Positions 1 through 64,000 are shown, counted from the first letter of the stretch. The stretch is 64,000 nucleotides of DNA from Natronococcus occultus SP4 (GCF_000328685.1 NC_019974.1:735001-799000), one strand, 5' to 3'. The notes: generated from the sequence alone by a model not told the origin. Numbers and translations are program-made.

Positions 1-182
1 CGGTCGCCCGACCCGAGCGCGAGGACGTCCTCGCGATCGGTAATGCGGGCTCGTACGGCTACGAGCTGGCCAGCCAGTTCCACTCCCAGCCCCGGCCCGC
101 CGAAGTGGCACTGGAGGACGGCCAGTCCCGCGTCGTCCGTCGGCGCGAGAGCCTCGAGGACGTGACGCGGGTCGAACAGTAG
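1..182 (+). CDS. lysA: Diaminopimelate decarboxylase, C-terminal end (partial)
   Basis: Only the last 59 codons are inside the window; the reading frame begins at base 3 and stops at TAG 180-182. The peptide has the C-terminal signature of PLP-dependent, group IV decarboxylases: a GSYGYELASQFHSQPRP stretch, where the Tyr after Gly-Ser is the residue that in this family contacts PLP and substrate across the dimer interface. LysA makes lysine from meso-diaminopimelate. An M20 peptidase that could act in the same pathway lies about 590 bases downstream on the same strand, which supports the call. The upstream part cannot be judged. Confidence 0.85.
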   Translation, partial: VARPEREDVLAIGNAGSYGYELASQFHSQPRPAEVALEDGQSRVVRRRESLEDVTRVEQ

Positions 183-267
183 CCCCGACCGCAATCGAAA
201 TCGGACTGTACGCCCATCCTACCGGTCCCCTGATAGCTTTAGGCGACTGGAGCCCGTCGATCGGCGT

Positions 268-681
268 ATGAGCACTGTGACCGATCGACAGTCGAGTCGA
301 GAGACGAGACTTCCTATCCCCCGGGTGGCCGGACTCGCGGCGGTGGTCGGCGCCTGGATCTTCTGGTCGGGCGTCTTCCTGACGGGCTTTGGCTGGATCG
401 TTACGAACAACGTTCTGGTCGGGGCCGTCATCGCCACGCTGGCGGCCTACACTGCGGCCCGTCCGACGGGCGGGCGGCTCCCGTCGCTCGCGGGACCGCT
501 GGTGATCGCGATCCTCGGCGTCTGGACCGTGGCGGCGCCGTTTTTCTTCGGGATCGAGACGGGAGTCTTGTTCTGGAGCAACATCGTCGCGGGCGCGCTC
601 GTGGCGGTGCTTGCGGTCGGTAGCCTCTACGGCGTGGTCACGGGAACGGGGACGTCGGCGAGCCCGGCGGGCCGTTCGTGA
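268..681 (+). CDS. SPW-repeat-like integral membrane protein
   Basis: 137 residues with a short charged N-terminus followed by four hydrophobic segments, at roughly residues 21-42, 46-62, 74-93 and 100-123. Two halves look alike, each with a Trp-rich turn (WIFWSGVFL and FWSNIVAGAL), which recalls the SPW motif family of small membrane proteins. Function is unknown in that family. It lies between lysA and the M20 peptidase on the same strand but with gaps of about 85 bases, so cotranscription is possible and not shown. The family call is from motif memory only. Confidence 0.6.
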   Translation: MSTVTDRQSSRETRLPIPRVAGLAAVVGAWIFWSGVFLTGFGWIVTNNVLVGAVIATLAAYTAARPTGGRLPSLAGPLVIAILGVWTVAAPFFFGIETGVLFWSNIVAGALVAVLAVGSLYGVVTGTGTSASPAGRS

Positions 682-768
682 AGCGTCACCGTGCCGAACC
701 GCGAACGCGGGGCTTATGGCCTGTCGTTCGGAACCTGTCGGTAGCGACGTACCGTCGCCCGACACCCT

Positions 769-1845
769 ATGAGCTTCGATATCACCACCTTCCATGCCGA
801 GGCCGTCCGCACCCCCTCCCACGAGGACGTCGGGGCGATGCGCGACCTGCTACTCGAGACGCTTCGCAAGGCCGGCCACGAGCCCGAGGTCGACGCCCGC
901 GGGAACGTGTTGGCAACCCGCGGGGACGACGACGGCCCCCACTACGTGCTCAACACCCACTTCGACACCGTCGCCCCCCACGTCCCTTACGAGCGCGACG
1001 GCGACGTCGTCTCCGGACGTGGCGCCTGCGACGCGAAAGGACCCCTCGCCGCCCTGCTGGCGGCCTTTCTCCGCGTGGAGCCGACCGCGGGGCGGCTCAC
1101 ACTGGCGCTGACCCCCGACGAGGAGACGCTGATGACCGGCGCGGCCTCCCTGCAGGAGACGCTGTCGGCGGACGGCTACGTCGTCGGCGAGCCGACGGAC
1201 CTCGACGTCTGTACCGCCGCCCGTGGACAGTGTGAAGGGACCGTAACGATCGAGGGGGAGGCCGGCCACGCGGCGAGCGTCCCCGCCGAGCGAAACCCGG
1301 TGTTCGGCGCCGCCGACGTCCTCGAGGCCCTGCGGTGTTACGACGAGGACGTCGGCCCGGACGCCGACCCGGTGCTGGGCGAGCCGAAGCTCACGGCGTC
1401 GGGACTCGAGGCCGGCGACGCGCCCAACCGCGTCCCGGAACGCTGTCGGATCACGTTCGACCGACGGAACGTCCCGCCCGAGACCAGTGACTCGTTTCGC
1501 GAGAATCTCGAGTCGCACCTCGCGGCGCGCACACCCGAGGGGCGCTCCGTTTCGGTCGAGCTGATCCGGCCCGACACCCCGTTCCCGGATCCGTTCGTCA
1601 CCGACGAGGACGAGCCGCTCGTCCGAACGCTCGCGGACGCCAGTGGGGGAGTGGTTCGCCCCTTCGGGGCGGCGACCGAGGCTTCCTTCTTCGCGACGGA
1701 CGCGCCGACGGTCGTCTTCGGACCGGGCGTGCTGGCCGACGAGGCGGGTGCGGTCGCTCACGCCGAGCGAGAGTACGTCCGACTCCCCGAGCTCGAGGCC
1801 GCGGCCGACGCCGTCGAACGGACCCTCGAGACGCTGCTGGGGTGA
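769..1845 (+). CDS. M20 family metallopeptidase, DapE/ArgE-like
   Basis: 358 residues, the normal length for the family. Metal-site motifs are present: THFDTV (His64 and Asp66), GRGACDAKG with its bridging Asp near residue 89, TPDEETLMTG with the catalytic Glu pair, and a late His region near the C-terminus (VAHAE). The enzyme should hydrolyse an amide bond of an acylated amino acid using two zinc ions in the cytoplasm. Proximity to lysA suggests succinyl-diaminopimelate desuccinylase activity or a related step in lysine synthesis, but ArgE- or LysK-type substrates cannot be excluded from sequence. The ATG at 769 follows the upstream gene by 87 bases. Confidence 0.8.
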   Translation: MSFDITTFHAEAVRTPSHEDVGAMRDLLLETLRKAGHEPEVDARGNVLATRGDDDGPHYVLNTHFDTVAPHVPYERDGDVVSGRGACDAKGPLAALLAAFLRVEPTAGRLTLALTPDEETLMTGAASLQETLSADGYVVGEPTDLDVCTAARGQCEGTVTIEGEAGHAASVPAERNPVFGAADVLEALRCYDEDVGPDADPVLGEPKLTASGLEAGDAPNRVPERCRITFDRRNVPPETSDSFRENLESHLAARTPEGRSVSVELIRPDTPFPDPFVTDEDEPLVRTLADASGGVVRPFGAATEASFFATDAPTVVFGPGVLADEAGAVAHAEREYVRLPELEAAADAVERTLETLLG

Positions 1846-1895
1846 GCGTTCGGACATAACACTATTTGTCGTCGACGAGAAAGGGAAGATGTCAA

Positions 1896-3800
1896 ATGAG
1901 TGGCGAGAAGGGGAACGGCGTGACTGTCAGCGGTTCCGAGCGCGACGGAGTTCGCGGGGCGCTGTCGCTGCGGGAGCAGGCGATGGACGAAGCTCCAGTG
2001 GGGATCCTGATTACCGATCCGAGTCAGCCTGACAACCCGATTACGTACGCCAACCAGGGGTTCGTTCGACTCACCGGCTACCCCCGTGAGGAGGCGGTTG
2101 GTCGGAACTGCCGGTTTCTGCAGGGGGACGAAACCGCCCAGGAGCCGGTCGACCGGATGCGGACGGCGATCGACGCCGGCGAGCGCGTCACCGTCGAGCT
2201 GTTGAACTACCGTCGCGACGGCGAGCCGTTCTGGAACCGGGTCACCGTCGCCCCGCTTTTCGACGGCGACGAGCTCACCCACTTCGTCGGAATCCAGCAG
2301 GACGTCACCGAGCGCAAGCGACGAGAGCGCGACCTCGAGCACGAGCGGGAGTTCGTCGAACAGGGACTCGACGTCCTGGACGACGTCTTCTACGTGATCG
2401 GAACCGACGGCCAGCTCCGGCGCTGGAACGAGCGACTCCGGACGGTGACCGGGTACACCGACGCGCAGATCGCCGAGATGGACGCCGTCGAGTTCGTCCC
2501 GCCAGCAGAGCGTGACCGGATCCGGGAGTCGATGGCGGAGACGCTGGACGGCGACTCCAACCCGATCGAGTCGGCGCTGCTGACCGCCGACGGCGAGCGG
2601 ATCCCCTACGAGTTCACCGGCGCGCGACTGACCGGTCCCGACGACGACCTGATCGGGATCGTCGGCATCGGACGAGACGTCACCGAACGAACCCGTCGCC
2701 GGACCGTTCTCGAGTCGCTCCACGGGATCGCGACCGCGCTCCAGACCGAGGACTCGGTCGACGCCGTCTGCGAGCGAACGGTTGACGCGGCGGCCGACGT
2801 CCTCGAGTTCGACCTCTGTTCATTGCTGTTGCGTGAGGGCGAGTGGCTGGTGCCGCGGGCGACCTCGGCCGATGCCCCCGCGGACGGCAGCCGACCGATG
2901 CGGCTCGATCAGGGGCTTGCCGGCAAGACCGTTCGAACCGGAGAGTCCTACCTCGTTGGCGAAATCACTCCCGAGGACGATGTCGATCCAGCGAAGGAGT
3001 ACTATCGGTCGGGCTTTAGCGTTCCCGTCGGCCAGGACGGCGTCTTTCAGGCGGCAAGCGCCGAACCGGACGCGTTCGACCGCCAAGACGTCGAGTTCGC
3101 CGAACTGCTCGTGAGCCACGCCGCAAACGCGATCGATCGGATCGAGCGCGAGGACGCCCTCGAGCGTCAGAACGAACGGCTCTCGGAGTTCGCAAGCATC
3201 GTCTCCCACGACCTCCGTAACCCGCTGAACGTCGCCACTGGGCGGCTCGAGCTCGCTCGCGAGGAGGGCGAGGACGACCACCTCGAGGCCGTCGAGCGGG
3301 CCCACACACGCATGGCGACGCTGATCGACGACCTCCTGGCGCTCGCCCGAGAGGGCGAGGCCGTCCTCGAGCCCGAACCCGTCGACGTCGCCGAACTCGT
3401 CGCCGACTGTTGGCAGACCGTCGAGACCCGGGACGCCGACCTCACCGTCGAGACTGATCGGACGATCCTGGCCGATCCGGACCGACTCAAGCGGCTGCTC
3501 GAGAACCTCGTCCGCAACGCCGTCGAGCACGCCGGGCCCGACGTGACCGTGACGGTCGGCGAGCTCGAGAACGGGATCTACCTCGAGGACGACGGCCCCG
3601 GAATCGCACCGGCCGAACGCGAGGCGGTCTTCGAGACGGGATACTCGAACTCGCGGGACGGCACCGGGTTCGGACTGGGGATCGTCGAGCGGATCGCCGA
3701 CGCCCACGGCTGGACCGTTACTGCGACGGAGGGTGCCGACGGCGGGGCGCGCTTCGAGCTGACGGGCCTCGAGTTCGCGGAGTCGTCGTCCGGAGTGTGA
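1896..3800 (+). CDS. LOV/PAS-PAS-GAF sensor histidine kinase
   Basis: 634 residues from ATG 1896; a TTG 30 bases upstream is in frame but less likely. Order: PAS 1 (about 28-140), PAS 2 (about 150-265), GAF (about 270-415), HisKA with SHDLRNP and phosphoacceptor His438, then HATPase with N, G1 and G2 boxes (NLVRNAVEH, EDDGPGI, GTGFGLGI). PAS 1 has the full LOV signature GRNCRFLQ with Cys72, then NYRRDGEPFWN and FVGIQQDVT, the residues that bind flavin and form the light-driven Cys adduct in known LOV proteins. It has no membrane segment, so it should be cytosolic. No response regulator is adjacent, as is common for haloarchaeal kinases. Blue-light sensing is inferred. Confidence 0.9.
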   Translation: MSGEKGNGVTVSGSERDGVRGALSLREQAMDEAPVGILITDPSQPDNPITYANQGFVRLTGYPREEAVGRNCRFLQGDETAQEPVDRMRTAIDAGERVTVELLNYRRDGEPFWNRVTVAPLFDGDELTHFVGIQQDVTERKRRERDLEHEREFVEQGLDVLDDVFYVIGTDGQLRRWNERLRTVTGYTDAQIAEMDAVEFVPPAERDRIRESMAETLDGDSNPIESALLTADGERIPYEFTGARLTGPDDDLIGIVGIGRDVTERTRRRTVLESLHGIATALQTEDSVDAVCERTVDAAADVLEFDLCSLLLREGEWLVPRATSADAPADGSRPMRLDQGLAGKTVRTGESYLVGEITPEDDVDPAKEYYRSGFSVPVGQDGVFQAASAEPDAFDRQDVEFAELLVSHAANAIDRIEREDALERQNERLSEFASIVSHDLRNPLNVATGRLELAREEGEDDHLEAVERAHTRMATLIDDLLALAREGEAVLEPEPVDVAELVADCWQTVETRDADLTVETDRTILADPDRLKRLLENLVRNAVEHAGPDVTVTVGELENGIYLEDDGPGIAPAEREAVFETGYSNSRDGTGFGLGIVERIADAHGWTVTATEGADGGARFELTGLEFAESSSGV

Positions 3801-3827
3801 TCGCCGACGCCTACACGATGGAACGAC

Positions 3828-3926
3828 TTACCACTGCGTCGAGATGTACAACAGGATGATCATACAGACGATCCCGATCAGAAAGAGCAGGACCGTCGCG
3901 ATTTCCGGAAAGAGCGCCTCGAACAT
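3828..3926 (-). CDS. Small single-span membrane protein (32 aa)
   Basis: An ATG at 3926 opens a 32-residue frame, MFEALFPEIATVLLFLIGIV onward, ending YISTQW. It is almost entirely one hydrophobic helix with a short acidic N-terminus and no charged tail. It lies between the histidine kinase and purB, transcribed toward the kinase end. The frame is short, but its hydrophobic pattern and clean boundaries look like a real small haloarchaeal membrane protein. No function can be assigned. Confidence 0.55.
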   Translation of the reverse strand: MFEALFPEIATVLLFLIGIVCMIILLYISTQW

Positions 3927-3977
3927 AGCCGAGGGTTCGCGGCCACCGCCCAAATCAGTACTGATCGGGGCGCGGTA

Positions 3978-5363
3978 CTACTGGCGGGTCCCGACCAGGT
4001 CGTCGGCGACGCCCGTGTAGCCGGCAGGTGTCAGCTCGCGAAGCTCCGTCCGGACGTCCTCGTCGACCTCGAGGTCGTCGAACAGGTCCTGAAAGTCCGC
4101 GAGGGTCACGTCTCGCCCACGGGTGAGGTCCTTGACCCGCTCGTAGGCGTCTTCCTGGCCCTCCCGACGCAGAATCGTCTGGACGGCCTCGCCGATGATC
4201 TCGGGGGTGTCCTCGAGCTCCTCGCGAATCACCTGCTCGTTGGGAACGACCTTCTCGAGGCCCGCGGCGGCCTTCTCGTAGCCGATCAGACAGTGAGCGA
4301 GGGCGGCGCCCATGTTTCGTTTGACCGTCGAGTCCGAGAGATCCCGCTGGAGTCGCGAGGTCGTCACGTAGTCCGCGAGGAAAGTTAGATCGGCGTTGGC
4401 CTTCGAGAGGTTCCCCTCGCTGTTCTCGAAGTCGATCGGGTTGACCTTGTGGGGCATCGTCGAGGAGCCGGTCTCGCCCGCGACGGCCTCCTGGCCGAGG
4501 TAGCGATCGGAGACGTAGAGCCACATGTCCAGATCGAGATCCAACAGGACGTCGTTGGCGCCGCGGACGGCGTCGAACAGCGCCGCGAGGTCGTCACAGG
4601 GGTTTACCTGGGTCGTCAGCGGCGTGAACTCGAGGCCCAGCCCCGTAACGAACTCCTCGGCGAAGGCGGGCCAGTCGACGTCGGGGTAGGCCGCGACGTG
4701 GGCCGCGTAGGTGCCCGAGGCCCCGCCGAGCTTGCCCGCGAGGTCGTCCGCCGCGTCCCGAATCCGCCCCGTCGCCCGACCCAGCCGGGCCGCGTAGACG
4801 GCCAGCTCCTTGCCGAACGTCGTCGGCGTCGCGGGCTGGCCGTGGGTGCGAGCGAGCATCGGCAGGTCGCGGTGCTCGCGGGCCATCCCCGTGAGCGTCT
4901 CCCGGACGTCGTACAGGGTCGGCAACAGCACCTCGTCGACGGCCTCGGCGAGCAACAGCCGGTGGGCGAGGTTGTTGACGTCCTCGCTCGTCAGCCCGAA
5001 ATGGATCCAGGGGCCGGCGTCGCTGCCCTCGGGAAGGCGATGTCGAACGAAGTACTCGACAGCCTTCACGTCGTGGTTCGTCGCCTCGAACTCGCCGTAG
5101 CCGTCGGTCTCGAGGGTCTTGATCAGTCGGGCGTCCTCCTCGGCGAAGTGTTTGTACAGGCCCCGCAGGTGTTCGCGCTCCTCCAGGGAGAGCGCTAGCG
5201 GTGTCGCCTCCAGCTCCGCGAGGGCGATCAGGTACTCGACCTCGACGCGGACTCGGGCCCGCATCAGCGCGGCCTCGCTGGCGTACGGCGAGAGTCGCTC
5301 CGTTCGGCCCGCGTAGCGGCCGTCGATCGGCGAGACGGCGTACAGCGCGTTGGTGTCGGTCAT
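3978..5363 (-). CDS. purB: Adenylosuccinate lyase
   Basis: 461 residues. PurB splits SAICAR to AICAR and adenylosuccinate to AMP, releasing fumarate, in purine synthesis. The fumarase/aspartase superfamily signature GSSTMPHKVNPIDFEN is near residue 300, and the N-terminus SPIDGRYAGR is typical of PurB. TSEDVNN and TMPHK carry catalytic residues. The frame stays open far upstream, antisense to purHN, but the ATG at 5363 matches the conserved N-terminus. It is divergent from purHN across a 168-base spacer, so the two purine genes may share control. Confidence 0.95.
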   Translation of the reverse strand: MTDTNALYAVSPIDGRYAGRTERLSPYASEAALMRARVRVEVEYLIALAELEATPLALSLEEREHLRGLYKHFAEEDARLIKTLETDGYGEFEATNHDVKAVEYFVRHRLPEGSDAGPWIHFGLTSEDVNNLAHRLLLAEAVDEVLLPTLYDVRETLTGMAREHRDLPMLARTHGQPATPTTFGKELAVYAARLGRATGRIRDAADDLAGKLGGASGTYAAHVAAYPDVDWPAFAEEFVTGLGLEFTPLTTQVNPCDDLAALFDAVRGANDVLLDLDLDMWLYVSDRYLGQEAVAGETGSSTMPHKVNPIDFENSEGNLSKANADLTFLADYVTTSRLQRDLSDSTVKRNMGAALAHCLIGYEKAAAGLEKVVPNEQVIREELEDTPEIIGEAVQTILRREGQEDAYERVKDLTRGRDVTLADFQDLFDDLEVDEDVRTELRELTPAGYTGVADDLVGTRQ

Positions 5364-5531
5364 CGTTCCGACCCTTTCCAGCGCGGTGCAAAAACGTATC
5401 GAAACGGGGAGCCACGACTGTGCATACTTCGGAGGTTCGAAGCCGAAATACTGCCGTAGTAATCCTCGATTGTGCATAACTCGACGGCCGAGACCGCAAC
5501 GGCTTTCCCCTTCGCGGTCAGGGATTCGACC
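5364..5531. promoter_or_regulatory. Divergent purB/purHN promoter region
   Basis: This 168-base spacer separates the two ATGs. It is more AT-rich than its flanks and holds two direct copies of TGTGCATA (5419-5426 and 5471-5478, 52 bases apart) plus a small inverted repeat CTTCG/CGAAG at about 5428-5444. These are candidate binding sites for purine control, seen only as repeats; no regulator is identified. Confidence 0.35.
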
Positions 5532-7169
5532 ATGACCAGAATCGCCGGACTGGCCGGCAACCGAGGACGGAACCTGTTGAACGTCGCCGACCGTCGCCCC
5601 GGCGGGGCCGAGCTGGCGGTCGTCCTCACCGACGACGAGGACGCACCCGTCCTCGAGGACGCGGCCGAGCGCGGGATTCCAACCGAGGTCGTCCCTCTCG
5701 AAGACGGAATGGGCCGTCGCGAGCACGAGCAGGCGGTCACCGAGGCGCTCGCCGACCACGCGTTCGACCTGGTCTGTCTGGACGGCTACATGCGGATCCT
5801 CTCGGATACCTTCCTCGAGGCCCAGCCGACAACGTTGAACGTCCACCCCTCGCTGCTGCCTGCCTTCCCCGGCACGGACGCCTGGGGCGACGCGCTCGAG
5901 GCGGGCGTCTCGGTCACGGGCTGTACGGTCCACGTCGTCACCGACGCAACCGACGCGGACGGCGAGGTCATCGAGACGGAGGTCGACGCGGGCCCAATCG
6001 TCACCCAGGAGCCGGTCCCGATCTACGAGGGCGACGACGAGGACCAGCTGAAGGAACGCGTCCTCTACGAGGGCGAGTTCCGGGCGTATCCGCGGGCGGT
6101 GAAGTGGTTCGCCGAGGACGCCGTCGACGTGGACCTCGAGGCGGGCGAGGTGACGGTCGACGCCGACGTCTCGAGCCCGGAGGACGCGGCCCACGACGGA
6201 CTGCCCGCGCGGCGACTCGTCTCGAACGACCGCGCTGCCACGCTCCGGTACGGCGAGAACCCCCACCAGAACGCCGCGGTGTACGCCGACTACACCTGCG
6301 ACGAGGCAAGCGTCGTCCACGCCGACCAGTTGAACGAGGGCGCGAAGGCGCTGTCGTACAACAACTACAACGACGCCGACGGCGCCCTGAACCTCGTCAA
6401 AGAGTTCGACGAGCCCGCGGCCGCGGTGATCAAACACACGAACCCTGCGGGCTGTGCGACGGCCGACACTCTCACGGCGGCATACGAGCGAGCGCTCTCG
6501 ACGGATCCGATGAGCGCTTTCGGGGGTATCGTCGCCCTCAACCGGGAGTGTGACGCCGCGACCGCCGAGCTAGTGATCGACTCGTTCAAGGAGGTCGTCG
6601 TCGCGCCGGGCTACACCGAGGACGCCCTCGAGGTCCTCCGCGAGAAGGAGAACCTGCGGGTGCTGGACGTCGGCGAGATCGGGGCGTCGACCGAGCGGTT
6701 CACCGAGAAGCCGCTGGTTGGCGGTCGCCTCGTCCAGGAGCGGGACTTCCAGTCGATCTCGGCCGAGGACTTCGAGGTCGTCACCGAGCGCGAGCCGACC
6801 GAGGTGGAACTCGAGTCGATGGTGTTCGCCTGGCAGACGCTGAAACACGTCAAGTCAAACGGGATCCTCCTCGCACAGGGCACCGAGACCGTCGGCGTCG
6901 GGATGGGACAGGTCTCCCGGGTCGACGCGGTCCGGCTCGCGGCGATGAAGGCCGACGAGCACGCGGAGGGGAAAAACGCCGAGGGCGCCGTGATGGCCTC
7001 CGACGCGTTCTTCCCGTTCCCCGACGGCATCGAGGAGGCCGCCGAGGCGGGGATCGAGGCCGTGATCCAGCCCGGCGGCTCGGTCAACGACGAGGACGTC
7101 ATCGAGGCCGCAGACGAGCACGGGATGGCGATGGCGTTTACCGGCCAGCGCAGTTTCCGCCACGATTAG
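5532..7169 (+). CDS. purHN: Fused GAR formyltransferase / AICAR formyltransferase
   Basis: 545 residues. The N-terminal domain (about 1-200) is a PurN-type glycinamide ribonucleotide transformylase: GRNLLNVADRR near the start, and LNVHPSLLPAFPG followed by VSVTGCTVHVV with the conserved HPSLLP. The C-terminal domain (about 225-545) is the AICAR transformylase half of PurH, with LRYGENPHQNAAVY, KHTNPAGCA and AFGGIVALN. The IMP cyclohydrolase half of bacterial PurH is missing, as expected for haloarchaea, which use another cyclohydrolase. Start ATG 5532 gives MTRIAGLAG. The last 42 bases of the gene are copied 146 bases downstream. Confidence 0.92.
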   Translation: MTRIAGLAGNRGRNLLNVADRRPGGAELAVVLTDDEDAPVLEDAAERGIPTEVVPLEDGMGRREHEQAVTEALADHAFDLVCLDGYMRILSDTFLEAQPTTLNVHPSLLPAFPGTDAWGDALEAGVSVTGCTVHVVTDATDADGEVIETEVDAGPIVTQEPVPIYEGDDEDQLKERVLYEGEFRAYPRAVKWFAEDAVDVDLEAGEVTVDADVSSPEDAAHDGLPARRLVSNDRAATLRYGENPHQNAAVYADYTCDEASVVHADQLNEGAKALSYNNYNDADGALNLVKEFDEPAAAVIKHTNPAGCATADTLTAAYERALSTDPMSAFGGIVALNRECDAATAELVIDSFKEVVVAPGYTEDALEVLREKENLRVLDVGEIGASTERFTEKPLVGGRLVQERDFQSISAEDFEVVTEREPTEVELESMVFAWQTLKHVKSNGILLAQGTETVGVGMGQVSRVDAVRLAAMKADEHAEGKNAEGAVMASDAFFPFPDGIEEAAEAGIEAVIQPGGSVNDEDVIEAADEHGMAMAFTGQRSFRHD

Positions 7170-7178
7170 CAGCCGCGA
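7128..7178 (+). repeat. 51-bp direct repeat, copy 1 (3' end of purHN)
   Basis: Bases 7128-7178, covering the last codons and stop of purHN and nine following bases, recur exactly at 7274-7324. This copy is the functional gene end. Confidence 0.95.
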
Positions 7179-7273
7179 GCGAGCGAAGCGAGTGAGCGGA
7201 TTTTTGGTCCAGATTTTTCGGCGAGTGGCGGACGAACGAAGTGAGGGAGCCCGAGTCGAAAAAGGTGGATGCC

Positions 7274-7324
7274 GCGATGGCGTTTACCGGCCAGCGCAGT
7301 TTCCGCCACGATTAGCAGCCGCGA
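7274..7324 (+). repeat. 51-bp direct repeat, copy 2 (orphan purHN end)
   Basis: Exact copy of 7128-7178, including the purHN stop codon, but not attached to a gene. It implies a past duplication or insertion event that copied the purHN terminus. Confidence 0.95.
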
Positions 7325-7459
7325 ACGGGGCTAGGTTTTTGCGCGGGCGCGGAACTGGAGACGCGGGCCGCGCGAACGAGAGCGTTTGAACAGCGGGATG
7401 CTGAACGTGAACGGAGGCTACTTTCCTGGCTCAGCTGAGGCCAGAACGGGAGTCCACGC

Positions 7460-7490
7460 TGAGTCTCACCGCTTTAGCGGTGGGTAGCTC
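7460..7490 (+). mobile_element. IS1341-like right-end remnant
   Basis: A perfect ACCGC-TTTA-GCGGT hairpin (7468-7481) is followed by GGGTAGCTCA. The same layout, stem then GGGGTAGTTCA, closes the tnpB remnant at 27640-27660 on the other strand. This suggests an old end of a TnpB-type element with no gene left. Support is by pattern only. Confidence 0.4.
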
Positions 7491-7553
7491 AATCAGTAAG
7501 GCTGAAAAGCCAACAAATTTCCACCAGCTCTGTGTTGAAGTCGAACACCTGAA

Positions 7554-7805
7554 TCAGAGCTCTCCCTGAAGTGGTTCTACTTCCACCTCTTCCCCCTGTA
7601 CGACCACCTCCAAACCTGCGTATTCGAACGCCACTTGGGTGCCTGTTTCGGATCCATTAAAAAGCGTATTCAATGCGTCTGGATCCACGGATTCGTATAG
7701 TGGCGGGAGGTTCAGTGGGTCACTGTCGGTTGCTCCTGCTACGGCTTCGATTACAGCGATTACTGGCGTACTTTGGTTGTGCTCTACCAATCCCGTTGTC
7801 ATCAC
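7554..7805 (-). CDS. HalOD1 output domain protein
   Basis: 83 residues. The pattern VIEAVAGATDSDPLNLPPLY, then YESVDPDALNTLF, is the hallmark of the HalOD1 domain, a short haloarchaeal domain found alone or at the end of sensor and regulator proteins. It is thought to act as a signalling output module; no activity is known. It lies 53 bases downstream of the Bat-type HTH gene on the same strand, so the two may form one unit. Its DNA is less GC-rich than the window average, consistent with the accessory nature of this island. Confidence 0.75.
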   Translation of the reverse strand: MMTTGLVEHNQSTPVIAVIEAVAGATDSDPLNLPPLYESVDPDALNTLFNGSETGTQVAFEYAGLEVVVQGEEVEVEPLQGEL

Positions 7806-7858
7806 TTGATAGTCGACCGTGGTCGTCCGTATTTCGCGGGCCTCACCCTCTTCGGTGT

Positions 7859-8533
7859 TTATATAGACCCTTCTTGGGCCAACGTCTGAAGAAGCAGTGT
7901 TTGCTGTCCACGCCGAAGACGAGTTGACAGAGCAGATGTAGAGATACCGAGTTCCTCGGCGACCTCATCCATCGTTGTCTCCCTCGGTATATGGAAATAC
8001 CCTTTCTCGAGGGCAGTAAGAAGAGCCTCCTTTTGCCCGGACGTAATACCGTATCGGCTTTCAAATCCTCCGTCACTTTCCGACGGTTTTTCTTCGTAGA
8101 GGTTGAGTAATTCGAATCGGCGATCTCGTTCGAGACAGGCCTCTCGCAACCGCACAATGGCATCGCGTGATGGAAATCGAGCTAAAACCTCTTCCCGTTC
8201 AGCCGTCGCAGTAATACTAATAAGCGTTATGTCGTGTTCTACTGAAACTGAATGGACTGTTTGGCGCTGCCCCTCATCCGACAGCTTTAGCCGATAGAGA
8301 CGTTTCTCCGGCAATTCGGTTAGGGAATCATAGCTATCGATTGTCGGATCCGCAGCGAGCGCGTTTTCAAACTTTTTAAAATCGCCTCCCGTTGCCCAGA
8401 CGATAATCTTCCACGGTTCGTCACCTTTCGAACGGATGTCTTCGAAAAGCAGTTCCATCTCAGGAACGCGTTCCAGAGCAGCCTGTCCCGGCGGTGGACC
8501 TACTTCCGCTTTCCCTATAAGGCCCATCAGCAT
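7859..8533 (-). CDS. Bat-type HTH-10 transcriptional regulator
   Basis: 224 residues. The C-terminal part (about 165-215) has the HTH_10 layout of the bacterio-opsin activator family: YGITSGQKEALLTALEKGYF, then a helix-turn-helix (EVAEELGISTSALSTRLRRG). The N-terminal 160 residues match the regulatory region of these proteins, with an ERDRRFELLNLY-type segment before the HTH. The likely role is DNA binding in response to an unknown signal. A TATA-like element on the minus strand near 8573-8583 fits the start at 8533. The gene is relatively AT-rich. A second, divergent family member is at 28594-29250. Confidence 0.85.
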   Translation of the reverse strand: MLMGLIGKAEVGPPPGQAALERVPEMELLFEDIRSKGDEPWKIIVWATGGDFKKFENALAADPTIDSYDSLTELPEKRLYRLKLSDEGQRQTVHSVSVEHDITLISITATAEREEVLARFPSRDAIVRLREACLERDRRFELLNLYEEKPSESDGGFESRYGITSGQKEALLTALEKGYFHIPRETTMDEVAEELGISTSALSTRLRRGQQTLLLQTLAQEGSI

Positions 8534-8803
8534 TCGACTGTGTCTTCTTCGTAGATAGAGTTTTCCTAACGTGGTATAAATATGTAATTTCCGTTGTTGA
8601 ACATACTTTCTATTCTTCGTGCGAGAAATTGATAGATGATAGAGGAATTGTAAGCGCTGCTGGTAACGCTATCAGGAGTACGGAGCGCGATTGTCCCGAC
8701 GATATCGAGTCCTCAAGAGGAACTTAGCGAGCAATCCAGTCAGCTCAGACTCGCGGCTGAATACTACCCCCGAATTAAAACGTTTGTCACTCACTGAGCT
8801 AAA

Positions 8804-8810
8804 TTATATA
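8804..8810 (+). promoter_or_regulatory. TATA box of the hairpin RNA candidate
   Basis: TTATATA at 8804-8810, within AAATTATATAAG, is one of the best archaeal TATA matches in the window. Its centre lies about 25 bases before 8831, the first paired base of the hairpin, the usual TATA-to-start distance in archaea. Confidence 0.55.
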
Positions 8811-8830
8811 AGAGGAAGATAACAAGCTTG

Positions 8831-8900
8831 TGAGGAACATCTCTCCCAGGCTCGTGGACATCGGGCGGACTTTGGGAAGATGTTCCTCAGCTTTCATTTT
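8831..8900 (+). ncRNA. Candidate small structured RNA
   Basis: An RNA starting about 25 bases after the TATA box would begin with TGAGGAACATCT (8831-8842), which pairs without mismatch to AGATGTTCCTCA (8878-8889). One bulged C (8843) is followed by five more pairs (8844-8848 with 8873-8877). The apical loop is 24 bases, and an outer AAGC/GCTT helix may add four pairs. The hairpin is followed by CTTTCATTTT (8891-8900), a T-rich run that could end archaeal transcription. No coding frame fits. I do not recognise it as SRP RNA, RNase P RNA or tRNA. It could instead be the terminal hairpin of a lost mobile element. Confidence 0.45.
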
Positions 8901-9273
8901 GGCACCCGATCGTCACGGGGGAGAGACGAACTTGAGAAGAACAGCGGACGCGGAGGGTCGGCTACCCAGGGGTTCACTCGTGGGTTTGTCGGTCGGCTCT
9001 CGCACTTGGTGGGCCCACACGGAAGCCCCCGCCACTGACGTTCCAATCGAGGACTTCCAACACGAGAGTCGGAGCGATACGTTCGACTCCCCGATTTCGA
9101 GGCTGGCTGACGGACAGTCCGTCCCATCGGCGCCCTCTGCGCCCGTGAGACGGATTGGATATCTCCACACGGAGTCAGCTCACGCTTCCGCACTTCCTCA
9201 CCTTCGTTTTCGTGTCGTGTCGTCGTTGACACCGTTCGGTCGAACTGTGTCCGGATCCGAACCGCGAGTTCCC

Positions 9274-10134
9274 TCAGCGGAGCCGATCCCGCAGCCGCCG
9301 CCACAGCGCCTCCGGAACGGCCTGCGTTCGCTTGGCCATCAACACCGCGCCTTCGGCGTCGCGAGCGATCGCCTCGGGGACGTCTCCGACCAGCGCCCGG
9401 CGGAGAAACCCGCCCTCGGCCGCGCCGACGACGGTCACGTCGTGCTCGCCCGAGCGGTCGACGATCGTCTCGACGACCGACCCCTCGAGGACGTTCTGTG
9501 TGACCGATTCGACGGCACCCAGCGCGGGCGCGGTGCGATCGAGCAGCGTCCTCGCCTCGGCGACGGTCTCCTCCTCGCGGTCGGGGACGACGGTGACGAG
9601 TTCGATCCGGGCGTCGTGGGCGCGGGCCAGCGAACCCGCGGTTTCGGCGGCGAACGCCGTGTTGGGGCCGCCGGCGACGGGGACGAGGACGGAGGCGACG
9701 GCGTGGCGATCCCGATCGATACGCTTGACGAGGACGTCACACGGCGCGTCCGCCAGGACGTCGTCGATGTGGCTCCCCAGGACGACGTCCCGTCGGCGGG
9801 GGCGACCGCGCCAGCCAAGCAGGATCGTCGCGACGTCCTCGGCGTCGGCAACCCCGCGGACGCTCTCGGCGACGCTCCGGCCAAACTGGATCCGACCCGT
9901 CGCGGAAACGCCGTCGCTCCGGGTTCGCTCGACGGCCTCGTTGACCAGGTCCTTCTGATCGTCGACGTCGAACCGGCGTCGTGCCTCCCCGAGGGGGACC
10001 TGCATCGGAACGGTGACGACCGAGAGGACGAGGATCTCGAGGTCGCGATCGGTCGCGATATCGATCGCGGTATCGAGCAGGCGATCCGCGGTTTCGGGGT
10101 TGGCGACGGGAACGAGCAGACGATCTGCCGGCAT
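9274..10134 (-). CDS. Tandem universal stress (UspA) protein
   Basis: 286 residues from ATG 10134; a GTG 15 bases upstream is also in frame. Two Usp folds are fused: domain 1 (about 1-140) opens with DRLLVPVANPETADRLLDTA and closes on a nucleotide-loop-like LLGWRGRPRRRDVVLGS; domain 2 (about 145-275) runs from VASVLVPVAGG to a degenerate VVGAAEGGFLRRALVGD. Single-domain Usp proteins usually dimerise, so this is a built-in dimer. Its role is probably stress adaptation in the cytosol. It faces the gene-free stretch and is followed upstream by a membrane protein on the same strand. Confidence 0.85.
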   Translation of the reverse strand: MPADRLLVPVANPETADRLLDTAIDIATDRDLEILVLSVVTVPMQVPLGEARRRFDVDDQKDLVNEAVERTRSDGVSATGRIQFGRSVAESVRGVADAEDVATILLGWRGRPRRRDVVLGSHIDDVLADAPCDVLVKRIDRDRHAVASVLVPVAGGPNTAFAAETAGSLARAHDARIELVTVVPDREEETVAEARTLLDRTAPALGAVESVTQNVLEGSVVETIVDRSGEHDVTVVGAAEGGFLRRALVGDVPEAIARDAEGAVLMAKRTQAVPEALWRRLRDRLR

Positions 10135-10225
10135 GGCAACTATCCGCACCGTCCTCGCGCAGCGACAAGTAGCCTCTCCCAGCAGCGCGAGCGGGTGTTC
10201 GCGAGTCGGAGCCGGTCTCTTGCGG

Positions 10226-10771
10226 TCATCGGTCGCGGGAGCGCTCCTCGTCGACGAACGCCTCGCGGAACGCCTCGGGGAGGTGGCGGCGTTCCCACGC
10301 CCGTCGGTCCGTGTCGTCGAGCACTGCCGCCCAGACAGCCAGTACGGTCACGAATGCCCCGAGCCCGGGGAACACGATCAGCGCGGCGGTGAGAAGCGGC
10401 TCGAGGACGAAGACGCCGACGAACCGAGCGGTCAGGCCGGCGAGGTCGGGACCGAACAGGAGCCACCGACCGAGGAAGGGAGCGAGCAGGACGATCGCGA
10501 GAGGGTAGGCGACGGCGTTCAGGACGGGCCCGCCGTAGCCACGGATGAACGCGATCCCGAAGTAGGTCCAGACGGCGATCGAGCCGGCGACGCCGCCGAC
10601 CCGCTGTTGGTCGACGCTCGTCGCGGGTGCCAGCACCGAGAGCTCGCCGTAGACCGCGCCGACAGCACCGAAGTACGCGAGCCAGAAGACGATCACGGCG
10701 CCGACGACCGTCAGCGCGTGCTCGAGACGGCGCTGGTGGACGAAACTCGCAAGGCCGAGCGGACGCTCCAT
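10226..10771 (-). CDS. Haloarchaeal multi-span membrane protein
   Basis: 181 residues with about four or five hydrophobic segments (roughly 17-42, 60-78, 82-105, 108-150) and a charged C-terminal tail rich in Arg, Asp and Glu (DDTDRRAWERRH). No enzyme motif is seen. It lies 91 bases upstream of the Usp gene on the same strand. Function is unknown. Confidence 0.65.
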   Translation of the reverse strand: MERPLGLASFVHQRRLEHALTVVGAVIVFWLAYFGAVGAVYGELSVLAPATSVDQQRVGGVAGSIAVWTYFGIAFIRGYGGPVLNAVAYPLAIVLLAPFLGRWLLFGPDLAGLTARFVGVFVLEPLLTAALIVFPGLGAFVTVLAVWAAVLDDTDRRAWERRHLPEAFREAFVDEERSRDR

Positions 10772-10841
10772 CGGTCGAATCCCCGGGCCCGGAGCTGTTC
10801 AACGTTCCGGGTTCGAATCCCGACGGGCGAAACGACGTGTC

Positions 10842-11918
10842 TCAGTCGTCCGCGGGAACGGCTCGCTGGCTTCGGTCGCCGGCCATCGCGAGGACGTCGT
10901 CGAAGAAGTCGAGGGTGTCCTCGGGGCCGGGGTTGGCTTCGGGGTGGTACTGGCGGGTGAGGATGTCGTGTTCGATCCCGTCGAGCCCCTCGGGCGTGTC
11001 GTCGTTGACGTTGATCTGCGTGACCTCGAGGTGCTCGCCCGGCTCCGCGACAGCGTAGCCGTGGTTCTGGGTCGTCATAACAACGCGACCCGAGTCGAGA
11101 TCGAGCACGGGCTGGTTGACGCCGCGGTGGCCGAAGGCCATCTTCTCGGTGCTGCCGCCGAGCGCCTCGGCGACGATCTGCTGGCCGAGACAGATGCCGG
11201 CGATCGGTGCCTCGCCGACGTACTCCTCGACGAGTTCGATGGTCGGCTCGAAGTTGACCGGATCACCCGGGCCGTTCGAGATGAACAGGACGTCGGGGTC
11301 GACGGCCGCGACGTCCTCGACGCCGGCGTCGTAGGGCAGGACGTGGACCTCGGCGTCGCGCTCGACCAGCGAGCTGACGATCGAGCCCTTCGCACCGCAG
11401 TCGATCAGCGTGACGGTCGCGCCGTCGTTGCCGGCGCCGTGGACCTCGGGCTCGTCGACGCTGACCTGGGCGCCGATCTCGGTGTGCTCGCTCATCTCCT
11501 TGCAGGCCTCCAGTTCGGCCAGGGCGTCCTCCTCGGAGACGTCCTCGCCGACGGCGATGCCGCACTTCATTGCGCCCTCGTCGCGGATGTCGGTGACGAC
11601 CTCACGGGTGTCGAGGTGGTCCATGGCGGGAACGCCCTCGCTCTCGAGCCAGTCGGCGACGTCCTCGGTGAGCTCTCGGGAGAGGACGGCGCGGGGGTGA
11701 ACGCGGTCGTCCTCGAACCGCTCCTCGCGGACGCCGTAGTTTCCGATCAGCGGGTACGAGAAGGTAAGGACCTGCTCCTCGTAGGACGGATCGGTCAGAC
11801 TCTCCTCGTAGCCGGTGTAGGCCGTCGTGAAAACCAGTTCGCCACGGGCCGTTCCCGGAGCGCGACCACGGCCCTCGATCACGTGGCCACCCTCCAGCGC
11901 AACGTAGGCAGCTGTCAT
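10842..11918 (-). CDS. carA: Carbamoyl-phosphate synthase small subunit
   Basis: 358 residues. It supplies ammonia from glutamine to CarB for arginine and pyrimidine synthesis. The N-terminal CarA domain (about 1-150) has FTTAYTGYEESLTDPSY; the C-terminal class I glutamine amidotransferase has the nucleophile Cys243 in GICLGQQ and a late HPE (YHPEANPGP). carB is not adjacent in the window. On the minus strand a TATA-like ACTTATGAC lies about 28 bases before the ATG, pointing to a leaderless transcript. The Lrp-type gene is divergent, and palindromic sites lie between the two starts. Confidence 0.95.
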   Translation of the reverse strand: MTAAYVALEGGHVIEGRGRAPGTARGELVFTTAYTGYEESLTDPSYEEQVLTFSYPLIGNYGVREERFEDDRVHPRAVLSRELTEDVADWLESEGVPAMDHLDTREVVTDIRDEGAMKCGIAVGEDVSEEDALAELEACKEMSEHTEIGAQVSVDEPEVHGAGNDGATVTLIDCGAKGSIVSSLVERDAEVHVLPYDAGVEDVAAVDPDVLFISNGPGDPVNFEPTIELVEEYVGEAPIAGICLGQQIVAEALGGSTEKMAFGHRGVNQPVLDLDSGRVVMTTQNHGYAVAEPGEHLEVTQINVNDDTPEGLDGIEHDILTRQYHPEANPGPEDTLDFFDDVLAMAGDRSQRAVPADD

Positions 11919-11931
11919 TACGAACTACGTA
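11918..11931. promoter_or_regulatory. Degenerate operator half overlapping the carA start
   Basis: TTACGAACTACGTA repeats the TTACGAA half-site of the palindrome at 11970-11984, with an imperfect second half. It overlaps the start of carA, where bound protein would block expression. Confidence 0.4.
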
Positions 11932-11969
11932 TTGGATAACGGGTCATAAGTGTTGCCTTCGAAACTCAG

Positions 11970-11984
11970 TTACGAATTTCGTAA
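11970..11984. promoter_or_regulatory. 15-bp palindromic operator between carA and lrp
   Basis: TTACGAA-T-TTCGTAA is a perfect 7-1-7 palindrome. It is centred 43 bases before the Lrp-type start and 59 bases from the carA start. This size and symmetry fit a dimeric Lrp/AsnC binding site, so autoregulation and control of carA are likely. That is inferred from position and symmetry only. Confidence 0.6.
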
Positions 11985-12019
11985 TCGGTAAGTGCGGGTC
12001 GGTGGTACTCACGCATCTC

Positions 12020-12433
12020 ATGGACGAGCTGGACCGACAGATCCTCGATACGCTGCGGCGGGACGCCCGGACGCCGTACACCGAGATCGCCGACGAGGTC
12101 GGGACGAGCGAGGGAACGGTACGAAACCGCGTCGAACGGATGATGGAGGAGGGGGTGATCGAGCGGTTTACGATATCGACCCATACGGGCAACGTCAAGG
12201 CGATGATCGAGGTCAGCGTCGCCGTCGACGTCGACACCAAGGTCGTCTCGGAACGGATGGCCGAGTGGGAGGAGGTCGATTTCGTCTGGATGGTCTCGGG
12301 CGAGCAAGACATCGTACTGGTCGTCGACGCCGCCGACACCCGCGGGGTCAACGACCTCATCACGCAGGCTCGCGACCAGGAAGAGGTCGTCAGCACCCAG
12401 ACGCGGCTGATTCTGGACGAGCAGCTCGGTTGA
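12020..12433 (+). CDS. Lrp/AsnC family transcriptional regulator
   Basis: 137 residues from ATG 12020. The N-terminal helix-turn-helix (LDRQILDTLRRDARTPYTEI, then TSEGTVRNRVERM) is typical of Lrp/AsnC. The C-terminal RAM domain (about 65-135) keeps the beta-alpha-beta layout with VWMVSGEQDIVLVVDA, where an effector such as an amino acid usually binds at a dimer interface. It is divergent from carA with a perfect palindrome between them, so control of carbamoyl-phosphate supply, for example by glutamine or arginine, is a reasonable guess. It ends seven bases from the convergent PHP gene. Confidence 0.9.
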   Translation: MDELDRQILDTLRRDARTPYTEIADEVGTSEGTVRNRVERMMEEGVIERFTISTHTGNVKAMIEVSVAVDVDTKVVSERMAEWEEVDFVWMVSGEQDIVLVVDAADTRGVNDLITQARDQEEVVSTQTRLILDEQLG

Positions 12434-12439
12434 CGGCGG

Positions 12440-13150
12440 TCATGGATCGTCGGGCTCCGGAGGGTCGCCCACGCCGGGGGACGGATCCGACAGCAGTCCG
12501 TCGGGATGTTTCCGGGCATGAATCGTGCGGTAGAGCCGCCGCAGCGCGCGGTCGGACCGTCCAGTTGCGACTCGAGGCTCGACCCGGCCGTCCCGGATCG
12601 CCTCGACGACCGCCTCGGGTGTGAGCTCGGCGGCGTCGATCCGCGTGTACGCCCGCCCCGCCTCGAAGGGGTAGTGGGCGTCGCTGCCCCCGACCAGGGG
12701 CAGCTCGTGGCGTTCGGCCAGTTGCTGGACCAGTCGCTCGGTCCGGGGGTGTTTGCCGTTGATCTCGATCGCGTCGAACGGCAACTCATCGAGTTCCCTG
12801 ATCGTGCTGTCGCGGTAGGGGTGAGCGACGATCGCCGCACAGCCCCGGTCGTGGGCCAGCTCGACGACCTCCGCGGGCGTGTACTCACCCGGCACCGTCT
12901 CGGCCGGCGGATCGGGGCCGACAACGAGGACGTGCCCGCGGGTCGTCGACACCTCGATTCCGGGGATCACCGTCACGCGCGCGGACGAAAACGGCGTGTA
13001 GTAGTCGTGGTTCGTCGTGGCGACGCCGTCGAGTCCGCGGACGTCGATCGCTCGTGCGAGCAGCCGGAACCCGTAGGGGTCGAACCGATCCCCGAGACGG
13101 CGATGGCCGTGGAAGAACCGCGTGTGAGCGTGGAGGTCGACAGCGAACAT
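12440..13150 (-). CDS. PHP domain phosphoesterase-like protein
   Basis: 236 residues. It starts MFAVDLHAHTRFFHG with the first PHP metal motif (HAH), followed by NHDYYTPF, GIEVSTTRGHVLV, VAHPYRD and GGSDAHYP, the later metal motifs. PHP proteins hydrolyse phosphoesters with two or three metal ions. The single domain without polymerase parts suggests a small-molecule or nucleotide phosphatase. The last 25 residues are acidic and proline-rich. The substrate is unknown. It converges with the Lrp gene and is divergent from the lipid kinase. Confidence 0.85.
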   Translation of the reverse strand: MFAVDLHAHTRFFHGHRRLGDRFDPYGFRLLARAIDVRGLDGVATTNHDYYTPFSSARVTVIPGIEVSTTRGHVLVVGPDPPAETVPGEYTPAEVVELAHDRGCAAIVAHPYRDSTIRELDELPFDAIEINGKHPRTERLVQQLAERHELPLVGGSDAHYPFEAGRAYTRIDAAELTPEAVVEAIRDGRVEPRVATGRSDRALRRLYRTIHARKHPDGLLSDPSPGVGDPPEPDDP

Positions 13151-13203
13151 ATCTAGGGAAACGTGAACTGGCCGTTTTGATCTTCTGACTCATAGCGCCA
13201 CGT

Positions 13204-14190
13204 ATGAACGGAGACGCCGAGCGAGTCGGACGGACGAGCGGACCGGACACAGCGCCTGACGCGAAGCACGTCGTCGTCTGTAACCCGGCAAGCGGAACCG
13301 AAGACCACGTCGATCAGGTCCGTGCGCTCGCCCGCGAGCGAGACTTTGTGGTTCGAATCACCGAACAGGAGGGGGATGCGGTTCGATTCGCCCGGGAGGC
13401 CGCGGCCGACGGCGCCGAACTCGTCGTCGCGTCCGGCGGCGACGGAACGATCAACGAGGTCGTCAACGGCGTCCTCGAGGCCGACGCGTTCGCGGAGACG
13501 ACGCTGGCAGTCGTTCCGACGGGAACGGGCAACAACTTCGCGTCGAACGTTGGCGTCGACAGCGTCGAGTCGGCCTTCGAGGCGATCGATACGGGTCGGC
13601 GACGACGGATCGATCTCGGCACCGCGAACGGGCGGGCGTTCGTCAACTCCTGTGTGGGCGGCCTCACGGCGGAAGCAAGCGCCGCGACGACGCCGAGCGA
13701 GAAGCGACGGTTCGGCGTGCTCGCGTACGTCGGCCGAACACTCGAAACGATCACCTCGTTTGACTCCCTGCCGATCCGAGCAACGCTCGATCCGAAGCCC
13801 GAGGACTGCGGCGGGAGTAGCCGTCGCACGTGGACCGGCGAGGCGATGCTCGTCCTCGTCGGGAACTGTCGGCGCTTCGGCGGCACTGGCCACACCCAGG
13901 CCCACGTCGAGGACGGTCTGTTCGAGGTGACGATCGTCGAGAACGCCTCGACGACCGACCTCGTCGGCGAGGCGGCACTCGCGAGAGTGTTCGAGCGCGA
14001 CGAGCGCCGTATCGTCCGTCACCGGGTGCCGTCGCTGACCCTCGAGAGCCTGCGCGACGAGCCGATAGAGTACAGTCTCGACGGCGAGATGCTCGCCGCG
14101 GAGACGCTCTCGCTGGAGACGACCGCGACGACGCTCGAGGTCGTCGTCGGCGATCGCTACCGGCCGGATCCAGACGTCAGCGGGGAGTGA
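13204..14190 (+). CDS. Diacylglycerol kinase-like lipid kinase
   Basis: 328 residues. The catalytic domain opens with VVVCNPASGTEDHVDQV and has the key ASGGDGTINEVVNGVLE loop near residue 80 and VPTGTGNNFASN near residue 105, as in YegS/DgkB-type kinases. The C-terminal half (about 150-320) carries the beta-sandwich region of the family with LDGEMLA. It likely phosphorylates a lipid or a diacylglycerol-like archaeal ether lipid, or makes another polyprenoid product, at the membrane face. The isoprenoid gene idi lies 63 bases downstream on the same strand, consistent with a lipid role. Confidence 0.85.
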   Translation: MNGDAERVGRTSGPDTAPDAKHVVVCNPASGTEDHVDQVRALARERDFVVRITEQEGDAVRFAREAAADGAELVVASGGDGTINEVVNGVLEADAFAETTLAVVPTGTGNNFASNVGVDSVESAFEAIDTGRRRRIDLGTANGRAFVNSCVGGLTAEASAATTPSEKRRFGVLAYVGRTLETITSFDSLPIRATLDPKPEDCGGSSRRTWTGEAMLVLVGNCRRFGGTGHTQAHVEDGLFEVTIVENASTTDLVGEAALARVFERDERRIVRHRVPSLTLESLRDEPIEYSLDGEMLAAETLSLETTATTLEVVVGDRYRPDPDVSGE

Positions 14191-14253
14191 CACGGCTGAG
14201 ACCGGACGGTCGGAGACGATACTGGTTTCAGGAGCCGCTGTGATTGTGTCGGT

Positions 14254-14820
14254 ATGAGTACGCCACAGGACGAGGACGCCCACGAAAACGCACGGCAGGA
14301 CGTGATCGCCGTCGACGAGGACGACACCGAACTCGAACTCGTCAACCGCCTCGAGGCCCACACCGGTGACGGGATCCGCCACCGGGCGTTTACCGCGCTC
14401 GTTTTCGACCGGGACGACAACATCCTACTGGCCCAGCGCGCGCCGGGCAAGCGCCTCTGGGGGACTCACTGGGACGGCACCGTCGCCTCCCACCCCGTGC
14501 AAGGACAGAGCCAGGAGGAGGCGACCCGCCAGCGCCTCGAGGAGGAACTGGGCGTTACACCCGACCAGTACGACGATCTGCGGATCACCGACCGCTTCGA
14601 GTACAAGCGCTACTTCGAGAACGCGGGCGTCGAACACGAGGTCTGTTCCGTCCTGAAGCTGACGCTGTCGGATCGCACGCTCGATCCCGACAGGGACGAG
14701 GTCGCCGGCCTGTTGTGGGTTCCCTACGAGCGACTCCACCAGAACCCCGAGTGGTACCGACAGCTCCGTCTCTGTCCGTGGTTCGAGATCGCGATGCGTC
14801 GGGACGTCCGTTCGGAGTAG
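14254..14820 (+). CDS. idi: Isopentenyl-diphosphate isomerase, type I (NUDIX)
   Basis: 188 residues. It interconverts IPP and DMAPP for archaeal lipids, carotenoids and quinones. The NUDIX helix (GQSQEEATRQRLEEELGV) and the flanking HWDGTVASHP segment align with bacterial Idi. The Glu of HEVC (Glu129) aligns with the catalytic Glu of the E. coli enzyme, but the catalytic Cys (E. coli C67, in SVCGHP) is replaced by Ala78 (TVASHP). This may be normal for haloarchaeal homologues; I cannot test it. It follows the lipid kinase by 63 bases. Confidence 0.85.
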   Translation: MSTPQDEDAHENARQDVIAVDEDDTELELVNRLEAHTGDGIRHRAFTALVFDRDDNILLAQRAPGKRLWGTHWDGTVASHPVQGQSQEEATRQRLEEELGVTPDQYDDLRITDRFEYKRYFENAGVEHEVCSVLKLTLSDRTLDPDRDEVAGLLWVPYERLHQNPEWYRQLRLCPWFEIAMRRDVRSE

Positions 14821-15011
14821 TACCGAGGACGGTTTCGGATCTCGAAACTCGCCTTACGGTCGGCCGAACCGCGTTTGCCTGTCCGAACGCGGGTTAGCGG
14901 CGGCGTAGCAGTCGCCCGGTTCGTCGGGCCGTCCGGATGGGAACCGCTGTGAGCATCCGTGACGCTCCCGGGCCTCGAAAAACGAGTGGAGCTGTCGAGT
15001 GACGACGGCCC

Positions 15012-15539
15012 TCAGCGGCAGTTCGAGCCGAAGTTCTGGGTCACGTACAGCCGTCCGTCGTCGGCGACTGCGGCGCCGATCCCCTCGGCGGTCCAGGACG
15101 TCGAGAGAACGTTCCGGCGGTGGCCGTCGCTTCCCATCCACTGGTCGACGCTCCGTCGTGCGGCCGCCGTCGGTGACTCGTCGCTCGCGTAGTTGTACAG
15201 GACGTTCTCGGCCCGTCCCCAGCAGTCGACGTCGAACCGCTCGTACCGGTCGGTCATCGTCTCGCCCTCCGGCGAGGTGTGTGACAGGTAGCTGCGCTCG
15301 GCCATATCCTGGCTGTGGGAGGCCGCGGCCGCCGCGAGGTCCTCGCGGTAGGAGAGGGGGTCGAGCCCGTGCTCGGCGCGAACGGCGTTGACGCGGTCGT
15401 GGATCGCCGTCTCGACGGCGGCCTCGTACTCGCGGTCGCTCGCGGCGACCCCGCTCGCGCCGGCGGCACCGAGCGCGGCGCTTCCGGCAACGAGGGTAGC
15501 TGCGTTCCGTACGAACGATCGGCGTGTGTCGCGTACCAT
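15012..15539 (-). CDS. Tat-exported CAP-domain protein
   Basis: 175 residues. The N-terminus (MVRDTRRSFVRNAATLVAG) carries twin arginines before a hydrophobic run, a Tat signal, with likely cleavage after GVAAS near residue 34. The mature part is a CAP/SCP-like domain: HDRVNAVRAEHGLDPLSY, ASHSQDMAERSYLSHTSPEG, DGHRRNVLS and a late QNFGSNCR, with the family's His and Glu residues. CAP proteins are secreted; bacterial and archaeal roles are unclear. Two Cys residues (DCWG and NCR) could form a disulphide. The 145 bases upstream are AT-rich and hold its promoter. Confidence 0.85.
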   Translation of the reverse strand: MVRDTRRSFVRNAATLVAGSAALGAAGASGVAASDREYEAAVETAIHDRVNAVRAEHGLDPLSYREDLAAAAASHSQDMAERSYLSHTSPEGETMTDRYERFDVDCWGRAENVLYNYASDESPTAAARRSVDQWMGSDGHRRNVLSTSWTAEGIGAAVADDGRLYVTQNFGSNCR

Positions 15540-15684
15540 ACTTACCCACCGATCGCTACTGGATATTTACTATATTCGAGCTAACATCAATGGGATAACC
15601 ATAAGATTCGACGATAGTTGCAACTCGGAGAAAGTGGTGATGCGGCGGGACTGCGACGATCGATGGACCGGTGTCGCCGAGTTC

Positions 15685-16020
15685 TCAGGGCCGGGTCGTC
15701 GCCCAGACGGCCGTCACTGCAAGCAGGACTGCAGGGATCAGCGGCAGGACGATTAGCGCGAACAGGTAATCGGTCGCCGGGGGCCACAGCAGGATGATCC
15801 CGGGCGCGATGATGAACGCGAAAACGATGACGGCGACCAGCGTCCAGCCGCGCCAGTCGAACTCCCGGTCGGCCGTCTCGGGGTGGGCGGGCGTCTCGAC
15901 CCAGTCGGCGTCGTCGCTGGTCTCCCCGTCGTCGTCGAACGTCGAGGGGTCGTGAACGTAGCCGCCGTCGTCGCTCGATGTCACGTCCGGAGCTTGCGAG
16001 CCGACCGCCAAAGCAGTCAC
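15685..16020 (-). CDS. Two-span membrane protein with acidic N-terminus
   Basis: 111 residues from a GTG at 16020; another GTG at 15982 would remove 13 residues and is also plausible. An acidic, soluble N-terminal half (SSDDGG, DDDGETSDDAD) is followed by two hydrophobic segments (about 58-79 and 85-106). No motif is recognised. It lies next to the MDR dehydrogenase on the same strand with a 20-base gap. Confidence 0.6.
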   Translation of the reverse strand: MTALAVGSQAPDVTSSDDGGYVHDPSTFDDDGETSDDADWVETPAHPETADREFDWRGWTLVAVIVFAFIIAPGIILLWPPATDYLFALIVLPLIPAVLLAVTAVWATTRP

Positions 16021-16040
16021 GGTTCGTGGCCGTCGGCCGA

Positions 16041-17081
16041 CTACAGCTCGCTGTCGGGGCGAACGGCGACCTTGCCAAAGCCCTCTCGGGACTCGATGAT
16101 CTCGTGGGCGCGGGCGGTCTCGCTCATCGGGAGCACCTCGCGGATCGCGGGCTCGAAGGTGCCGTCCCAGACGAGTTCCATCACGTCATCGACCTGCCCC
16201 GGCGTGCCCATCGTCGAGCCGATGATCTGGAGCTGGTTCCAGAAGATCCGCGGGATGTCCGTCTCGGGGTTCCCGCCCGCGGTCCCCCCGCAGGTGACCA
16301 GCCGCCCGTTCTTCGCGAGGCTCTTGATCGAGTCCCGCCAGGTGCCCGCCCCGATGTAGTCGACGACGACGTCGACACCCCGGTTGCCCGTCTCGCTGCG
16401 GACCCACTCCGCGAAGTTCTGTTGCTCGTAGTTGACGACGTGGTCGGCGCCGAGGTCGCGGGCGTGCTGGAGCTTCGCCTCGGTGCTCCCGGTCGCGTAC
16501 ACCTCCGCGCCCGCGTAGTCGGCGATCTGGACCGCAGCGTGGCCGACGCCGCCGCTTGCCCCCAACACGAGGACCTTCTCGCCGGCCTCGATGTCGGCGC
16601 GGTCGATCAGCAGCCGCCAGGCGGTCTGGAAGACGAGCGACGTCGAGCCCGCGGTGACCCAGTCGACGTCCGCCGGGACCGGGATGAGGTTGTCCTCGGG
16701 GACCGCGGCGTACTCGGAGTGGACTCCGGGGACGTGCTCGCCGATCAGGTGGAAGTTGACACACAGGGTCGGATCCCCGCTCCGACAGAACTCACAGTCC
16801 CCGCAGTGAACCCCCGCGGTGACCGCGACGCGGTCGCCCGGCGCGAACCGGGTGACGTCCTCGCCGACGTCGTCGACGACGCCCGCGGCGTCGCTGCCGG
16901 GGACGTGGGGCATCTCGAGGTCCAGCGTCGGCAACCCACGGCGAACCCAGACGTCGAGGTGGTTCAACGCACCCGCCTTGACGTCGACCAGCACCTCGTC
17001 GCGGCCGACCTCGGGGTCGGGGTAGTCGCCGTACTCGATGACGTCGGTCCCGCCGTGCTCGGTTACTTTGACCGCTTGCAT
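16041..17081 (-). CDS. Zinc-type MDR alcohol dehydrogenase / quinone reductase
   Basis: 346 residues from ATG 17081; an upstream ATG adds three residues. The catalytic domain (about 1-150) has the four-Cys structural zinc loop CGDCEFCRSGDPTLC and GSDAAGVVDDVG. The Rossmann domain has VLVLGASGGVGHAAVQIADY. The family reduces or oxidises alcohols, aldehydes or enones with NAD(P)H. The spacing resembles the zinc-containing quinone-reductase-like branch; the substrate cannot be told. A weak TATA (about 17108-17113) precedes it. Confidence 0.85.
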   Translation of the reverse strand: MQAVKVTEHGGTDVIEYGDYPDPEVGRDEVLVDVKAGALNHLDVWVRRGLPTLDLEMPHVPGSDAAGVVDDVGEDVTRFAPGDRVAVTAGVHCGDCEFCRSGDPTLCVNFHLIGEHVPGVHSEYAAVPEDNLIPVPADVDWVTAGSTSLVFQTAWRLLIDRADIEAGEKVLVLGASGGVGHAAVQIADYAGAEVYATGSTEAKLQHARDLGADHVVNYEQQNFAEWVRSETGNRGVDVVVDYIGAGTWRDSIKSLAKNGRLVTCGGTAGGNPETDIPRIFWNQLQIIGSTMGTPGQVDDVMELVWDGTFEPAIREVLPMSETARAHEIIESREGFGKVAVRPDSEL

Positions 17082-17174
17082 ACACGCCATCCGACGGAAA
17101 CGACCGGCATAACAGTTGGGCCGGCTTCGGTACGGTCCGCGATTCCTTTACCGCTTGCCCGCACAACTGCCGGT

Positions 17175-17717
17175 ATGGAGATGACCGAGCCCGCCGACGA
17201 ACTCCCCAGAATTGGCGTCGTCACGATCGCGACGGATCGATCGCTCAGTACCGACGCGGCCGGCGAGACGATCGAGGACGTCCTCGAGGAACGCGGCCAC
17301 GAGGTACCGATGCGAGAACACGTTGGCTCGGACCACGACAAGGTCCAGTCGATCGTCTCGCGGATGATCGATCGCGACGACGTCGATCTGGTGGTCACGA
17401 GCGGGGCGACCAGCATCGAACCCGACGATATCACCCTCGAGGCGGTGCGACCGCTGCTCGACAAGGAGCTGTCGACGTTCGACGATCTGTTCGCGACGCT
17501 TTCCTACGAGGCCTTCGGCTCCCACGCCGTCGCGGCTCGAACGCTCGCGGGCGTTTCCGGTGGCGTTCCGGTGTTCTGTCTCCCCGGAAACCGCGACGCC
17601 GTCCGGCTCGGACTCGAGAAGCTCCTCCTGCCGGAGGCCGGGCATCTCGTCTCGCTGGCGCGGTCCGAGGCGACGGTCGCCGACCCCGGGATCGAAAAGG
17701 AGATCCAGGAGGAGTAG
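17175..17717 (+). CDS. MoaB/MogA-like molybdopterin-binding protein
   Basis: 180 residues. The fold and motifs match the MoCF-binding family: IGVVTIATDRSLSTDAAGE near the start, VTSGATSIEPDDITLEAVRP in the middle and SGGVPVFCLPGNRDAVRLGL near the end. MogA-like proteins adenylylate molybdopterin; MoaB is the related archaeal form. The usual TTGGTG loop reads TSGATS here. The 5-FCL-like gene starts one base after the stop, so the two are surely one operon. The joint role is unclear. Confidence 0.85.
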   Translation: MEMTEPADELPRIGVVTIATDRSLSTDAAGETIEDVLEERGHEVPMREHVGSDHDKVQSIVSRMIDRDDVDLVVTSGATSIEPDDITLEAVRPLLDKELSTFDDLFATLSYEAFGSHAVAARTLAGVSGGVPVFCLPGNRDAVRLGLEKLLLPEAGHLVSLARSEATVADPGIEKEIQEE

Positions 17718-17718
17718 C

Positions 17719-18441
17719 ATGGCCGAGGACAAACAGGCGATCCGCGAGCGGATCTGGGACGATCTCGAGGAGAGCGGCGTCGCCCGGTTCCCGTTCCCGC
17801 CCCACGGCCGGATCCCGAACTTCGCCGGCGCCGAGGAGGCCGCCGACAGGCTGGCCGACCAGCCCGAATGGGAGGCCGCAACGGCGATCAAGGCCAACCC
17901 CGACGCTCCCCAGCTCCCGGTTCGTCGCCGTGCGCTCCGGGCGGGCAAGACCGTCTACATGGCCGTCCCGCGCCTGCGCGACGAGCGGTGCTTCCTGAAG
18001 CTCGACCCCGACGTTCTCGAGGACTACGACGCGGCGACGACGGTCTCGGGCTCCTCCGAGCATGGCCAGCAGGTCGGCCCGGAAGCCGTCGAGGAGATCG
18101 ATCTCGTCGTCTCCGGCAGCGTCGCCGTCACGTCCTCGGGCGATCGGATCGGCAAGGGTGAGGGGTACAGCGACCTCGAGTACGCCGTCCTCCGGGAGCT
18201 CGACCTCGTCGACGAGTCGACGACGGTCGCGACGACGATCCACGACCGCCAGCTGATCGCGGACGCGGTCGCGACCGGCGACCACGACGTCACGATGGAT
18301 CTGCTGATCACACCCGAGACGGTCCGTCGACCGGAGCGTGGCTCACAGCCCGGCGGGATCGACTGGGAACTACTTTCGGACGAACGGCTCGAGGAGATTC
18401 CGGTGTTACAGCGGCTTCGGGACGGTCGACTCGAGGAGTAG
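17719..18441 (+). CDS. 5-formyltetrahydrofolate cyclo-ligase-like protein
   Basis: 240 residues. The N-terminus (IRERIWDDLEESGVARFPFP) and the central LVVSGSVAVTSSGDRIGKGEGYSDLEYA match the ligase fold; the GKGEGYSDLE loop corresponds to the conserved GxGxGYYD of cyclo-ligases with YYD read as YSD. The true enzyme turns 5-formyl-THF into methenyl-THF; archaeal members may have another substrate. One base separates it from the MoaB-like gene, so the two are cotranscribed. Confidence 0.8.
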   Translation: MAEDKQAIRERIWDDLEESGVARFPFPPHGRIPNFAGAEEAADRLADQPEWEAATAIKANPDAPQLPVRRRALRAGKTVYMAVPRLRDERCFLKLDPDVLEDYDAATTVSGSSEHGQQVGPEAVEEIDLVVSGSVAVTSSGDRIGKGEGYSDLEYAVLRELDLVDESTTVATTIHDRQLIADAVATGDHDVTMDLLITPETVRRPERGSQPGGIDWELLSDERLEEIPVLQRLRDGRLEE

Positions 18442-18826
18442 GTCGCGAAGAGCCATACTGGGACACGATACGTGTCCCGACAGCAACGCAACGGTGACGC
18501 GGGCCGGTGCAGGGAACCCGCGTCACCCATCAAGCGGATAACGGTATGGCAATGTGGGGGAAGGGTGCTGTGGTGGGGTTGCTGGAAGTCACGGGTTGGC
18601 AGATCAGTGCCACTTGGTGGGGTCTGCCCGTCGACCTCCATCCGTCCATAGCGTCGGGAACCACTTGAACGGGGGAGTCGGTATAGCTGTCTTATATCGA
18701 ATTCCCGCGGACTTAACTCGAGTTTATCCACACGAAACCGCGACGGAGACAGTTCACGGCAGCTGTACTGGTGGTAAGGTGTTGTTTCGACCCTGGTTGC
18801 CGTCGGTTCGATCCCCCGGAGACGGG
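18442..18826. other. Gene-free stretch with hairpins
   Basis: 385 bases between two convergent genes with no supported protein gene. It contains two strong hairpins near the 5' end and a TATA-like TCTTATATC at about 18690 on the plus strand with no gene behind it. The remainder shows no further structure I can defend. Confidence 0.5.
18460..18527. repeat. Two consecutive inverted repeats
   Basis: Hairpin 1 is GGGACACG-ATA-CGTGTCCC (18460-18478), eight perfect pairs and a three-base loop. Hairpin 2 has 11-base arms (18493-18503 and 18517-18527) and a 13-base loop. They begin 19 bases after the 5-FCL-like stop. Neither is followed by a T-run, so ordinary termination is not obvious. Confidence 0.8.
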
Positions 18827-19153
18827 TCAGCCGACCAGCTCCTCGGCGACCAGCGCCGCGTCCATCAGCTGCGGGTCGAGTGCCAGATCGAGCTGCCCGC
18901 GGACGAACTCCGGCACCGTCCGCTCGCCGTACGCGACCGTGCGAACGTCGTCGTTGAGGTCACAGACGATCGGAATCGTCGTCGCCTGATCGATATCGGT
19001 CAGCACGTACAGGTCCGCCTCGAGGACGCCCGCCTCCTCGAGGGTCGGTCGCGAGAGCACGCCGTTGACTCGAGCGACGTCGACGCCCTCGGCCTCGAGG
19101 GCGTCGCCGATCCCGTCCTCGTCGGGGCCGGCGACGATGGCCGTCGTGCTCAT
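18827..19153 (-). CDS. Small conserved protein in the pyrG-guaAB operon
   Basis: 108 residues. The N-terminus ([22 protein letters not shown]) looks like a small nucleotide-binding beta-alpha fold with a GPDEDGIG loop, followed by [20 protein letters not shown]. It resembles part of a TrkA-N/Rossmann-type domain and is probably a conserved haloarchaeal DUF family; I am not sure of the number. Its ATG overlaps the guaAB stop by four bases (ATGA), so translation is likely coupled. A role in GMP or CTP synthesis is only suggested by position. Confidence 0.75.
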
Positions 19154-20067
19154 TCGTACTCGATGGTCGCGGGCGGTTTGTGGGTGACGTCGTAGACGAC
19201 CCGCGCGACGTTCTCGTTCTCGCCGGTGATCCGGGACTGGATGCGCTGGAGGGTCTCCCAGTCGAGCTCCTGGGCGCGGGCGGTCATCCCGTCGCGGGAT
19301 TCGACCGACCGAACCGAGACGACCCAGCCGTGGACTCGGTTGTCGCCTTTCACGCCCGTTGCCTTGCCGATCACCGCGGCCAGAGCCTGCCAGGGCTCGT
19401 ACTCCTCGAGCTCCTCCTCGACGACATGGCAGGCGTGACGAGCGACCTCGAGTTTCTCCTCGGTGACCTCGCCGATCACGCGCACGGCGAGCCCGGGACC
19501 GGGGAACGGCATCCGCTCGGCGACGATCTCCTCGAGCCCGAGGTGACGTGCGACCTCACGGACCTCGTCTTTGTACAGATCGCGGACGGGTTCGACGATC
19601 CCCTCGAAGTCGACGACCTCCGGCAGACCGCCGACGTTGTGGTGGGACTTGATCCCGCCCTCGCTCTCGATTCGGTCGGGGTAGATCGTCCCCTGAACGA
19701 GGTAGTCCGCGTCCGCGTCTGTGGCCTCGCGCTCGAACTCCCGGATGAACTGTTCGCCGATCGCGGCGCGTTTCTCCTCGGGGTCGGTGACGCCCGCGAG
19801 CTTCTCGAGGAAGCGGTCTTTCGCGTCGATGACCCGCAGGGAATCCATGTAGTCGAACGTCTCGCGAATCCCATCGGTCTCGCCCTTTCGCATCAGCCCC
19901 GTGTCGACGTAGACGGGGGTGAGTTGGTCGCCGATGGCCTCGTAGGCCAGTGCGGCCGCGACGGAGGAGTCGACGCCGCCCGAGAGGGCGATGACCGCGT
20001 TCGCGTCGCCGACTTCGTTTTCGATCTCTTCGACTGCTTCCGGAACGAACGTATCTGTATCGACCAT
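19150..20067 (-). CDS. guaAB: GMP synthase subunit B (ATP pyrophosphatase)
   Basis: 305 residues. It holds the ATP-PPase domain (SGGVDSS at 29-35) and the C-terminal dimerisation domain ending KPPATIEYE, but no glutamine amidotransferase. In archaea GMP synthetase is split, and the glutaminase subunit lies at 57743-58303. It adenylates XMP and exchanges it for ammonia to give GMP. Internal motifs [11 protein letters not shown] and [18 protein letters not shown] are typical. Start overlaps the pyrG stop by one base (TGATG), so the operon is pyrG-guaAB-small gene. Confidence 0.95.
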
Positions 20068-21713
20068 CAGTGGGTTGCCTCGGTTTCGGATTTGGTTCGA
20101 TCGACCGCGGCCTCGAGCAGGCCCACGAATGGCGGGCTCGGCTGGCCGGGTCGAGACGTGTACTCGGGGTGGAACTGCGTCCCCAGGAAGTACGGATGGG
20201 TATCGAGCTCGAGGATCTCCATCCGGTTGCCCGCAGTCCCCGAGAACTGCAGGGGTTCGTCCTCGAACCGATCGAAGTACTCGGGGTTGACCTCGTAGCG
20301 GTGGCGGTGGCGTTCCTCACAGGACGTGTCGCCGTACAGCTCGTAAGCTAGCGTCTCGGGCTCGATCACCGTCGTGTGCTCTCCCAGCCGCATCGTCCCG
20401 CCCATATCCTCGACCTCGTACTGCTCGGGCAGGATGTCAATGACCGGGTGGGGCGTCTCCTCGTTCATCTCCGCGGAGTGGGCGTCCTCGAGCCCCAGCA
20501 CGTTCCGGGCGTACTCGACGACCGCCATCTGGAAGCCGAGACAGAGCCCGAGGAACGGGACGTCGTTCTCGCGGGCGTACTGGACTGCCTCGATCTTCCC
20601 CTCGGAGCCGCGCATCCCGAATCCGCCGGGGACGATGATCCCGTCGACGTCGGCGAGCTGGCCGTCGTGACCGTCGGCGACGTCGCCGGCGGCCACCCAG
20701 CGGACGTCGACGTCGGCGCCCAGCTCGAAGCCGGCGTGTTTCAGCGACTCGTGGATCGACATGTATGCGTCCTCGAGATCGTACTTGCCGACCAGCGCGA
20801 TGTCGACCGATTCGGACTTCTCGGTCGTGACGATCTCCCGCCACTCGTTTGCCCGCTGGCCCTCCGGCAAGGCCTCGCTCGCGAGTCCGAAGTGCTCGAG
20901 GACGTACTGGTCGAGCCCCTCCTCCTCGACCATCAGGGGCACCTGGTAGACGTCCTCGACGTCGGGGTTGGAAAACACCGCGTCGGTCGGAATGTCACAG
21001 AACAGCGCGATCTTTTCTTTCGTTTTGGGCTCGAGCCGGTTCTCGCAGCGCCCGACGATCACGTCGGGCTGGAGCCCGATCGAGCGGACCTCCTTGACCG
21101 AGTGCTGGGTCGGCTTCGTCTTCTGTTCGCCGTTTTTCGAGTACGGCACCAGCGTGACGTGGGTAAAGAGGATGTCGTCCTCGTCTTCCTCGTGAGCGAA
21201 CTGGCGCAGCGCCTCGAGGTAGGGCATCCCCTCGATGTCGCCGACGGTGCCGCCGACCTCGACGATACAGACGTCGGTCCCTTCCGCCGCTTCACGAATG
21301 CGTCGCTTGATGTCGTCGGTGATGTGGGGAATGATCTGGACCGTCTTTCCCAGGTAGTCGCCGGCCCGTTCCTTCTCGATGACGTGCTGGTAGGTCTTCC
21401 CGGTGGTGATGTTGTGGTCGGAGGTCATATCGACGTCGAGGAACCGCTCGTAGTTCCCCAGGTCGAGGTCGACCTCCCCACCGTCTTCCAGAACGTACAC
21501 CTCGCCGTGCTGGTAGGGGTTCATCGTCCCCGCGTCGACGTTCAGGTAGGGATCGACCTTGACCGCTGTCACGTCGAACCCGGCGTTTTTCAGGAGCCGG
21601 CCGGTGCTGGCGGCCGTGATCCCCTTCCCGAGCCCCGACATAACCCCGCCGGTGACGAAAATGAACTTGTTCCCCAGCGAGGGATCATAATGAGTGTCCG
21701 ATTCCGTCGGCAT
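20067..21713 (-). CDS. pyrG: CTP synthase
   Basis: 548 residues, the full family length. The synthase domain (about 1-280) has [20 protein letters not shown] and [20 protein letters not shown]; the glutamine amidotransferase domain (about 300-535) has the nucleophile Cys391 in GLCLGFQ and the late [13 protein letters not shown]. It converts UTP to CTP with ATP and glutamine. It is the first gene of the operon with guaAB and a small protein, which links CTP and GMP synthesis. Confidence 0.97.
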
Positions 21714-21843
21714 ACCGAGTGTCCGCGCGAACGGTTGAAAACGATTTCGGGAGCGGATCGTCCCCGACAGCCGCTGTCATTACCGCGCGTGACAGGTTCC
21801 GAGACTCCGAGCCGACGGTATGACTCGATACCCACGTGCGCGG

Positions 21844-22287
21844 CTACGGCTCCTCGTCCATCGTCGCCTTTCCCTGGGGATCGTCCTCCTTGGAGACCTT
21901 CCCCTCGGCTTCCTCCCCCGGATTCATGTCCTGGACCTCGACGATTTTGGCCTGGTCGACGTACTCGATCCCCCCGCCCATCCGAAGCTGGATCGTCCGC
22001 CCGGGGAGAGCCGGATCGTCCTCGTCGGTGGGTTCCTCGGGAACGGAGACGGCCGTCACCCCGTCGACCGAGACGTCCCGGCGCTGGATCGGATCGTCCT
22101 CGTACTCGATCGTCTCCCAGGTCTTGAGGTCGAAGTCGTCGATGTTCTCGCCGAAGTACTCCTCGGGCTCCTTGTCGACCGAGTCCTCGGTCTGGGACTC
22201 TCCGGTCGTCCGGTTGTCGTCGAACTGGACCTCCTCGTGTTTGTACTGCTGGAGATGAACAAGCACGTCAGAACCCACCACAAACAC
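21844..22287 (-). CDS. Acidic conserved hypothetical protein
   Basis: 147 residues if the GTG at 22287 is used; several nearby GTG codons are equally good, so the start is uncertain. The product is acidic, without membrane segments. Recurring features are YKHEEVQFDDNRTTGES, LKTWETIEYEDD, TIQLRMGGGIEYVDQAKIVE and a tail rich in Glu and Lys. The middle has a beta-strand pattern, perhaps a small barrel. No family is recognised and no function is proposed. It is downstream of and divergent from the cyclophilin-like gene. Confidence 0.65.
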   Translation of the reverse strand: MFVVGSDVLVHLQQYKHEEVQFDDNRTTGESQTEDSVDKEPEEYFGENIDDFDLKTWETIEYEDDPIQRRDVSVDGVTAVSVPEEPTDEDDPALPGRTIQLRMGGGIEYVDQAKIVEVQDMNPGEEAEGKVSKEDDPQGKATMDEEP

Positions 22288-22396
22288 CCAGTTAATGATT
22301 GGAGTGGAAGGAGCAACCCCTTCATCAGTGTCGCCGGCCGCTCGACGATCTGTGGCGACCGATAGCTCGAAGGAACCCTCACCCGACTACTCCGGC

Positions 22397-22786
22397 ATGG
22401 ACTCCCGATCCGATCTCCGAGTCGTTGTCGGCGACCGCGAGCTGGTCGCGAGCTGGACGGACGGCGCGCCCAAGACCCGGGCTGCCCTCGAGGACGCCCT
22501 CCCCGTCTCGGGCGATGCAACCCGCTGGGGAGACGAACTGTATCTCTCTGCGTCGCTTGACGCTCCGCTCGAGGACGGCCGGGAAGTCGTCCCCGAGGGG
22601 GCGATCGCCTACTGGCCCGCGGGCGAGAAACTGTGTCTGTTCTGGGGGCCGACACCGGCGAGCGTCGACGACGAGCCCCGCGCTGCCGCAGCCGTCACCG
22701 TCGTCGCCCGCCTCGAGGAGACGGCACCGCTGGCGGATCTCGACGGCGGCGCCGAGTTGCACTTCGAGCGCACCGACGGCTTCTGA
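22397..22786 (+). CDS. Cyclophilin-like fold protein
   Basis: 129 residues from ATG 22397; the frame is open further upstream but without support. The pattern WTDGAPKTRAALEDALPVSG, RWGDELYLSAS, GAIAYWPAGEKLCLFWGPTP matches the small cyclophilin_like (DUF369-type) family, whose members have the cyclophilin barrel but not the isomerase site. Function unknown, cytosolic. The next gene starts 52 bases later on the same strand. Confidence 0.75.
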   Translation: MDSRSDLRVVVGDRELVASWTDGAPKTRAALEDALPVSGDATRWGDELYLSASLDAPLEDGREVVPEGAIAYWPAGEKLCLFWGPTPASVDDEPRAAAAVTVVARLEETAPLADLDGGAELHFERTDGF

Positions 22787-22838
22787 CCGAACACGTCAGA
22801 CACGTATCTTTTTGCTGGCACGCCACGTATCGGGAACC

Positions 22839-23771
22839 ATGTCCCACGAACGCCGGCAGCCGGTCGCGAGCGCCGGACGGCCGGATCTCGGCTTCCAGGC
22901 CGCGTTCGGCTTCTACTTCGGGGTCGTCGCCGGCGGGCTCGTCGCCCTCGTCGGGCTGGCGGCCGACGTGACGACCGCGACGCTGCTCGGCACGATTCCG
23001 ACCGTCGTCACCGCCGTCACGCTCGTCGGTCACGTCCTCGCGAAGCGGTCCTGCGGCCTTCCCGAGCGGATCGGCCGTCGCCGTCGTCTGCGACTGGCCT
23101 GCTATCTGCCGGCCGTGGCCTTCGCCGCGGCGGCTGCCGCGGCGAGCGTGACCCTGGTCGAGCCCACGTCCCGGTCCCTCGCGTTGCTGATCGGTTTTGC
23201 GCTCGTCCTCGGTGTCACCGCCTTCGGACTCGCGAGCCTGTGCCGAAACCGGTTCGTCCGGGCGGTTACTACTGACGAGCCGACGGCGACGTGGGCCTAT
23301 CGACCAGCGGGGCTGCTCCACGCGGGAGGCGTGCTGGTCGCACTGTCGCTGGCGTTCGTCTTCGTGGCCGGTATCGTGAGTGTCGCTGCCGGAAGCGTGC
23401 GCGGGCTGTTCTGGATCGCGTTCGGCGCCGTCATGGTCATCTGGACGTGGGCTGTCGGCGAGGGTGACGACAGCGGCAAGAAGTACTACGGCAACCGATT
23501 CTCGCTTGACGTCGACCAACAAACCCAGCAGGGCACCCTCCGGGCGCACGAACGCGGCGTCCGTCACGACGTGGGCCGCTCGAAGAAGCTGATCCCCTGG
23601 GAGAAGATCGAGGACGTTCGACTCACCGAGGACGAACTCGTTCTCGAACGGCGCGTTCGAAACCTGCGCTGTGACCGGGAAGCGATCGACGACCCCGAGT
23701 CGGTGTACGAGACCCTCGAGGAGCTGCACTCGCGCGCCGAAAACCGAGGTCGAACCGCGGACCGACGGTAG
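22839..23771 (+). CDS. Membrane protein with C-terminal soluble domain
   Basis: 310 residues. Six hydrophobic segments are visible (about 21-43, 46-66, 84-106, 110-130, 155-180, 186-203), then a cytosolic region (about 205-300). The C-terminal SLDVDQQTQQGTLRAHERGVRHDVG and RSKKLIPWEKIEDVRLTEDELVLERR have the alternating strand pattern of a PH-like lipid or protein module. No known enzyme motif. Its stop directly abuts the infB stop on the other strand. Confidence 0.7.
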   Translation: MSHERRQPVASAGRPDLGFQAAFGFYFGVVAGGLVALVGLAADVTTATLLGTIPTVVTAVTLVGHVLAKRSCGLPERIGRRRRLRLACYLPAVAFAAAAAAASVTLVEPTSRSLALLIGFALVLGVTAFGLASLCRNRFVRAVTTDEPTATWAYRPAGLLHAGGVLVALSLAFVFVAGIVSVAAGSVRGLFWIAFGAVMVIWTWAVGEGDDSGKKYYGNRFSLDVDQQTQQGTLRAHERGVRHDVGRSKKLIPWEKIEDVRLTEDELVLERRVRNLRCDREAIDDPESVYETLEELHSRAENRGRTADRR

Positions 23772-25571
23772 CTACTTGCCCCAGAACGGGTCCCGGCTGC
23801 GCTGCTTGTCTAAGTACATGTTCAGTGCCTCGAGCTCATCGGCCGGAATCTCGTTCGAGAGCTCCTGTTCTAAGATCTTCGCGTGTTTCTCGGGCAGTTC
23901 GGTCCAGAGCTCGTCGTCCTCCTCGATCTGGCGGCCGACGGTGGGACCGTCGATGGCGACCGAGACGCGGTTGCCCGCGCGGGCCTCGTCGACGTCCTCA
24001 CCCTGTTCCTGGATCCCCTTGATCTGGCCGACTCGTTCGGGCTCGTTCCCCTCGAACTTGACGACGTTCGTGTTGTTCTGGACCGTCCCGGAGTTTACCT
24101 CGACGCCGACGACCGCGGGATCGTTCTGCCGGAAGGTGTGATCGGGCAGGATCCGGAACCGTGCGGGGCGGACGATGTTCTCGAGGATCGTGTCCTGCTG
24201 GGCCCGCTCGAGCTCGTCGACGAACTCCTCGTACTCCTCGATCAGCTGGTAGATGACCTCGTCGGTAAAGACTCGGACGTCCTCGATCTCGGCTCGCTGC
24301 TCGGCGTCGCCCAGCACGTCGACGTTGAAGCCGAGGATCACCTGCTCTTTCTGTTCCTCGGCCGTCGAGGCGACCGAGACGTCACGCGGCGCGACGTCGC
24401 CGACCTCCGCGCGGACGATCGGGACCTCGGCTTCCTCCAGGGCGTCCGCCATCGCCTCCAGACTGCCGAGCGTGTCTGCCTTGACGACGACGCCGGTCTC
24501 CTCGGTGTCGACGGCGATGCTCGCGAGTTCGTCCTCGACCTCCGCGATGACGTCGGCGCGCTCGCGGTCGCGGACGACCCGGACCGGGGCGCCAGCGATC
24601 GCGTCGCCTAGATCGGGCGCGGCGACCTTGATCCCGGTCGCAGCCGACACCTCGTCGACCTTCTCGAACCGACTCTCGGTGCGGATCTCCTCGAGCGGAC
24701 GGGGCTGGAGGAGCGCGCGTACGTCGGTGACGATCGGCTCGTTCGTGCCGCCGACAACGATCGTGTCGTCGGCCCGCAGCGTCCCGTCGTAGAGGACGAG
24801 GTCGACGGTCTTCCCGAACCCCTTCTCCTCTTTGACCTCGAGGACGGTCCCGACGCCGGGCCCCTCTACGTCGATCTCCATCTCCTCTTTCATGTAGCGC
24901 TGGGAGAGCCCCATCATCACGGCAAGCAGGTCCGGCACGCCCTCGCCGGTCATCGCCGAGACGGGGACGACGCCGACGTTGCGCTGGAAGTTCTGGACCC
25001 GCCAGTATAGATCCGCCGAGAACCCCTCGTCCGAGAGGTTCCCGATGATCTCGTAGAGGCTCTCGTCGAGCCGCGAGCGCACGCGGTCCGACTGGGCCTC
25101 GTAGGTCGCGTTGATCGGCGAGTCCTCGTTTGCGTTCCAGCCCGGAACGGTGTCGATCTTGTTCGCGGCGACGATAAACGGCGTCTGGGAGCGCTGGAGG
25201 ATGTCCAGTGCCTCCAGGGTCTGGGGCTGGAAGCCGTCGTTGACGTCGACGACGAGGATCGCGATGTCGGCCAGCGCGCCACCCCGCGAGCGCAGCGTCG
25301 TAAAGGAGTGGTGGCCCGGCGTGTCGATGAACAACAGCCCGGGCAGGTCGAAGTCCTCGGGATCGACGAGCTCGCCGGCGATCGAGGAGATGACGTCCAG
25401 CGGCACCGCGGTGGCGCCGATGTGCTGGGTAATCGCGCCCGCCTCGCCCTCGATGACCGCGGAGCCGCGGATCTTATCGAGGAGGCTGGTCTTTCCGTGA
25501 TCGACGTGTCCGAGGACGGCGACGATCGGCGTTCGCAGAGATGTGGGGTCGTGTGTATCCGAATCAGACAT
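23772..25571 (-). CDS. infB: Translation initiation factor aIF5B (IF-2 homologue)
   Basis: 599 residues from ATG 25571, the usual archaeal size. The GTPase domain has GHVDHGKTS (21-29), DTPGHHSF and NKID; domains II to IV follow, with VVVKADTLGSLEAMADALEE characteristic of domain III and RFRILPDHTFRQNDPAVVGV of domain IV. It joins ribosomal subunits on initiator tRNA. No intein is present. The frame continues open upstream but lacks similarity there. Confidence 0.96.
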   Translation of the reverse strand: MSDSDTHDPTSLRTPIVAVLGHVDHGKTSLLDKIRGSAVIEGEAGAITQHIGATAVPLDVISSIAGELVDPEDFDLPGLLFIDTPGHHSFTTLRSRGGALADIAILVVDVNDGFQPQTLEALDILQRSQTPFIVAANKIDTVPGWNANEDSPINATYEAQSDRVRSRLDESLYEIIGNLSDEGFSADLYWRVQNFQRNVGVVPVSAMTGEGVPDLLAVMMGLSQRYMKEEMEIDVEGPGVGTVLEVKEEKGFGKTVDLVLYDGTLRADDTIVVGGTNEPIVTDVRALLQPRPLEEIRTESRFEKVDEVSAATGIKVAAPDLGDAIAGAPVRVVRDRERADVIAEVEDELASIAVDTEETGVVVKADTLGSLEAMADALEEAEVPIVRAEVGDVAPRDVSVASTAEEQKEQVILGFNVDVLGDAEQRAEIEDVRVFTDEVIYQLIEEYEEFVDELERAQQDTILENIVRPARFRILPDHTFRQNDPAVVGVEVNSGTVQNNTNVVKFEGNEPERVGQIKGIQEQGEDVDEARAGNRVSVAIDGPTVGRQIEEDDELWTELPEKHAKILEQELSNEIPADELEALNMYLDKQRSRDPFWGK

Positions 25572-25748
25572 GGTGACCACCCGAGAAGGTCTTGGGTAAA
25601 CCGTCCGTAGGACGGTAGTTAAACCCATCGTCACGGCGCTCGCCGCGGGGGTGAGACGACATGGAGCGATCGGCGCGGGCACGGCGCACGAAGACGCTCG
25701 GCCGATCCGCCCGTGGAGTTTAATAGCAACTAGTAAGTACGGGGTAGC

Positions 25749-25994
25749 ATGAGCGAAGTGCTCGCCGAGAACCTCTCGGGGAAGTCCGTCATGGGTTCTG
25801 ACGGGACTGAACTGGGAATGCTCTACAACATCACGACCGAGATCAAGTCGGGAACGCTCCACGACCTCGTCATCGAGCCGAACGAGGAGCTACCGAACCA
25901 GACCGTCGACTTCGACACCGACGACGACGGCCGGTTTCGCGTCCCCATCAACCGGGTTCGCGCCGTGAAAGACTACATCGTCGTTCAGCGCTAA
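25749..25994 (+). CDS. PRC-barrel domain protein
   Basis: 81 residues forming a single PRC barrel: LSGKSVMGSDGTELGMLYNI, then LHDLVIEPN and FRVPINRVRAVKDYIVVQR. In archaea these short proteins are often linked to RNA processing or cell division (CdpB-type). Here the nob1 gene begins four bases after its stop, so the two form an operon, which favours an RNA- or ribosome-related role. That is inference. Confidence 0.85.
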   Translation: MSEVLAENLSGKSVMGSDGTELGMLYNITTEIKSGTLHDLVIEPNEELPNQTVDFDTDDDGRFRVPINRVRAVKDYIVVQR

Positions 25995-25998
25995 CGGT

Positions 25999-26457
25999 AT
26001 GCACGTTCTCGACTCCTCGGCTTTTATCCACGACTATCACACGACCGAACAGATCGCGACGATTCCGCTCGTCCGCGAAGAACTCGAAGACGAGAGCGCC
26101 TATCGCTACGACGCGATGGAGGGCTCGGGGATGCACATCCACATCCCCAACGAGGACACGACCGAGAAGGTTCGTCGCGCGGCGAGCGAATCGGGCGATC
26201 TCGACGTCCTCTCCGAGACCGACGTTCGGCTGGTCGCCGCCAGCTTCGAGCTCGATGCCGTGCTTGTCACCGACGACTACGCGATGCAAAACGTCGCCGA
26301 GAAGCTAAACGTCGACGTCGAGGTGATCGCCCGGGAGGGGATCGAAGAGCAGCGCAGCTGGCGGTTCCAGTGTCAGGGCTGTGGCCGCGAGTTCGACGAG
26401 GAGAAAGAGCGGTGTCCGATCTGTGGCACGGAGCTGGCGCGCAAAAACCCGACCTAA
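25999..26457 (+). CDS. Nob1-like endonuclease (rRNA maturation)
   Basis: 152 residues. An N-terminal PIN nuclease domain (about 1-120) starts MHVLDSSAFIHDYHT with the first catalytic Asp at 5 and continues with DVRLVAASFELDAVLVTDDYAMQN, which supplies other acidic residues. A C-terminal zinc ribbon (CQGCGREFDEEKERCPIC) completes the Nob1 arrangement. Nob1 cleaves the 3' end of 16S rRNA precursor. It lies four bases after the PRC-barrel gene, and its end overlaps the convergent protease gene by four bases. Confidence 0.9.
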   Translation: MHVLDSSAFIHDYHTTEQIATIPLVREELEDESAYRYDAMEGSGMHIHIPNEDTTEKVRRAASESGDLDVLSETDVRLVAASFELDAVLVTDDYAMQNVAEKLNVDVEVIAREGIEEQRSWRFQCQGCGREFDEEKERCPICGTELARKNPT

Positions 26458-27551
26458 ACGACCAGGAGAAGCATCTGAATCGCGTTGTACGCGCCGTGGA
26501 CAAGCGCCGGGACCACCAGGTTCTCGGTCCGTTCGTAGATGAATCCCAGCACCAGCGAGAGGCCGAACAACACGGCCAGGCTCGCGAGGATCTGTCCGGG
26601 ACCCGCGGTCGCGTACGCGGAGACGTGGACGCCGGCGAAGATCACGCTCGTGACGACGACGGCGCCGTACCGCGAGAACGTCTCGTACAGCGACTTCTGG
26701 ATGACGTTTCGGTAGAGCAGCTCCTCGAAGGGACCGACCACCAGCAGCATGCCGGGAACGATCACGACGAGCAGCTCGGGGTTCTGTTCGACCTGCTGGG
26801 TCGTCCCGTGGTCGGCGGTATCGACGCCGACGGCGGTCATCGCGATCGAGATCACGATCAGCGCACCGAACAGCAGGACCAGCCCGCCGACCGTCCAGCC
26901 CACCGTCCGCAGGCTCGGAACCTCGAGATCGAGAAACGACAGGTCGTACCCGCGAAACGCCATCGTAATCGCGGCGACGGCACCGAGTCCGAGCGCCGTC
27001 GAGAGATACTGCAGGAGCTGCCCCTGGACGCCGTCGAACCCGAGCAACGGGGCGAGGACGATACTGACGATCGCCATCGCAATCAGTCCGGCGAAACCGA
27101 CCCCGGCCATCGTCGAGAACCGAAGCGTCCGTTCGATCAGGCCACGGGCCGATACTCCGCCGTAGTCGGCGGCGGCGACGCCGATCGAGCCGCCAGCCGC
27201 AGCGAACGCCAGAAAGAGTAGTGACACCGTTCCGTCGAGTCCCGGAACGGCAGTCGAGCCGGTGATCCCCTGGTTGAGCGCGTACCCGGTCAACAATACG
27301 ACGCCCAGACTGGAGCCTGCGGCCAGGACGGCGCCCGACGCTGGAGCGAGCACGCCGTGACGACGGGTGAGGAAGGCGACGACGGAGACGACTGCGAGCG
27401 CCCCAGCCAGCTGGACAAACGGGTCCTCGACCCCGCCACGGACGGGAACGAGAACGGCGGCCATGGCGACGACTGCGGGAACGACGCCGAGCGACGGGAC
27501 GAACGACTCGCCGGTCGCGTCCTCGTCACCGGCGCGTGCTGTCTCGGTCAT
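26454..27551 (-). CDS. CPBP family intramembrane protease
   Basis: 365 residues from ATG 27551, with about eight to ten hydrophobic segments. The catalytic motifs of the CAAX/bacteriocin-processing (CPBP, Abi) family are in order: EELLYRNV near residue 275, then FAGVHVSAYA near 305 and LVHGAYNAI near the end, the metal- and water-binding residues of the family. It likely cleaves membrane proteins or peptides. Function in haloarchaea is undefined. It overlaps the convergent nob1 stop by four bases. Confidence 0.85.
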   Translation of the reverse strand: MTETARAGDEDATGESFVPSLGVVPAVVAMAAVLVPVRGGVEDPFVQLAGALAVVSVVAFLTRRHGVLAPASGAVLAAGSSLGVVLLTGYALNQGITGSTAVPGLDGTVSLLFLAFAAAGGSIGVAAADYGGVSARGLIERTLRFSTMAGVGFAGLIAMAIVSIVLAPLLGFDGVQGQLLQYLSTALGLGAVAAITMAFRGYDLSFLDLEVPSLRTVGWTVGGLVLLFGALIVISIAMTAVGVDTADHGTTQQVEQNPELLVVIVPGMLLVVGPFEELLYRNVIQKSLYETFSRYGAVVVTSVIFAGVHVSAYATAGPGQILASLAVLFGLSLVLGFIYERTENLVVPALVHGAYNAIQMLLLVV

Positions 27552-27639
27552 ACGCGTGTATTCGATCGGGCACTCATAGGGCCTCCGCAATTGATTACCG
27601 GCGTACCAACGTCGCCGCGCGACCACGTCGGTGAACGAA

Positions 27640-27895
27640 GAGGTGAACTACCCCACCCTACTGACTCGCGGTTATCGCCGCTCGTTTCTTGAGGGTGGGG
27701 CTTCCTGTGTCAACGACGGCACTTGCAGGAACCACGTCTCTAGACGAGCTAGAGCGTGACCCCGCAGCGTCCACGAGAACTCCGTTCTCGTGTGCCCCAT
27801 CAGAACCGTCGGTTCTGAGGACGGTGCCAGTCTCAGCAGATCGTTCGAAAGGCGCTTTGCGCCTTTCGTGATCACGAGAGAGCGGAGCTCTCTCG
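27640..27895 (-). ncRNA. Hairpin-rich tnpB 3' end, omega-RNA-like
   Basis: On the minus strand the 3' part of the tnpB remnant contains a row of perfect stems: 27738-27754 (6 pairs), 27772-27792 (9 pairs, three-base loop), 27801-27817 (7 pairs, three-base loop), 27846-27868 (10 pairs, three-base loop) and 27875-27895 (9 pairs, three-base loop). A 9-bp inverted repeat, 27651-27659 with 27692-27700, straddles the tnpB stop. Archaeal IS1341-type tnpB genes are known to give overlapping 3' RNAs, so this is a plausible omega RNA. Exact ends are unknown. Confidence 0.5.
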
Positions 27896-28464
27896 AACGA
27901 CGTTGATTCGGCCAGTTCCTGACCTACTCCAGAAGAGTCCTCAACCACTCCCAGTTCGACCAACCCAAGACGCTGCACTTCCAATACAGCGTTCTGGTCA
28001 CGGTCTGTCTCGAACCCGCACGACGGACACGAATGCTCGCGCACCCACAACGGCTTCTCCGACTCGACACCACACTGGACGCACCGCTTCGTCGTTCCCT
28101 CTGGTGGCACACGGATAACGTGACAGCCGTTTTTCTCGCCGAAGCGTTGGAACGTTTGCAGTGTTTCGTACCATGACATCGACGCGATGTTCCGACTATT
28201 ACCGTTCTGTTGCATCATGCTGCCGACGTTCAGGTCTTCGAGGAACACGGCGTCGTATCGTTGCGTGTATGCGTTGGCGAGAGCTTCTCGATACGCCTGA
28301 CGCTTATTCGACAACCGCTCGTATGCCCGCGTTAAGCGGTGGCGTGCCTTGTTCCAGTTGTTCGACCCATGTTCCTTGCGAGAAACAGCTTGCTGCCGTT
28401 GCTCCTTGAGGACGGAGACTAACCCTGCAAAAGTTAACTGCCGGGATATGGAACCCACGCCCAT
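27658..28464 (-). pseudogene. tnpB: Truncated TnpB (IS1341-type) nuclease
   Basis: The C-terminal part of a TnpB, about 250 residues of the usual 400 or so. Recognisable homology starts near 28416 (VLKEQRQQAVSRKEHGSNNW) and includes the second RuvC motif (FLEDLNVGSMM), the zinc finger CVQCGVES with CPSCGFETDRDQN, and a terminus VVDTGSPTLKKRA typical of haloarchaeal TnpB. The N-terminal part with the first RuvC Asp is absent; the sequence upstream of 28416 is unrelated. A segment between the zinc finger and terminus encodes the hairpin array. The nuclease should be inactive. No TnpA is nearby. Confidence 0.8.
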
Positions 28465-28593
28465 GGATCGTGAGAGCGCACGACGACTCGAGCGCCGCGT
28501 CGGTCGGCGATCGGTAGCGAGCACTCGCCGAGCCGCGTCCGTCGGGAGCGCTCGCGAGTCTCGAGGCGGGACCGAACGCGGGGGGTGAGCGCG

Positions 28594-29250
28594 ATGAGTT
28601 TCATCGCCGAGTACTCGCTGTCGAACCAGCCGATCATGCAAACCGTATGCCGGCAAGTACCCGAGGTGACGGTCGAGGTCGAGGACGAACAGCCGGACCG
28701 CCACGACGGCTCCCACCTGACCTTTCGGGCGATCGGCGAGGAGCCGGAGCTCGAGCGATTCTTCGAGAGACTGGCGGACGATCCGTCGGTCGAGGCGTTC
28801 GAACGGCTCTCGACGCTCTCGGAGCGGTGTCTGTTTCGCGTTCGGCTCACCTCCGAAGGGGAGCGGGGGATGACCTACGTCGACGCCGTCGAGTTCGGCG
28901 TCACGCTTCTGGACATCGAACTGCGAGCGGAACAGGCCCGCTACCGGGCGCACTTTCCGAGCCGGGAGGCGCTGTCGGCCTACCGGGAGTGTTGTGAGGA
29001 GCGGGATCTGGCGTTTTCGCTCCGTCGGCTCTACCGGAGCGAGGACGACGAGACCGCAAAGTACGATCTCACGCCTCGCCAGGCCGCAGTCCTGCGTCGC
29101 GCGCTGGAACGGGGCTACTTCGACGTCCCCCGGAACGTCTCCACGGAGGAGCTGGCCGAGGAATTCGAGGTCTCAAGCCAGGCGCTCTCGGCGCTGCTCC
29201 GGCGCGGCCAGCGGACGATTCTGCGGGATACGTTCGGTAACGAGGAGTAG
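28594..29250 (+). CDS. Bat-type HTH-10 transcriptional regulator
   Basis: 218 residues from ATG 28594; a GTG nine bases upstream is in frame. The N-terminal 150 residues match the regulatory region of the bacterio-opsin activator family (SFIAEYSLSNQP start, FPSREALSAYRECCEER). The C-terminal HTH_10 domain reads YDLTPRQAAVLRRALERGYF followed by AEEFEVSSQALSALLRRGQR. It probably regulates transcription in response to an unknown signal. It starts about 130 bases from the tnpB remnant and converges with pgi. It is far more GC-rich than the paralogue at 7859-8533. Confidence 0.87.
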   Translation: MSFIAEYSLSNQPIMQTVCRQVPEVTVEVEDEQPDRHDGSHLTFRAIGEEPELERFFERLADDPSVEAFERLSTLSERCLFRVRLTSEGERGMTYVDAVEFGVTLLDIELRAEQARYRAHFPSREALSAYRECCEERDLAFSLRRLYRSEDDETAKYDLTPRQAAVLRRALERGYFDVPRNVSTEELAEEFEVSSQALSALLRRGQRTILRDTFGNEE

Positions 29251-29271
29251 GTTCGACCGTCTTGTGAATTG

Positions 29272-30573
29272 TTATCGTTCAACTCGAAGTTCGGTCTTCT
29301 CCGCGACGGCGTCGGCCTCCTCGAACTCGCCCCCGCCGAGCAGACCGCGAGTCGCCTTCTTGGCCCACTCCACGGCGGGCTGTTCGAACGTGTTGACGCC
29401 GTACAGCTCGCCGGCGAGGACGCAGGCCGCCTCCATCCCGTACAGCAGGCCCCCGAGCTCGTACTCGTCGACCCGCTCGAGTTCGATCCGGACGTTCGGT
29501 CGCCCCGCCGCGGCGAGACTGGCCTCCGTCGCCTCGAACTCCGCGTCGAGTAACTCGCCCAGCGTCGCGTCGCCGAGGTAGGCGAGGTCGTCGACCTCGG
29601 TGTCGGGGATCGCCCGGTCGTCGGTCTCGCGCGGGGTAACGAACGTGACGACCTTGTCCCGCGGCCCGGCGCGGTAGAGCTGGAGCTGGGAGTGTTGGTC
29701 GGTGACACCTAGGGCACGAAGCGGGGTCTGCCCGAGGTCGTCTTTCCCGAGACTCTCGGCCCACAGCTGGGCGAACCACTCCGAGTAGGTCTCGAGGGAC
29801 TCGGCGTAGGGGACCATCGCGTTCATCCCCGCGCCCCGGGCGTCCAGCGCGTAGCTGGTCGCGCCGTAGGCGTAGGCCGGACAGTCGAACAGCGAGCCCG
29901 ACAGGGTCTCGGCCTCGGCTGCAGCGCCCTCGAGCAGGGCCTCGAGGTCGTGGCCACAGACCGCGGCGGCGACCATCCCCACCGCGGAGAGCGCCGAGAA
30001 GCGACCCGGGACGCCGTTGGGCACCTTCAGCGACGGCAGGTCGTGGCGATCCGACAGATCGCGGAGGGGGCCGGACTCGCCCGTCGTCACGATCGTCCGC
30101 TCGGTCCAGTCGACGCCCGCGTCCTCGAAGGCCTCCCGGACCGTAAGGAAGTTCGCCAGCGTCTCCGCGGTCGTCCCCGACCGGGAGACGACGTTGATAG
30201 CGGTGTCCTCGAGGGGGAGCCGATCGAGGTGGTTCGAGACCCATTCGGGGTCGATGTTGTCGAGGGAGACGGCCTCGGTCTCGCTGTCGTCAGCGAGCGC
30301 GTTCGTGATCGTCGCCGCGCCCAGCGCGCTGCCGCCGATGCCGACAGTGAGCAGCGCCTCGGCGTCGGCGACGGGTTCGACGGTTCGGCGGATCTCGTCG
30401 GGGTCGGTTCGCCGCGGAAGGTTCAGCGCCTCGTAGCCGTGCTCTCCGTCGGCCATCCCGTCTTCGATGCGTTCGTGCGCGTCGGCGACCTGCTCGTCCA
30501 GGCGCTCCAGCGACTCGCGGGAGACGCCCGGCGAGGCGACCGACGCGAGCGCGTTACCGATGTCGACGTCCAT
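29272..30573 (-). CDS. pgi: Glucose-6-phosphate isomerase
   Basis: 433 residues. It interconverts glucose 6-phosphate and fructose 6-phosphate. The PGI superfamily SIS motifs are clear: TVGIGGSALGAATITNAL near residue 75, NVVSRSGTTAETLANFL near 130, and a C-terminal GVNTFEQPAVEWAKKATRG containing the family's QPAVEWAK motif. A central PAYAYGATSYALDARGAG is also conserved. It ends 21 bases from the HTH gene on the other strand. Confidence 0.95.
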   Translation of the reverse strand: MDVDIGNALASVASPGVSRESLERLDEQVADAHERIEDGMADGEHGYEALNLPRRTDPDEIRRTVEPVADAEALLTVGIGGSALGAATITNALADDSETEAVSLDNIDPEWVSNHLDRLPLEDTAINVVSRSGTTAETLANFLTVREAFEDAGVDWTERTIVTTGESGPLRDLSDRHDLPSLKVPNGVPGRFSALSAVGMVAAAVCGHDLEALLEGAAAEAETLSGSLFDCPAYAYGATSYALDARGAGMNAMVPYAESLETYSEWFAQLWAESLGKDDLGQTPLRALGVTDQHSQLQLYRAGPRDKVVTFVTPRETDDRAIPDTEVDDLAYLGDATLGELLDAEFEATEASLAAAGRPNVRIELERVDEYELGGLLYGMEAACVLAGELYGVNTFEQPAVEWAKKATRGLLGGGEFEEADAVAEKTELRVER

Positions 30574-30627
30574 GCTCGTGAGGGCACCCGCCTGCGGTAA
30601 AGGCGTTCCGTCACGCAGCGAAGCGGG

Positions 30628-31785
30628 TTAGGCCGCGAGCTCGCGCAACCGTCGCTCCAGCACCCGCTCGAGCACCGGCGTCGCGGTCAACAGCCCGTCC
30701 CTGATCGCACGGAGGAAGCGCGACTCGGCGAGGACGAATCGCTCCATCAGCGCGGCGTCGCGCTGGACGGCCCGAACCGGCTCGCGCCGCGTCAGGTAGT
30801 ACTGATCGACCGCCGCGGGAACCGTTGCCAGACTCGCCAGCCAGCGCGAGAGCGCCCGCGCGTCCTCGAGGGCAAGCGCGGCACCCATCCCGGCGATCGG
30901 GTGGACGGCGTGGGCCGCGTCGCCGACGAGCGCGATGCGATCGCTCACCCACCGGTCCATCGAGACCTCCCGAACCGTGTCGGCGAACAGCTCGCCGCGT
31001 CGCCGCTCGAGGGTCTCCGGGAGGATCCATCCCAGATCGGAGAGGGCGCGCCGGAGCTCGGTCGTCGTCGGCTTCTCGTCGGCCTCGACGCCGCGTTTCG
31101 TCCCGACGTTGACGAGTCCGCGGTCGCCGATCGCGACGAGAAACGCCTCCGTCGACGGTCCCGAGACGCTCGTCATGACCTCGGGGAACGATCCGTCCGC
31201 GTCGGTCCAGAACGACCAGACCGCCGTCTCGCTGTGTCGGAGCTGCTCGCCCTCGAAGCAGTGCTCGCGCACCGCCGATCGAATCCCGTCGGCGCCGACG
31301 ACGAGGTCGTACGTCCGGCGTTCGCCGGTCGTCAGCTCGACGGTCACCGCGTCCGGCTCCTCCCGGACGGCCGTCACCGTCGTTCCGAACTCGATTCGCT
31401 CGCGGGGGATCCCCACCAGCAACGCGTCGTGCAAGTCCGCTCGGTGGACCGCGACCAGCTGCGGGCCGGCTCCGATCGCCGGGAGCTCGAGCGTCGAATC
31501 AGCGCGGCCCGACGCGGTCCGGAGCCGGATCTTCTCGGGGGTGGTTCCGCGCTCGGTGACGTCCTCGAGGACGTCGAGGTCGTCGAGGACCGACACGCCG
31601 TTCGCCCAGAGCGAAACGCCGTAACCGATTCGTTCGAAGGCGTCGGCTACCTCGACGACGTCGTACTCGATCCCAGCCCGTTCTTCCAGGAACGCCGCGA
31701 GCGCTCCGCCGGCGATTCCGCACCCAACGACGAGGACGCGGGTCCGCTCCTCGCTCCCCGTGTCGTGTCGTGCCATGGCGTTCAT
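30628..31785 (-). CDS. FAD-dependent monooxygenase-like oxidoreductase
   Basis: 385 residues. An N-terminal GxGxxG FAD motif (VLVVGCGIAGGALAAFLEER) and the C-terminal GDAAHAVHPIAGMGAALALEDA mark the class A flavin monooxygenase/UbiH-PHBH fold; GADGIRSAVRE is the third FAD contact. It would hydroxylate an aromatic or isoprenoid-type substrate with NAD(P)H and oxygen, or be a squalene-epoxidase-like or geranylgeranyl reductase relative. The substrate is unknown. Start ATG 31785, with another ATG three codons on. Confidence 0.85.
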   Translation of the reverse strand: MNAMARHDTGSEERTRVLVVGCGIAGGALAAFLEERAGIEYDVVEVADAFERIGYGVSLWANGVSVLDDLDVLEDVTERGTTPEKIRLRTASGRADSTLELPAIGAGPQLVAVHRADLHDALLVGIPRERIEFGTTVTAVREEPDAVTVELTTGERRTYDLVVGADGIRSAVREHCFEGEQLRHSETAVWSFWTDADGSFPEVMTSVSGPSTEAFLVAIGDRGLVNVGTKRGVEADEKPTTTELRRALSDLGWILPETLERRRGELFADTVREVSMDRWVSDRIALVGDAAHAVHPIAGMGAALALEDARALSRWLASLATVPAAVDQYYLTRREPVRAVQRDAALMERFVLAESRFLRAIRDGLLTATPVLERVLERRLRELAA

Positions 31786-31940
31786 CGATCGTACGACGAA
31801 CCGCGTCCTGTGTCTTGGGGGTCCGGTACGCGGCGCTCCTCCAGATCGCCGTCTCCGCGACCGGTCGCGGCCGGGACGTCGCGAGTCACTCAGCGTCTGG
31901 ATCCGAAACCCCGAAACCCGACAGGGCCCTACGAGCGGCC

Positions 31941-32411
31941 ATGACCGAACGAACCGGAACCTTCGTCGTCACCCACGCCGAGGACGAGTCGGCCGTCGTC
32001 CGCGACGTCGAGACCGCACAGGTACACACCCTCTCCTCGAACCCCGGGCTCGAGGTTCACGACGTCCTCGAGGGGACCGTCGCCCCCGAGCCACCCCTGG
32101 AGGTCGCCTGGGAGGTCGTCGACGTCGCCGAGCGGCGGACGATCGAACTCGTCGACAGCGATCTGGAGCCGACCACCCACGAAAAGGAGCTCGCCGCTGG
32201 CGCCGAGGTCGGCGAACTGATCCAGGAGGAACGGGCTGGAACCGGCGAGATCCACGTTTTCAACCTCGAGTCCGATATCGAAGACGCCGCACAGGACGTC
32301 CTCGAGGACGAGGAGACGGTCGCGCGAGCCGCGCGGCTCGAGGCGGTCCGCGTCGAAGTGCGTCGCTCGGCCGACGACGGCGTGTTGAGCGTTCGGTACC
32401 TTCCGGACTAG
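31941..32411 (+). CDS. Conserved haloarchaeal protein (DUF5812-like)
   Basis: 156 residues. It has a TERTGTFVVTHAEDESAVVRD start, an internal ERRTIELVDSDLEPTTHEKE and a late ETVARAARLEAVRVEVRR. From memory this corresponds to a DUF5812-type family; function unknown. It has an even beta-strand-rich character, no membrane span and no catalytic motif. Its stop overlaps the convergent gene by four bases. Confidence 0.75.
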   Translation: MTERTGTFVVTHAEDESAVVRDVETAQVHTLSSNPGLEVHDVLEGTVAPEPPLEVAWEVVDVAERRTIELVDSDLEPTTHEKELAAGAEVGELIQEERAGTGEIHVFNLESDIEDAAQDVLEDEETVARAARLEAVRVEVRRSADDGVLSVRYLPD

Positions 32412-32779
32412 CTGCTCGGTCCGCCCTTGCTCTGGACGCGCCAGCTGCCCTGGATGCCACAGGCCTCGCGGACCTCGTACTCGATCTCGGTGTCGTCGAC
32501 GATCCGCGAACCGCCCGCGACGTCCTCGACCCGCAGCGGGACGTCGAGGGTGTTGCCACAGCAGCCGACGCCGACGAACTCCTCCCAGACGTCACCTTTT
32601 GTGGCGGTATCGCGCGTTTTCCGGAGGAATGCTCGGAACGAGGGTTTCTCGACCTGGAACCGACCCCACTCCGAGAGGTCTTCGGGATAGGAGACGACGA
32701 TCCGCTGGGCAAAGGCGTCCCGTGCGGCGTCGGCCGGCTCCTCGACCATCGTGGACGATCGGGGTGTTTCGGCGGTCAT
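32408..32779 (-). CDS. Conserved haloarchaeal hypothetical protein
   Basis: 123 residues. No family is recognised. It contains RIVVSYPEDLSEWGRFQVEK, a VGVGCCGNTLDV with two adjacent Cys, and ends in YEVREACGIQGSWRVQSKGG. The CC pair and the third Cys near the C-terminus could bind a metal. Convergent with the gene at 31941-32411 and divergent from secF. Confidence 0.6.
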   Translation of the reverse strand: MTAETPRSSTMVEEPADAARDAFAQRIVVSYPEDLSEWGRFQVEKPSFRAFLRKTRDTATKGDVWEEFVGVGCCGNTLDVPLRVEDVAGGSRIVDDTEIEYEVREACGIQGSWRVQSKGGPSS

Positions 32780-32896
32780 ACTCCGGCGTACGTGATCGAG
32801 GGATTTCAGACCGTCGTCGATCCCGCATTATTCTCACTATCGCACGGCGCAGAAATTAGGAAGGCTTACACGCCCCGACGGCCAGATGGGTGGTAT

Positions 32897-33775
32897 ATGG
32901 GGTATTTCGACGTACCGGAGATCGATTACACCCGGTACAGCAACCGCCAGCTGGCGGCGGTGCCGCTTGCGGTTCTCGGGGTCGCACTGCTCGTTCTCAC
33001 CGGGTCGTTTCTGCTGTTCGGAACGCCGGTTCAGCTCGGAATGGACTTCGCCGGCGGGACGGAGTTGACGGTTCAGACGACCGCAACGGAAGGAGAGATT
33101 CCGGAGGCGTTCGAGGAGGAACCCGAGTCGGTCCAGTCCGTCGCCTCGGAGGAGAACCAGTACATCGTCCAGTTCACCTCGACCGATCAGGAGGCGTTGA
33201 GCGAGCAGGCCGAGGCGAACTTACAACAGGACGGGGACGCTGAAATCATCCAACAGGTGTCCTCGACGTCGGCGAGCTTCGGCGAGCAGACCCAACAGAC
33301 CGCGCTGCTCGGGATCGCCGTCGCCTTCCTCGGGATGAGCGTCCTCGCGTTCGTGCTGTTTCGGACGTTCGTCCCCTCGATCGCGATCGTCGCGTCGGCG
33401 TTTTCCGACATCGTGATTCCGCTCGCATTCATGTCGATCGTCGGAATCCCGCTCTCGCTGGGGACCGTGGCCGCACTGCTGATGTTGATCGGGTACTCGG
33501 TCGACTCGGATATCCTGTTGAACAACCACGTCCTCCGTCGCAGCGGTGACTTCTACGAGAGCACTCACCGCGCGATGCGGACCGGCGTCACGATGACCGT
33601 CACGTCGATGATGGCGATGCTCGTGATGGGGGTCGCCGCGTGGCTGTTCGGCGTCGAGTTGCTGTCCTCGATCGGTATCATCCTCTTTGTCGGCCTCGCC
33701 GCGGACCTGATGAACACGTACATGCTGAACCTGAGCCTGCTTCGGTGGTACAAGTTCCACGGGGTGGCACGATGA
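32897..33775 (+). CDS. secF: Protein-export membrane protein SecF
   Basis: 292 residues from ATG 32897. One N-terminal span (about 18-40), an external domain starting with LGMDFAGGTELTVQT (the D1 motif), then five spans with SVDSDILLNNHVLRR near residue 210, the conserved D4-type motif. SecDF uses the proton or sodium gradient to pull proteins across the membrane after SecYEG. The stop overlaps the secD start (ATGA), so the two are cotranslated. Confidence 0.93.
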   Translation: MGYFDVPEIDYTRYSNRQLAAVPLAVLGVALLVLTGSFLLFGTPVQLGMDFAGGTELTVQTTATEGEIPEAFEEEPESVQSVASEENQYIVQFTSTDQEALSEQAEANLQQDGDAEIIQQVSSTSASFGEQTQQTALLGIAVAFLGMSVLAFVLFRTFVPSIAIVASAFSDIVIPLAFMSIVGIPLSLGTVAALLMLIGYSVDSDILLNNHVLRRSGDFYESTHRAMRTGVTMTVTSMMAMLVMGVAAWLFGVELLSSIGIILFVGLAADLMNTYMLNLSLLRWYKFHGVAR

Positions 33776-35394
33776 ACCCGATCGCGTTCGTCAAGGAGTA
33801 CTGGCGGATCCTCCTGCTGGTGCTTTTCGTCAGCGTCGCGCTCGTCGCGCTGTTCGTTCCCGGCGGCGTCATGGACGACGACACGCTCGTCGAGGAGGAA
33901 AACGAGACCGTCAACGAGGGCCCGACGAACCTCGAGTACGGCCTCGGACTGGACGGCGGGACACGGATTAGCGCCCCACCCGTCGGAATGAGCGCCGACA
34001 TCGATATCGAACCCGAACAGGAACGCGAGGTCGAGTCGACGCTCCAGGACGAGCTCGAGATCGACGCCGCCGACGCGATCGTCCGGTTCCACGAGGACGA
34101 CAACCGCTTCACCGCCGAGGTGTTCGCCGAGGACGTGACCGCCGCGGAGTTCGCCGCGGCCCTCCAGGAGGCCGGCGTCGACGTCGACGAGGACGATATC
34201 AACGGCGAGGTCACCCAACAGACCCGCGACGAGATCATCCAGACGATCGAGCTGCGGATCAACGAGGCGGGGCTCTCGGGGGGGACCGCCTACCAGGAGG
34301 CGACCGTCGGCGACGGCTACTTTATCGTCACCGAGGTCCCCGGCATGAGTCCCGCGGAACTGCGCGAGATGCTCACCGAACGCGGTGACGTCCAGATCGT
34401 CGCCTACTACCCCGACGAGAACGGCACCCAGGCCAACGAGACGGTCCTCCAGGGTGAGGAGTTCGCCAACGTCGGTTCGGCCTCCTACGACGAGCAGCGC
34501 GACCAGAACTACGTTCCCGTCACCGTCGACGACAGCGAGGATGCGGACGGGTCCAGTCCCGCCGCCGACTACCAGGAGGCGATGAACGAGTACGGCTTTA
34601 CCGGCGAAGGGGTCGGACAGTGTACGGTCCACGACCGCGAGGCCGGCGAGTTCGACTTCGACCCCGAGAACCCGCAGTGGTGTCTGCTCACCGTGGTCGA
34701 CGACGAGGTCGTCGACGCCCACAGCATGAGCCCCGACCTCGGCGAGAGCATGGCCTCCGGGAACTGGGTGAACGATCCCGTCTTCCAGATGATCGTCCCG
34801 ACCCAGCAGGACGCCCAGAACCTCGCGGTCAACCTCCAGTCGGGCGCTCTGACCGCGCCGCTCGACTTCGAGCAGGAACAGACGTTCTCGCTCGAGCCCG
34901 CGCTCGCGGATCAGTTCAAGACCTACTCGCTGCTGATCGGCGTCCTCTCCGTGCTGACCGTCAGCGGGATGGTCTACCTGCGATACAGCGATCGTCGCGT
35001 CGCCGCGCCGATGATACTCACGGCGCTGGCGGAGGTGGTCATCCTGCTTGGCTTCGCCGCGGCGATCCGCATGCCGCTGGACCTCTCCCACGTCGCCGGC
35101 TTTATCGCCGTCGTCGGGACGGGAGTGGACGACCTCATCATCATCGCCGACGAGGTGATGGACGAGGGCGACGTCAGCTCACAACGGGTCTTCGAGTCGC
35201 GGTTCCGCAAGGCGTTCTGGATCATCGGCGCCGCCGCCGCGACGACCATCATCGCGCTGTCGCCGCTTGCCGTGTTGAGCCTCGGCGACCTCCGTGGCTT
35301 TGCGATCATCACGATCCTCGGCGTGCTGATCGGCGTCCTCATCACCCGTCCTGCCTACGGAGACATCCTCCAGCGCCTGCTGACCGACAAGTAG
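33772..35394 (+). CDS. secD: Protein-export membrane protein SecD
   Basis: 540 residues from ATG 33772. An N-terminal span (about 13-32) is followed by LEYGLGLDGGTRISAPP, the D1 motif, and a large external domain to about residue 380. Five spans follow, with AVVGTGVDDLIIIADEVMDE as the D4 motif. The external domain is longer and more acidic than in bacteria, typical of haloarchaea. SecF and SecD are separate but overlapping, and the order F then D is reversed relative to E. coli. Confidence 0.93.
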   Translation: MNPIAFVKEYWRILLLVLFVSVALVALFVPGGVMDDDTLVEEENETVNEGPTNLEYGLGLDGGTRISAPPVGMSADIDIEPEQEREVESTLQDELEIDAADAIVRFHEDDNRFTAEVFAEDVTAAEFAAALQEAGVDVDEDDINGEVTQQTRDEIIQTIELRINEAGLSGGTAYQEATVGDGYFIVTEVPGMSPAELREMLTERGDVQIVAYYPDENGTQANETVLQGEEFANVGSASYDEQRDQNYVPVTVDDSEDADGSSPAADYQEAMNEYGFTGEGVGQCTVHDREAGEFDFDPENPQWCLLTVVDDEVVDAHSMSPDLGESMASGNWVNDPVFQMIVPTQQDAQNLAVNLQSGALTAPLDFEQEQTFSLEPALADQFKTYSLLIGVLSVLTVSGMVYLRYSDRRVAAPMILTALAEVVILLGFAAAIRMPLDLSHVAGFIAVVGTGVDDLIIIADEVMDEGDVSSQRVFESRFRKAFWIIGAAAATTIIALSPLAVLSLGDLRGFAIITILGVLIGVLITRPAYGDILQRLLTDK

Positions 35395-35413
35395 GGTCCG
35401 TCGACGCCGCTTT

Positions 35414-36424
35414 TCACGTCGGAACGACGTTCGAGAGCCCGAGACTCTCGAGGACGAGCCAGCCGACGAATATCCCGTACGAACCCAACAGTAGCCAGGC
35501 CTCTCGCTCCGAGAGCAGCATATCGGTCCGGGCGATCGCGAAGAAGACGACCGTCGCGAGGACGAGAAACGCCATCATCGGGACGATGTGAGCGAACGTA
35601 ATCGCAAGCGAGCCCGCGACCAGCACGCCGGCCGGAACCGCGACCAGCAGGTCGAAGACGTTGCTCCCCAGGACGTTCGCGAGACTGACCGACGGGCGAT
35701 TCGCGCGGGCTGCGGCGATGCTGACGAAGACGTCGGGCACGCTCGAGCCCGCGGCGACGACGATCATCCCCCAGAGGAAGGCGGGGGTGCCGAAGGCGTC
35801 GCCGAGCCCGATCGCGGCCCGGACGAGTCCCTCGACGCCGACGACGATGACGACCAGCCCGGCCCCGAACCACAGCCAGGTTCGGCGACGGTTCACGGAG
35901 CGATCGGCCGCGATCGCGTCCTCGGTCGCGTCGAGGTACTGGGTGAACACGTAGAGCCCGTACAGCGCGAGGGGAAACAGCGCGAGCCACCGCGTGACCT
36001 CCCCCTGCAGTCCGGCCCCCTCGAGGGGGTAGTAGATCACCGCCAGCGAGAACGTCAACAGGAGCACGGCGACCGCGAGCATGTAGAACAGCGCCTCCTT
36101 GTAGACGAGCTTTCGGCTCGTTTCCATCTCTCCGGAACCAACCAGTACGGCGAGCCCCGGGATCACGAGCAGGTTGAAGACGGCCGAGCCGACGATCGCG
36201 CCGACGCCGAGTTCGAACTCGCCGTGGACCAGGGTCGCAAGCAGCACGCTCACCAGTTCGGGCATGCTCGAGCCGACCGCGGCGATCACCGCTCCCTGGA
36301 CGACCGGGGGGACGCCGTAGCCGACCGCGAGCCGATCGGCCGCGTCCTCGAGCCAGACACTGCCCTTCCAGACGACGCCGGTCGCGACTGCAGCGAGGCC
36401 GAGCAGTAAGACGACATCGAGCAC
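35414..36424 (-). CDS. Sodium/calcium exchanger family protein
   Basis: 336 residues with about ten membrane segments. The two alpha repeats of the CaCA family are visible: AVGSSMPELVSVLLATLVHG followed by GAIVGSAVFNLLVIPG, and AAGSSVPDVFVSIAAARANR followed by NVLGSNVFDLLVAVP. These bind the ions. It likely moves Ca2+ out against Na+, but archaeal members may transport other cations. Convergent with secD and divergent from no close gene. Confidence 0.9.
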   Translation of the reverse strand: MLDVVLLLGLAAVATGVVWKGSVWLEDAADRLAVGYGVPPVVQGAVIAAVGSSMPELVSVLLATLVHGEFELGVGAIVGSAVFNLLVIPGLAVLVGSGEMETSRKLVYKEALFYMLAVAVLLLTFSLAVIYYPLEGAGLQGEVTRWLALFPLALYGLYVFTQYLDATEDAIAADRSVNRRRTWLWFGAGLVVIVVGVEGLVRAAIGLGDAFGTPAFLWGMIVVAAGSSVPDVFVSIAAARANRPSVSLANVLGSNVFDLLVAVPAGVLVAGSLAITFAHIVPMMAFLVLATVVFFAIARTDMLLSEREAWLLLGSYGIFVGWLVLESLGLSNVVPT

Positions 36425-36495
36425 GACGTATCAGCTACGACGTAGGTCGGGACCGCGCATAAAACGGCGACATGCAGCCGACAGGGATCGATCCA

Positions 36496-37170
36496 TCAGA
36501 ACTGCCCGAGACCCGTCTGCTCGGCGTCGGCGAGGACGTCCGCACAGGTCGACCACGACTCGCGGGCGAAGGGCGGCAGCTCGCCGTGGTCGGCGACGTA
36601 GGACTCGAGGAACTCCCGCGTGGTCGGATCGCTCGGGTAGCCGCTGCCGACGGAGCCGTACTCGTCGGCCAGCGCGGCCATCGAGGCGTCGCGTTCGACC
36701 TTGGCGACGACGCTGGCCGCGCCGACGATCGGGTCCTCGTCGTCGGCGCCGTGTGCGGCCGTCAGTTCGAGCTCGAGGTCGCGTTCGGGCTCGCAGGTGT
36801 CGGCGACTCGCCGAGCGAAGCGGTCGGCGTCGGTGTCGCAGGCGTCACAGCGGCCGGACGCCGACGGATCGGCAGGAAGCTCGGCGGCCTCGAGGGCCCC
36901 TTCGATCGCCTCGGCGTGGGCCCTGACCGCCAGCGAGTTCATGTCGGTCTCGGGGTCGTCGATCAGGGGAGGCGTGATCTCGCTGACGCCGACGGCGATT
37001 CGGTCGTCCTCGCGCAGGGTCGCGTCCAGCTCCTCGCGGCGCTCGGGTGCGAGGCGCTTCGAATCCGCGATCCCTTCCGGGAGCGCGTCGGGCTCCGAAA
37101 CGTGGACGGCTGCGGCGAACATCGAGCCCAGTACGGGCCCCTTCCCCGCCTCGTCGACGCCGAATGGCAT
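36496..37170 (-). CDS. rnhB: Ribonuclease HII
   Basis: 224 residues. It removes RNA from RNA/DNA hybrids. It begins MPFGVDEAGKGPVLG, holding the first active-site Asp-Glu, and has a later ADSKRLAP and GAASVVAKVERD with the third acidic residue. An insert rich in Cys and Asp (about 102-145) interrupts the fold, as seen in haloarchaeal enzymes; CDACDTDADR could bind a metal but this is not shown. Divergent from the S9 peptidase. Confidence 0.92.
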   Translation of the reverse strand: MPFGVDEAGKGPVLGSMFAAAVHVSEPDALPEGIADSKRLAPERREELDATLREDDRIAVGVSEITPPLIDDPETDMNSLAVRAHAEAIEGALEAAELPADPSASGRCDACDTDADRFARRVADTCEPERDLELELTAAHGADDEDPIVGAASVVAKVERDASMAALADEYGSVGSGYPSDPTTREFLESYVADHGELPPFARESWSTCADVLADAEQTGLGQF

Positions 37171-37341
37171 GGCTCGACGATCCGTCGCGACCCGCTAAAC
37201 CGTTTCGTTGTTCGAACACCGAATTCGTCCTCCGAATGCCATCTCGCCCGCGGTCGTCCCCCGAGACGGTCGAACAGCTCCTGCGAGACGGTTCCGGGTG
37301 GGCCCGCAACACATATTGCAGGTCGATGAAACGTAGTTGGC

Positions 37342-39453
37342 GTGACCGAACGAACCGAGCTTCCACTAGAAGCGTTTTACGACCTCGCGGAGATCACCGA
37401 CGTCGCGGTCTCGCCCGACGGCGATCGGGTCGCGTTCACCGCGACCGAGTACGAACAGGACGCCGACGAGGCCGTCGCCTCGCTGTTCGTCGTTCCGACG
37501 GACGGCGCGAGGGATCCCCACCGGTTGACGACCGTCGCCGGCGCCTCGAGTCCGGCCTGGAGCCCATCAGGAGACGAACTCGCGTTTCTGGCCGCGCGAG
37601 AGACGGATGTCGAGCGGCGAGTCGGATGGCAGGATCGGGCGGCGGACGAGGACGACTCGAGTGCGCCGAACGGAGACGCGGAGACCGGTCCGGCGGACGA
37701 TGATGCGAACGATTCCGGGTCGGATGACGAGCCGAAACGACAGGTGTGGCTGTTCGACCTCGCTCGAGGCGGTGACGCCCGGCAGGTGACCGACCGAGAG
37801 GAGGGCGTCGCGGAGTTCGACTGGAGCCCGGACGGCGACCGATTCGTGATCGCCGCGCGAGATCCGACCGACGACGAGCAAGAGTATCTCGAACAGGTGC
37901 GCGAGGGTGGCCCGATCGAGGCGACGCGCCTCCAGCACAAGGTCGACGGGACCGGCTGGACCGACGACGTAACGAGCTACCTGTTCGTCGTCGACCGCGA
38001 ATCGGGCAAGTCCGAGCGTCTGGACGACGCCTACGGCGGCGGTGCGTTCCAGGATCTTACGGGGATGGAGCCCCGCTGGGGTCCGACCGACCGCATCGCC
38101 TTCACGTCGTGTCGACTCGAGCGGCCCGACGACACGCTGGTCCGGGACGTGTACACGATCGCTCCCGACGGCTCGGACCTGCGGCGGCTGACCGACGGCG
38201 AGTGGTCGTGTACGCGACCGTCCTGGCGCGAGGACGGGACGCTCGGTTTCGTCGTCCGCGATCCGGAGGACTGGTCGAAGCCCGACGAGGTCTACTACCA
38301 CGACGGCGAGGAGCCGCGGTCGCTGACGGCCGACCTCGACAGGGGCGTCGCCCGCTCGGGAACGATCGACTGGGTCGAGGACGCGGCCTACACCCTCGTC
38401 GGCGACGAGGCCAGGACGAGGCTCGTTCGCGCCGGAATCGACGGCCCGGCCGAGCGAACCTTCGAGGCCCAGGGCGACGACCGGGCGATCCTCGCGTTCG
38501 ACGTCGCCGACGACGGCTCGACGGCCGCGGTCGTGTTCTCGCATCCTCAGGAGGGGACGGACGTCCACTCGGTCGCGGTCGACGATCTCGGGGCGGACGA
38601 GCCGCCCGCGTCGCTCCGGCGGCTCTCCGCGGTCAACGCGGATCTCACCGACTCGTACCCGATGCCGGAGGCGCGCCGGGTCGAGTGGGAGTCCGACGGC
38701 TGGACCATCGACGGGGTCGTCTACCACGACCCGGAGATCGACCTCGAGGACGGCTCCCACCCACTCGTGGTGGCGATCCACGGCGGGCCCCTGTCCTACG
38801 ACGAGCCGGTGTTCAGCTTCGCCCACGCGGCGCTGACGAGTCGGGGCTACGTGCTCTTCCGCCCGAACTACCGGGGCGGCACCTCCCGCGGACGGGAGTT
38901 CGCCGACGTGTTGCGCGGCCGCTGGGGCACTGCGGAGGTCGACGACGTCGTCGCAGGGGTCGAGGATCTCGCCGATCGGGGCTGGGTCGACCGCGACCGC
39001 GTCTTCGGCTACGGCTTCTCCTACGGCGGCATCGCTCAGGGCTACCTCGTCACACAGACAGACCTGCTGACCGCGGCCGCGCCGGAGCACGGCATCTACG
39101 ACCTGCGCGCGGACTTCGGAACCGGCGACTCGCACAACTGGATGGAGGCCGACTTCGGCCTCCCCTGGGAGAACCCGGAGAACTACGACGCGGCCTCGGC
39201 CATCCTCGACGCCGGTGAGATCGATACGCCGCTGCTCGTGACCGCGGGTGGCGAGGACTGGCGCTGTCCGCCCAGCCAGTCCGAACAGCTCTACACCGCT
39301 GCGCGCAAGCAGGGGGTCGACGCGAAGCTGATCGTCTACCCCGACGAACACCACAACATCGGCGACCCCGATCGGGCGATCCACCGCCTCGAGCAGGTGC
39401 TAGCGTGGTACGAAACCCACGATCCGGGGGTCGAGAACCGAACGGATGGCTGA
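37342..39453 (+). CDS. S9 family serine peptidase
   Basis: 703 residues from GTG 37342, preceded by a short intergenic stretch. An N-terminal beta-propeller (about 1-420), including an acidic, low-complexity loop near 96-130, is followed by the alpha/beta-hydrolase domain. The nucleophile Ser (near residue 560) lies in GYGFSYGG, the Asp in AGGEDWRCP and the His in YPDEHHNIGD. Prolyl oligopeptidase/acylaminoacyl-peptidase type, probably cytosolic because no signal is seen. It converges with pus10. Confidence 0.9.
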   Translation: MTERTELPLEAFYDLAEITDVAVSPDGDRVAFTATEYEQDADEAVASLFVVPTDGARDPHRLTTVAGASSPAWSPSGDELAFLAARETDVERRVGWQDRAADEDDSSAPNGDAETGPADDDANDSGSDDEPKRQVWLFDLARGGDARQVTDREEGVAEFDWSPDGDRFVIAARDPTDDEQEYLEQVREGGPIEATRLQHKVDGTGWTDDVTSYLFVVDRESGKSERLDDAYGGGAFQDLTGMEPRWGPTDRIAFTSCRLERPDDTLVRDVYTIAPDGSDLRRLTDGEWSCTRPSWREDGTLGFVVRDPEDWSKPDEVYYHDGEEPRSLTADLDRGVARSGTIDWVEDAAYTLVGDEARTRLVRAGIDGPAERTFEAQGDDRAILAFDVADDGSTAAVVFSHPQEGTDVHSVAVDDLGADEPPASLRRLSAVNADLTDSYPMPEARRVEWESDGWTIDGVVYHDPEIDLEDGSHPLVVAIHGGPLSYDEPVFSFAHAALTSRGYVLFRPNYRGGTSRGREFADVLRGRWGTAEVDDVVAGVEDLADRGWVDRDRVFGYGFSYGGIAQGYLVTQTDLLTAAAPEHGIYDLRADFGTGDSHNWMEADFGLPWENPENYDAASAILDAGEIDTPLLVTAGGEDWRCPPSQSEQLYTAARKQGVDAKLIVYPDEHHNIGDPDRAIHRLEQVLAWYETHDPGVENRTDG

Positions 39454-39465
39454 TCGACGGTCGCG

Positions 39466-40821
39466 CTATTCGGTGCCGGCCCGGGGCTCGTCGCGGAAGT
39501 ACGCCTCGAGTGCGAACGGCTCGTCCTCGCCCTCGACGCCGGTGACGTCGAGTGCCGTCACGTCGGCGTCGGTCCCGAGCAGGCCCGCCAGACTGGGTTC
39601 GGTGCGGCCCTCGTCGCTGCTGATGAGCTCCTTCACGTAGAGGCCGCCCTCGCCGTGGAGGCGGACCTCCGCCCGGGTGGGCTCGCGGAGGTCGCCGTCG
39701 ATCTCGTAGACGGTGCGCTCGCGGGTCAGGCCCGCACGTCGGTGGTCGACCCGCTGGGGCGTGTACTGCTCGACGGTCGTTCCCGAGAGCTCCTCGAGTG
39801 CGGTCTCGAACGCGTCCTCGGCGACGGGATCGGCGAACTCGACGTCGGCGCGGTACCGTTTGCTCGCGTCGTGTTCTTTCACCCGTTCGACCATCTCGTA
39901 GGTCGCGAGTCGCAGCCCCTCGACCGCCACCGCGCCGTCGGCCGCGTCGTTGATCGTCGCTTCGAGCTCGGCGGGATCGGGGTCGCGACGCTTCGGCCGC
40001 TTGACCTCGAGGACGAACGGCCGACCCTCCTCGAGCATCCGGGCGTCGACGTCCTCCCGGCCCGCGCCGTGGAAGGTTCCCTCCTCGCCGTCCATCGCCG
40101 CGACGACGTGGGGACGGACGACCTGCTCGACGCTGGTGTCGTACATGTAGCCCGAGCCGCCACAGTAGTCACAGGGCTCCTCGCCGTCGTCGCCGAGCTG
40201 GACGCCGCTGCCGCCACACTCCCGGCAGGGCCACTCCGTCTGGGGGATGTCCCGCTCGAGCTTGCGGTAGCGACCGTAGACGAACGCGGGGTTGATCTGG
40301 ACGTCGACCGCGTGGCTCGTGACCGTTTCGTCGGCGGCGAACTCGAGAGGGTCGAACGCCTCGAGGTCGACGACCGCGAGGACGTCCGGGCGATCGAAGT
40401 CGACCTCGGCGCCCGTTTTCGAGCCGACCCGGCGACCGACCTCGCGGTTCATCTCGCGTTTGAGCGACTCGCCGACGTCGGGCTCGAGACTCGCGTCCTC
40501 ACGGAGGAGCCGATCGTTCTCCTCGACGAGCGGGGGGACGCGGGTGCCGACCTGGTAGGTGGCGAAGTCGACGCCCTCGAGCTCGTCAACGATCGTCTCG
40601 GCGATCGCGTCGAACGCGGCACAGTACCCCTCGCAGACCCAGCAGGCGTCGGGGTCGACGGGTTCGAAGTCGGTATCGTCCTCGATCGCAATCGTCGTCC
40701 GCAGTGCCCGCCCTCGCTCGGCGTTGGTCAGCCCGAAGCTCCGCTCGGCGAACGGACGGCCGAGACAGGAGTCACAGACCGATCCCGTCGAGAGCAGCGC
40801 GCGGGCGTCCTCGGTACTCAT
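39466..40821 (-). CDS. pus10: tRNA pseudouridine synthase Pus10
   Basis: 451 residues. Archaeal Pus10 makes pseudouridine at tRNA positions 54 and 55. The N-terminal half holds a four-Cys zinc motif (CDSCLGRPF and CWVCEGYC) and a THUMP-like region. The catalytic domain has GREDVDARMLEEGRPFVLEV with the catalytic Asp near residue 260. An extra DnaJ-type zinc motif (CRECGGSGVQ, CDYCGGSGY) occurs near 200-230. TrmY, which methylates pseudouridine 54, is about 2.2 kb away. Confidence 0.92.
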   Translation of the reverse strand: MSTEDARALLSTGSVCDSCLGRPFAERSFGLTNAERGRALRTTIAIEDDTDFEPVDPDACWVCEGYCAAFDAIAETIVDELEGVDFATYQVGTRVPPLVEENDRLLREDASLEPDVGESLKREMNREVGRRVGSKTGAEVDFDRPDVLAVVDLEAFDPLEFAADETVTSHAVDVQINPAFVYGRYRKLERDIPQTEWPCRECGGSGVQLGDDGEEPCDYCGGSGYMYDTSVEQVVRPHVVAAMDGEEGTFHGAGREDVDARMLEEGRPFVLEVKRPKRRDPDPAELEATINDAADGAVAVEGLRLATYEMVERVKEHDASKRYRADVEFADPVAEDAFETALEELSGTTVEQYTPQRVDHRRAGLTRERTVYEIDGDLREPTRAEVRLHGEGGLYVKELISSDEGRTEPSLAGLLGTDADVTALDVTGVEGEDEPFALEAYFRDEPRAGTE

Positions 40822-40934
40822 ATGCGTCCACTCGGGAGGCCGCGGGTAACACGTTTTCCATTCGACGAATCGGAACGGATCACCGCGCCGGACCGTCCCA
40901 CGAGGTTCAAATACGCTCGGTACGACCCGTCAGT

Positions 40935-42044
40935 ATGGACCAGTATCGACCGAGCCGCCGCGGCGTCCTCGCGGCCGCGGGCGCCGGAATCGCCGGACTG
41001 GTCGCCGGCTGCGCCGAACCGCGAACCGAGAGCTCGATCGAGGGCGGCTCCGCCCACGAGATCGACCGCGAGAACCGCGCGGACGGATCGACCTACACCG
41101 ACGTCTACGAGGGACTTATCGACTCGGTAACGCAGATTCGCGTCCTCGGGATCGAGAACCCCTACACCGAGGAGGAGGGCCAGGGACAGGGATCGGGGTT
41201 CGTCGTCGACGACGACTACATCGTCACCAACGAACACGTCGTCGCCGGCGGAACGGAGATCGATCTCCAGTACATCAACGGCGACTGGTCGGGCACCCGA
41301 CTGCTGGGAAGCGACCGGATCAGCGACCTCGCCGTCCTCGAGGCCGACCACGTTCCCGAGGACGCAACCCCGCTCGGTCTCTCCGAGACCCGTCCCGTCG
41401 TCGGACAGGAAGTCCTCGCGATCGGCAACCCCTACGGGCTCGAGGGGTCGATGTCCGCTGGGATCGTCAGCGGCGTCGATCGGACGGTGCCGGCACCCCA
41501 CGGCGAGTTTACCTTCCCGAACGTCGTCCAGACCGACGCGGCTGTCAACCCCGGAAACAGCGGCGGCCCGCTGGTCGATCTCGACGGGAACGTCGTCGGG
41601 GTCGTCAACGCCGGCGGCGGGGACAACATCGGATTCGCGATCTCGGCCGCCCTTTCCAGACGGGTCGTTCCTGCACTCATCGAGGACGGCGAATACGAGC
41701 ATCCGTTCCTCGGAATCGCGCTCGCGACCGTCGATCGTTTCGTCGCCGAGGAGAACGACCTCGAGGAGGCGGCGGGCGTGATCGTCACCGAGACGATCCA
41801 GGAACCCGCGCTCGGCGCTCTCGAAGCCGCCGACGGGACGGTTGAACGGGGCGGAGAGCCCGTTCCGGTCGGCGGTGACGTCATCCGCTCGATCGACGAG
41901 GAGCCGATCCCGGACCGCCATGCGCTCTCGACGTACCTCGCACTCGAGACCAGTCCCGGTGAGACCGTCAGCGTCGAACTGCTCCGCGACGGCGAACCCC
42001 GGACGGTCGACCTGACGCTCGGATCGCGCCCGCAGCCGAACTGA
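40935..42044 (+). CDS. HtrA/DegP-like secreted serine protease
   Basis: 369 residues. The N-terminus (RPSRRGVLAAAGAGIAGLVAGC) has twin arginines, a hydrophobic core and a lipobox ending AGC, so it is probably a Tat-exported lipoprotein. The trypsin-like domain has His in TNEHVV, Asp in DLAVLE and Ser in GNSGGPL. A C-terminal PDZ domain (about 270-365) follows. It likely degrades misfolded proteins on the outer face of the membrane. A TATA-like TTCAAATACG precedes the ATG. Divergent from pus10. Confidence 0.93.
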   Translation: MDQYRPSRRGVLAAAGAGIAGLVAGCAEPRTESSIEGGSAHEIDRENRADGSTYTDVYEGLIDSVTQIRVLGIENPYTEEEGQGQGSGFVVDDDYIVTNEHVVAGGTEIDLQYINGDWSGTRLLGSDRISDLAVLEADHVPEDATPLGLSETRPVVGQEVLAIGNPYGLEGSMSAGIVSGVDRTVPAPHGEFTFPNVVQTDAAVNPGNSGGPLVDLDGNVVGVVNAGGGDNIGFAISAALSRRVVPALIEDGEYEHPFLGIALATVDRFVAEENDLEEAAGVIVTETIQEPALGALEAADGTVERGGEPVPVGGDVIRSIDEEPIPDRHALSTYLALETSPGETVSVELLRDGEPRTVDLTLGSRPQPN

Positions 42045-42272
42045 TCGGTGCCGCCACGGACCGTTCTTCGCTGCGAACGGAGCTCTCAGTGCCGGACGTA
42101 TCGGATAACTGCTCCATACCTGTATTTGATAGGTACGTTCTTTTACAAGTGATTAAACGGACCGAAAGAGGTCTGAGGCCCACGCTACCGCTTCGGACCG
42201 AACGGTTAAATCCTCGATAACAATGGTGGGATCCGCAGTAGACGATACCGGCGCGACGGCCGCCTGTTCACC

Positions 42273-42476
42273 ATGACTGACAACACACACGACGTCGATA
42301 CCAGCCAGTCCGCTCTCGAGGACGCCAGCATCGAACTCGACAGCGTCACGATCCAGCACAGCGACGCTCCCAACGAGTGTGCGATGTTCCCCCGGGACGC
42401 GAGCGATATCGAACTGATGACGAACTGGATCGCCGCTCACGACGACGGGTTCGTCAGGCTCGAGTCGATGCGATAA
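42273..42476 (+). CDS. Small conserved haloarchaeal protein
   Basis: 67 residues. The C-terminal half has a pattern I have seen in many haloarchaeal small proteins: APNECAMFPRDASDIELMTNW, ending FVRLESMR. The N-terminal half is acidic and variable. No span, no metal motif. It is followed after three bases by a two-span membrane protein, so the pair is an operon. Function unknown. A TATA-like GGTTAAAT lies about 65 bases upstream. Confidence 0.65.
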   Translation: MTDNTHDVDTSQSALEDASIELDSVTIQHSDAPNECAMFPRDASDIELMTNWIAAHDDGFVRLESMR

Positions 42477-42479
42477 CCC

Positions 42480-42668
42480 ATGTACGCCTGGAGTACCGTC
42501 ACCGCGATCGGGTTCTGGATCGGGACCCTCCTCCCGATCGTCTACCTGCCGGTGTTTATCACCGGCATCGATTCGGTGCAAGCGCTGTCGCTACTGTTCG
42601 GTCTGCTGGTCGTTCACGCGCTCGCGCTGATCGTCGGTCACGGGTACGACGGATCCCGGATCCGGTGA
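42480..42668 (+). CDS. Small two-span membrane protein
   Basis: 62 residues. Two hydrophobic segments (about 8-30 and 36-52) separated by a short loop, then GHGYDGSRIR. It starts three bases after the preceding small gene and is probably coexpressed. Function unknown. Confidence 0.65.
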   Translation: MYAWSTVTAIGFWIGTLLPIVYLPVFITGIDSVQALSLLFGLLVVHALALIVGHGYDGSRIR

Positions 42669-42690
42669 CGTCCGTCGGTCCCCGTAACGG

Positions 42691-42870
42691 TTACTCGGAG
42701 GGGCGCCAGACCTGCGCCTGTGGCGTCCCGCACTCGTCGCAGATCGCGGCGGCGTTGTCCTTGTACTCGCCGCGTTCGAGTTCGCCGTCCGAGCAGACCG
42801 GACACGGACGTCCCGCCAAGATCGCGAGCAGCTGCCGCTGATTCCCGACGCCTGACTGCGGTTTCGACAT
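42691..42870 (-). CDS. Small zinc-finger protein
   Basis: 59 residues from ATG 42870. Four cysteines form a zinc ribbon: CPVCSDGELERGEYKDNAAA, then CDEC. The end, GTPQAQVW, and this arrangement resemble the HVO_A0556-type haloarchaeal mini zinc-finger family (from memory). Such proteins may bind DNA, RNA or protein. It diverges from trmY. Confidence 0.75.
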   Translation of the reverse strand: MSKPQSGVGNQRQLLAILAGRPCPVCSDGELERGEYKDNAAAICDECGTPQAQVWRPSE

Positions 42871-43008
42871 ACTACCCATCACTGCCGCCTGTCGGAGGTG
42901 TAACAGTTCGCCCTGAGCATGCAACGTCCTGTTGCGAGCGAGGATGAGTTCGTCCCGTTCGGTGGTCGGAATCGCCGTCCCTATGACTTCGGCCCGCGTC
43001 GATCCGGT

Positions 43009-43605
43009 ATGCGCCAGTTCGTACTCATCGGTCACGAGATTCCGACCGACCCTTCCTTTTCCCTCGACGACCTCGCGGGCGGGGCCGGACGACTCGACGC
43101 GCTCTGTCGCTCGATCACCGCGGCGTTTGTCACCTCTCATGGTATCCGCGAGGACGTCCGGGTTCATCTCGTCGCACGCGACGAGTTCACGATCAGCTTC
43201 GACGGGAGTGAGCTCAGGCGGCTCAACCCCGACGAGCGGAGCACGGCCGCGCTCGTCCGGAAGGCCCTCGAACACCGCGAGGAAGCGATCGGCGCGATGC
43301 CGGCCGAACCCAGCCCCGGCGTCGAGCTCTACCGCCGCGGGTTCGAGGCGACCCTCGAGGACGTCGCCGACGACGGAGCCGTCGTCCAGCTCCACGAGGA
43401 CAGCGACCCGGTCACCGACGCCGACCCGCTCGAGGATCCGATCTTCGTCCTCTCGGATCATCTGGACTTTACGCCCGAGGAAGCCGAGTTGCTGGAGTCC
43501 GCAGCCGACCGACGGCTTCGGCTCGGACCCGAGCTCCTTCACGCCGACCAGGCGGTCACCGTCGCTCACCACTGGCTCGACACCGACGGCTACGAGCGGT
43601 TTTAG
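43009..43605 (+). CDS. trmY: tRNA pseudouridine(54) N1-methyltransferase TrmY
   Basis: 198 residues. SPOUT-fold methyltransferase that converts pseudouridine 54 to N1-methylpseudouridine in archaeal tRNA. MRQFVLIGHEIPTDPSFSLD at the start, EFTISFDGSELRRLNPDERS in the middle and FVLSDHLDFTPEEAELL near the end fit the family; the last part forms the SAM-binding knot. It acts on the product of Pus10, encoded nearby at 39466-40821. Confidence 0.92.
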   Translation: MRQFVLIGHEIPTDPSFSLDDLAGGAGRLDALCRSITAAFVTSHGIREDVRVHLVARDEFTISFDGSELRRLNPDERSTAALVRKALEHREEAIGAMPAEPSPGVELYRRGFEATLEDVADDGAVVQLHEDSDPVTDADPLEDPIFVLSDHLDFTPEEAELLESAADRRLRLGPELLHADQAVTVAHHWLDTDGYERF

Positions 43606-43745
43606 GTGGGTGTTAGCCGACGGTTGCGAACGTATCCCAGGACTTCGGAAGTTGATAACCGGTCCGAGCGGGAGCGATCGAGAGACGGGACCGAACGTGG
43701 CCTCGGGACCAGCATACAGCCGATCCGAGGCTCGCTTTCGGAAGC

Positions 43746-43751
43746 GTTAAA
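43746..43751 (+). promoter_or_regulatory. TATA element of the tRNA-Pro gene
   Basis: GTTAAA at 43746-43751 lies about 26 bases before the expected transcript start near 43775, just upstream of the tRNA at 43778. Confidence 0.45.
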
Positions 43752-43777
43752 CGAACGGCCATCCACAATCCAGTTGC

Positions 43778-43850
43778 GGGCCGGTGGGGTAGCTTGGTAT
43801 CCTTCGGCCTTCGGGTGGCCGTAACCGCGATTCGAATTCGCGCCGGCCCA
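43778..43850 (+). tRNA. tRNA-Pro (anticodon CGG)
   Basis: 73 bases form a full cloverleaf. The acceptor GGGCCGG (43778-43784) pairs with CCGGCCC (43843-43849), with discriminator A at 43850. The anticodon stem CGGCC/GGCCG encloses the loop TTCGGGT, which reads anticodon CGG with G37. The T arm is CGCGA-TTCGAAT-TCGCG. The D arm has AGCTTGGTA with the conserved GG. CCA is not encoded, and a CTTTT run follows. No intron is seen. Confidence 0.93.
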
Positions 43851-44115
43851 CTTTTCCCCACGTTCGTCCTCGATAGCGACGGCCTTCGGGTGGCCGTAAC
43901 CACGTTCTCACGAGCGAAGTGAGCGAGAGCAAGCGGGATGGGCGAAGCGAGTCCTCCGTGGGAGGAGGAATACAGCGCATGGGTTTGTCGGTTCGGTCCC
44001 GAGGTAAGGACGAGTCACGGCGGCCGCAAGCGAGGACGTGCCGTCCTCGTGGGGCGAGTCGTCGAGAGCGGTCGAAACCCAAACCGTTACTGGACTCGGA
44101 CCCCTCGGACGGACG
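43851..44115. other. Intergenic region with partial tRNA copy
   Basis: No gene is seen. It holds a T-rich run after the tRNA, the 22-base copy of the anticodon arm (43880-43901), and two copies of the interspersed GAGCGAAGTGAGCGAGAGC/GGGCGAAGCGAG type of motif near 43910-43951. Confidence 0.6.
43880..43901 (+). repeat. 22-bp copy of the tRNA-Pro anticodon arm
   Basis: Bases 43880-43901 match 43805-43826 exactly: the anticodon stem, loop and the variable-loop start of tRNA-Pro. Flanks do not match. This could be the leftover attachment site of an integrated element that recombined in the anticodon loop, a common archaeal integration site; no integrase is in the window. Confidence 0.75.
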
Positions 44116-44844
44116 ATGACCGACGCATTCGACGATGTCGTCTCGGCCGACAACGTCGCGACACGACGCGACGAGGTCGCCGCCAGCGTTCGCGCCCACG
44201 CCGGTGAGATGGCCCGTCAGCTGGCCGTCATCCAGGGCGGAGACTACGGCCAGCGAACCTTCGAGACTGCCGACGGGGAGTGGACGCTGAAGTACGAGGC
44301 CGGCGACGTCCAGTATCTCCGGTTCGAGCCGGGTTCGGGCTCGGAGATCTACGCCGTCTCGAGCAAGCAGCCGCCCGAGCCGGAGGCGCTCGAGCGAGCG
44401 CTTGCGGATTACGACGCGTTCGTCGAGACGTTCAACGAGTACGTCGAGTCGTTCGACGGGCTGTTCGACGACGCGGCCACGTCGTTCCCGCCGGTCGCGA
44501 GCGCGGCGGAGCTGGCTGCCGAGCGTGATCGCATCCTCGAGCGGATCCGGGAGGCCGCGACCGCGATGGCCCAGGAGCTCCACCGCTACGACGGCGAGTA
44601 CGGCACCTACCGGACGACCGTCTCGGGCACCCGCTGGGAGCTGAAGTGGGACGGCGACGCGGTCTCTTACCTGCGGGTCGGCGGCTCGGACGGCACCTAC
44701 CTGCTCTCGCAGTACGGCCCCGCGCCGGCGCCGGAGGTCCGTCGGCTCGTCGACGACGTCGGCGCCTTCGTCGAATCCTTCAACGAGGACGTCGCCGACC
44801 TCGAGGCCGACCTCTCCCGCGTCGCCTTCGAAACGACGCCGTAG
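44116..44844 (+). CDS. Internally duplicated acidic protein
   Basis: 242 residues. The protein contains two copies of one domain: FETADGEWTLKYEAGDVQYL with EPEALERALADYDAFVETFN (about 50-115) and TTVSGTRWELKWDGDAVSYL with PEVRRLVDDVGAFVESFNED (about 160-230). Each has a strand-rich half then a helix with a DYDAFVETFN/DVGAFVESFN motif. No known family is recognised, and no enzyme residues stand out. No membrane span, no signal peptide, so cytosolic. Convergent with the PadR gene. Confidence 0.75.
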   Translation: MTDAFDDVVSADNVATRRDEVAASVRAHAGEMARQLAVIQGGDYGQRTFETADGEWTLKYEAGDVQYLRFEPGSGSEIYAVSSKQPPEPEALERALADYDAFVETFNEYVESFDGLFDDAATSFPPVASAAELAAERDRILERIREAATAMAQELHRYDGEYGTYRTTVSGTRWELKWDGDAVSYLRVGGSDGTYLLSQYGPAPAPEVRRLVDDVGAFVESFNEDVADLEADLSRVAFETTP

Positions 44845-45009
44845 GGTGTGCCTACGACGGACGCGACGGGCTGTAAGCTCCCCGTTCCGTCCTCGTCGGT
44901 GCGAGTCCCGACGAGCCCGCGGCTTCGGCGTCGGCCCTCCGATCGCGGACCGTCGCGGTCGCGTCGCTCGAGGACCGTCGTTTCCGGAAGCACCACAGGC
45001 TGGGCGGGG

Positions 45010-45285
45010 TCAGACGTCGACGTACTGGTCGACCCACTCCTGGCGCCGCTGGAGTTCGCGACGCCCGTTCGGCGTCAGAGCGTAGTAGTTCGTCCGACGG
45101 TCGAGCTGGCCCTTCTCGATGAGCTCTTTCTCGACGAGCGCGTCGAGGTTCGGGTACAGCCGACCGTGGGTGACGGGCTGGTCGATGTACTCGTTGATGT
45201 CGTCGAGAATCTCCTGTCCCGACGGTCGATCCTTCCCTGCGATGACGTACAGCAGGTCGCGCTGGAAGCCGGTGAGTTCGTCCAT
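45010..45285 (-). CDS. PadR-like transcriptional regulator
   Basis: 91 residues forming a single winged helix: ELTGFQRDLLYVIAGKDRPS, VTHGRLYPNLDALVEKELIE, then RTNYYALTPNGRREL. This matches the short haloarchaeal PadR-family regulators. It likely represses nearby or unlinked genes. Its DNA lies between the duplicated protein and the NUDIX gene; the target is unknown. Confidence 0.85.
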   Translation of the reverse strand: MDELTGFQRDLLYVIAGKDRPSGQEILDDINEYIDQPVTHGRLYPNLDALVEKELIEKGQLDRRTNYYALTPNGRRELQRRQEWVDQYVDV

Positions 45286-45512
45286 GGGGGTTCCTCTGAG
45301 TGGGGACGTTCACCCATTCGTGGCTTTGTTATACACTGAACAGCCGCGAGACTGTAGCCGTTAAGCGACGGATACATCCACCACTCGAGCCCGCGAGGAC
45401 GCTCGCCCGGCGTCGGAACGAATCGCGCACGGTCGGGGAAGACACCCGGTTCGGGGAGCTCGTCTAGTCGCGTTGCGGGGTGTTTTTGATGCGGACGATC
45501 CTACGCCGAGGT

Positions 45513-46067
45513 ATGTCGACCGATCCGCTCGCCTGGGAGACCCTCGAGGACCGAACATCGTACTCCTGTCCGGGATTCGACGTGATCACCGAGACCGTTC
45601 GGCTTCCGGACGGGACCGAAACCGAGTTCGACTACCTCTCGGAGCCCGCGAGTGTCTGCGTCCTCCCCTTTACGCCCGATGGCGACGTCGTCTGCATCGA
45701 GGAGTGGCGCCAGGCGGTCTCGCGGGTTAGTCGCGGCGTTCCCGTCGGGAGCACCGAACCGGACGACGACGACCTTGAGACTGCGGCCCGGCGCGAGCTC
45801 GCCGAGGAAACCGGTCACGAGGCCGACCGCATCGAGCCACTCGTGACGGTCGAACCGGCAAACGGGCTCGCGGACTCGGTTATGCACTTTTTCGTCGCCG
45901 ACGGCTGCCAGCCGACGGCCGAGCAGCGACTCGATCACAACGAGAGCATTCGGGTCGCTCCGACGAGCTTCGCGGAGCTCACGGAGGCTGTCCGGGAGGG
46001 CGAGATCCGCGACGGTCGAACGGTCCTGGCGCTGTCGTACTACCGCTTGTTCGAGGACGGGCAGTAG
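45513..46067 (+). CDS. NUDIX hydrolase
   Basis: 184 residues from ATG 45513. The NUDIX box is present as RVSRGVPVGSTEPDDDDLET followed by AARRELAEETGHEAD, in which RELAEETG supplies the metal-binding Glu residues. Sequence around FDVITETVRLPDGTETEFDY resembles the ADP-ribose pyrophosphatase branch. Likely hydrolyses a nucleotide-sugar or ADP-ribose in the cytosol. Ends 47 bases from the first acidic-repeat gene on the other strand. Confidence 0.85.
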   Translation: MSTDPLAWETLEDRTSYSCPGFDVITETVRLPDGTETEFDYLSEPASVCVLPFTPDGDVVCIEEWRQAVSRVSRGVPVGSTEPDDDDLETAARRELAEETGHEADRIEPLVTVEPANGLADSVMHFFVADGCQPTAEQRLDHNESIRVAPTSFAELTEAVREGEIRDGRTVLALSYYRLFEDGQ

Positions 46068-46114
46068 CAGTTCCAGCCTCGACAAAAAAGTGACCGACCG
46101 GTCTCTCGCGCCGT

Positions 46115-47479
46115 TCAGGCGATAATCGAGAGCTCCTCGTCGTCGCCGTCGTTCTCGTCGTCCACGTCGTTATCCTCCTCGGGCTCGTCGTCGATCTCCT
46201 CGTCGAGGGCCTCCTCGAGTTCGTCCATATCGAGGGTGATCGTCTCGGCGGTCGAGTCACCGACCGTGAGCACCGACGCGGAAGCCTGCGTGACGACTTC
46301 GTCCGCGGCCTCGTCGTTCTCTTCATCATCGTCGTTGGCGATTTCGTCGTCCTCGTCGTTAGCGACCCCGTCGTTCTCCTCTTCGTCGTCAGCAATGTCG
46401 TCGTCTTCTTCCTCGACGTCCTCGAGGGATTCGATGGTCATCGAGTCGAACGTGATCTCGTCGACGTCGAACTGCTCGATGGTTAGCTGCTCGATCTCCT
46501 GTGTCTCGACCTCGTCGTCCTCGTCATCGACTACCTCGTCATCGTCGTCGTTAGCGACGTCGTTCTCTTCGTCGTCAGCGACATCGTTCTCGTCATCGGC
46601 GATGTCGTCGTTCTCGTCGTCAGCGACATCGTTCTCTTCGTCCTCGTCATCGTCGTCGAAGATACCCTCGAACCAGTCGCCGATCTGGTCGATAATGCCA
46701 TCGTCCTCGACGGTCAGCTCGTCGATGTTCATCTCCTCGACGTCCATCGTCTCGATGGTGAGGTCCTCGACGACGAGTTCGTCAGCTTCCTCGTCGATCA
46801 GGTCGACGTCCTCGTCGTCAGCGACGTCGTTCTCTTCGTCGTCAGCGACATCGTTCTCTTCGTCGTCAGCGACATCGTTCTCGTCATCAGCGACGTCGTT
46901 GTCCTCGTCATCGGCAACGTCGTTCTCTTCGTCATCCATCATCTCATCGTCGTCGTTCATCTCGTCGTCAGCGACGTCGTTCTCCTCGTCGTCGGCGACA
47001 TCGTTCATTTCGTCCTCTTCGAGTTCGAGGTCTTCCATCGTCACGTCCTCGAGTTCGAGCGACTCGATCTCGACGTCGGTAAGCATGAGTTCCTCACCAA
47101 CGTCATTGTCCTCGTTAGCGATATCGTTCTCCTCGTCGTCGACGACGTCATTCTCTGCATCGTCGGCAACGTCGTTTTCTTCGTCGTCAGCGACGTCATT
47201 TTCCTCCTCCTCGACGTCGTTCTCCTCATCGTCGTCGAGTTCCGCCTCGAGTTCCTCTTCGTCGACGTTGAACTGTTCGACGTTGAGTTCCTCGATCGTC
47301 GCGTCCTCGACGGTAACGCTATCGAGGTCGAGTGTCTCGACCTGTACGTTCTCGAGTGTTACGCTCGTGTCTCCGGCGTCGCTCGTGCTTACGGACGCTC
47401 CGGCGAGGCTAGCTCCTCCCGAAAGAGCGACCATGAGTACGACGAACACCACGCCAAATTGCTGCAGTCGTGGGACCAT
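46115..47479 (-). CDS. Secreted acidic-repeat protein A
   Basis: 454 residues. The start MVPRLQQFGVVFVVLMVALS is a Sec signal peptide with likely cleavage near AGAS, about residue 28. The mature chain alternates two elements. Beta-rich modules carry short hydrophobic strand patterns (VTLENVQVETLDLDSVTVED, ELVVEDLTIETMDVEEM, IEQLTIEQFDVDEITFDSMT). The linkers are very acidic, made of variants of ENDVADDE with about sixteen NDV tripeptides. There is no C-terminal span, no Cys and no sorting signal. At DNA level it is a coding 24-base minisatellite. A Ca2+- or other cation-binding surface protein is possible. No family is recognised. Confidence 0.85.
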   Translation of the reverse strand: MVPRLQQFGVVFVVLMVALSGGASLAGASVSTSDAGDTSVTLENVQVETLDLDSVTVEDATIEELNVEQFNVDEEELEAELDDDEENDVEEEENDVADDEENDVADDAENDVVDDEENDIANEDNDVGEELMLTDVEIESLELEDVTMEDLELEEDEMNDVADDEENDVADDEMNDDDEMMDDEENDVADDEDNDVADDENDVADDEENDVADDEENDVADDEDVDLIDEEADELVVEDLTIETMDVEEMNIDELTVEDDGIIDQIGDWFEGIFDDDDEDEENDVADDENDDIADDENDVADDEENDVANDDDDEVVDDEDDEVETQEIEQLTIEQFDVDEITFDSMTIESLEDVEEEDDDIADDEEENDGVANDEDDEIANDDDEENDEAADEVVTQASASVLTVGDSTAETITLDMDELEEALDEEIDDEPEEDNDVDDENDGDDEELSIIA

Positions 47480-47776
47480 GCACCTCGGCCTACAGCCAGA
47501 CCGAGACTAAAGCGAGGGGACTGTTACATCATTATTTTCGGGAAAATATCGATTAGTGCCGGCGACGGACGGCCGGGCTGTGAGAGAAGAAAGTTAGTGG
47601 AAATCAGCCACTTTGTGGAGCAGAATCCTTGTTGTGCTTGCGATTGCTGCAATATTATTTCAGAGCAATGTGAACGAGAGCTTACCAGGATATTCGATCG
47701 GCGAAAAACGAACGACAGGTTCGATCGAGGACTCGATCGAACCGCGAACGGCGATCCGCGCTTGGGGCCGTCCCGA
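47480..47776. other. Spacer between the twin acidic-repeat genes
   Basis: 297 bases with no protein gene. The part nearest gene A (to about 47546) aligns without gaps to the region before gene B and is its promoter. The rest (about 47547-47776) is AT-richer and shows no recognised feature. Confidence 0.6.
47521..47546 (-). promoter_or_regulatory. Shared promoter block, gene A copy
   Basis: CTGTTACATCATTATTTTCG and following bases (plus-strand notation) match 49090-49115 in sequence and in distance to the start codon. AT-rich core suggests the TATA and BRE region. It indicates that A and B are controlled alike. Confidence 0.55.
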
Positions 47777-49048
47777 TTAGCTCAGGATCGACGGCAGTCC
47801 GTCGTCGTTCTCGTCATCGTCGTTGAGCAGGCCATCGTCTTCATCTTCGTCCTCGTCGTCATCTAGCAGGTCGTCGTCATCCTCGTCGACATCATTTTCT
47901 TCAACGTCGTCGAGTTCGTCGGCGTCGGCGAGTGTGAGCGACTCGACGGTCGCGTCACCGATCTCGATCATCGACGCGGAGGCCTGCGAGATGGTCTCCT
48001 CGTCGTCAGCGACGTCGTTCTCCTCGTCATCGGCGACATCGTTCTCCTCGTCGTCAGCGACGTCGTTCTCCTCGTCGTTGGCAACGTCGTTCTCGTCGGC
48101 TTCTTCGACCGACTCGACGGTCATCGAGTCGACGTCGATCTCGTCGACGTCGAACTGCTCGATGGTGAGTGACTGCATCTCCTGGACGTCGTTGTTCTCG
48201 TCGTCGGCGACGTCGTTCTCCTCATCGTCGGTAACGTCGTTGTTCTCGTCGTCAGCGACATCGTTCTCGTCATCGGCGACATCGTTCTCTTCGTCGTCAT
48301 CCACCATCTCGTCGTCAGTTTCCTCGTCGTCAGCGACGTCGTTCTCCTCGACGGTCAGATCGTCGACGGTCAGCTGTTCGACGTCCATCGATTCGATGGT
48401 GAGCTCTTCGATGGTGAGCTCGTCAGCGTCCTCGTCGAACACGTTCGTTTCGTCGTTCTCGTCATCGGCCATCATCTCGTCGTCAGTTTCCTCATCGTCA
48501 GCGACGTCGTTCTCCTCGTCATCCATCATCTCGTCATCATCCATCATCTCATCGTCGTCGTTCATCATCTCGTCGTCAGTTTCCTCGTCATCGGCGACGT
48601 CGTTCTCAGCGTCCTCCTCGAAGTCCTCCATCGTCACGTCCTCGAGTTCGAGCTGGTCGAGCTCGATATCGGTGATGGTGACCTCGTCGGCCTCCTCGTC
48701 GTCAGCGACGTCGTTCTCCTCGTCATCGGCGACATCGTTCTCCTCGTCATCGGCGACGTCGTTCTCCTCGTCGTCCGCTTCATCGGCGTCGTTCTCCGCA
48801 TCGATAGCGTCCTGGAGTTCCTGGACGTCAGCGTCGAACTCCTCGACGTTTAGCTCCTCGATAGTCGCGTCCTCGACGGTAACGCTATCGAGTTCGAGTG
48901 TCTCGACCTGTACGTTCTCGAGTGTTGCGCTCGTGTCTCCGGCGTTGTCGGTCGCGCTCGTGGACGCTCCGGCGAGGGCAGGACCCCCCGAGAGAGCGAC
49001 CATGAGTACGACGAATACCACGCCGAGTTGCTGCGGTCGTGAAACCAT
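47777..49048 (-). CDS. Secreted acidic-repeat protein B
   Basis: 423 residues, a paralogue of protein A. Same signal peptide (MVSRPQQLGVVFVVLMVALS), same first module (NVQVETLELDSVTVEDATIE), and again alternating beta-rich modules (TITDIELDQLELEDVTMED, ELTIEELTIESMDVEQLTVD, QSLTIEQFDVDEIDVDSMTV) with ENDVADDE and DDEMMD repeats, about sixteen NDV tripeptides. The C-terminal DEDEDDGLLNDDDENDDG is extremely acidic. No anchor is visible. It lies 297 bases upstream of A on the same strand and shares its promoter sequence, so the pair arose by duplication. Function unknown. Confidence 0.85.
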   Translation of the reverse strand: MVSRPQQLGVVFVVLMVALSGGPALAGASTSATDNAGDTSATLENVQVETLELDSVTVEDATIEELNVEEFDADVQELQDAIDAENDADEADDEENDVADDEENDVADDEENDVADDEEADEVTITDIELDQLELEDVTMEDFEEDAENDVADDEETDDEMMNDDDEMMDDDEMMDDEENDVADDEETDDEMMADDENDETNVFDEDADELTIEELTIESMDVEQLTVDDLTVEENDVADDEETDDEMVDDDEENDVADDENDVADDENNDVTDDEENDVADDENNDVQEMQSLTIEQFDVDEIDVDSMTVESVEEADENDVANDEENDVADDEENDVADDEENDVADDEETISQASASMIEIGDATVESLTLADADELDDVEENDVDEDDDDLLDDDEDEDEDDGLLNDDDENDDGLPSILS

Positions 49049-49089
49049 GCGTAACGGGGTACACCCAACCCGAGAGTAAAACGAGACGA

Positions 49090-49115
49090 CTGTTACGCCA
49101 TTATCGTCGAGAAAA
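49090..49115 (-). promoter_or_regulatory. Shared promoter block, gene B copy
   Basis: CTGTTACGCCATTATCGTCG and following bases (plus-strand notation) match the block before gene A. Both sit about 42-67 bases before the respective ATG. Confidence 0.55.
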
Positions 49116-49277
49116 GACTACTTAGAACCGTGCAACCGTCCCTAATCTCTCGTTCATCGTATCGCCTTCCGTGACCGTAATCGATACCGCCACTATCACG
49201 GATCGAGCACCGTCGACTACAAGGACGCCCGATCGCGGAACGGAACGTTTACCGACGCCCTCGCCAACAGTCGGTCG

Positions 49278-50759
49278 ATGCGCGAGTGCTTCGAACTCCG
49301 GGACGTCGACGCCGGCGGCCGAATCGGCGAACTCACCGTCCCGCGTGCCGACGTGACCGTCGAAACGCCGGCGCTGCTGCCGGTGATCAACCCGAATCTG
49401 GACACGATCAGTCCCCGCCGGCTCGCCGAGGAGTTCGGCGCCGAGATCCTCATCACCAACTCGTATATCATCTACGGCACCGACGACGTCCGCGAGGCCG
49501 CCCTCGAGGACGGCCTCCACGACGTCCTCGATTTCCCAGGCGCGATCATGACCGACTCCGGCTCCTTCCAGCTCGCGGAGTACGGCGAGATCGACGTCAC
49601 GACCGAGGAGATCCTCGAGTTCCAGCACGCGATCGGATCCGACATCGGGACGCCCGTTGACATCCCGACGCCACCGGACGTTTCCCGCGAGCAGGCCGAA
49701 GACGAGCTCGCGACCACCCAGGAACGCCTCGAGATCGCTGCGGACGTCGACACCGGCGAGATGCTGGTCAACGCGCCCGTCCAGGGCTCGACCTACCCCG
49801 ATCTCCGGGAGGACGCGGGTCGCCACGCGGCCGAGACCGACCTCGACGTCTTCCCCGTGGGTGCGGTCGTGCCGCTGATGAACGACTACCGCTACGACGA
49901 CATGATCGACGCTGTCGCGGGCGCCAAACGCGGTCTGGGCGCCGACGCGCCCGTTCACCTCTTCGGCGCCGGCCACCCCATGATGTTCGCGCTCGCGGTC
50001 GCGATGGGGTGTGATCTGTTCGACTCGGCCGCCTACGCACTGTACGCCCGAGACGACCGCTACCTGACGGTTCGCGGAACGCGCCACCTCGATGATCTCG
50101 ACTACATGCCGTGCTCGTGTCCGGTCTGTGTCAGTCACTCGCCCGACGAGTTACGAGCGCTGCCCGACCGGGAGCGCGAGGAGGAGCTGGCCGCCCACAA
50201 CCTCCACGTCACGTTCGAGGAGATTCGCCGCATCAAGCAGGCGATCCGCGCGGGCAACCTCCTCGAGCTGGTCGAGCAACGCGCCCGCGCCCACCCGACG
50301 ATGCTCGACGGCTACCGGGCGCTGCTCGATCACGCCGACCAGCTCGAGCGCTCCGACCCGGTCTCGAAGGGCGCGTTCTTCTATACGTCCCACGAGAGCG
50401 CTCGCCGACCCGAAGTGCGTCGCCACCACCGGCGTCTCGAGCGGCTCGCGGTTCCCGACGCGCTCTTTCTCACCGAAGGGAGCACCGACGGCGGCGACGC
50501 GTACGACGACACCTGGCGGGTTCAGCCGCCGTTCGGACCCTTCCCCCGCGAGCTCTCGAAGAGCTACCCGCTGACCGCCGAGGTTCCCGACCGAACCGAC
50601 CGCGGCGCGCTCGCGGCCGCGGCCGACGGCGTGGCCCGCCTCGTCGAGGACAACCCCGACACCGAGTTCGCGCTGGGCCACCGCGGGTGGCCAGCGGACG
50701 TCCTCGCCCGCGTTCCGGACCGCGTCGAACGGGTCGGTCTGTCGAGCGACGCGGAGTAG
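49278..50759 (+). CDS. tgtA: Archaeal tRNA-guanine transglycosylase (archaeosine)
   Basis: 493 residues. It replaces guanine 15 of tRNA with preQ0. The catalytic TIM barrel has [18 protein letters not shown] with the first catalytic Asp, [17 protein letters not shown], and [20 protein letters not shown]. The zinc site [19 protein letters not shown] and later His are present. The C-terminal domain (about 400-490) is shorter than in full archaeal TGT, which usually has a PUA part. The archaeosine synthase ArcS is encoded about 0.9 kb downstream. Confidence 0.93.
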
Positions 50760-50833
50760 TACCTCCGTTTCCGATCCCGTTTGCGGTTTTGTTTACGTCC
50801 GAAAGGAACGTCGAGGCGACCGTGACTGCGGTC

Positions 50834-51088
50834 CTATCTCTCGAGTTCCTCGTCGATCGAGAGCCACCAGAGGTACCCCTCGCCGACGACCTCGTGACCT
50901 TCGAGCCGTCCGTCCTCGACCAGCGACTCGAGACGCTCGAGCAGCACTTTCGGAGGAACGTCGAACTCCCCGGCGAGATAGGTCGTGTTCACGACGGGTT
51001 TCGGCGCGGTGCGGATCGCCTCGACGATTCGGTCGTCGTCGATCGAGTCGACGCCGTCCCCCGGCTCGTCGCTTGACGGTGGCGACAT
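50834..51088 (-). CDS. Small winged-helix protein
   Basis: 84 residues from ATG 51088. After an acidic start (EPGDGVDSIDDDRIVEAIRT), a winged-helix pattern is visible: NTTYLAGEFDVPPKVLLERL then GRLEGHEVVGEGYLWWLSID. It could bind DNA and act as a local regulator. It lies between tgtA and the membrane protein gene, on the opposite strand. Confidence 0.65.
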   Translation of the reverse strand: MSPPSSDEPGDGVDSIDDDRIVEAIRTAPKPVVNTTYLAGEFDVPPKVLLERLESLVEDGRLEGHEVVGEGYLWWLSIDEELER

Positions 51089-51188
51089 ACGGGCGGTACG
51101 GGTTCGGTCGAATTGAATCTGCGGGGGCACCCGGTGGCGATCGGACCGCACGGTACGGGTTTTTCTCCGTCGCCGGCGTACCGAGGGT

Positions 51189-51602
51189 ATGCTTCGGCCA
51201 CTGTTGCTCGTGTTCGCCGCGATCGAGATCCTCGTTCCCGCCCGACTCGTCGCCTGGGGCGAACGACGAGCCTTCGAGGATCCAAACGCCGGTCGACTGC
51301 GGCCGTGGACGCTCCCGCTGGCGCGACTCGAGGGCGTCGCCGCAATCTGGCTGGTCCGAAACTGGGGGGCCACCTGGTCCGGACTCAAACCGCTGTTCGG
51401 CGTCCTCGGGCTGCCGGCCGCCTTGCAGCCCCGGGCGTTTCTGGAGGTCGCGCTCGAGGCGGCATACGAGAACCCCGACGCGATCGAGCCGAAGCCGTGG
51501 GTCGTTCCCGCCACGCGCGTCCTTGGGTGCCTCTCCCTCGCGGTCGCGCTGTGGCCCGGACGGTCGGGATCGATGTCGGACGCTCGGACCGAGCGCCCGT
51601 AG
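51189..51602 (+). CDS. Hypothetical membrane-associated protein
   Basis: 137 residues with two or three hydrophobic stretches (about 3-20, 44-60, 68-85, 105-122) and a basic/polar remainder. No family is recognised. It starts a short gap after the divergent winged-helix gene and ends 47 bases before arcS on the same strand, so it may be cotranscribed with arcS. Function unknown. Confidence 0.6.
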   Translation: MLRPLLLVFAAIEILVPARLVAWGERRAFEDPNAGRLRPWTLPLARLEGVAAIWLVRNWGATWSGLKPLFGVLGLPAALQPRAFLEVALEAAYENPDAIEPKPWVVPATRVLGCLSLAVALWPGRSGSMSDARTERP

Positions 51603-51649
51603 CCGACGGCTATCGACAGCCTCTTTCGCGCTCCGGCGCGAGATGCGGT

Positions 51650-53401
51650 ATGACCGACTACTTCGAAGTACACGCACGCGACGGGGCCGCGCGCGTGGGC
51701 GAGCTCCGCCTCGAGGACTCGCTGACGACACCCGCGCTCGTCGACGACGTCCTCGAGGACGCGGGCTCGCTGTGGAGCGCCGACCGTGCGGTACCGGAAG
51801 GTGACGACTCGCAGCTCACCGTACTCCCCCACCGCGGTTTCCCGGGCGGGACCGCCGAGGAGGTCAGGGAGTCGTTCGCCGTCGAGTATCCCGACGTGGA
51901 CTACCCGAGCGTCGCCGTGATCTCGAGCGAGGACGCGGCCGACGAGGGGACCGACGCCTACGCCGTCTCGGACGTCCAGTCGATCACGGGCCACGGCGCG
52001 GCGCTGGTCGAGGCGACCGTCGACGTCCGCGAGGGGGTACCGACCGACACCGCCGTCTACTTCTCTGGCGTCGCAACACCCCGGAATGTCGCCGTGTTAG
52101 CCTACGCCGGCGTCGATCTCTTCGACAAGACCGCAGCCGTCGTGCGGGGAACCCAGGGGCGATACCTGACGACCGACGAGGCGTACTTCCTGGAGGACCT
52201 GGAAGAGCTGCCCTGCTCCTGTCCAGCCTGCCAGCAACCCCGCGAGGAGTTCACCCGCGAGGACTGCGTCGTACACAACGTCAACGCCTTGGAGGCGGAG
52301 CTGGGGATCGTCCGTCGGCGGATCCGCGACGGCCGACTGCGCGACTACGTCGAGGGGCAGGCCCGCCAGGACCAGTGGCTCACCGCCGCCGTGCGCGAGC
52401 TCGACTCGCAGTGGGGCTACCTCGAGGAGCGGACGCCGATCCTGCGGGACGCACAGATCGACGCCGCGACCGAGGACACCCTCCGCCGGGTCGAGATCCA
52501 GCGCTACGCCGACCGCGTGACGACCCGGTACCGCAACCGCTTCGACAACCCGCTCGTGCTGGTGCCCTGTTCGGCGGCGAAACCCTACAGCGAGTCTCAG
52601 AGCCACCGCCAGTTCCACGACGCGATCCAGTGGCGCGCCCACCTGGTCTCGATGACCAGCCCGATCGGGGTCGTCCCCCAGGAACTCGAGACGACCTACC
52701 CCGCCCAGCACTACGACACCGTCGTCACGGGTCGCTGGTCCGAGGACGAAAAGCGGTTCGTGAGCGCCGTCCTCGAGCGCTATCTCGAGCGTAACGACTA
52801 CCCGTCCATCATCGCCCACGTCCCCGACGAGGGCTACCGCGACATCGTCGAGCGCGTCGAGGACGAACTCGACCTCGAGGTGACCTACACCGTCGAGGAG
52901 CACCCGACCGACACCGAGTCGCTGGCGAACCTCCAGCGGGCGCTGTCGGGCGAGCTGAAGTACTCGAAGCGCGAGCGCGAGCACAACACCGTCCGCGCGA
53001 TCGCGGACTACCTGCTGGGCGACGGCGCGGGCGACGAGCTCTTCGAGGACATTCAGACCACGAGCCGCTACCCGAAGATCCAGGTTCGGGACCGCGAGGA
53101 CACCCAGTTGGCGACGATGGTCCCCCAGTACGGCACCCTCTCCTTTACCCTCGAGGGCGCGAAGCGGTGGGTCGACAGCGACGCCCCGACGAAGCGCGTC
53201 GAGATCGACGGCTTCGTCCCCCACGGCAGCGTCCTCGCGCCGGGGATCGTCGACGCCGACGAGGAGATCCGCGTCGGCGACGAGGTCGTCGTCGAGGGGC
53301 CGAAGGCCTTCGGCGTTGGCCGCGCCGAGATGTTCGGCCGCGAGATGGCCGAGAGTACGCGGGGGATCGCCTGCGAGATCCGCCACGTCGAAGAGAAGTG
53401 A
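51650..53401 (+). CDS. arcS: Archaeosine synthase ArcS
   Basis: 583 residues from ATG 51650. ArcS converts preQ0 at tRNA position 15 toward archaeosine. It is a TGT paralogue: the N-terminal barrel is degenerate, with CSCPACQQPREEF as a zinc-type motif but without the TGT catalytic Asp pair. The central part has VLVPCSAAKPYSESQSHRQF, the PCSxxKPYS segment specific to ArcS, and the C-terminal PUA domain (about 500-583) with VLAPGIVDADEEIRVGDEVV. It follows tgtA and a small unrelated gene. Confidence 0.92.
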   Translation: MTDYFEVHARDGAARVGELRLEDSLTTPALVDDVLEDAGSLWSADRAVPEGDDSQLTVLPHRGFPGGTAEEVRESFAVEYPDVDYPSVAVISSEDAADEGTDAYAVSDVQSITGHGAALVEATVDVREGVPTDTAVYFSGVATPRNVAVLAYAGVDLFDKTAAVVRGTQGRYLTTDEAYFLEDLEELPCSCPACQQPREEFTREDCVVHNVNALEAELGIVRRRIRDGRLRDYVEGQARQDQWLTAAVRELDSQWGYLEERTPILRDAQIDAATEDTLRRVEIQRYADRVTTRYRNRFDNPLVLVPCSAAKPYSESQSHRQFHDAIQWRAHLVSMTSPIGVVPQELETTYPAQHYDTVVTGRWSEDEKRFVSAVLERYLERNDYPSIIAHVPDEGYRDIVERVEDELDLEVTYTVEEHPTDTESLANLQRALSGELKYSKREREHNTVRAIADYLLGDGAGDELFEDIQTTSRYPKIQVRDREDTQLATMVPQYGTLSFTLEGAKRWVDSDAPTKRVEIDGFVPHGSVLAPGIVDADEEIRVGDEVVVEGPKAFGVGRAEMFGREMAESTRGIACEIRHVEEK

Positions 53402-53513
53402 CCGTCGAGTAGCGGTTCGACGGTCGTTCGCTCACGGAGAAGCCGATTGCTCGTGGGCAGGTACGTTGGGTCGATCCCGCTATACGAAAGAAATCGTCTC
53501 GATTGTGGGTTCG

Positions 53514-56357
53514 TCAGCCGCTCGAGGACTCACCGCGCGGTGTTCCGACGCTTGCAGCCAGCTCGCCGTCGACGTAGCGGCGCTGTTCCCCGCCGATCGC
53601 GTTGCAAAGCACCGTATGCCCCATCGTGGAGACGGCGTGATCGGCCATGCCGAACTGGTGGAGATACTCCTGGTTCGCCGGAGGCAGGATCGAGGCGATG
53701 ACGTAAATCGTGCAGTCGCCGACGGTCAGCGTCCCGAGTCCGACTCCGGAGAGTTCGTCGTCTTCCGCCTCGTCTCCGAAGGTTCCGACGATGTGACCAC
53801 CGGCAGCCTCGAAGGCGTCCTCGTCGACCGCGTACACGGGCTGGTCGTCCTCGTCGGGTGTGTATCCGACCTGCGGTGCCTTCCAGAGTTCGTGTTGGAT
53901 CTCTCGTACCCCGTCGAGAAGCGGGTGATCGAGATCACGATCGTAGACGTTGACGAAGTCCAGACCGAACGAGTCGATGGCACCGTCGCCGATCTCCGCG
54001 GCGTCTCCGATCTCGAGTGCCCCTAGCAAGCGTACACCGGCGTCCGTGAGTACGAGGTCGCCGCCCGCCTCGACGAACGATTCGATAGCACGGACGTACG
54101 ACGGATCGTCACAGGCCATCTCCCCGGACACGACCAGTGTATCGTACTGACGGTGTTTCCTGTCGACGAGGCCGCTGGTACGTACGTCATCGACCGACAG
54201 CCCGTTCACGTCGGCGTCCTCGACGAATTCATCGAGTTCGGCGAAGAACTCCATCGGGTTGGCCGAGTACTCGCGCTGATAGAATCCCATGATCTCTTCG
54301 GGGTCGAGATGGCCGTCGTCGCTGTCGATGATGACGACTTCGACGGTGATCTCTCCGTCACCGTCGAATTTGATCACCCACGTCCCCTCCGGGGGGTCGG
54401 AGATGTAGAACTCGGTGTTGCCGCTGTGACAACACTCCGAGTGACCCAGCTCGCCGACGTCGAGCTTGCGGACCACTTCTCCGTTCGGGTTCACGATTTC
54501 CACGACACCCGCCGCGTCGTCGTCGGGCTCTACGTGTACCGACAGACACCGCGTCTGTGGATGTACGGTTTCTTCGAGGCGACCGTCGAAACCCGGCAGG
54601 ACTTCTGCCTGCTCCCGCGTGATTTCGACCGGCGTTTCGTGACCGGGGCCCTCCTCGTGATCCGGGCTCTCGTCGGTGTGTGTGAGGTCCGCCGACGACC
54701 GCGTGAGTTCGTCGGAATCCACGTAGGCGACGTCCCGACCCCCGGTGTGGACCGTCGCGTCGACATCTGCCGCAGTCAACTCGGCGAAGACCTCCATCTG
54801 GATACGGTACGCCGTCTCCAGGTGGCGGTGCATGTACGGGTACCACTCCTCGCCGCCGCCGGCGAAAACCATCTCCGGGACGACGGCGACGGCGTCGAGT
54901 CCACCGTCCTCGAGTGGTTGGCCGGCCCAGTCGAGCAATCCACCGGAGATGTTGTACCCCAGCGTGTCGTCGACGGTGCCGTAGTCGAACAGGTCCTGCA
55001 GCTCCTGGTCCGGCTCGTCGAACCAGTCTTCGAGCGCGCGCTCGACGTCAGCTTCGAATCCCTCGAATCCCAGTTCGGCCTCCATCCGCTCGCCGACCCG
55101 AACGTTGCTCTCCTCGAGGAGGTGAACGCCGCGGTGATCCCGCTGGGCGTTGGCTTCGAGATTCCAGACGAAGTCGAACTCCTCTCGCGTCCCCATCTGA
55201 TGGTAGTCGACGAGATACCGGACGTTCTCGTACTGACGGAGGAACTCGACGGTCGCGATCGCGTCGGGAACGATATCGTAGTACTCCTCCGGTGCGTCCT
55301 CGGGTTCACCGGGGTAGTTGTTCGGATCGATCCAGCCGATCGTGGGATACTGACGGTTCGTGTCGTTGCTCGAGGCGTTGCCCCGGGTGAACTCGAGATA
55401 CTCCGGATCGACCAGTTCTGGAAGCCGGCTGAAGTAGCCGTCCGGATTGACGAACAGGAACAGGATCGCGATGTCGTCGAGCAGCTCCGCCTGATCGGCC
55501 TCACCGGTCACGAGGTCCTCGATGTATCGCGTCCCGGTTTCCTCACCCGCTCGCTCGCGTCCGTGGATGTTGACCTCGTAGATCGCTTTTTCCTTCTGCT
55601 CGAACACGTCTCGATCCTGGACGTTGTTGGTTACCTCCGCGATAAACACGTCTTTCGGGTCGGTTTCGTCGCCGGTGCGGACGTTCTCCCAGCCGGGACT
55701 CTGCCCGACTTCGCGGAGGTTGATCCGATCCGGATACCGCTCCTGGAGATACGAGAGGCCCGCGTACGACTCCGCGTTGTTCATGTAATCGCGTGCGTTC
55801 TCGACGGCCGGGAACACCCGGTCGCTGTAGGTGTCGTCTTCGGGCCAATCGTCGAGTTTCCAGAACGGATTGGCGCCGATCGAGTGATCGATGTGCTCGA
55901 TGCTGTCCGGATCGACGACGCTCTCGAACACGGTTTCGAGTTCCTCGGCGGTGAGGTAGGCGTGTGCCGCGGGAGTCGGGTCCTCGCGAGTAACCGCCTT
56001 CGGCGGTGCGCTGTCCGTTTCGATGTTCCATCCGGGCTCACAGAACTCGCTCCCGAAGGCCGATACGGAAGCGACGTCGGTGAACTCGAGAACGAGATGG
56101 ACTTCGTACTCCTGGGGGGTCGCATTGACGGCAAACTGCGCTTCGGCCGTCATGCTGTCGTGAGTGACATCGCCGGAAACGACGCTCGGGAGCGCGAGGG
56201 CAGCGCCGGTCGCCGCTGCGACGCTGAGGAACGTTCGGCGGTTTACGCCCCCGTCCTCGAACGCGTCCGATTCGAGTTCTCTGGCCTCTCGGTACGTGTA
56301 CCGCTCCGGATCGTCGTGCGATTCTCCCCGCTCGTTCCGTGATTTTCGGCTGACCAT
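53514..56357 (-). CDS. Tat-exported M14 zinc carboxypeptidase
   Basis: 947 residues. A 38-residue acidic N-terminal region precedes the Tat signal (VNRRTFLSVAAATGAALALP, Arg40-Arg41). The M14 domain (about 180-530) has the zinc ligands His265 and Glu268 (NIHGRERAGEE), a later His in VDYHQMG and the catalytic Glu in VVPEMVF. The rest (about 540-940) is unassigned, rich in acidic residues and strands, and includes a domain near 800-900 (EAGGDLVLTDAGVRLLGALE) resembling a DUF4350/GATase-like fold. Likely degrades peptides outside the cell. Confidence 0.87.
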   Translation of the reverse strand: MVSRKSRNERGESHDDPERYTYREARELESDAFEDGGVNRRTFLSVAAATGAALALPSVVSGDVTHDSMTAEAQFAVNATPQEYEVHLVLEFTDVASVSAFGSEFCEPGWNIETDSAPPKAVTREDPTPAAHAYLTAEELETVFESVVDPDSIEHIDHSIGANPFWKLDDWPEDDTYSDRVFPAVENARDYMNNAESYAGLSYLQERYPDRINLREVGQSPGWENVRTGDETDPKDVFIAEVTNNVQDRDVFEQKEKAIYEVNIHGRERAGEETGTRYIEDLVTGEADQAELLDDIAILFLFVNPDGYFSRLPELVDPEYLEFTRGNASSNDTNRQYPTIGWIDPNNYPGEPEDAPEEYYDIVPDAIATVEFLRQYENVRYLVDYHQMGTREEFDFVWNLEANAQRDHRGVHLLEESNVRVGERMEAELGFEGFEADVERALEDWFDEPDQELQDLFDYGTVDDTLGYNISGGLLDWAGQPLEDGGLDAVAVVPEMVFAGGGEEWYPYMHRHLETAYRIQMEVFAELTAADVDATVHTGGRDVAYVDSDELTRSSADLTHTDESPDHEEGPGHETPVEITREQAEVLPGFDGRLEETVHPQTRCLSVHVEPDDDAAGVVEIVNPNGEVVRKLDVGELGHSECCHSGNTEFYISDPPEGTWVIKFDGDGEITVEVVIIDSDDGHLDPEEIMGFYQREYSANPMEFFAELDEFVEDADVNGLSVDDVRTSGLVDRKHRQYDTLVVSGEMACDDPSYVRAIESFVEAGGDLVLTDAGVRLLGALEIGDAAEIGDGAIDSFGLDFVNVYDRDLDHPLLDGVREIQHELWKAPQVGYTPDEDDQPVYAVDEDAFEAAGGHIVGTFGDEAEDDELSGVGLGTLTVGDCTIYVIASILPPANQEYLHQFGMADHAVSTMGHTVLCNAIGGEQRRYVDGELAASVGTPRGESSSG

Positions 56358-56601
56358 GATTTATCACTCCCAGTATGCCTGCTATTGGCACACAAGAATT
56401 ACACCCATTGAATACTATTTAATCACTGGTCGTTTGCACGGAATTTCTGGCGACGGAGCATTCAAGTAGCTATCGGGCGAAGAGATTATTTCGGATTACT
56501 GGACCAATCAGTAGAGCGGTGGCATCACTCCGCTCGGTGTTCCGTGTCCCGAGTCGGATTGTCGGGAGCGGGCGATCGGTTCTGACCGATAGTCGGCCGA
56601 G

Positions 56602-57507
56602 CTACTGCATCGCCTTGACCCAGCCCGGAACCGACGCCATCCCTTCCTTCTCCTCCCAACCGTGTTCGCGGAGGTAGCGCTCGAAGTCGGTAAACTCGAA
56701 GCCGAAGCGGTCCTCGAGCTCTTCGAGATCCGCGCCGTAACCGACCTCGTTGAACCACTCGCACATGACGGTGAACTCCTCGCCGAAGGAGTCGTAGGCG
56801 TCCTCGATCGGGACGTGGACGGGTTCGACGTCCCGCCCTGTCACGTCCGCGAGGACGTCGGCTGCCTCCGACAGGGTGAGTTCGTCGCCCGCAAGCTCGA
56901 TCCGCTCACCCAGGAACGCCTCGGGGTTCGCGAGGACGGTCGCGGCAGCCCGACCGACGTCGCCGGTGTCGACCATCTGCAGGGCAACGCCCTCCTCGAG
57001 GGGGAGCGCGATCTGGCCGTCCTCGACGACGTCCTCGGCGAAGGCCTCGAAGTTCTGGAAGAAGAACACGGGTCCGAGGACGGTTATCGGAAGCTCGAGG
57101 TCCTGTGCGTACTGGTCGATCTCCTGGGCCGAATCGAAGTGGGGGACGCCGGTGTCCGCCCAGTGGCTGCCGACGCCGCTGAGGACGAAGTGCTCGACGC
57201 CGGCCTCGCTCGAGACGTCCGCGAGGTTCTTGCCCTGCTTTACCTGCGCGTCGTACCCCTGGGTCCAGAAGTTCGTGACGGCGAAGACGGCGTCGACCTC
57301 GGCGACGTGTGGTTCGAGGGACGCTTTGTCGTCCAGGTCGCCCTCGACCATCGTTACGCCCCGCTCGGAGAGTGTCTGGGCCGTCTCGCCCGAGTCGTCT
57401 CGCGTGAGCCCGCGGACGTCGAACTCGGTATCGCTCTCGAGGAGGTGCTTGACGACGGCACCGCCCTGGTTGCCCGTCGCGCCGGTGACGAGGACGCTGG
57501 TGGCCAT
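56602..57507 (-). CDS. NmrA-like NAD(P)-binding protein
   Basis: 301 residues. Rossmann start VLVTGATGNQGGAVVKHLLE with the GATGNQGG motif of the NmrA/atypical short-chain reductase family, then VDAVFAVTNFW and FVLSGVGSHWA. NmrA-like proteins bind NAD(P) but often do not catalyse redox. The family is often paired with stress or redox regulators. The ATG lies two bases after the stop of a 23-codon leader ORF. No redox partner gene is adjacent. Confidence 0.87.
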   Translation of the reverse strand: MATSVLVTGATGNQGGAVVKHLLESDTEFDVRGLTRDDSGETAQTLSERGVTMVEGDLDDKASLEPHVAEVDAVFAVTNFWTQGYDAQVKQGKNLADVSSEAGVEHFVLSGVGSHWADTGVPHFDSAQEIDQYAQDLELPITVLGPVFFFQNFEAFAEDVVEDGQIALPLEEGVALQMVDTGDVGRAAATVLANPEAFLGERIELAGDELTLSEAADVLADVTGRDVEPVHVPIEDAYDSFGEEFTVMCEWFNEVGYGADLEELEDRFGFEFTDFERYLREHGWEEKEGMASVPGWVKAMQ

Positions 57508-57508
57508 C

Positions 57509-57580
57509 TCAGTTCACCTCGTGTCCGTCGGCGGCGGTCGTCGGGACGGTCTTCGCGGTGACGTCGGTTCGTGGTTGCAT
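57509..57580 (-). CDS. Leader ORF (23 aa) upstream of the NmrA-like gene
   Basis: MQPRTDVTAKTVPTTAADGH onward, 23 residues, ATG 57580, stop at 57509-57511, one base before the NmrA-like ATG. A TATA box (57605-57612) places the transcript start at about 57582, so this ORF would be leaderless and the first translated. It may couple translation of the main gene. The peptide is polar and otherwise featureless, and the ORF could be non-functional. Confidence 0.45.
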   Translation of the reverse strand: MQPRTDVTAKTVPTTAADGHEVN

Positions 57581-57604
57581 TACGTTACCTCGTTCGCTGC
57601 GTAA

Positions 57605-57612
57605 CCATATAC
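57605..57612 (-). promoter_or_regulatory. TATA box of the NmrA-like transcription unit
   Basis: Minus strand GTATATGG at 57605-57612, about 26 bases before the 57580 ATG. This matches the archaeal TATA-to-start distance. Confidence 0.6.
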
Positions 57613-57639
57613 GCGTTTGGCGACGCCGGAGATACCACG

Positions 57640-57653
57640 TAACACCGGTGTTA
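57640..57653. promoter_or_regulatory. 14-bp palindrome upstream of the NmrA-like promoter
   Basis: TAACACCGGTGTTA is a perfect 14-bp palindrome, about 28 bases upstream of the TATA box. Likely a binding site of a dimeric regulator such as an HxlR/MarR or redox sensor; no candidate gene is in the window. Confidence 0.45.
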
Positions 57654-57742
57654 TCGGGCGCCTCGTGGCCAGGGCTGTCGCTACTCGAAATCGGACTCGA
57701 CAAAAAGAACGCAAACGCGAAACCGGCGGGGTAGGGGGTCGG

Positions 57743-58303
57743 TTACGCGCCGTTTCGTTTACAGATCTCGAGGAAGTTCTCGAAGATCTGTTCGCCCTCC
57801 TCGGTGTGGGCGACCTCGGGGTGCCACTGGACGCCGTAGAGGTCCCGATCGGTGTCGCTCATCGCCTCGACGTCGCAGACGTCGCTGCGGGCGGTCAATT
57901 CGAACCCCTCAGGTAGGGTCGTGACCTCGTCGGCGTGGCTCGCCCAGACCCGCGTCTCGGGGTGAAGGCTTCCGGTGAGGGGGTCGTCCTCGTCGACGAT
58001 CTCGACGTTCACGTCGGCGTAGCCGCCGTAGTCGCCGCCCCCGACCTCACCGCCCAGCTCCTCGGCGATCAGCTGCATCCCGAGACAGATCCCCAGGACG
58101 GGGACGTCCCGCTCGAGGTAGTCGGCCGAGCGACCGATTCGATCCATGTCGGGGCCACCCGAGAGGACGACGCCGTCGGCGTCGACCTCGGCAGGATCGG
58201 TGTCGTTATCGATCAGTTCGGCATCGACGCCGAGATCCCGAAGCGCCCGTTGTTCGAGGTGGGTGAACTGTCCGTGGTTGTCCACCACAGCGATTGTCGT
58301 CAT
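57743..58303 (-). CDS. guaAA: GMP synthase subunit A (glutamine amidotransferase)
   Basis: 186 residues. Class I glutamine amidotransferase domain only: Cys73 in GICLGMQ and the His-Glu pair in VQWHPEVAHTEEGEQIFENF. It supplies ammonia to GuaAB, encoded about 38 kb away at 19150-20067. The split of the two subunits is normal in archaea, but their separation means that supply is not coordinated by one operon. Divergent from the small membrane protein gene at 58394. Confidence 0.93.
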   Translation of the reverse strand: MTTIAVVDNHGQFTHLEQRALRDLGVDAELIDNDTDPAEVDADGVVLSGGPDMDRIGRSADYLERDVPVLGICLGMQLIAEELGGEVGGGDYGGYADVNVEIVDEDDPLTGSLHPETRVWASHADEVTTLPEGFELTARSDVCDVEAMSDTDRDLYGVQWHPEVAHTEEGEQIFENFLEICKRNGA

Positions 58304-58393
58304 TACGACGGTATAGCCAGCCGGTCGGTAAAAGCGGACCGGAACCGCGAGTGCGTCGGTACGTTTATGAACGTTTCCCAGGTTCGTACCGAT

Positions 58394-58531
58394 ATGGCAG
58401 TCGATACGAGCGGGTTCGATCACCCCGCCTGGCTCACCGCGGGCAGTACCGTCGTCGGATACCTCCTCATTCTCGCCGTACTGACAGCAGCGCTGTTCGT
58501 GGTGCCGTGGCTCGTCTTCGCAGCGTTGTAG
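58394..58531 (+). CDS. Small single-span membrane protein (45 aa)
   Basis: MAVDTSGFDHPAWLTAGSTV opens a 45-residue protein with one hydrophobic helix (about 20-43) ending FVVPWLVFAAL. TATA-like TTTATGA (58364-58370) sits 26-30 bases before the ATG, the distance for a leaderless transcript, so it is probably expressed. Its stop is 46 bases from the convergent pan gene. Function unknown. Confidence 0.7.
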   Translation: MAVDTSGFDHPAWLTAGSTVVGYLLILAVLTAALFVVPWLVFAAL

Positions 58532-58576
58532 TCGAAAAAACCGAGCGCGGACGAGCCGACCCAGCGACGAGACGCC

Positions 58577-59794
58577 TTACGCGAACGTCTTCGAGACTTC
58601 CTCGGTCTCGTCGGTTTCGGCCTGGACTTTCTCCCAGGCGCCATGGAAGTCTTCCATCCGGATCTCGGTACGGTCGTCGCGGATGGCGAACATTCCGGCC
58701 TCGGTACAGATCGCCTTGATGTCGGCACCGGAGGCCTCCTCGGCCTCGGCTGCCAGCTCCGAGAAGTCGACGTCGTCGGCGACGTTCATACCGCGAGTGT
58801 GGATATCGAAGATGATCTCGCGACCTTCCTGGTTTGGCTTTGGCACCTCGATGAGGCGATCGAACCGGCCCGGCCGGAGGATCGCGCGATCGAGCATGTC
58901 GAAGCGGTTGGTCGCGGCGATGATGCGGATCTCACCGCGGTCCTCGAAGCCGTCCATCTCGCTGAGCAGCTGCATCATCGTCCGCTGGACCTCGGCGTCG
59001 CCGGAGGTCTTCGACTCCGTTCGTTTTGCGGCGATGGCGTCGATCTCGTCGATGAAGATGACGGCGGGCTCGTGCTCTCGTGCGACCTTGAACAGGTCAC
59101 GGACGAGCTTGGCGCCCTCGCCGATGAACTTGTGGACCAGCTCGGAGCCGGCCATCTTGATGAAGGTAGCGTCGGTCTGGTTGGCGACGGCCTTCGCGAG
59201 CATCGTCTTCCCGGTCCCCGGCGGACCGTACAGCAAGACGCCGCTCGGGGGTTCGATCCCGACGTCGTCGAACATGTCGGGCTTCTCGAGGGGCATCTCG
59301 ACGGTTTCCCGGACTTCCTGCATCTGCTCTTCGAGGCCGCCGATGTCCTCGTAGCTGACGTCGGGACTTTCGGTAACCTCCATCACGCGGGCGCGGACGT
59401 CGGTCTCGTTCGAGAGGGTCTTGACGATCGACAGCGAGTTGTTGACCGCCACCCGGGCGTCGGGCTCGATCTCCTCGCGCATCTCCTCGGTGACCTCGGT
59501 CAGCGCCTCCTGGTTGTTTCCGTGCTGTTTGATGATGACGCCTTCGTCCGTCATCTCCTGGACCGTGGCGACAAACAGCGGGGACTGCTTGAGCTTCTTG
59601 TTCTCGTGGGTAAGCCGCTCGAGCTTCTGCTGGTACTTGTTGTTCTCGGCGTTCGCGTCGAGGAGTTTGTCGCGCATCTCCTCGTTTTGGGACTCGAGAA
59701 TCTCTAACCGATCCTCGAGCGCCTGGATTTTCTCCTGTTGGGACGCCTCGTCCTCGTCGTAGGGGAGGTCGACGTCGTCCACAGTGTCGCTCAT
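58577..59794 (-). CDS. pan: Proteasome-activating nucleotidase
   Basis: 405 residues. An N-terminal coiled coil (about 18-70) and OB-fold are followed by an AAA+ ATPase: Walker A GPPGTGKT (190-197), Walker B IFIDEID (246-252), and the arginine-finger region with RPGRFDRLIEVP. PAN unfolds proteins and feeds them to the 20S proteasome. The C-terminus is SKTFA; the HbYX motif used by most PAN/Rpt proteins to open the 20S gate is not intact because the Tyr is Phe. Convergent with the small membrane protein gene. Confidence 0.95.
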   Translation of the reverse strand: MSDTVDDVDLPYDEDEASQQEKIQALEDRLEILESQNEEMRDKLLDANAENNKYQQKLERLTHENKKLKQSPLFVATVQEMTDEGVIIKQHGNNQEALTEVTEEMREEIEPDARVAVNNSLSIVKTLSNETDVRARVMEVTESPDVSYEDIGGLEEQMQEVRETVEMPLEKPDMFDDVGIEPPSGVLLYGPPGTGKTMLAKAVANQTDATFIKMAGSELVHKFIGEGAKLVRDLFKVAREHEPAVIFIDEIDAIAAKRTESKTSGDAEVQRTMMQLLSEMDGFEDRGEIRIIAATNRFDMLDRAILRPGRFDRLIEVPKPNQEGREIIFDIHTRGMNVADDVDFSELAAEAEEASGADIKAICTEAGMFAIRDDRTEIRMEDFHGAWEKVQAETDETEEVSKTFA

Positions 59795-59919
59795 CACTCG
59801 TGAGTTGGGTGTTGGCTCATAAGAGGCTTCGGGTAACTACAGCCGGCTCGGAATATTACCATAGGGCATTGATCGAAACAGAAAATATTATCTGGCCGTA
59901 TTCGAAATGGGTGTGTACG

Positions 59920-60189
59920 ATGAGTTCTCTAGAGTCGCCACAGCCCGAAACCACGAACCGCGGATCGTGGGACGATGTCCGCGAGCTCCCGCCGAGTGCG
60001 AAACTCGTCGCGAAGGTCCTCGAGTACAACGACACCATGACCCAACAACAGATCGCCGACGAGACGCTACTTCCGTCGCGGACGGTCCGGTACGCACTCA
60101 ACCGTCTCGACGACGAGAACGTCATCGACTCCCGATTCTCGTTCTCGGACGCCCGCAAACGTCTCTACAGCCTCGACATCGAGTCGTAG
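59920..60189 (+). CDS. Small winged-helix (MarR-like) regulator
   Basis: 89 residues. HTH region: LPPSAKLVAKVLEYNDTMTQ, IADETLLPSRTVRYALNRLD, then a wing RFSFSDARKRLYSLD. TATA-like AAAATATTA (59882-59890) precedes the ATG by about 30 bases, so the transcript is probably leaderless. It shares the upstream region with pan (126-base divergent spacer), so it may regulate that gene. The promoter spacer is AT-rich. Confidence 0.8.
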   Translation: MSSLESPQPETTNRGSWDDVRELPPSAKLVAKVLEYNDTMTQQQIADETLLPSRTVRYALNRLDDENVIDSRFSFSDARKRLYSLDIES

Positions 60190-60312
60190 CGGACCGCCGC
60201 TCGTTCTCGAAGCGTCCTCGCCGTCGGCGCGGTCCACTCGTTCGGTCGGTACGCTTCACTTTCAGTTCGGTCGCGGAATCCATTTAGGGGGCGGTAGCCA
60301 ACGTCCCGACAG

Positions 60313-61677
60313 ATGACGCGGGTGATACACACGGGCGACACCCACATCGGGTACCAGCAGTACAACTCGCCCGAGCGACGACGGGACTTTCTGTCGGCCT
60401 TCCGGAGCGTGGCCGAGGACGCGATCGACGACGACGTGGATGCGGTGATCCACGCCGGCGACCTCTTTCACGACCGCCGGCCGAACCTGGTCGACCTCCA
60501 GGGGACTGTCGAGATCCTCCGGGACCTCGAGGAGGCCGACGTCCCCTTCCTCGCCGTCGTCGGCAACCACGAGGGGAAACGCGACGCACAGTGGCTCGAC
60601 CTCTTTTCTGATCTCGGGCTCGCGATCCGGCTGGGTGCCGAGCCGTACATGCTCGACGACGTCGCGCTCTACGGCCTGGACTTCGTGCCCCGCTCCCGAC
60701 GCGAGAATCTCGAGTACGAGTTCGATCCGGTTCCCGACGAGGCCGACCACGCCGCGCTCGTGAGCCACGGGCTCTTCGAGCCGTTCCCCCACGCCGACTG
60801 GGACACCGAACGCCTCCTAACGGAGGCGACCGTCGAGTTCGACGCCGTACTACTTGGGGACAACCATCACCCTGACACCGCCGAGCTGGAGGGAACGTGG
60901 GTCACGTACTGCGGCTCCACCGAGCGGGCGAGCGCAAGCGAACGCGAGGACCGTGGGTACAACCTCGTCGAGTTCGAGCCCGGTGAGGAGCCGGCGATCC
61001 GTCGCCGCGGGATCAAGGCGACCCGCGAGTTCGTCTTCGTCGACGTCGATCTCGCCGAGGGCGAGGGCGTCGACCGGGTGCAAGAGCGGGTTCACCAGCA
61101 CGACCTCGAGGACGCGGTCGTCATCGTGACCGTCGAGGGCGAGGGGAGGCCGATCACGCCCGCAGCCGTCGAGGAGCTCGCGCTCGATCGCGGCGCGCTC
61201 GTCGCCCGCGTCAACGATCGCCGGGAGCTGCCCGACGAGGACGCCGACGTCTCGGTCAGTTTCGCGAATCCGGACGACGCGGTCCGCAAGCGCGTCCGCG
61301 AGCTGGGGCTCAGCGACGCCGCCCGCGAGCTCGACCGCACGGTTCGAAACGACGACCTCGCCGACGCGAACGTCCGCGAGCGCGTCGAGCGACGGGTGCG
61401 GGAGCTCCTCGAGGACGACGACACCGCGTTCGAACCCGCTCCCAACCGGGAGCCGGACGACGCCGACACGACGGCGGTCGCGGCTCGGGAGGGCGAGACC
61501 GACGCCGACCTCGAGGAGTCCGCGTCCGCAGCCGACGGCGACGCGGACGACGACGACGCGAGCGCGGGCAAGGACGACGCGACCGATCCGTCCCCCGCGG
61601 ATTCCGAGGCCGGTTCCGAGTCGGGATCGACGCCGAGTGCCGACAGTGAGTACGCCTCGCTGGGTGATTTCGAATGA
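60313..61677 (+). CDS. mre11: DNA repair nuclease Mre11
   Basis: 454 residues. It resects DNA ends with Rad50. The phosphoesterase motifs are in order: [13 protein letters not shown] (8-20), [21 protein letters not shown], and later [11 protein letters not shown] and [13 protein letters not shown], with the two-metal ligands. After about residue 380 the tail is low complexity, rich in Asp, Ala and Glu ([20 protein letters not shown]). The stop overlaps the rad50 ATG by four bases (ATGA). The overlap ensures equal expression of both partners. Confidence 0.93.
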
Positions 61678-64000
61678 GGGTCGAGCGCGTCCGCCTACGG
61701 AACTTCAAGTGTTACGGCGAGGCCGAGCTCGACCTCGACCGGGGCGTGACGATCGTCCACGGCGTCAACGGCAGCGGAAAGTCGACGCTGCTCGAGGCCG
61801 TCTTCTTCGCGCTGTACGGCTCGAAAGCGCTGGACGAGCGCACGCTCGACGACGTGATCACGACCGGGGAAGAGGAGTGTGAGGTCGCGGTTCGCTTCAC
61901 CCACGACGGTCGCGAGTACCGCGCCGAACGCCGGCTCAAGCTACGGGGCGACCGCGCGACGACGACCAAGTGCGTCCTCGAGACGCCGACCGAGACGATC
62001 GAGGGCGCCCGTGACGTCCGCACGGAGGTCACCCGCCTGCTGCGGATGGACGCCGAGGCGTTCGTCAACTGCGCGTACGTCCGCCAGGGCGAGGTAAACA
62101 AGCTGATCCACGCCTCGCCGGGCGAGCGCCAGGACATGATCGACGACCTCCTGCAGCTGGGCGCGCTCGAGGAGTACCGCGAGCGCGCCAGCGACGCCCG
62201 GCTCGGGGTCAAGTCGGTGCTCGACGGCCAGCGGGAAGTCCTCGAGGATCTCCATGGACAGATCGAGCGCAAGGAAGCCCAGGACCTCCACGAGCAGCTC
62301 AACGAGCTCGAGTCGCGCCACGCCGACGTCGTCTCGAAGATCGATCGCTTCGAGTCCCAGCGCGAGGATGCACGCGACAGCCTCGAGACGGCGACGGACG
62401 TCCTCGAGCGTCACGAGGAGACCCGCGAGGAGCTGGCCGAGCTCGCCGAAGAGATCGAGACGCTGCGCTCGAAGATCGACGACACCGAGCGAAAGCGCGA
62501 GGACGCCGGACAGCGACTGCGCGAGCGCCGCGAGCGCCGCGAGGAGCTGACCGACGAGCGCGACGAGCTGCTCGCCGAGACCGACCTCGGAACGGACGAC
62601 GCCGGGGTCGTCGAGAACCGTATCGAGAGCCTCGAGGACCGCGACGAGGAGCTGCGCGACGAGCTCGAGGACGCCCGCGTCGCGATCACGGAGCGCAAGG
62701 GGGGCGTCGAGCGGCTCCGCGAGGAGGCCGACCAGCTCGACTCCCGTGCCGAGACGAAACGCGAGGAAGCCGACGAGCTCGACGCCGAGCTCGAGGACGC
62801 GGTCGAATCGATCGAACAACGGGAGGCGAAACTCGACGAGCTCGACGCGGAGATCGACGCCGCTCGCGACGCGTTCGACGACGCACCGATCGCGTTCGGC
62901 GAGGCCGAGAGCTCCCTCGAGGACCTCGAGGACGACCGCGAAGAGCTCGTCTCGACGCACAACGACGTCACCGCCGAGATCAGGTCCGTCGAGAACGCGA
63001 TCGCGGAGGGCGAACGACTGCTCGAGGAGGGGAAGTGTCCCGAGTGTGGCCAGGACGTGACCGACTCGCCCCACGTCGACGTCCTCGACGAGAAACGCGA
63101 CCGGCTCGCCGAGCTCGAGGAGCGCCGCGAGGAGCTGACCGACGAGCGTGCCGACCTCGAGGAGCGCATCGAGCGCACCGAGGCGCTCCGCGAGGCCGAA
63201 CGGCGGGTCGATCGGCTCGAGGAGAACCGCGAGAACGTCGCCCAGCTGGTCGCGGAGAAGCGAGACGCACTCGAGGAGCGCCGCGAGCAGCGCGCGGCGC
63301 TCCGGGAAGAGGCCGACGAGCACGAGCGCGAGGCCGAGACGAAACGCGAGGAGGCCGCCCAGCTCGAGGACGAGCTCGCGGACGCACGGACCGAGCTCGG
63401 GGAGATAAACGCCGAGCGTGGCGATATCAAAGCGGAGCTCGAGACGCTCCGCCGCGTCTCCGAGATCGAAAGCGAGCGAAGCGAGCTCGAACGCGAGCTG
63501 GAGAACATTCGGGAGCGACGGGCCGACTGGGAGACGATGAACGAGGAGCGTCGCGACCAGCTCGCCTCGAAACGTGAGCGAAAGCGCGAGCTCGAAAGCG
63601 AGTTCGACGACGAGCGGATCGAGCAGGCCCGCAGCGAGAAACAAAATGCCGAGGACTACCTCGAGCGGGTCGACGAGAAGCTCGCGGAACTCGAGGACGA
63701 TCGCGACGAACTCCAGGGCCGAATCGGTGGCGTCGAGGAGAAAATCGAGGAGCTCGAACGGCTCCGAGAGCGTCTCGAGGCCGTCGAAAAGCGTTGCGAG
63801 CGGCTCGGCTCGCTGTACGACGAGGCCGAAACCCTCCAGACGACCTACGGCGAGTTGCGCGCGGAGCTGCGCCAGCGAAACGTCGAGACCCTCGAACGGC
63901 TGCTCAACGAGACGTTCGATCTGGTCTACCAGAACGACTCCTACGCCGCGATCGATCTGGACGGCGAGTATCGCCTGACGGTCTACCAGAAGGACGGCGA
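61674..64000 (+). CDS. rad50: DNA double-strand break repair ATPase Rad50 (partial, runs off the end)
   Basis: 775 codons are inside the window and no stop is reached. The N-terminal ABC part starts [20 protein letters not shown] with Walker [10 protein letters not shown] (about 32-40) and [13 protein letters not shown] as the Q-loop region. Two coiled-coil arms flank the zinc hook CPEC (455-458). The second coil is followed by [17 protein letters not shown], the start of the C-terminal ATPase half, at the window end. The C-terminal Walker B lies outside. With Mre11 it holds and processes broken DNA. Confidence 0.95.

Follow-up and report, generated by a model that had tools for sequence, protein, structure and literature searches.

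The locus at positions 46115-49048 of the window, the 64,000-nucleotide stretch of the Natronococcus occultus SP4 genome that we analyzed (NC_019974.1:735001-799000), raises a simple question: in a pair of proteins with about 50% Asp plus Glu, what is being kept, the acidic repeats or the segments that they separate? Two adjacent genes had been predicted here from the sequence alone, and both ORFs lie exactly where they were placed, on the minus strand (Table 1). A and B are paralogues, with 77% identity in the first 82 residues, the common N-terminus of the original prediction, and 64% identity across the module residues described below. Counted from residue 29, the mature part of A has 426 residues, 217 of them Asp or Glu, and that of B has 395, 196 of them Asp or Glu; neither contains any Lys, Arg, His or Cys. 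The expected lack of cysteines is thus real, and the NDV tripeptide, expected about 16 times per protein, occurs 16 times in each. Without Lys and Arg, the mature parts would yield no usable tryptic peptides, a possible reason for the proteins having been overlooked.

Differences between A or B and their orthologues in a named Natronococcus genome (L032) pile up at codon position 3 (for the B modules, 12, 5 and 38 differences at codon positions 1, 2 and 3), which identifies the minus-strand frame as the real one. The same comparison gives 0-3 gapped codons in the modules against 61-75 in the linkers. Position-3 bias and gap contrast together indicate that A and B are real and in frame, and that modules and linkers are under different constraint. 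The 24-base coding unit that had been proposed is likewise in frame and varies synonymously: the 10 NDVADDE units of A use seven DNA spellings, and the 12 of B use six. Relatives keep everything in frame. Two long Ser-rich antisense ORFs on the plus strand (46236-47510 and 47823-49079) were rejected as shadows of GAN-rich codons; substitutions follow the minus frame.

Table 1. Features of the two genes, in coordinates of the window
Feature	Position	Strand	Basis
Gene A (downstream paralogue, adjoins NUDIX gene)	46115..47479	-	454 aa ORF; third-position bias vs orthologue
Gene A promoter core AACAGTCCCCTCGCTTTA, ends 28 nt before ATG; CTTTA TATA-like	47508..47525	-	
Gene A signal peptide, Sec-type (about residues 1-28)	47396..47479	-	sequence; kept in relatives
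Gene A M1 (residues 40-81), 6-7 pentads	47237..47362	-	module HMM 76 bits
Gene A M2 (residues 130-155)	47015..47092	-	module HMM 41 bits
Gene A M3 (residues 225-260)	46700..46807	-	module HMM 59 bits
Gene A GIIDQIGDWFEGIF, short hydrophobic/amphipathic segment after M3	46658..46699	-	alignment
Gene A M4 (residues 326-356)	46412..46504	-	module HMM 60 bits
Gene A M5 (residues 394-425)	46205..46300	-	module HMM 56 bits
Gene B (upstream paralogue, adjoins tgtA-like gene)	47777..49048	-	423 aa ORF; third-position bias
Gene B promoter core AACAGTCGTCTCGTTTTA, ends 28 nt before ATG	49077..49094	-	
Gene B signal peptide, Sec-type (about residues 1-28)	48965..49048	-	sequence; kept in relatives
Gene B M1 (residues 41-82)	48803..48928	-	module HMM 82 bits
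Gene B M2 (residues 122-147)	48608..48685	-	module HMM 47 bits
Gene B M3 (residues 201-236)	48341..48448	-	module HMM 64 bits
Gene B M4 (residues 288-318)	48095..48187	-	module HMM 62 bits
Gene B M5 (residues 351-383)	47900..47998	-	module HMM 61 bits

Each protein has five modules, M1-M5, with roughly 25 pentads in total and a register common to all five: hydrophobic, polar (mostly Thr), hydrophobic, acidic, any. M1, for instance, reads in fives as VQVET LDLDS VTVED ATIEE LNVEQ FNVDE, and M5 is the ASASxxxIGDATAExxTL segment. Modules span 4-7 pentads with a period of exactly five residues, and the longest run in both A and B is 7. The core position i is I or V in 67% of pentads and L or F in 21%; position i-2 is mostly L or V, also M, and i-1 is mostly T. 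Pentads in runs of at least three number 19 in A and 24 in B; in 2000 shuffles the mean was 0.3 and the maximum 7. The modules called beta-type in the original prediction are real, five in each protein, but their pentapeptide-like five-residue register had been overlooked.

One of each module, in the order M1-M2-M3-M4-M5, was found in all 47 complete Natrialbaceae members examined, a count of sequences rather than of independent lineages, since some strains are represented more than once or by near relatives. Identity between proteins for the same module is 55-76%, while different modules inside one protein are 26-55% identical. Because same-module likeness at least equals, and mostly far exceeds, other-module likeness, each module is a part in its own right rather than one of a set of interchangeable beads. 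A segment such as GIIDQIGDWFEGIF follows M3 in gene A and most A-position copies and is missing from B and most B-position copies, so the A and B copies are not simple duplicates. The non-random modular architecture that had been suggested is upheld by the register, the kept module order and the codon-position-3 bias. The regular spacing suggested with it holds for the number and order of modules, which are fixed, but not for the linkers, whose lengths are irregular (29-69 aa in A and 13-183 aa across the family). In one outer relative (L073) the M1-M2 and M2-M3 linkers are 7 and 15 aa long.

The linkers are 54-60% Asp plus Glu and almost free of Lys and Arg, and their unit varies with lineage: ENDVADDE in A and B, NGVDD in Natrialba and Natronorubrum, and units rich in N-x-S/T in Natrinema and Halopiger. 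The ENDVADDE repeats, real as they are here, are not the defining feature, because close relatives have NGVDD, DEMM or DNET-type linkers in their place. Linkers are Thr-rich in outer relatives, where DNES-, EETTTEED- and TTTAAA-types occur. N-x-S/T sequons are absent from the linkers of A and B and number 6-33 in 12 relatives. In about a dozen relatives the linkers consist almost wholly of such sequons, and nearly every linker Asn sits in one (33/33, 32/33, 29/29 and 25/25 in sequon-rich members, with 4-8 expected). The more acid a member's linkers, the fewer sequons they have (rho -0.76 between sequon number and acid fraction, among members related by descent, so that its p-value is not literal). 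Among named genomes, Natrinema zhouii and Halopiger djelfimassiliensis are sequon-rich, and those of Natronococcus, Natronorubrum, Natrialba and Halobiforma, all alkaliphilic genera, are sequon-poor. A tie between sequon-poor linkers and alkaliphily is only a lead, because two genomes assigned to Natronococcus (G004 and G008) are sequon-rich. We also considered whether the linkers of a genome's two copies evolve in concert and dropped the idea, there being no clear excess over the copies of other genomes.

Profile searches found relatives in most of the Natrialbaceae genomes sampled, often as a tandem pair, and weaker relatives in several other haloarchaeal families of the same order. Every match in 247 sampled genomes of the phylum fell within that order, and none was seen outside it in this sample. 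A and B thus belong to an unnamed family found across haloarchaea. No family had been recognised in them at first reading, and indeed no curated Pfam or NCBIfam model passed its cut-off for whole A and B or for the outer relatives tested. A Vps4_C match at E 0.06 in these searches was taken as chance. Searches of Rfam and of named plasmids gave no match, and a search of open-access papers found nothing on this family.

The locus itself is conserved. Wherever the named loci are long enough, the order is a tgtA-like gene, B, A, a NUDIX gene and a PadR-like gene, the neighbors being what we take them to be by sequence recognition. Four nearly complete Natrialbaceae genomes, one of them in Natronococcus, have no detectable copy (G007, G013, G040 and G041), and some lineages can therefore do without the genes. 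In one genus (g8; G237:C2, G223:C2, G251:C5 and G347:C2) the two copies are not in tandem; they lie ~30-45 kb apart in opposite orientation, which suggests rearrangement between copies. Among other relatives, two (L074 and L075) are compact, at ~250 aa, with short linkers and with Lys and Arg present, and are well suited to structural study. Seven (L064, L066, L067, L069, L070, L073 and L078) have an extra C-terminal Ig-like stretch after M5, CARDB/Transglut_C-like by eye; L073 and L078 give weak matches to Pfam Transglut_C and NPCBM_assoc.

By inspection, the N-termini of A and B have the short N-region, hydrophobic core and small-residue cleavage site of a Sec-type signal, without a lipobox Cys or twin Arg. 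These features are conserved in 21 diverse relatives and agree with the secretion that had been predicted; cleavage in A was placed, again by inspection, after LAGA. No C-terminal transmembrane anchor or lipobox was seen in A or B, as expected from the earlier reading: both lack Cys and end in a short SIxx instead of a hydrophobic span. In most Natrialbaceae members (e.g. L037, L038 and L045) the acid tail is followed by a short conserved hydrophobic peptide like SIAALx, possibly a recognition or last-strand element. Some pentapeptide-repeat proteins inhibit gyrase by mimicking DNA, a role that we rejected for A and B because of their signal peptide.

The promoter is conserved along with the proteins. 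A block like GTAACAGTCGNCTCGTTTTAG stands at a fixed distance from the ATG, ungapped and with its core ending 28 nt short of the start codon, in all 26 upstream regions inspected, which bears out the common promoter of the original prediction. The exact pattern AACAGTCNNNTYGTTTTA has 31 matches in 61 genomes, every one in front of a family member by position, and its reversed control has none in the same genomes; gene A departs from the exact pattern, with GCTTTA. The TTTTA of the promoter core fits the haloarchaeal TATA motif, TTWT, and most haloarchaeal mRNAs are leaderless (PMC4983044). The promoter of A and B is dedicated and probably leaderless, and its specificity to the family points to common control of the two genes. 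As a key to a wider regulon the motif was set aside: at this stringency it is private to the family, hence no partner genes are named. In many members another short element is conserved 5′ of the promoter core; it is TTCTAA-like and lies ~75-80 nt from the ATG.

The five-residue register invites comparison with pentapeptide-repeat proteins. In a single-sequence search of the PDB, M1 had seven matches, all to pentapeptide-repeat proteins or to the 'beta1' series, whose chains we take to be designs based on them; the best was weak (E 0.01). M1-M3 of an outer relative, searched as one uninterrupted stretch, matched mostly pentapeptide-repeat chains. Fully shuffled M1 gave no match, and M1 shuffled with the register kept matched only pentapeptide-repeat chains, so the likeness comes from the register and not from residue-level homology. 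Judged on sequence, this is fair evidence for similar folding and poor evidence for membership among pentapeptide-repeat proteins. Pfam Pentapeptide_4 matches L073 weakly, the best relative scores 21.5 bits against a Pfam pentapeptide model with a cut-off of 38, and no Pfam pentapeptide model was found for A, B or their modules. Published usage requires at least eight contiguous pentapeptides, with the consensus (A/C/S/V/T/L/I)(D/N/S/K/E/I/R)(L/F)(S/T/R/E/Q/K/V/D)(G/D/E/N/R/Q/K) (PMC8145042). The pentads of A and B largely fit it at i-2 and i+1 but not at i and i-1. By sequence, then, A and B lie outside the definition, on Pfam score, on the rule of eight repeats and on the L/F consensus alike, and at most they work like a pentapeptide-repeat protein. 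With L or V at i-2 and I or V at i, against the published A.. and L/F, the classical quadrilateral core may not fit. Pentapeptide-repeat solenoids can have outward loops of 6-13 residues, and some members have a signal peptide (PMC8145042); insertion at a corner thus has precedent, though not at the linker length of A and B.

Fold prediction adds little on whether A and B form a right-handed quadrilateral beta-helix. AlphaFold2 models of gene A and of a shorter gene B orthologue have mean pLDDT of 42 and 43 and pTM of 0.21 and 0.17, scores that make neither model usable; strands at M3 and M4 in the gene A model were set aside, and the orthologue model has no strands. Since the input was 19 sequences and the repetitive acid linkers are hard to align, we read these scores as no information rather than as disproof. 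Foldseek with the gene A model gave no matches. A PDB profile search with the N-terminal part gave two weak matches, a DNA primase chain and a putative adhesin, and no pentapeptide-repeat chain.

The explanation that we prefer, and to which we give an even chance, is that M1-M5 together build a single beta-solenoid with breaks in it, and that charged or glycosylated loops stand out from this core to form a hydrated brush outside the cell. The Sec signal would take A and B out of the cell, where the modules would stack as one small solenoid, with four long loops breaking up its coils and an acidic tail coming after them. The loops would be disordered and hold most of the charge (about -217 for the mature chain of A and -196 for that of B), so that in brine a compact core of modules would carry a hydrated polyanionic brush, with up to ~200 negative charges, that attracts counter-ions. 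A single stack is favored because the number and order of modules are constant, because each module position has its own sequence and because outer relatives have short linkers (L073) or compact 250-aa forms (L074 and L075). Relatives fit the one scaffold with linkers that are acid, Thr-rich, or rich in sequons and probably N-glycosylated; selection would keep that scaffold and strongly hydrated, hydrophilic linkers rather than any particular linker sequence. Such interchange suggests that hydration and bulk are what matter, and it favors a coat on the cell envelope, as a surface or matrix layer, over specific metal binding; such a coat is the likely role of A and B and the least certain step of this explanation. 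We propose, more tentatively, that beta-solenoid coils systematically interrupted by long, freely exchangeable brush loops (polyacid, N-glycan-bearing or Thr-rich), with scaffold and promoter fixed, are a new architecture.

The chief rival reads the chain as beads on a string, in which five independent small beta units, or sticky strands pairing between molecules, are held apart by acid linkers acting as extended spacers; A and B would then be an elongated fibre or a gel-forming matrix protein, in line with the elongated shape first suggested for them. Modules of 4-7 pentads spread along a chain with linkers of up to 183 aa look the part, M3 and M4 are 55% alike, and AlphaFold2 did not gather the five modules with confidence. 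We nevertheless think it unlikely, given that the number and order of modules are invariant in 47 members with position-specific sequences, unlike typical bead-type repeats, that a linker can be as short as 7 aa in outer relatives, and that a single module makes ~1-1.75 coils, short for a stable fold alone. Somewhat more doubtful is that the same brush is borne by a beta-solenoid of another type than the pentapeptide-repeat one, or by a protein of amphipathic strands. The core residues (L, V or M at i-2 and I or V at i) do part from the published consensus (PMC8145042), and the profile search with the N-terminal part found the primase and adhesin chains instead of a pentapeptide-repeat one; but an exact period of five with 4-7 repeats per module fits five-residue faces best, and single-sequence PDB searches do return pentapeptide-repeat chains.

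Two further alternatives concern the linkers. With ~200 acidic side chains and no positive ones, they might bind Ca2+ or Mg2+ specifically, cation binding being a possibility raised at first reading, or they might govern how carbonate or halite crystallizes on the cell. This is improbable, as relatives trade many of the acids for N-x-S/T or Thr, which would weaken a dedicated metal site, and the Pfam search returned no calcium-binding family. It is very hard to credit that the acid repeats are a selfish minisatellite, slippage products tolerated since acidic residues are harmless in salt-adapted secreted proteins. Such an origin would suit the 24-base tandem units, their frequent indels and the change of unit type between lineages, but the units vary synonymously, and the open frame, the absence of Lys and Arg and the module order are kept across the family. 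In the sequon-rich version nearly all Asn are in sequons, which slippage alone explains poorly across different units.

If the interrupted solenoid with its brush of loops is the right reading, A and B represent a widespread, unnamed class of exported haloarchaeal proteins in which fixed charge is replaced by glycosylation sites on one scaffold, and they pose a testable question, namely which physical property salt-loving cells need from their surface polymers. Solenoids with a five-residue register would be extended to an exported, loop-carrying form, a natural scaffold tolerating very long insertions. The family-specific promoter would give a clean handle on when such proteins are made.

Of known systems, pentapeptide-repeat proteins (PF00805 and PF13599; Np275/Np276, Rfr32, HetL and QnrB1) share with A and B the hydrophobic positions i-2 and i, the polar i-1 and the variable i+2. 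They differ in run length (at least 8, against a longest run of 7 here) and in residue i (L/F, against I/V), and the present family stands apart in its linkers of 13-183 aa, against loops of ~6-13, in being exported and in being about half acidic. The luminal domain of SV2C, an animal synaptic vesicle protein, is listed as a pentapeptide beta-helix (PMC8145042). Likened by description only, it would share with A and B a non-cytoplasmic beta-helix of the pentapeptide kind, as proposed here for the latter, although it is part of a membrane protein. It is glycosylated and is not known to be interrupted by long acid or sequon loops. From its general description, Halomucin of Haloquadratum walsbyi is a large secreted acidic protein of the cell surface, credited with keeping a hydrated coat; set beside A and B on that description alone, it is much the larger and has another build. 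Secreted low-complexity proteins of the acidic or mucin-like sort have the same repetitive, hydrophilic stretches, highly charged or glycosylatable, but in A and B each stretch has a set place between conserved modules whose order does not change.
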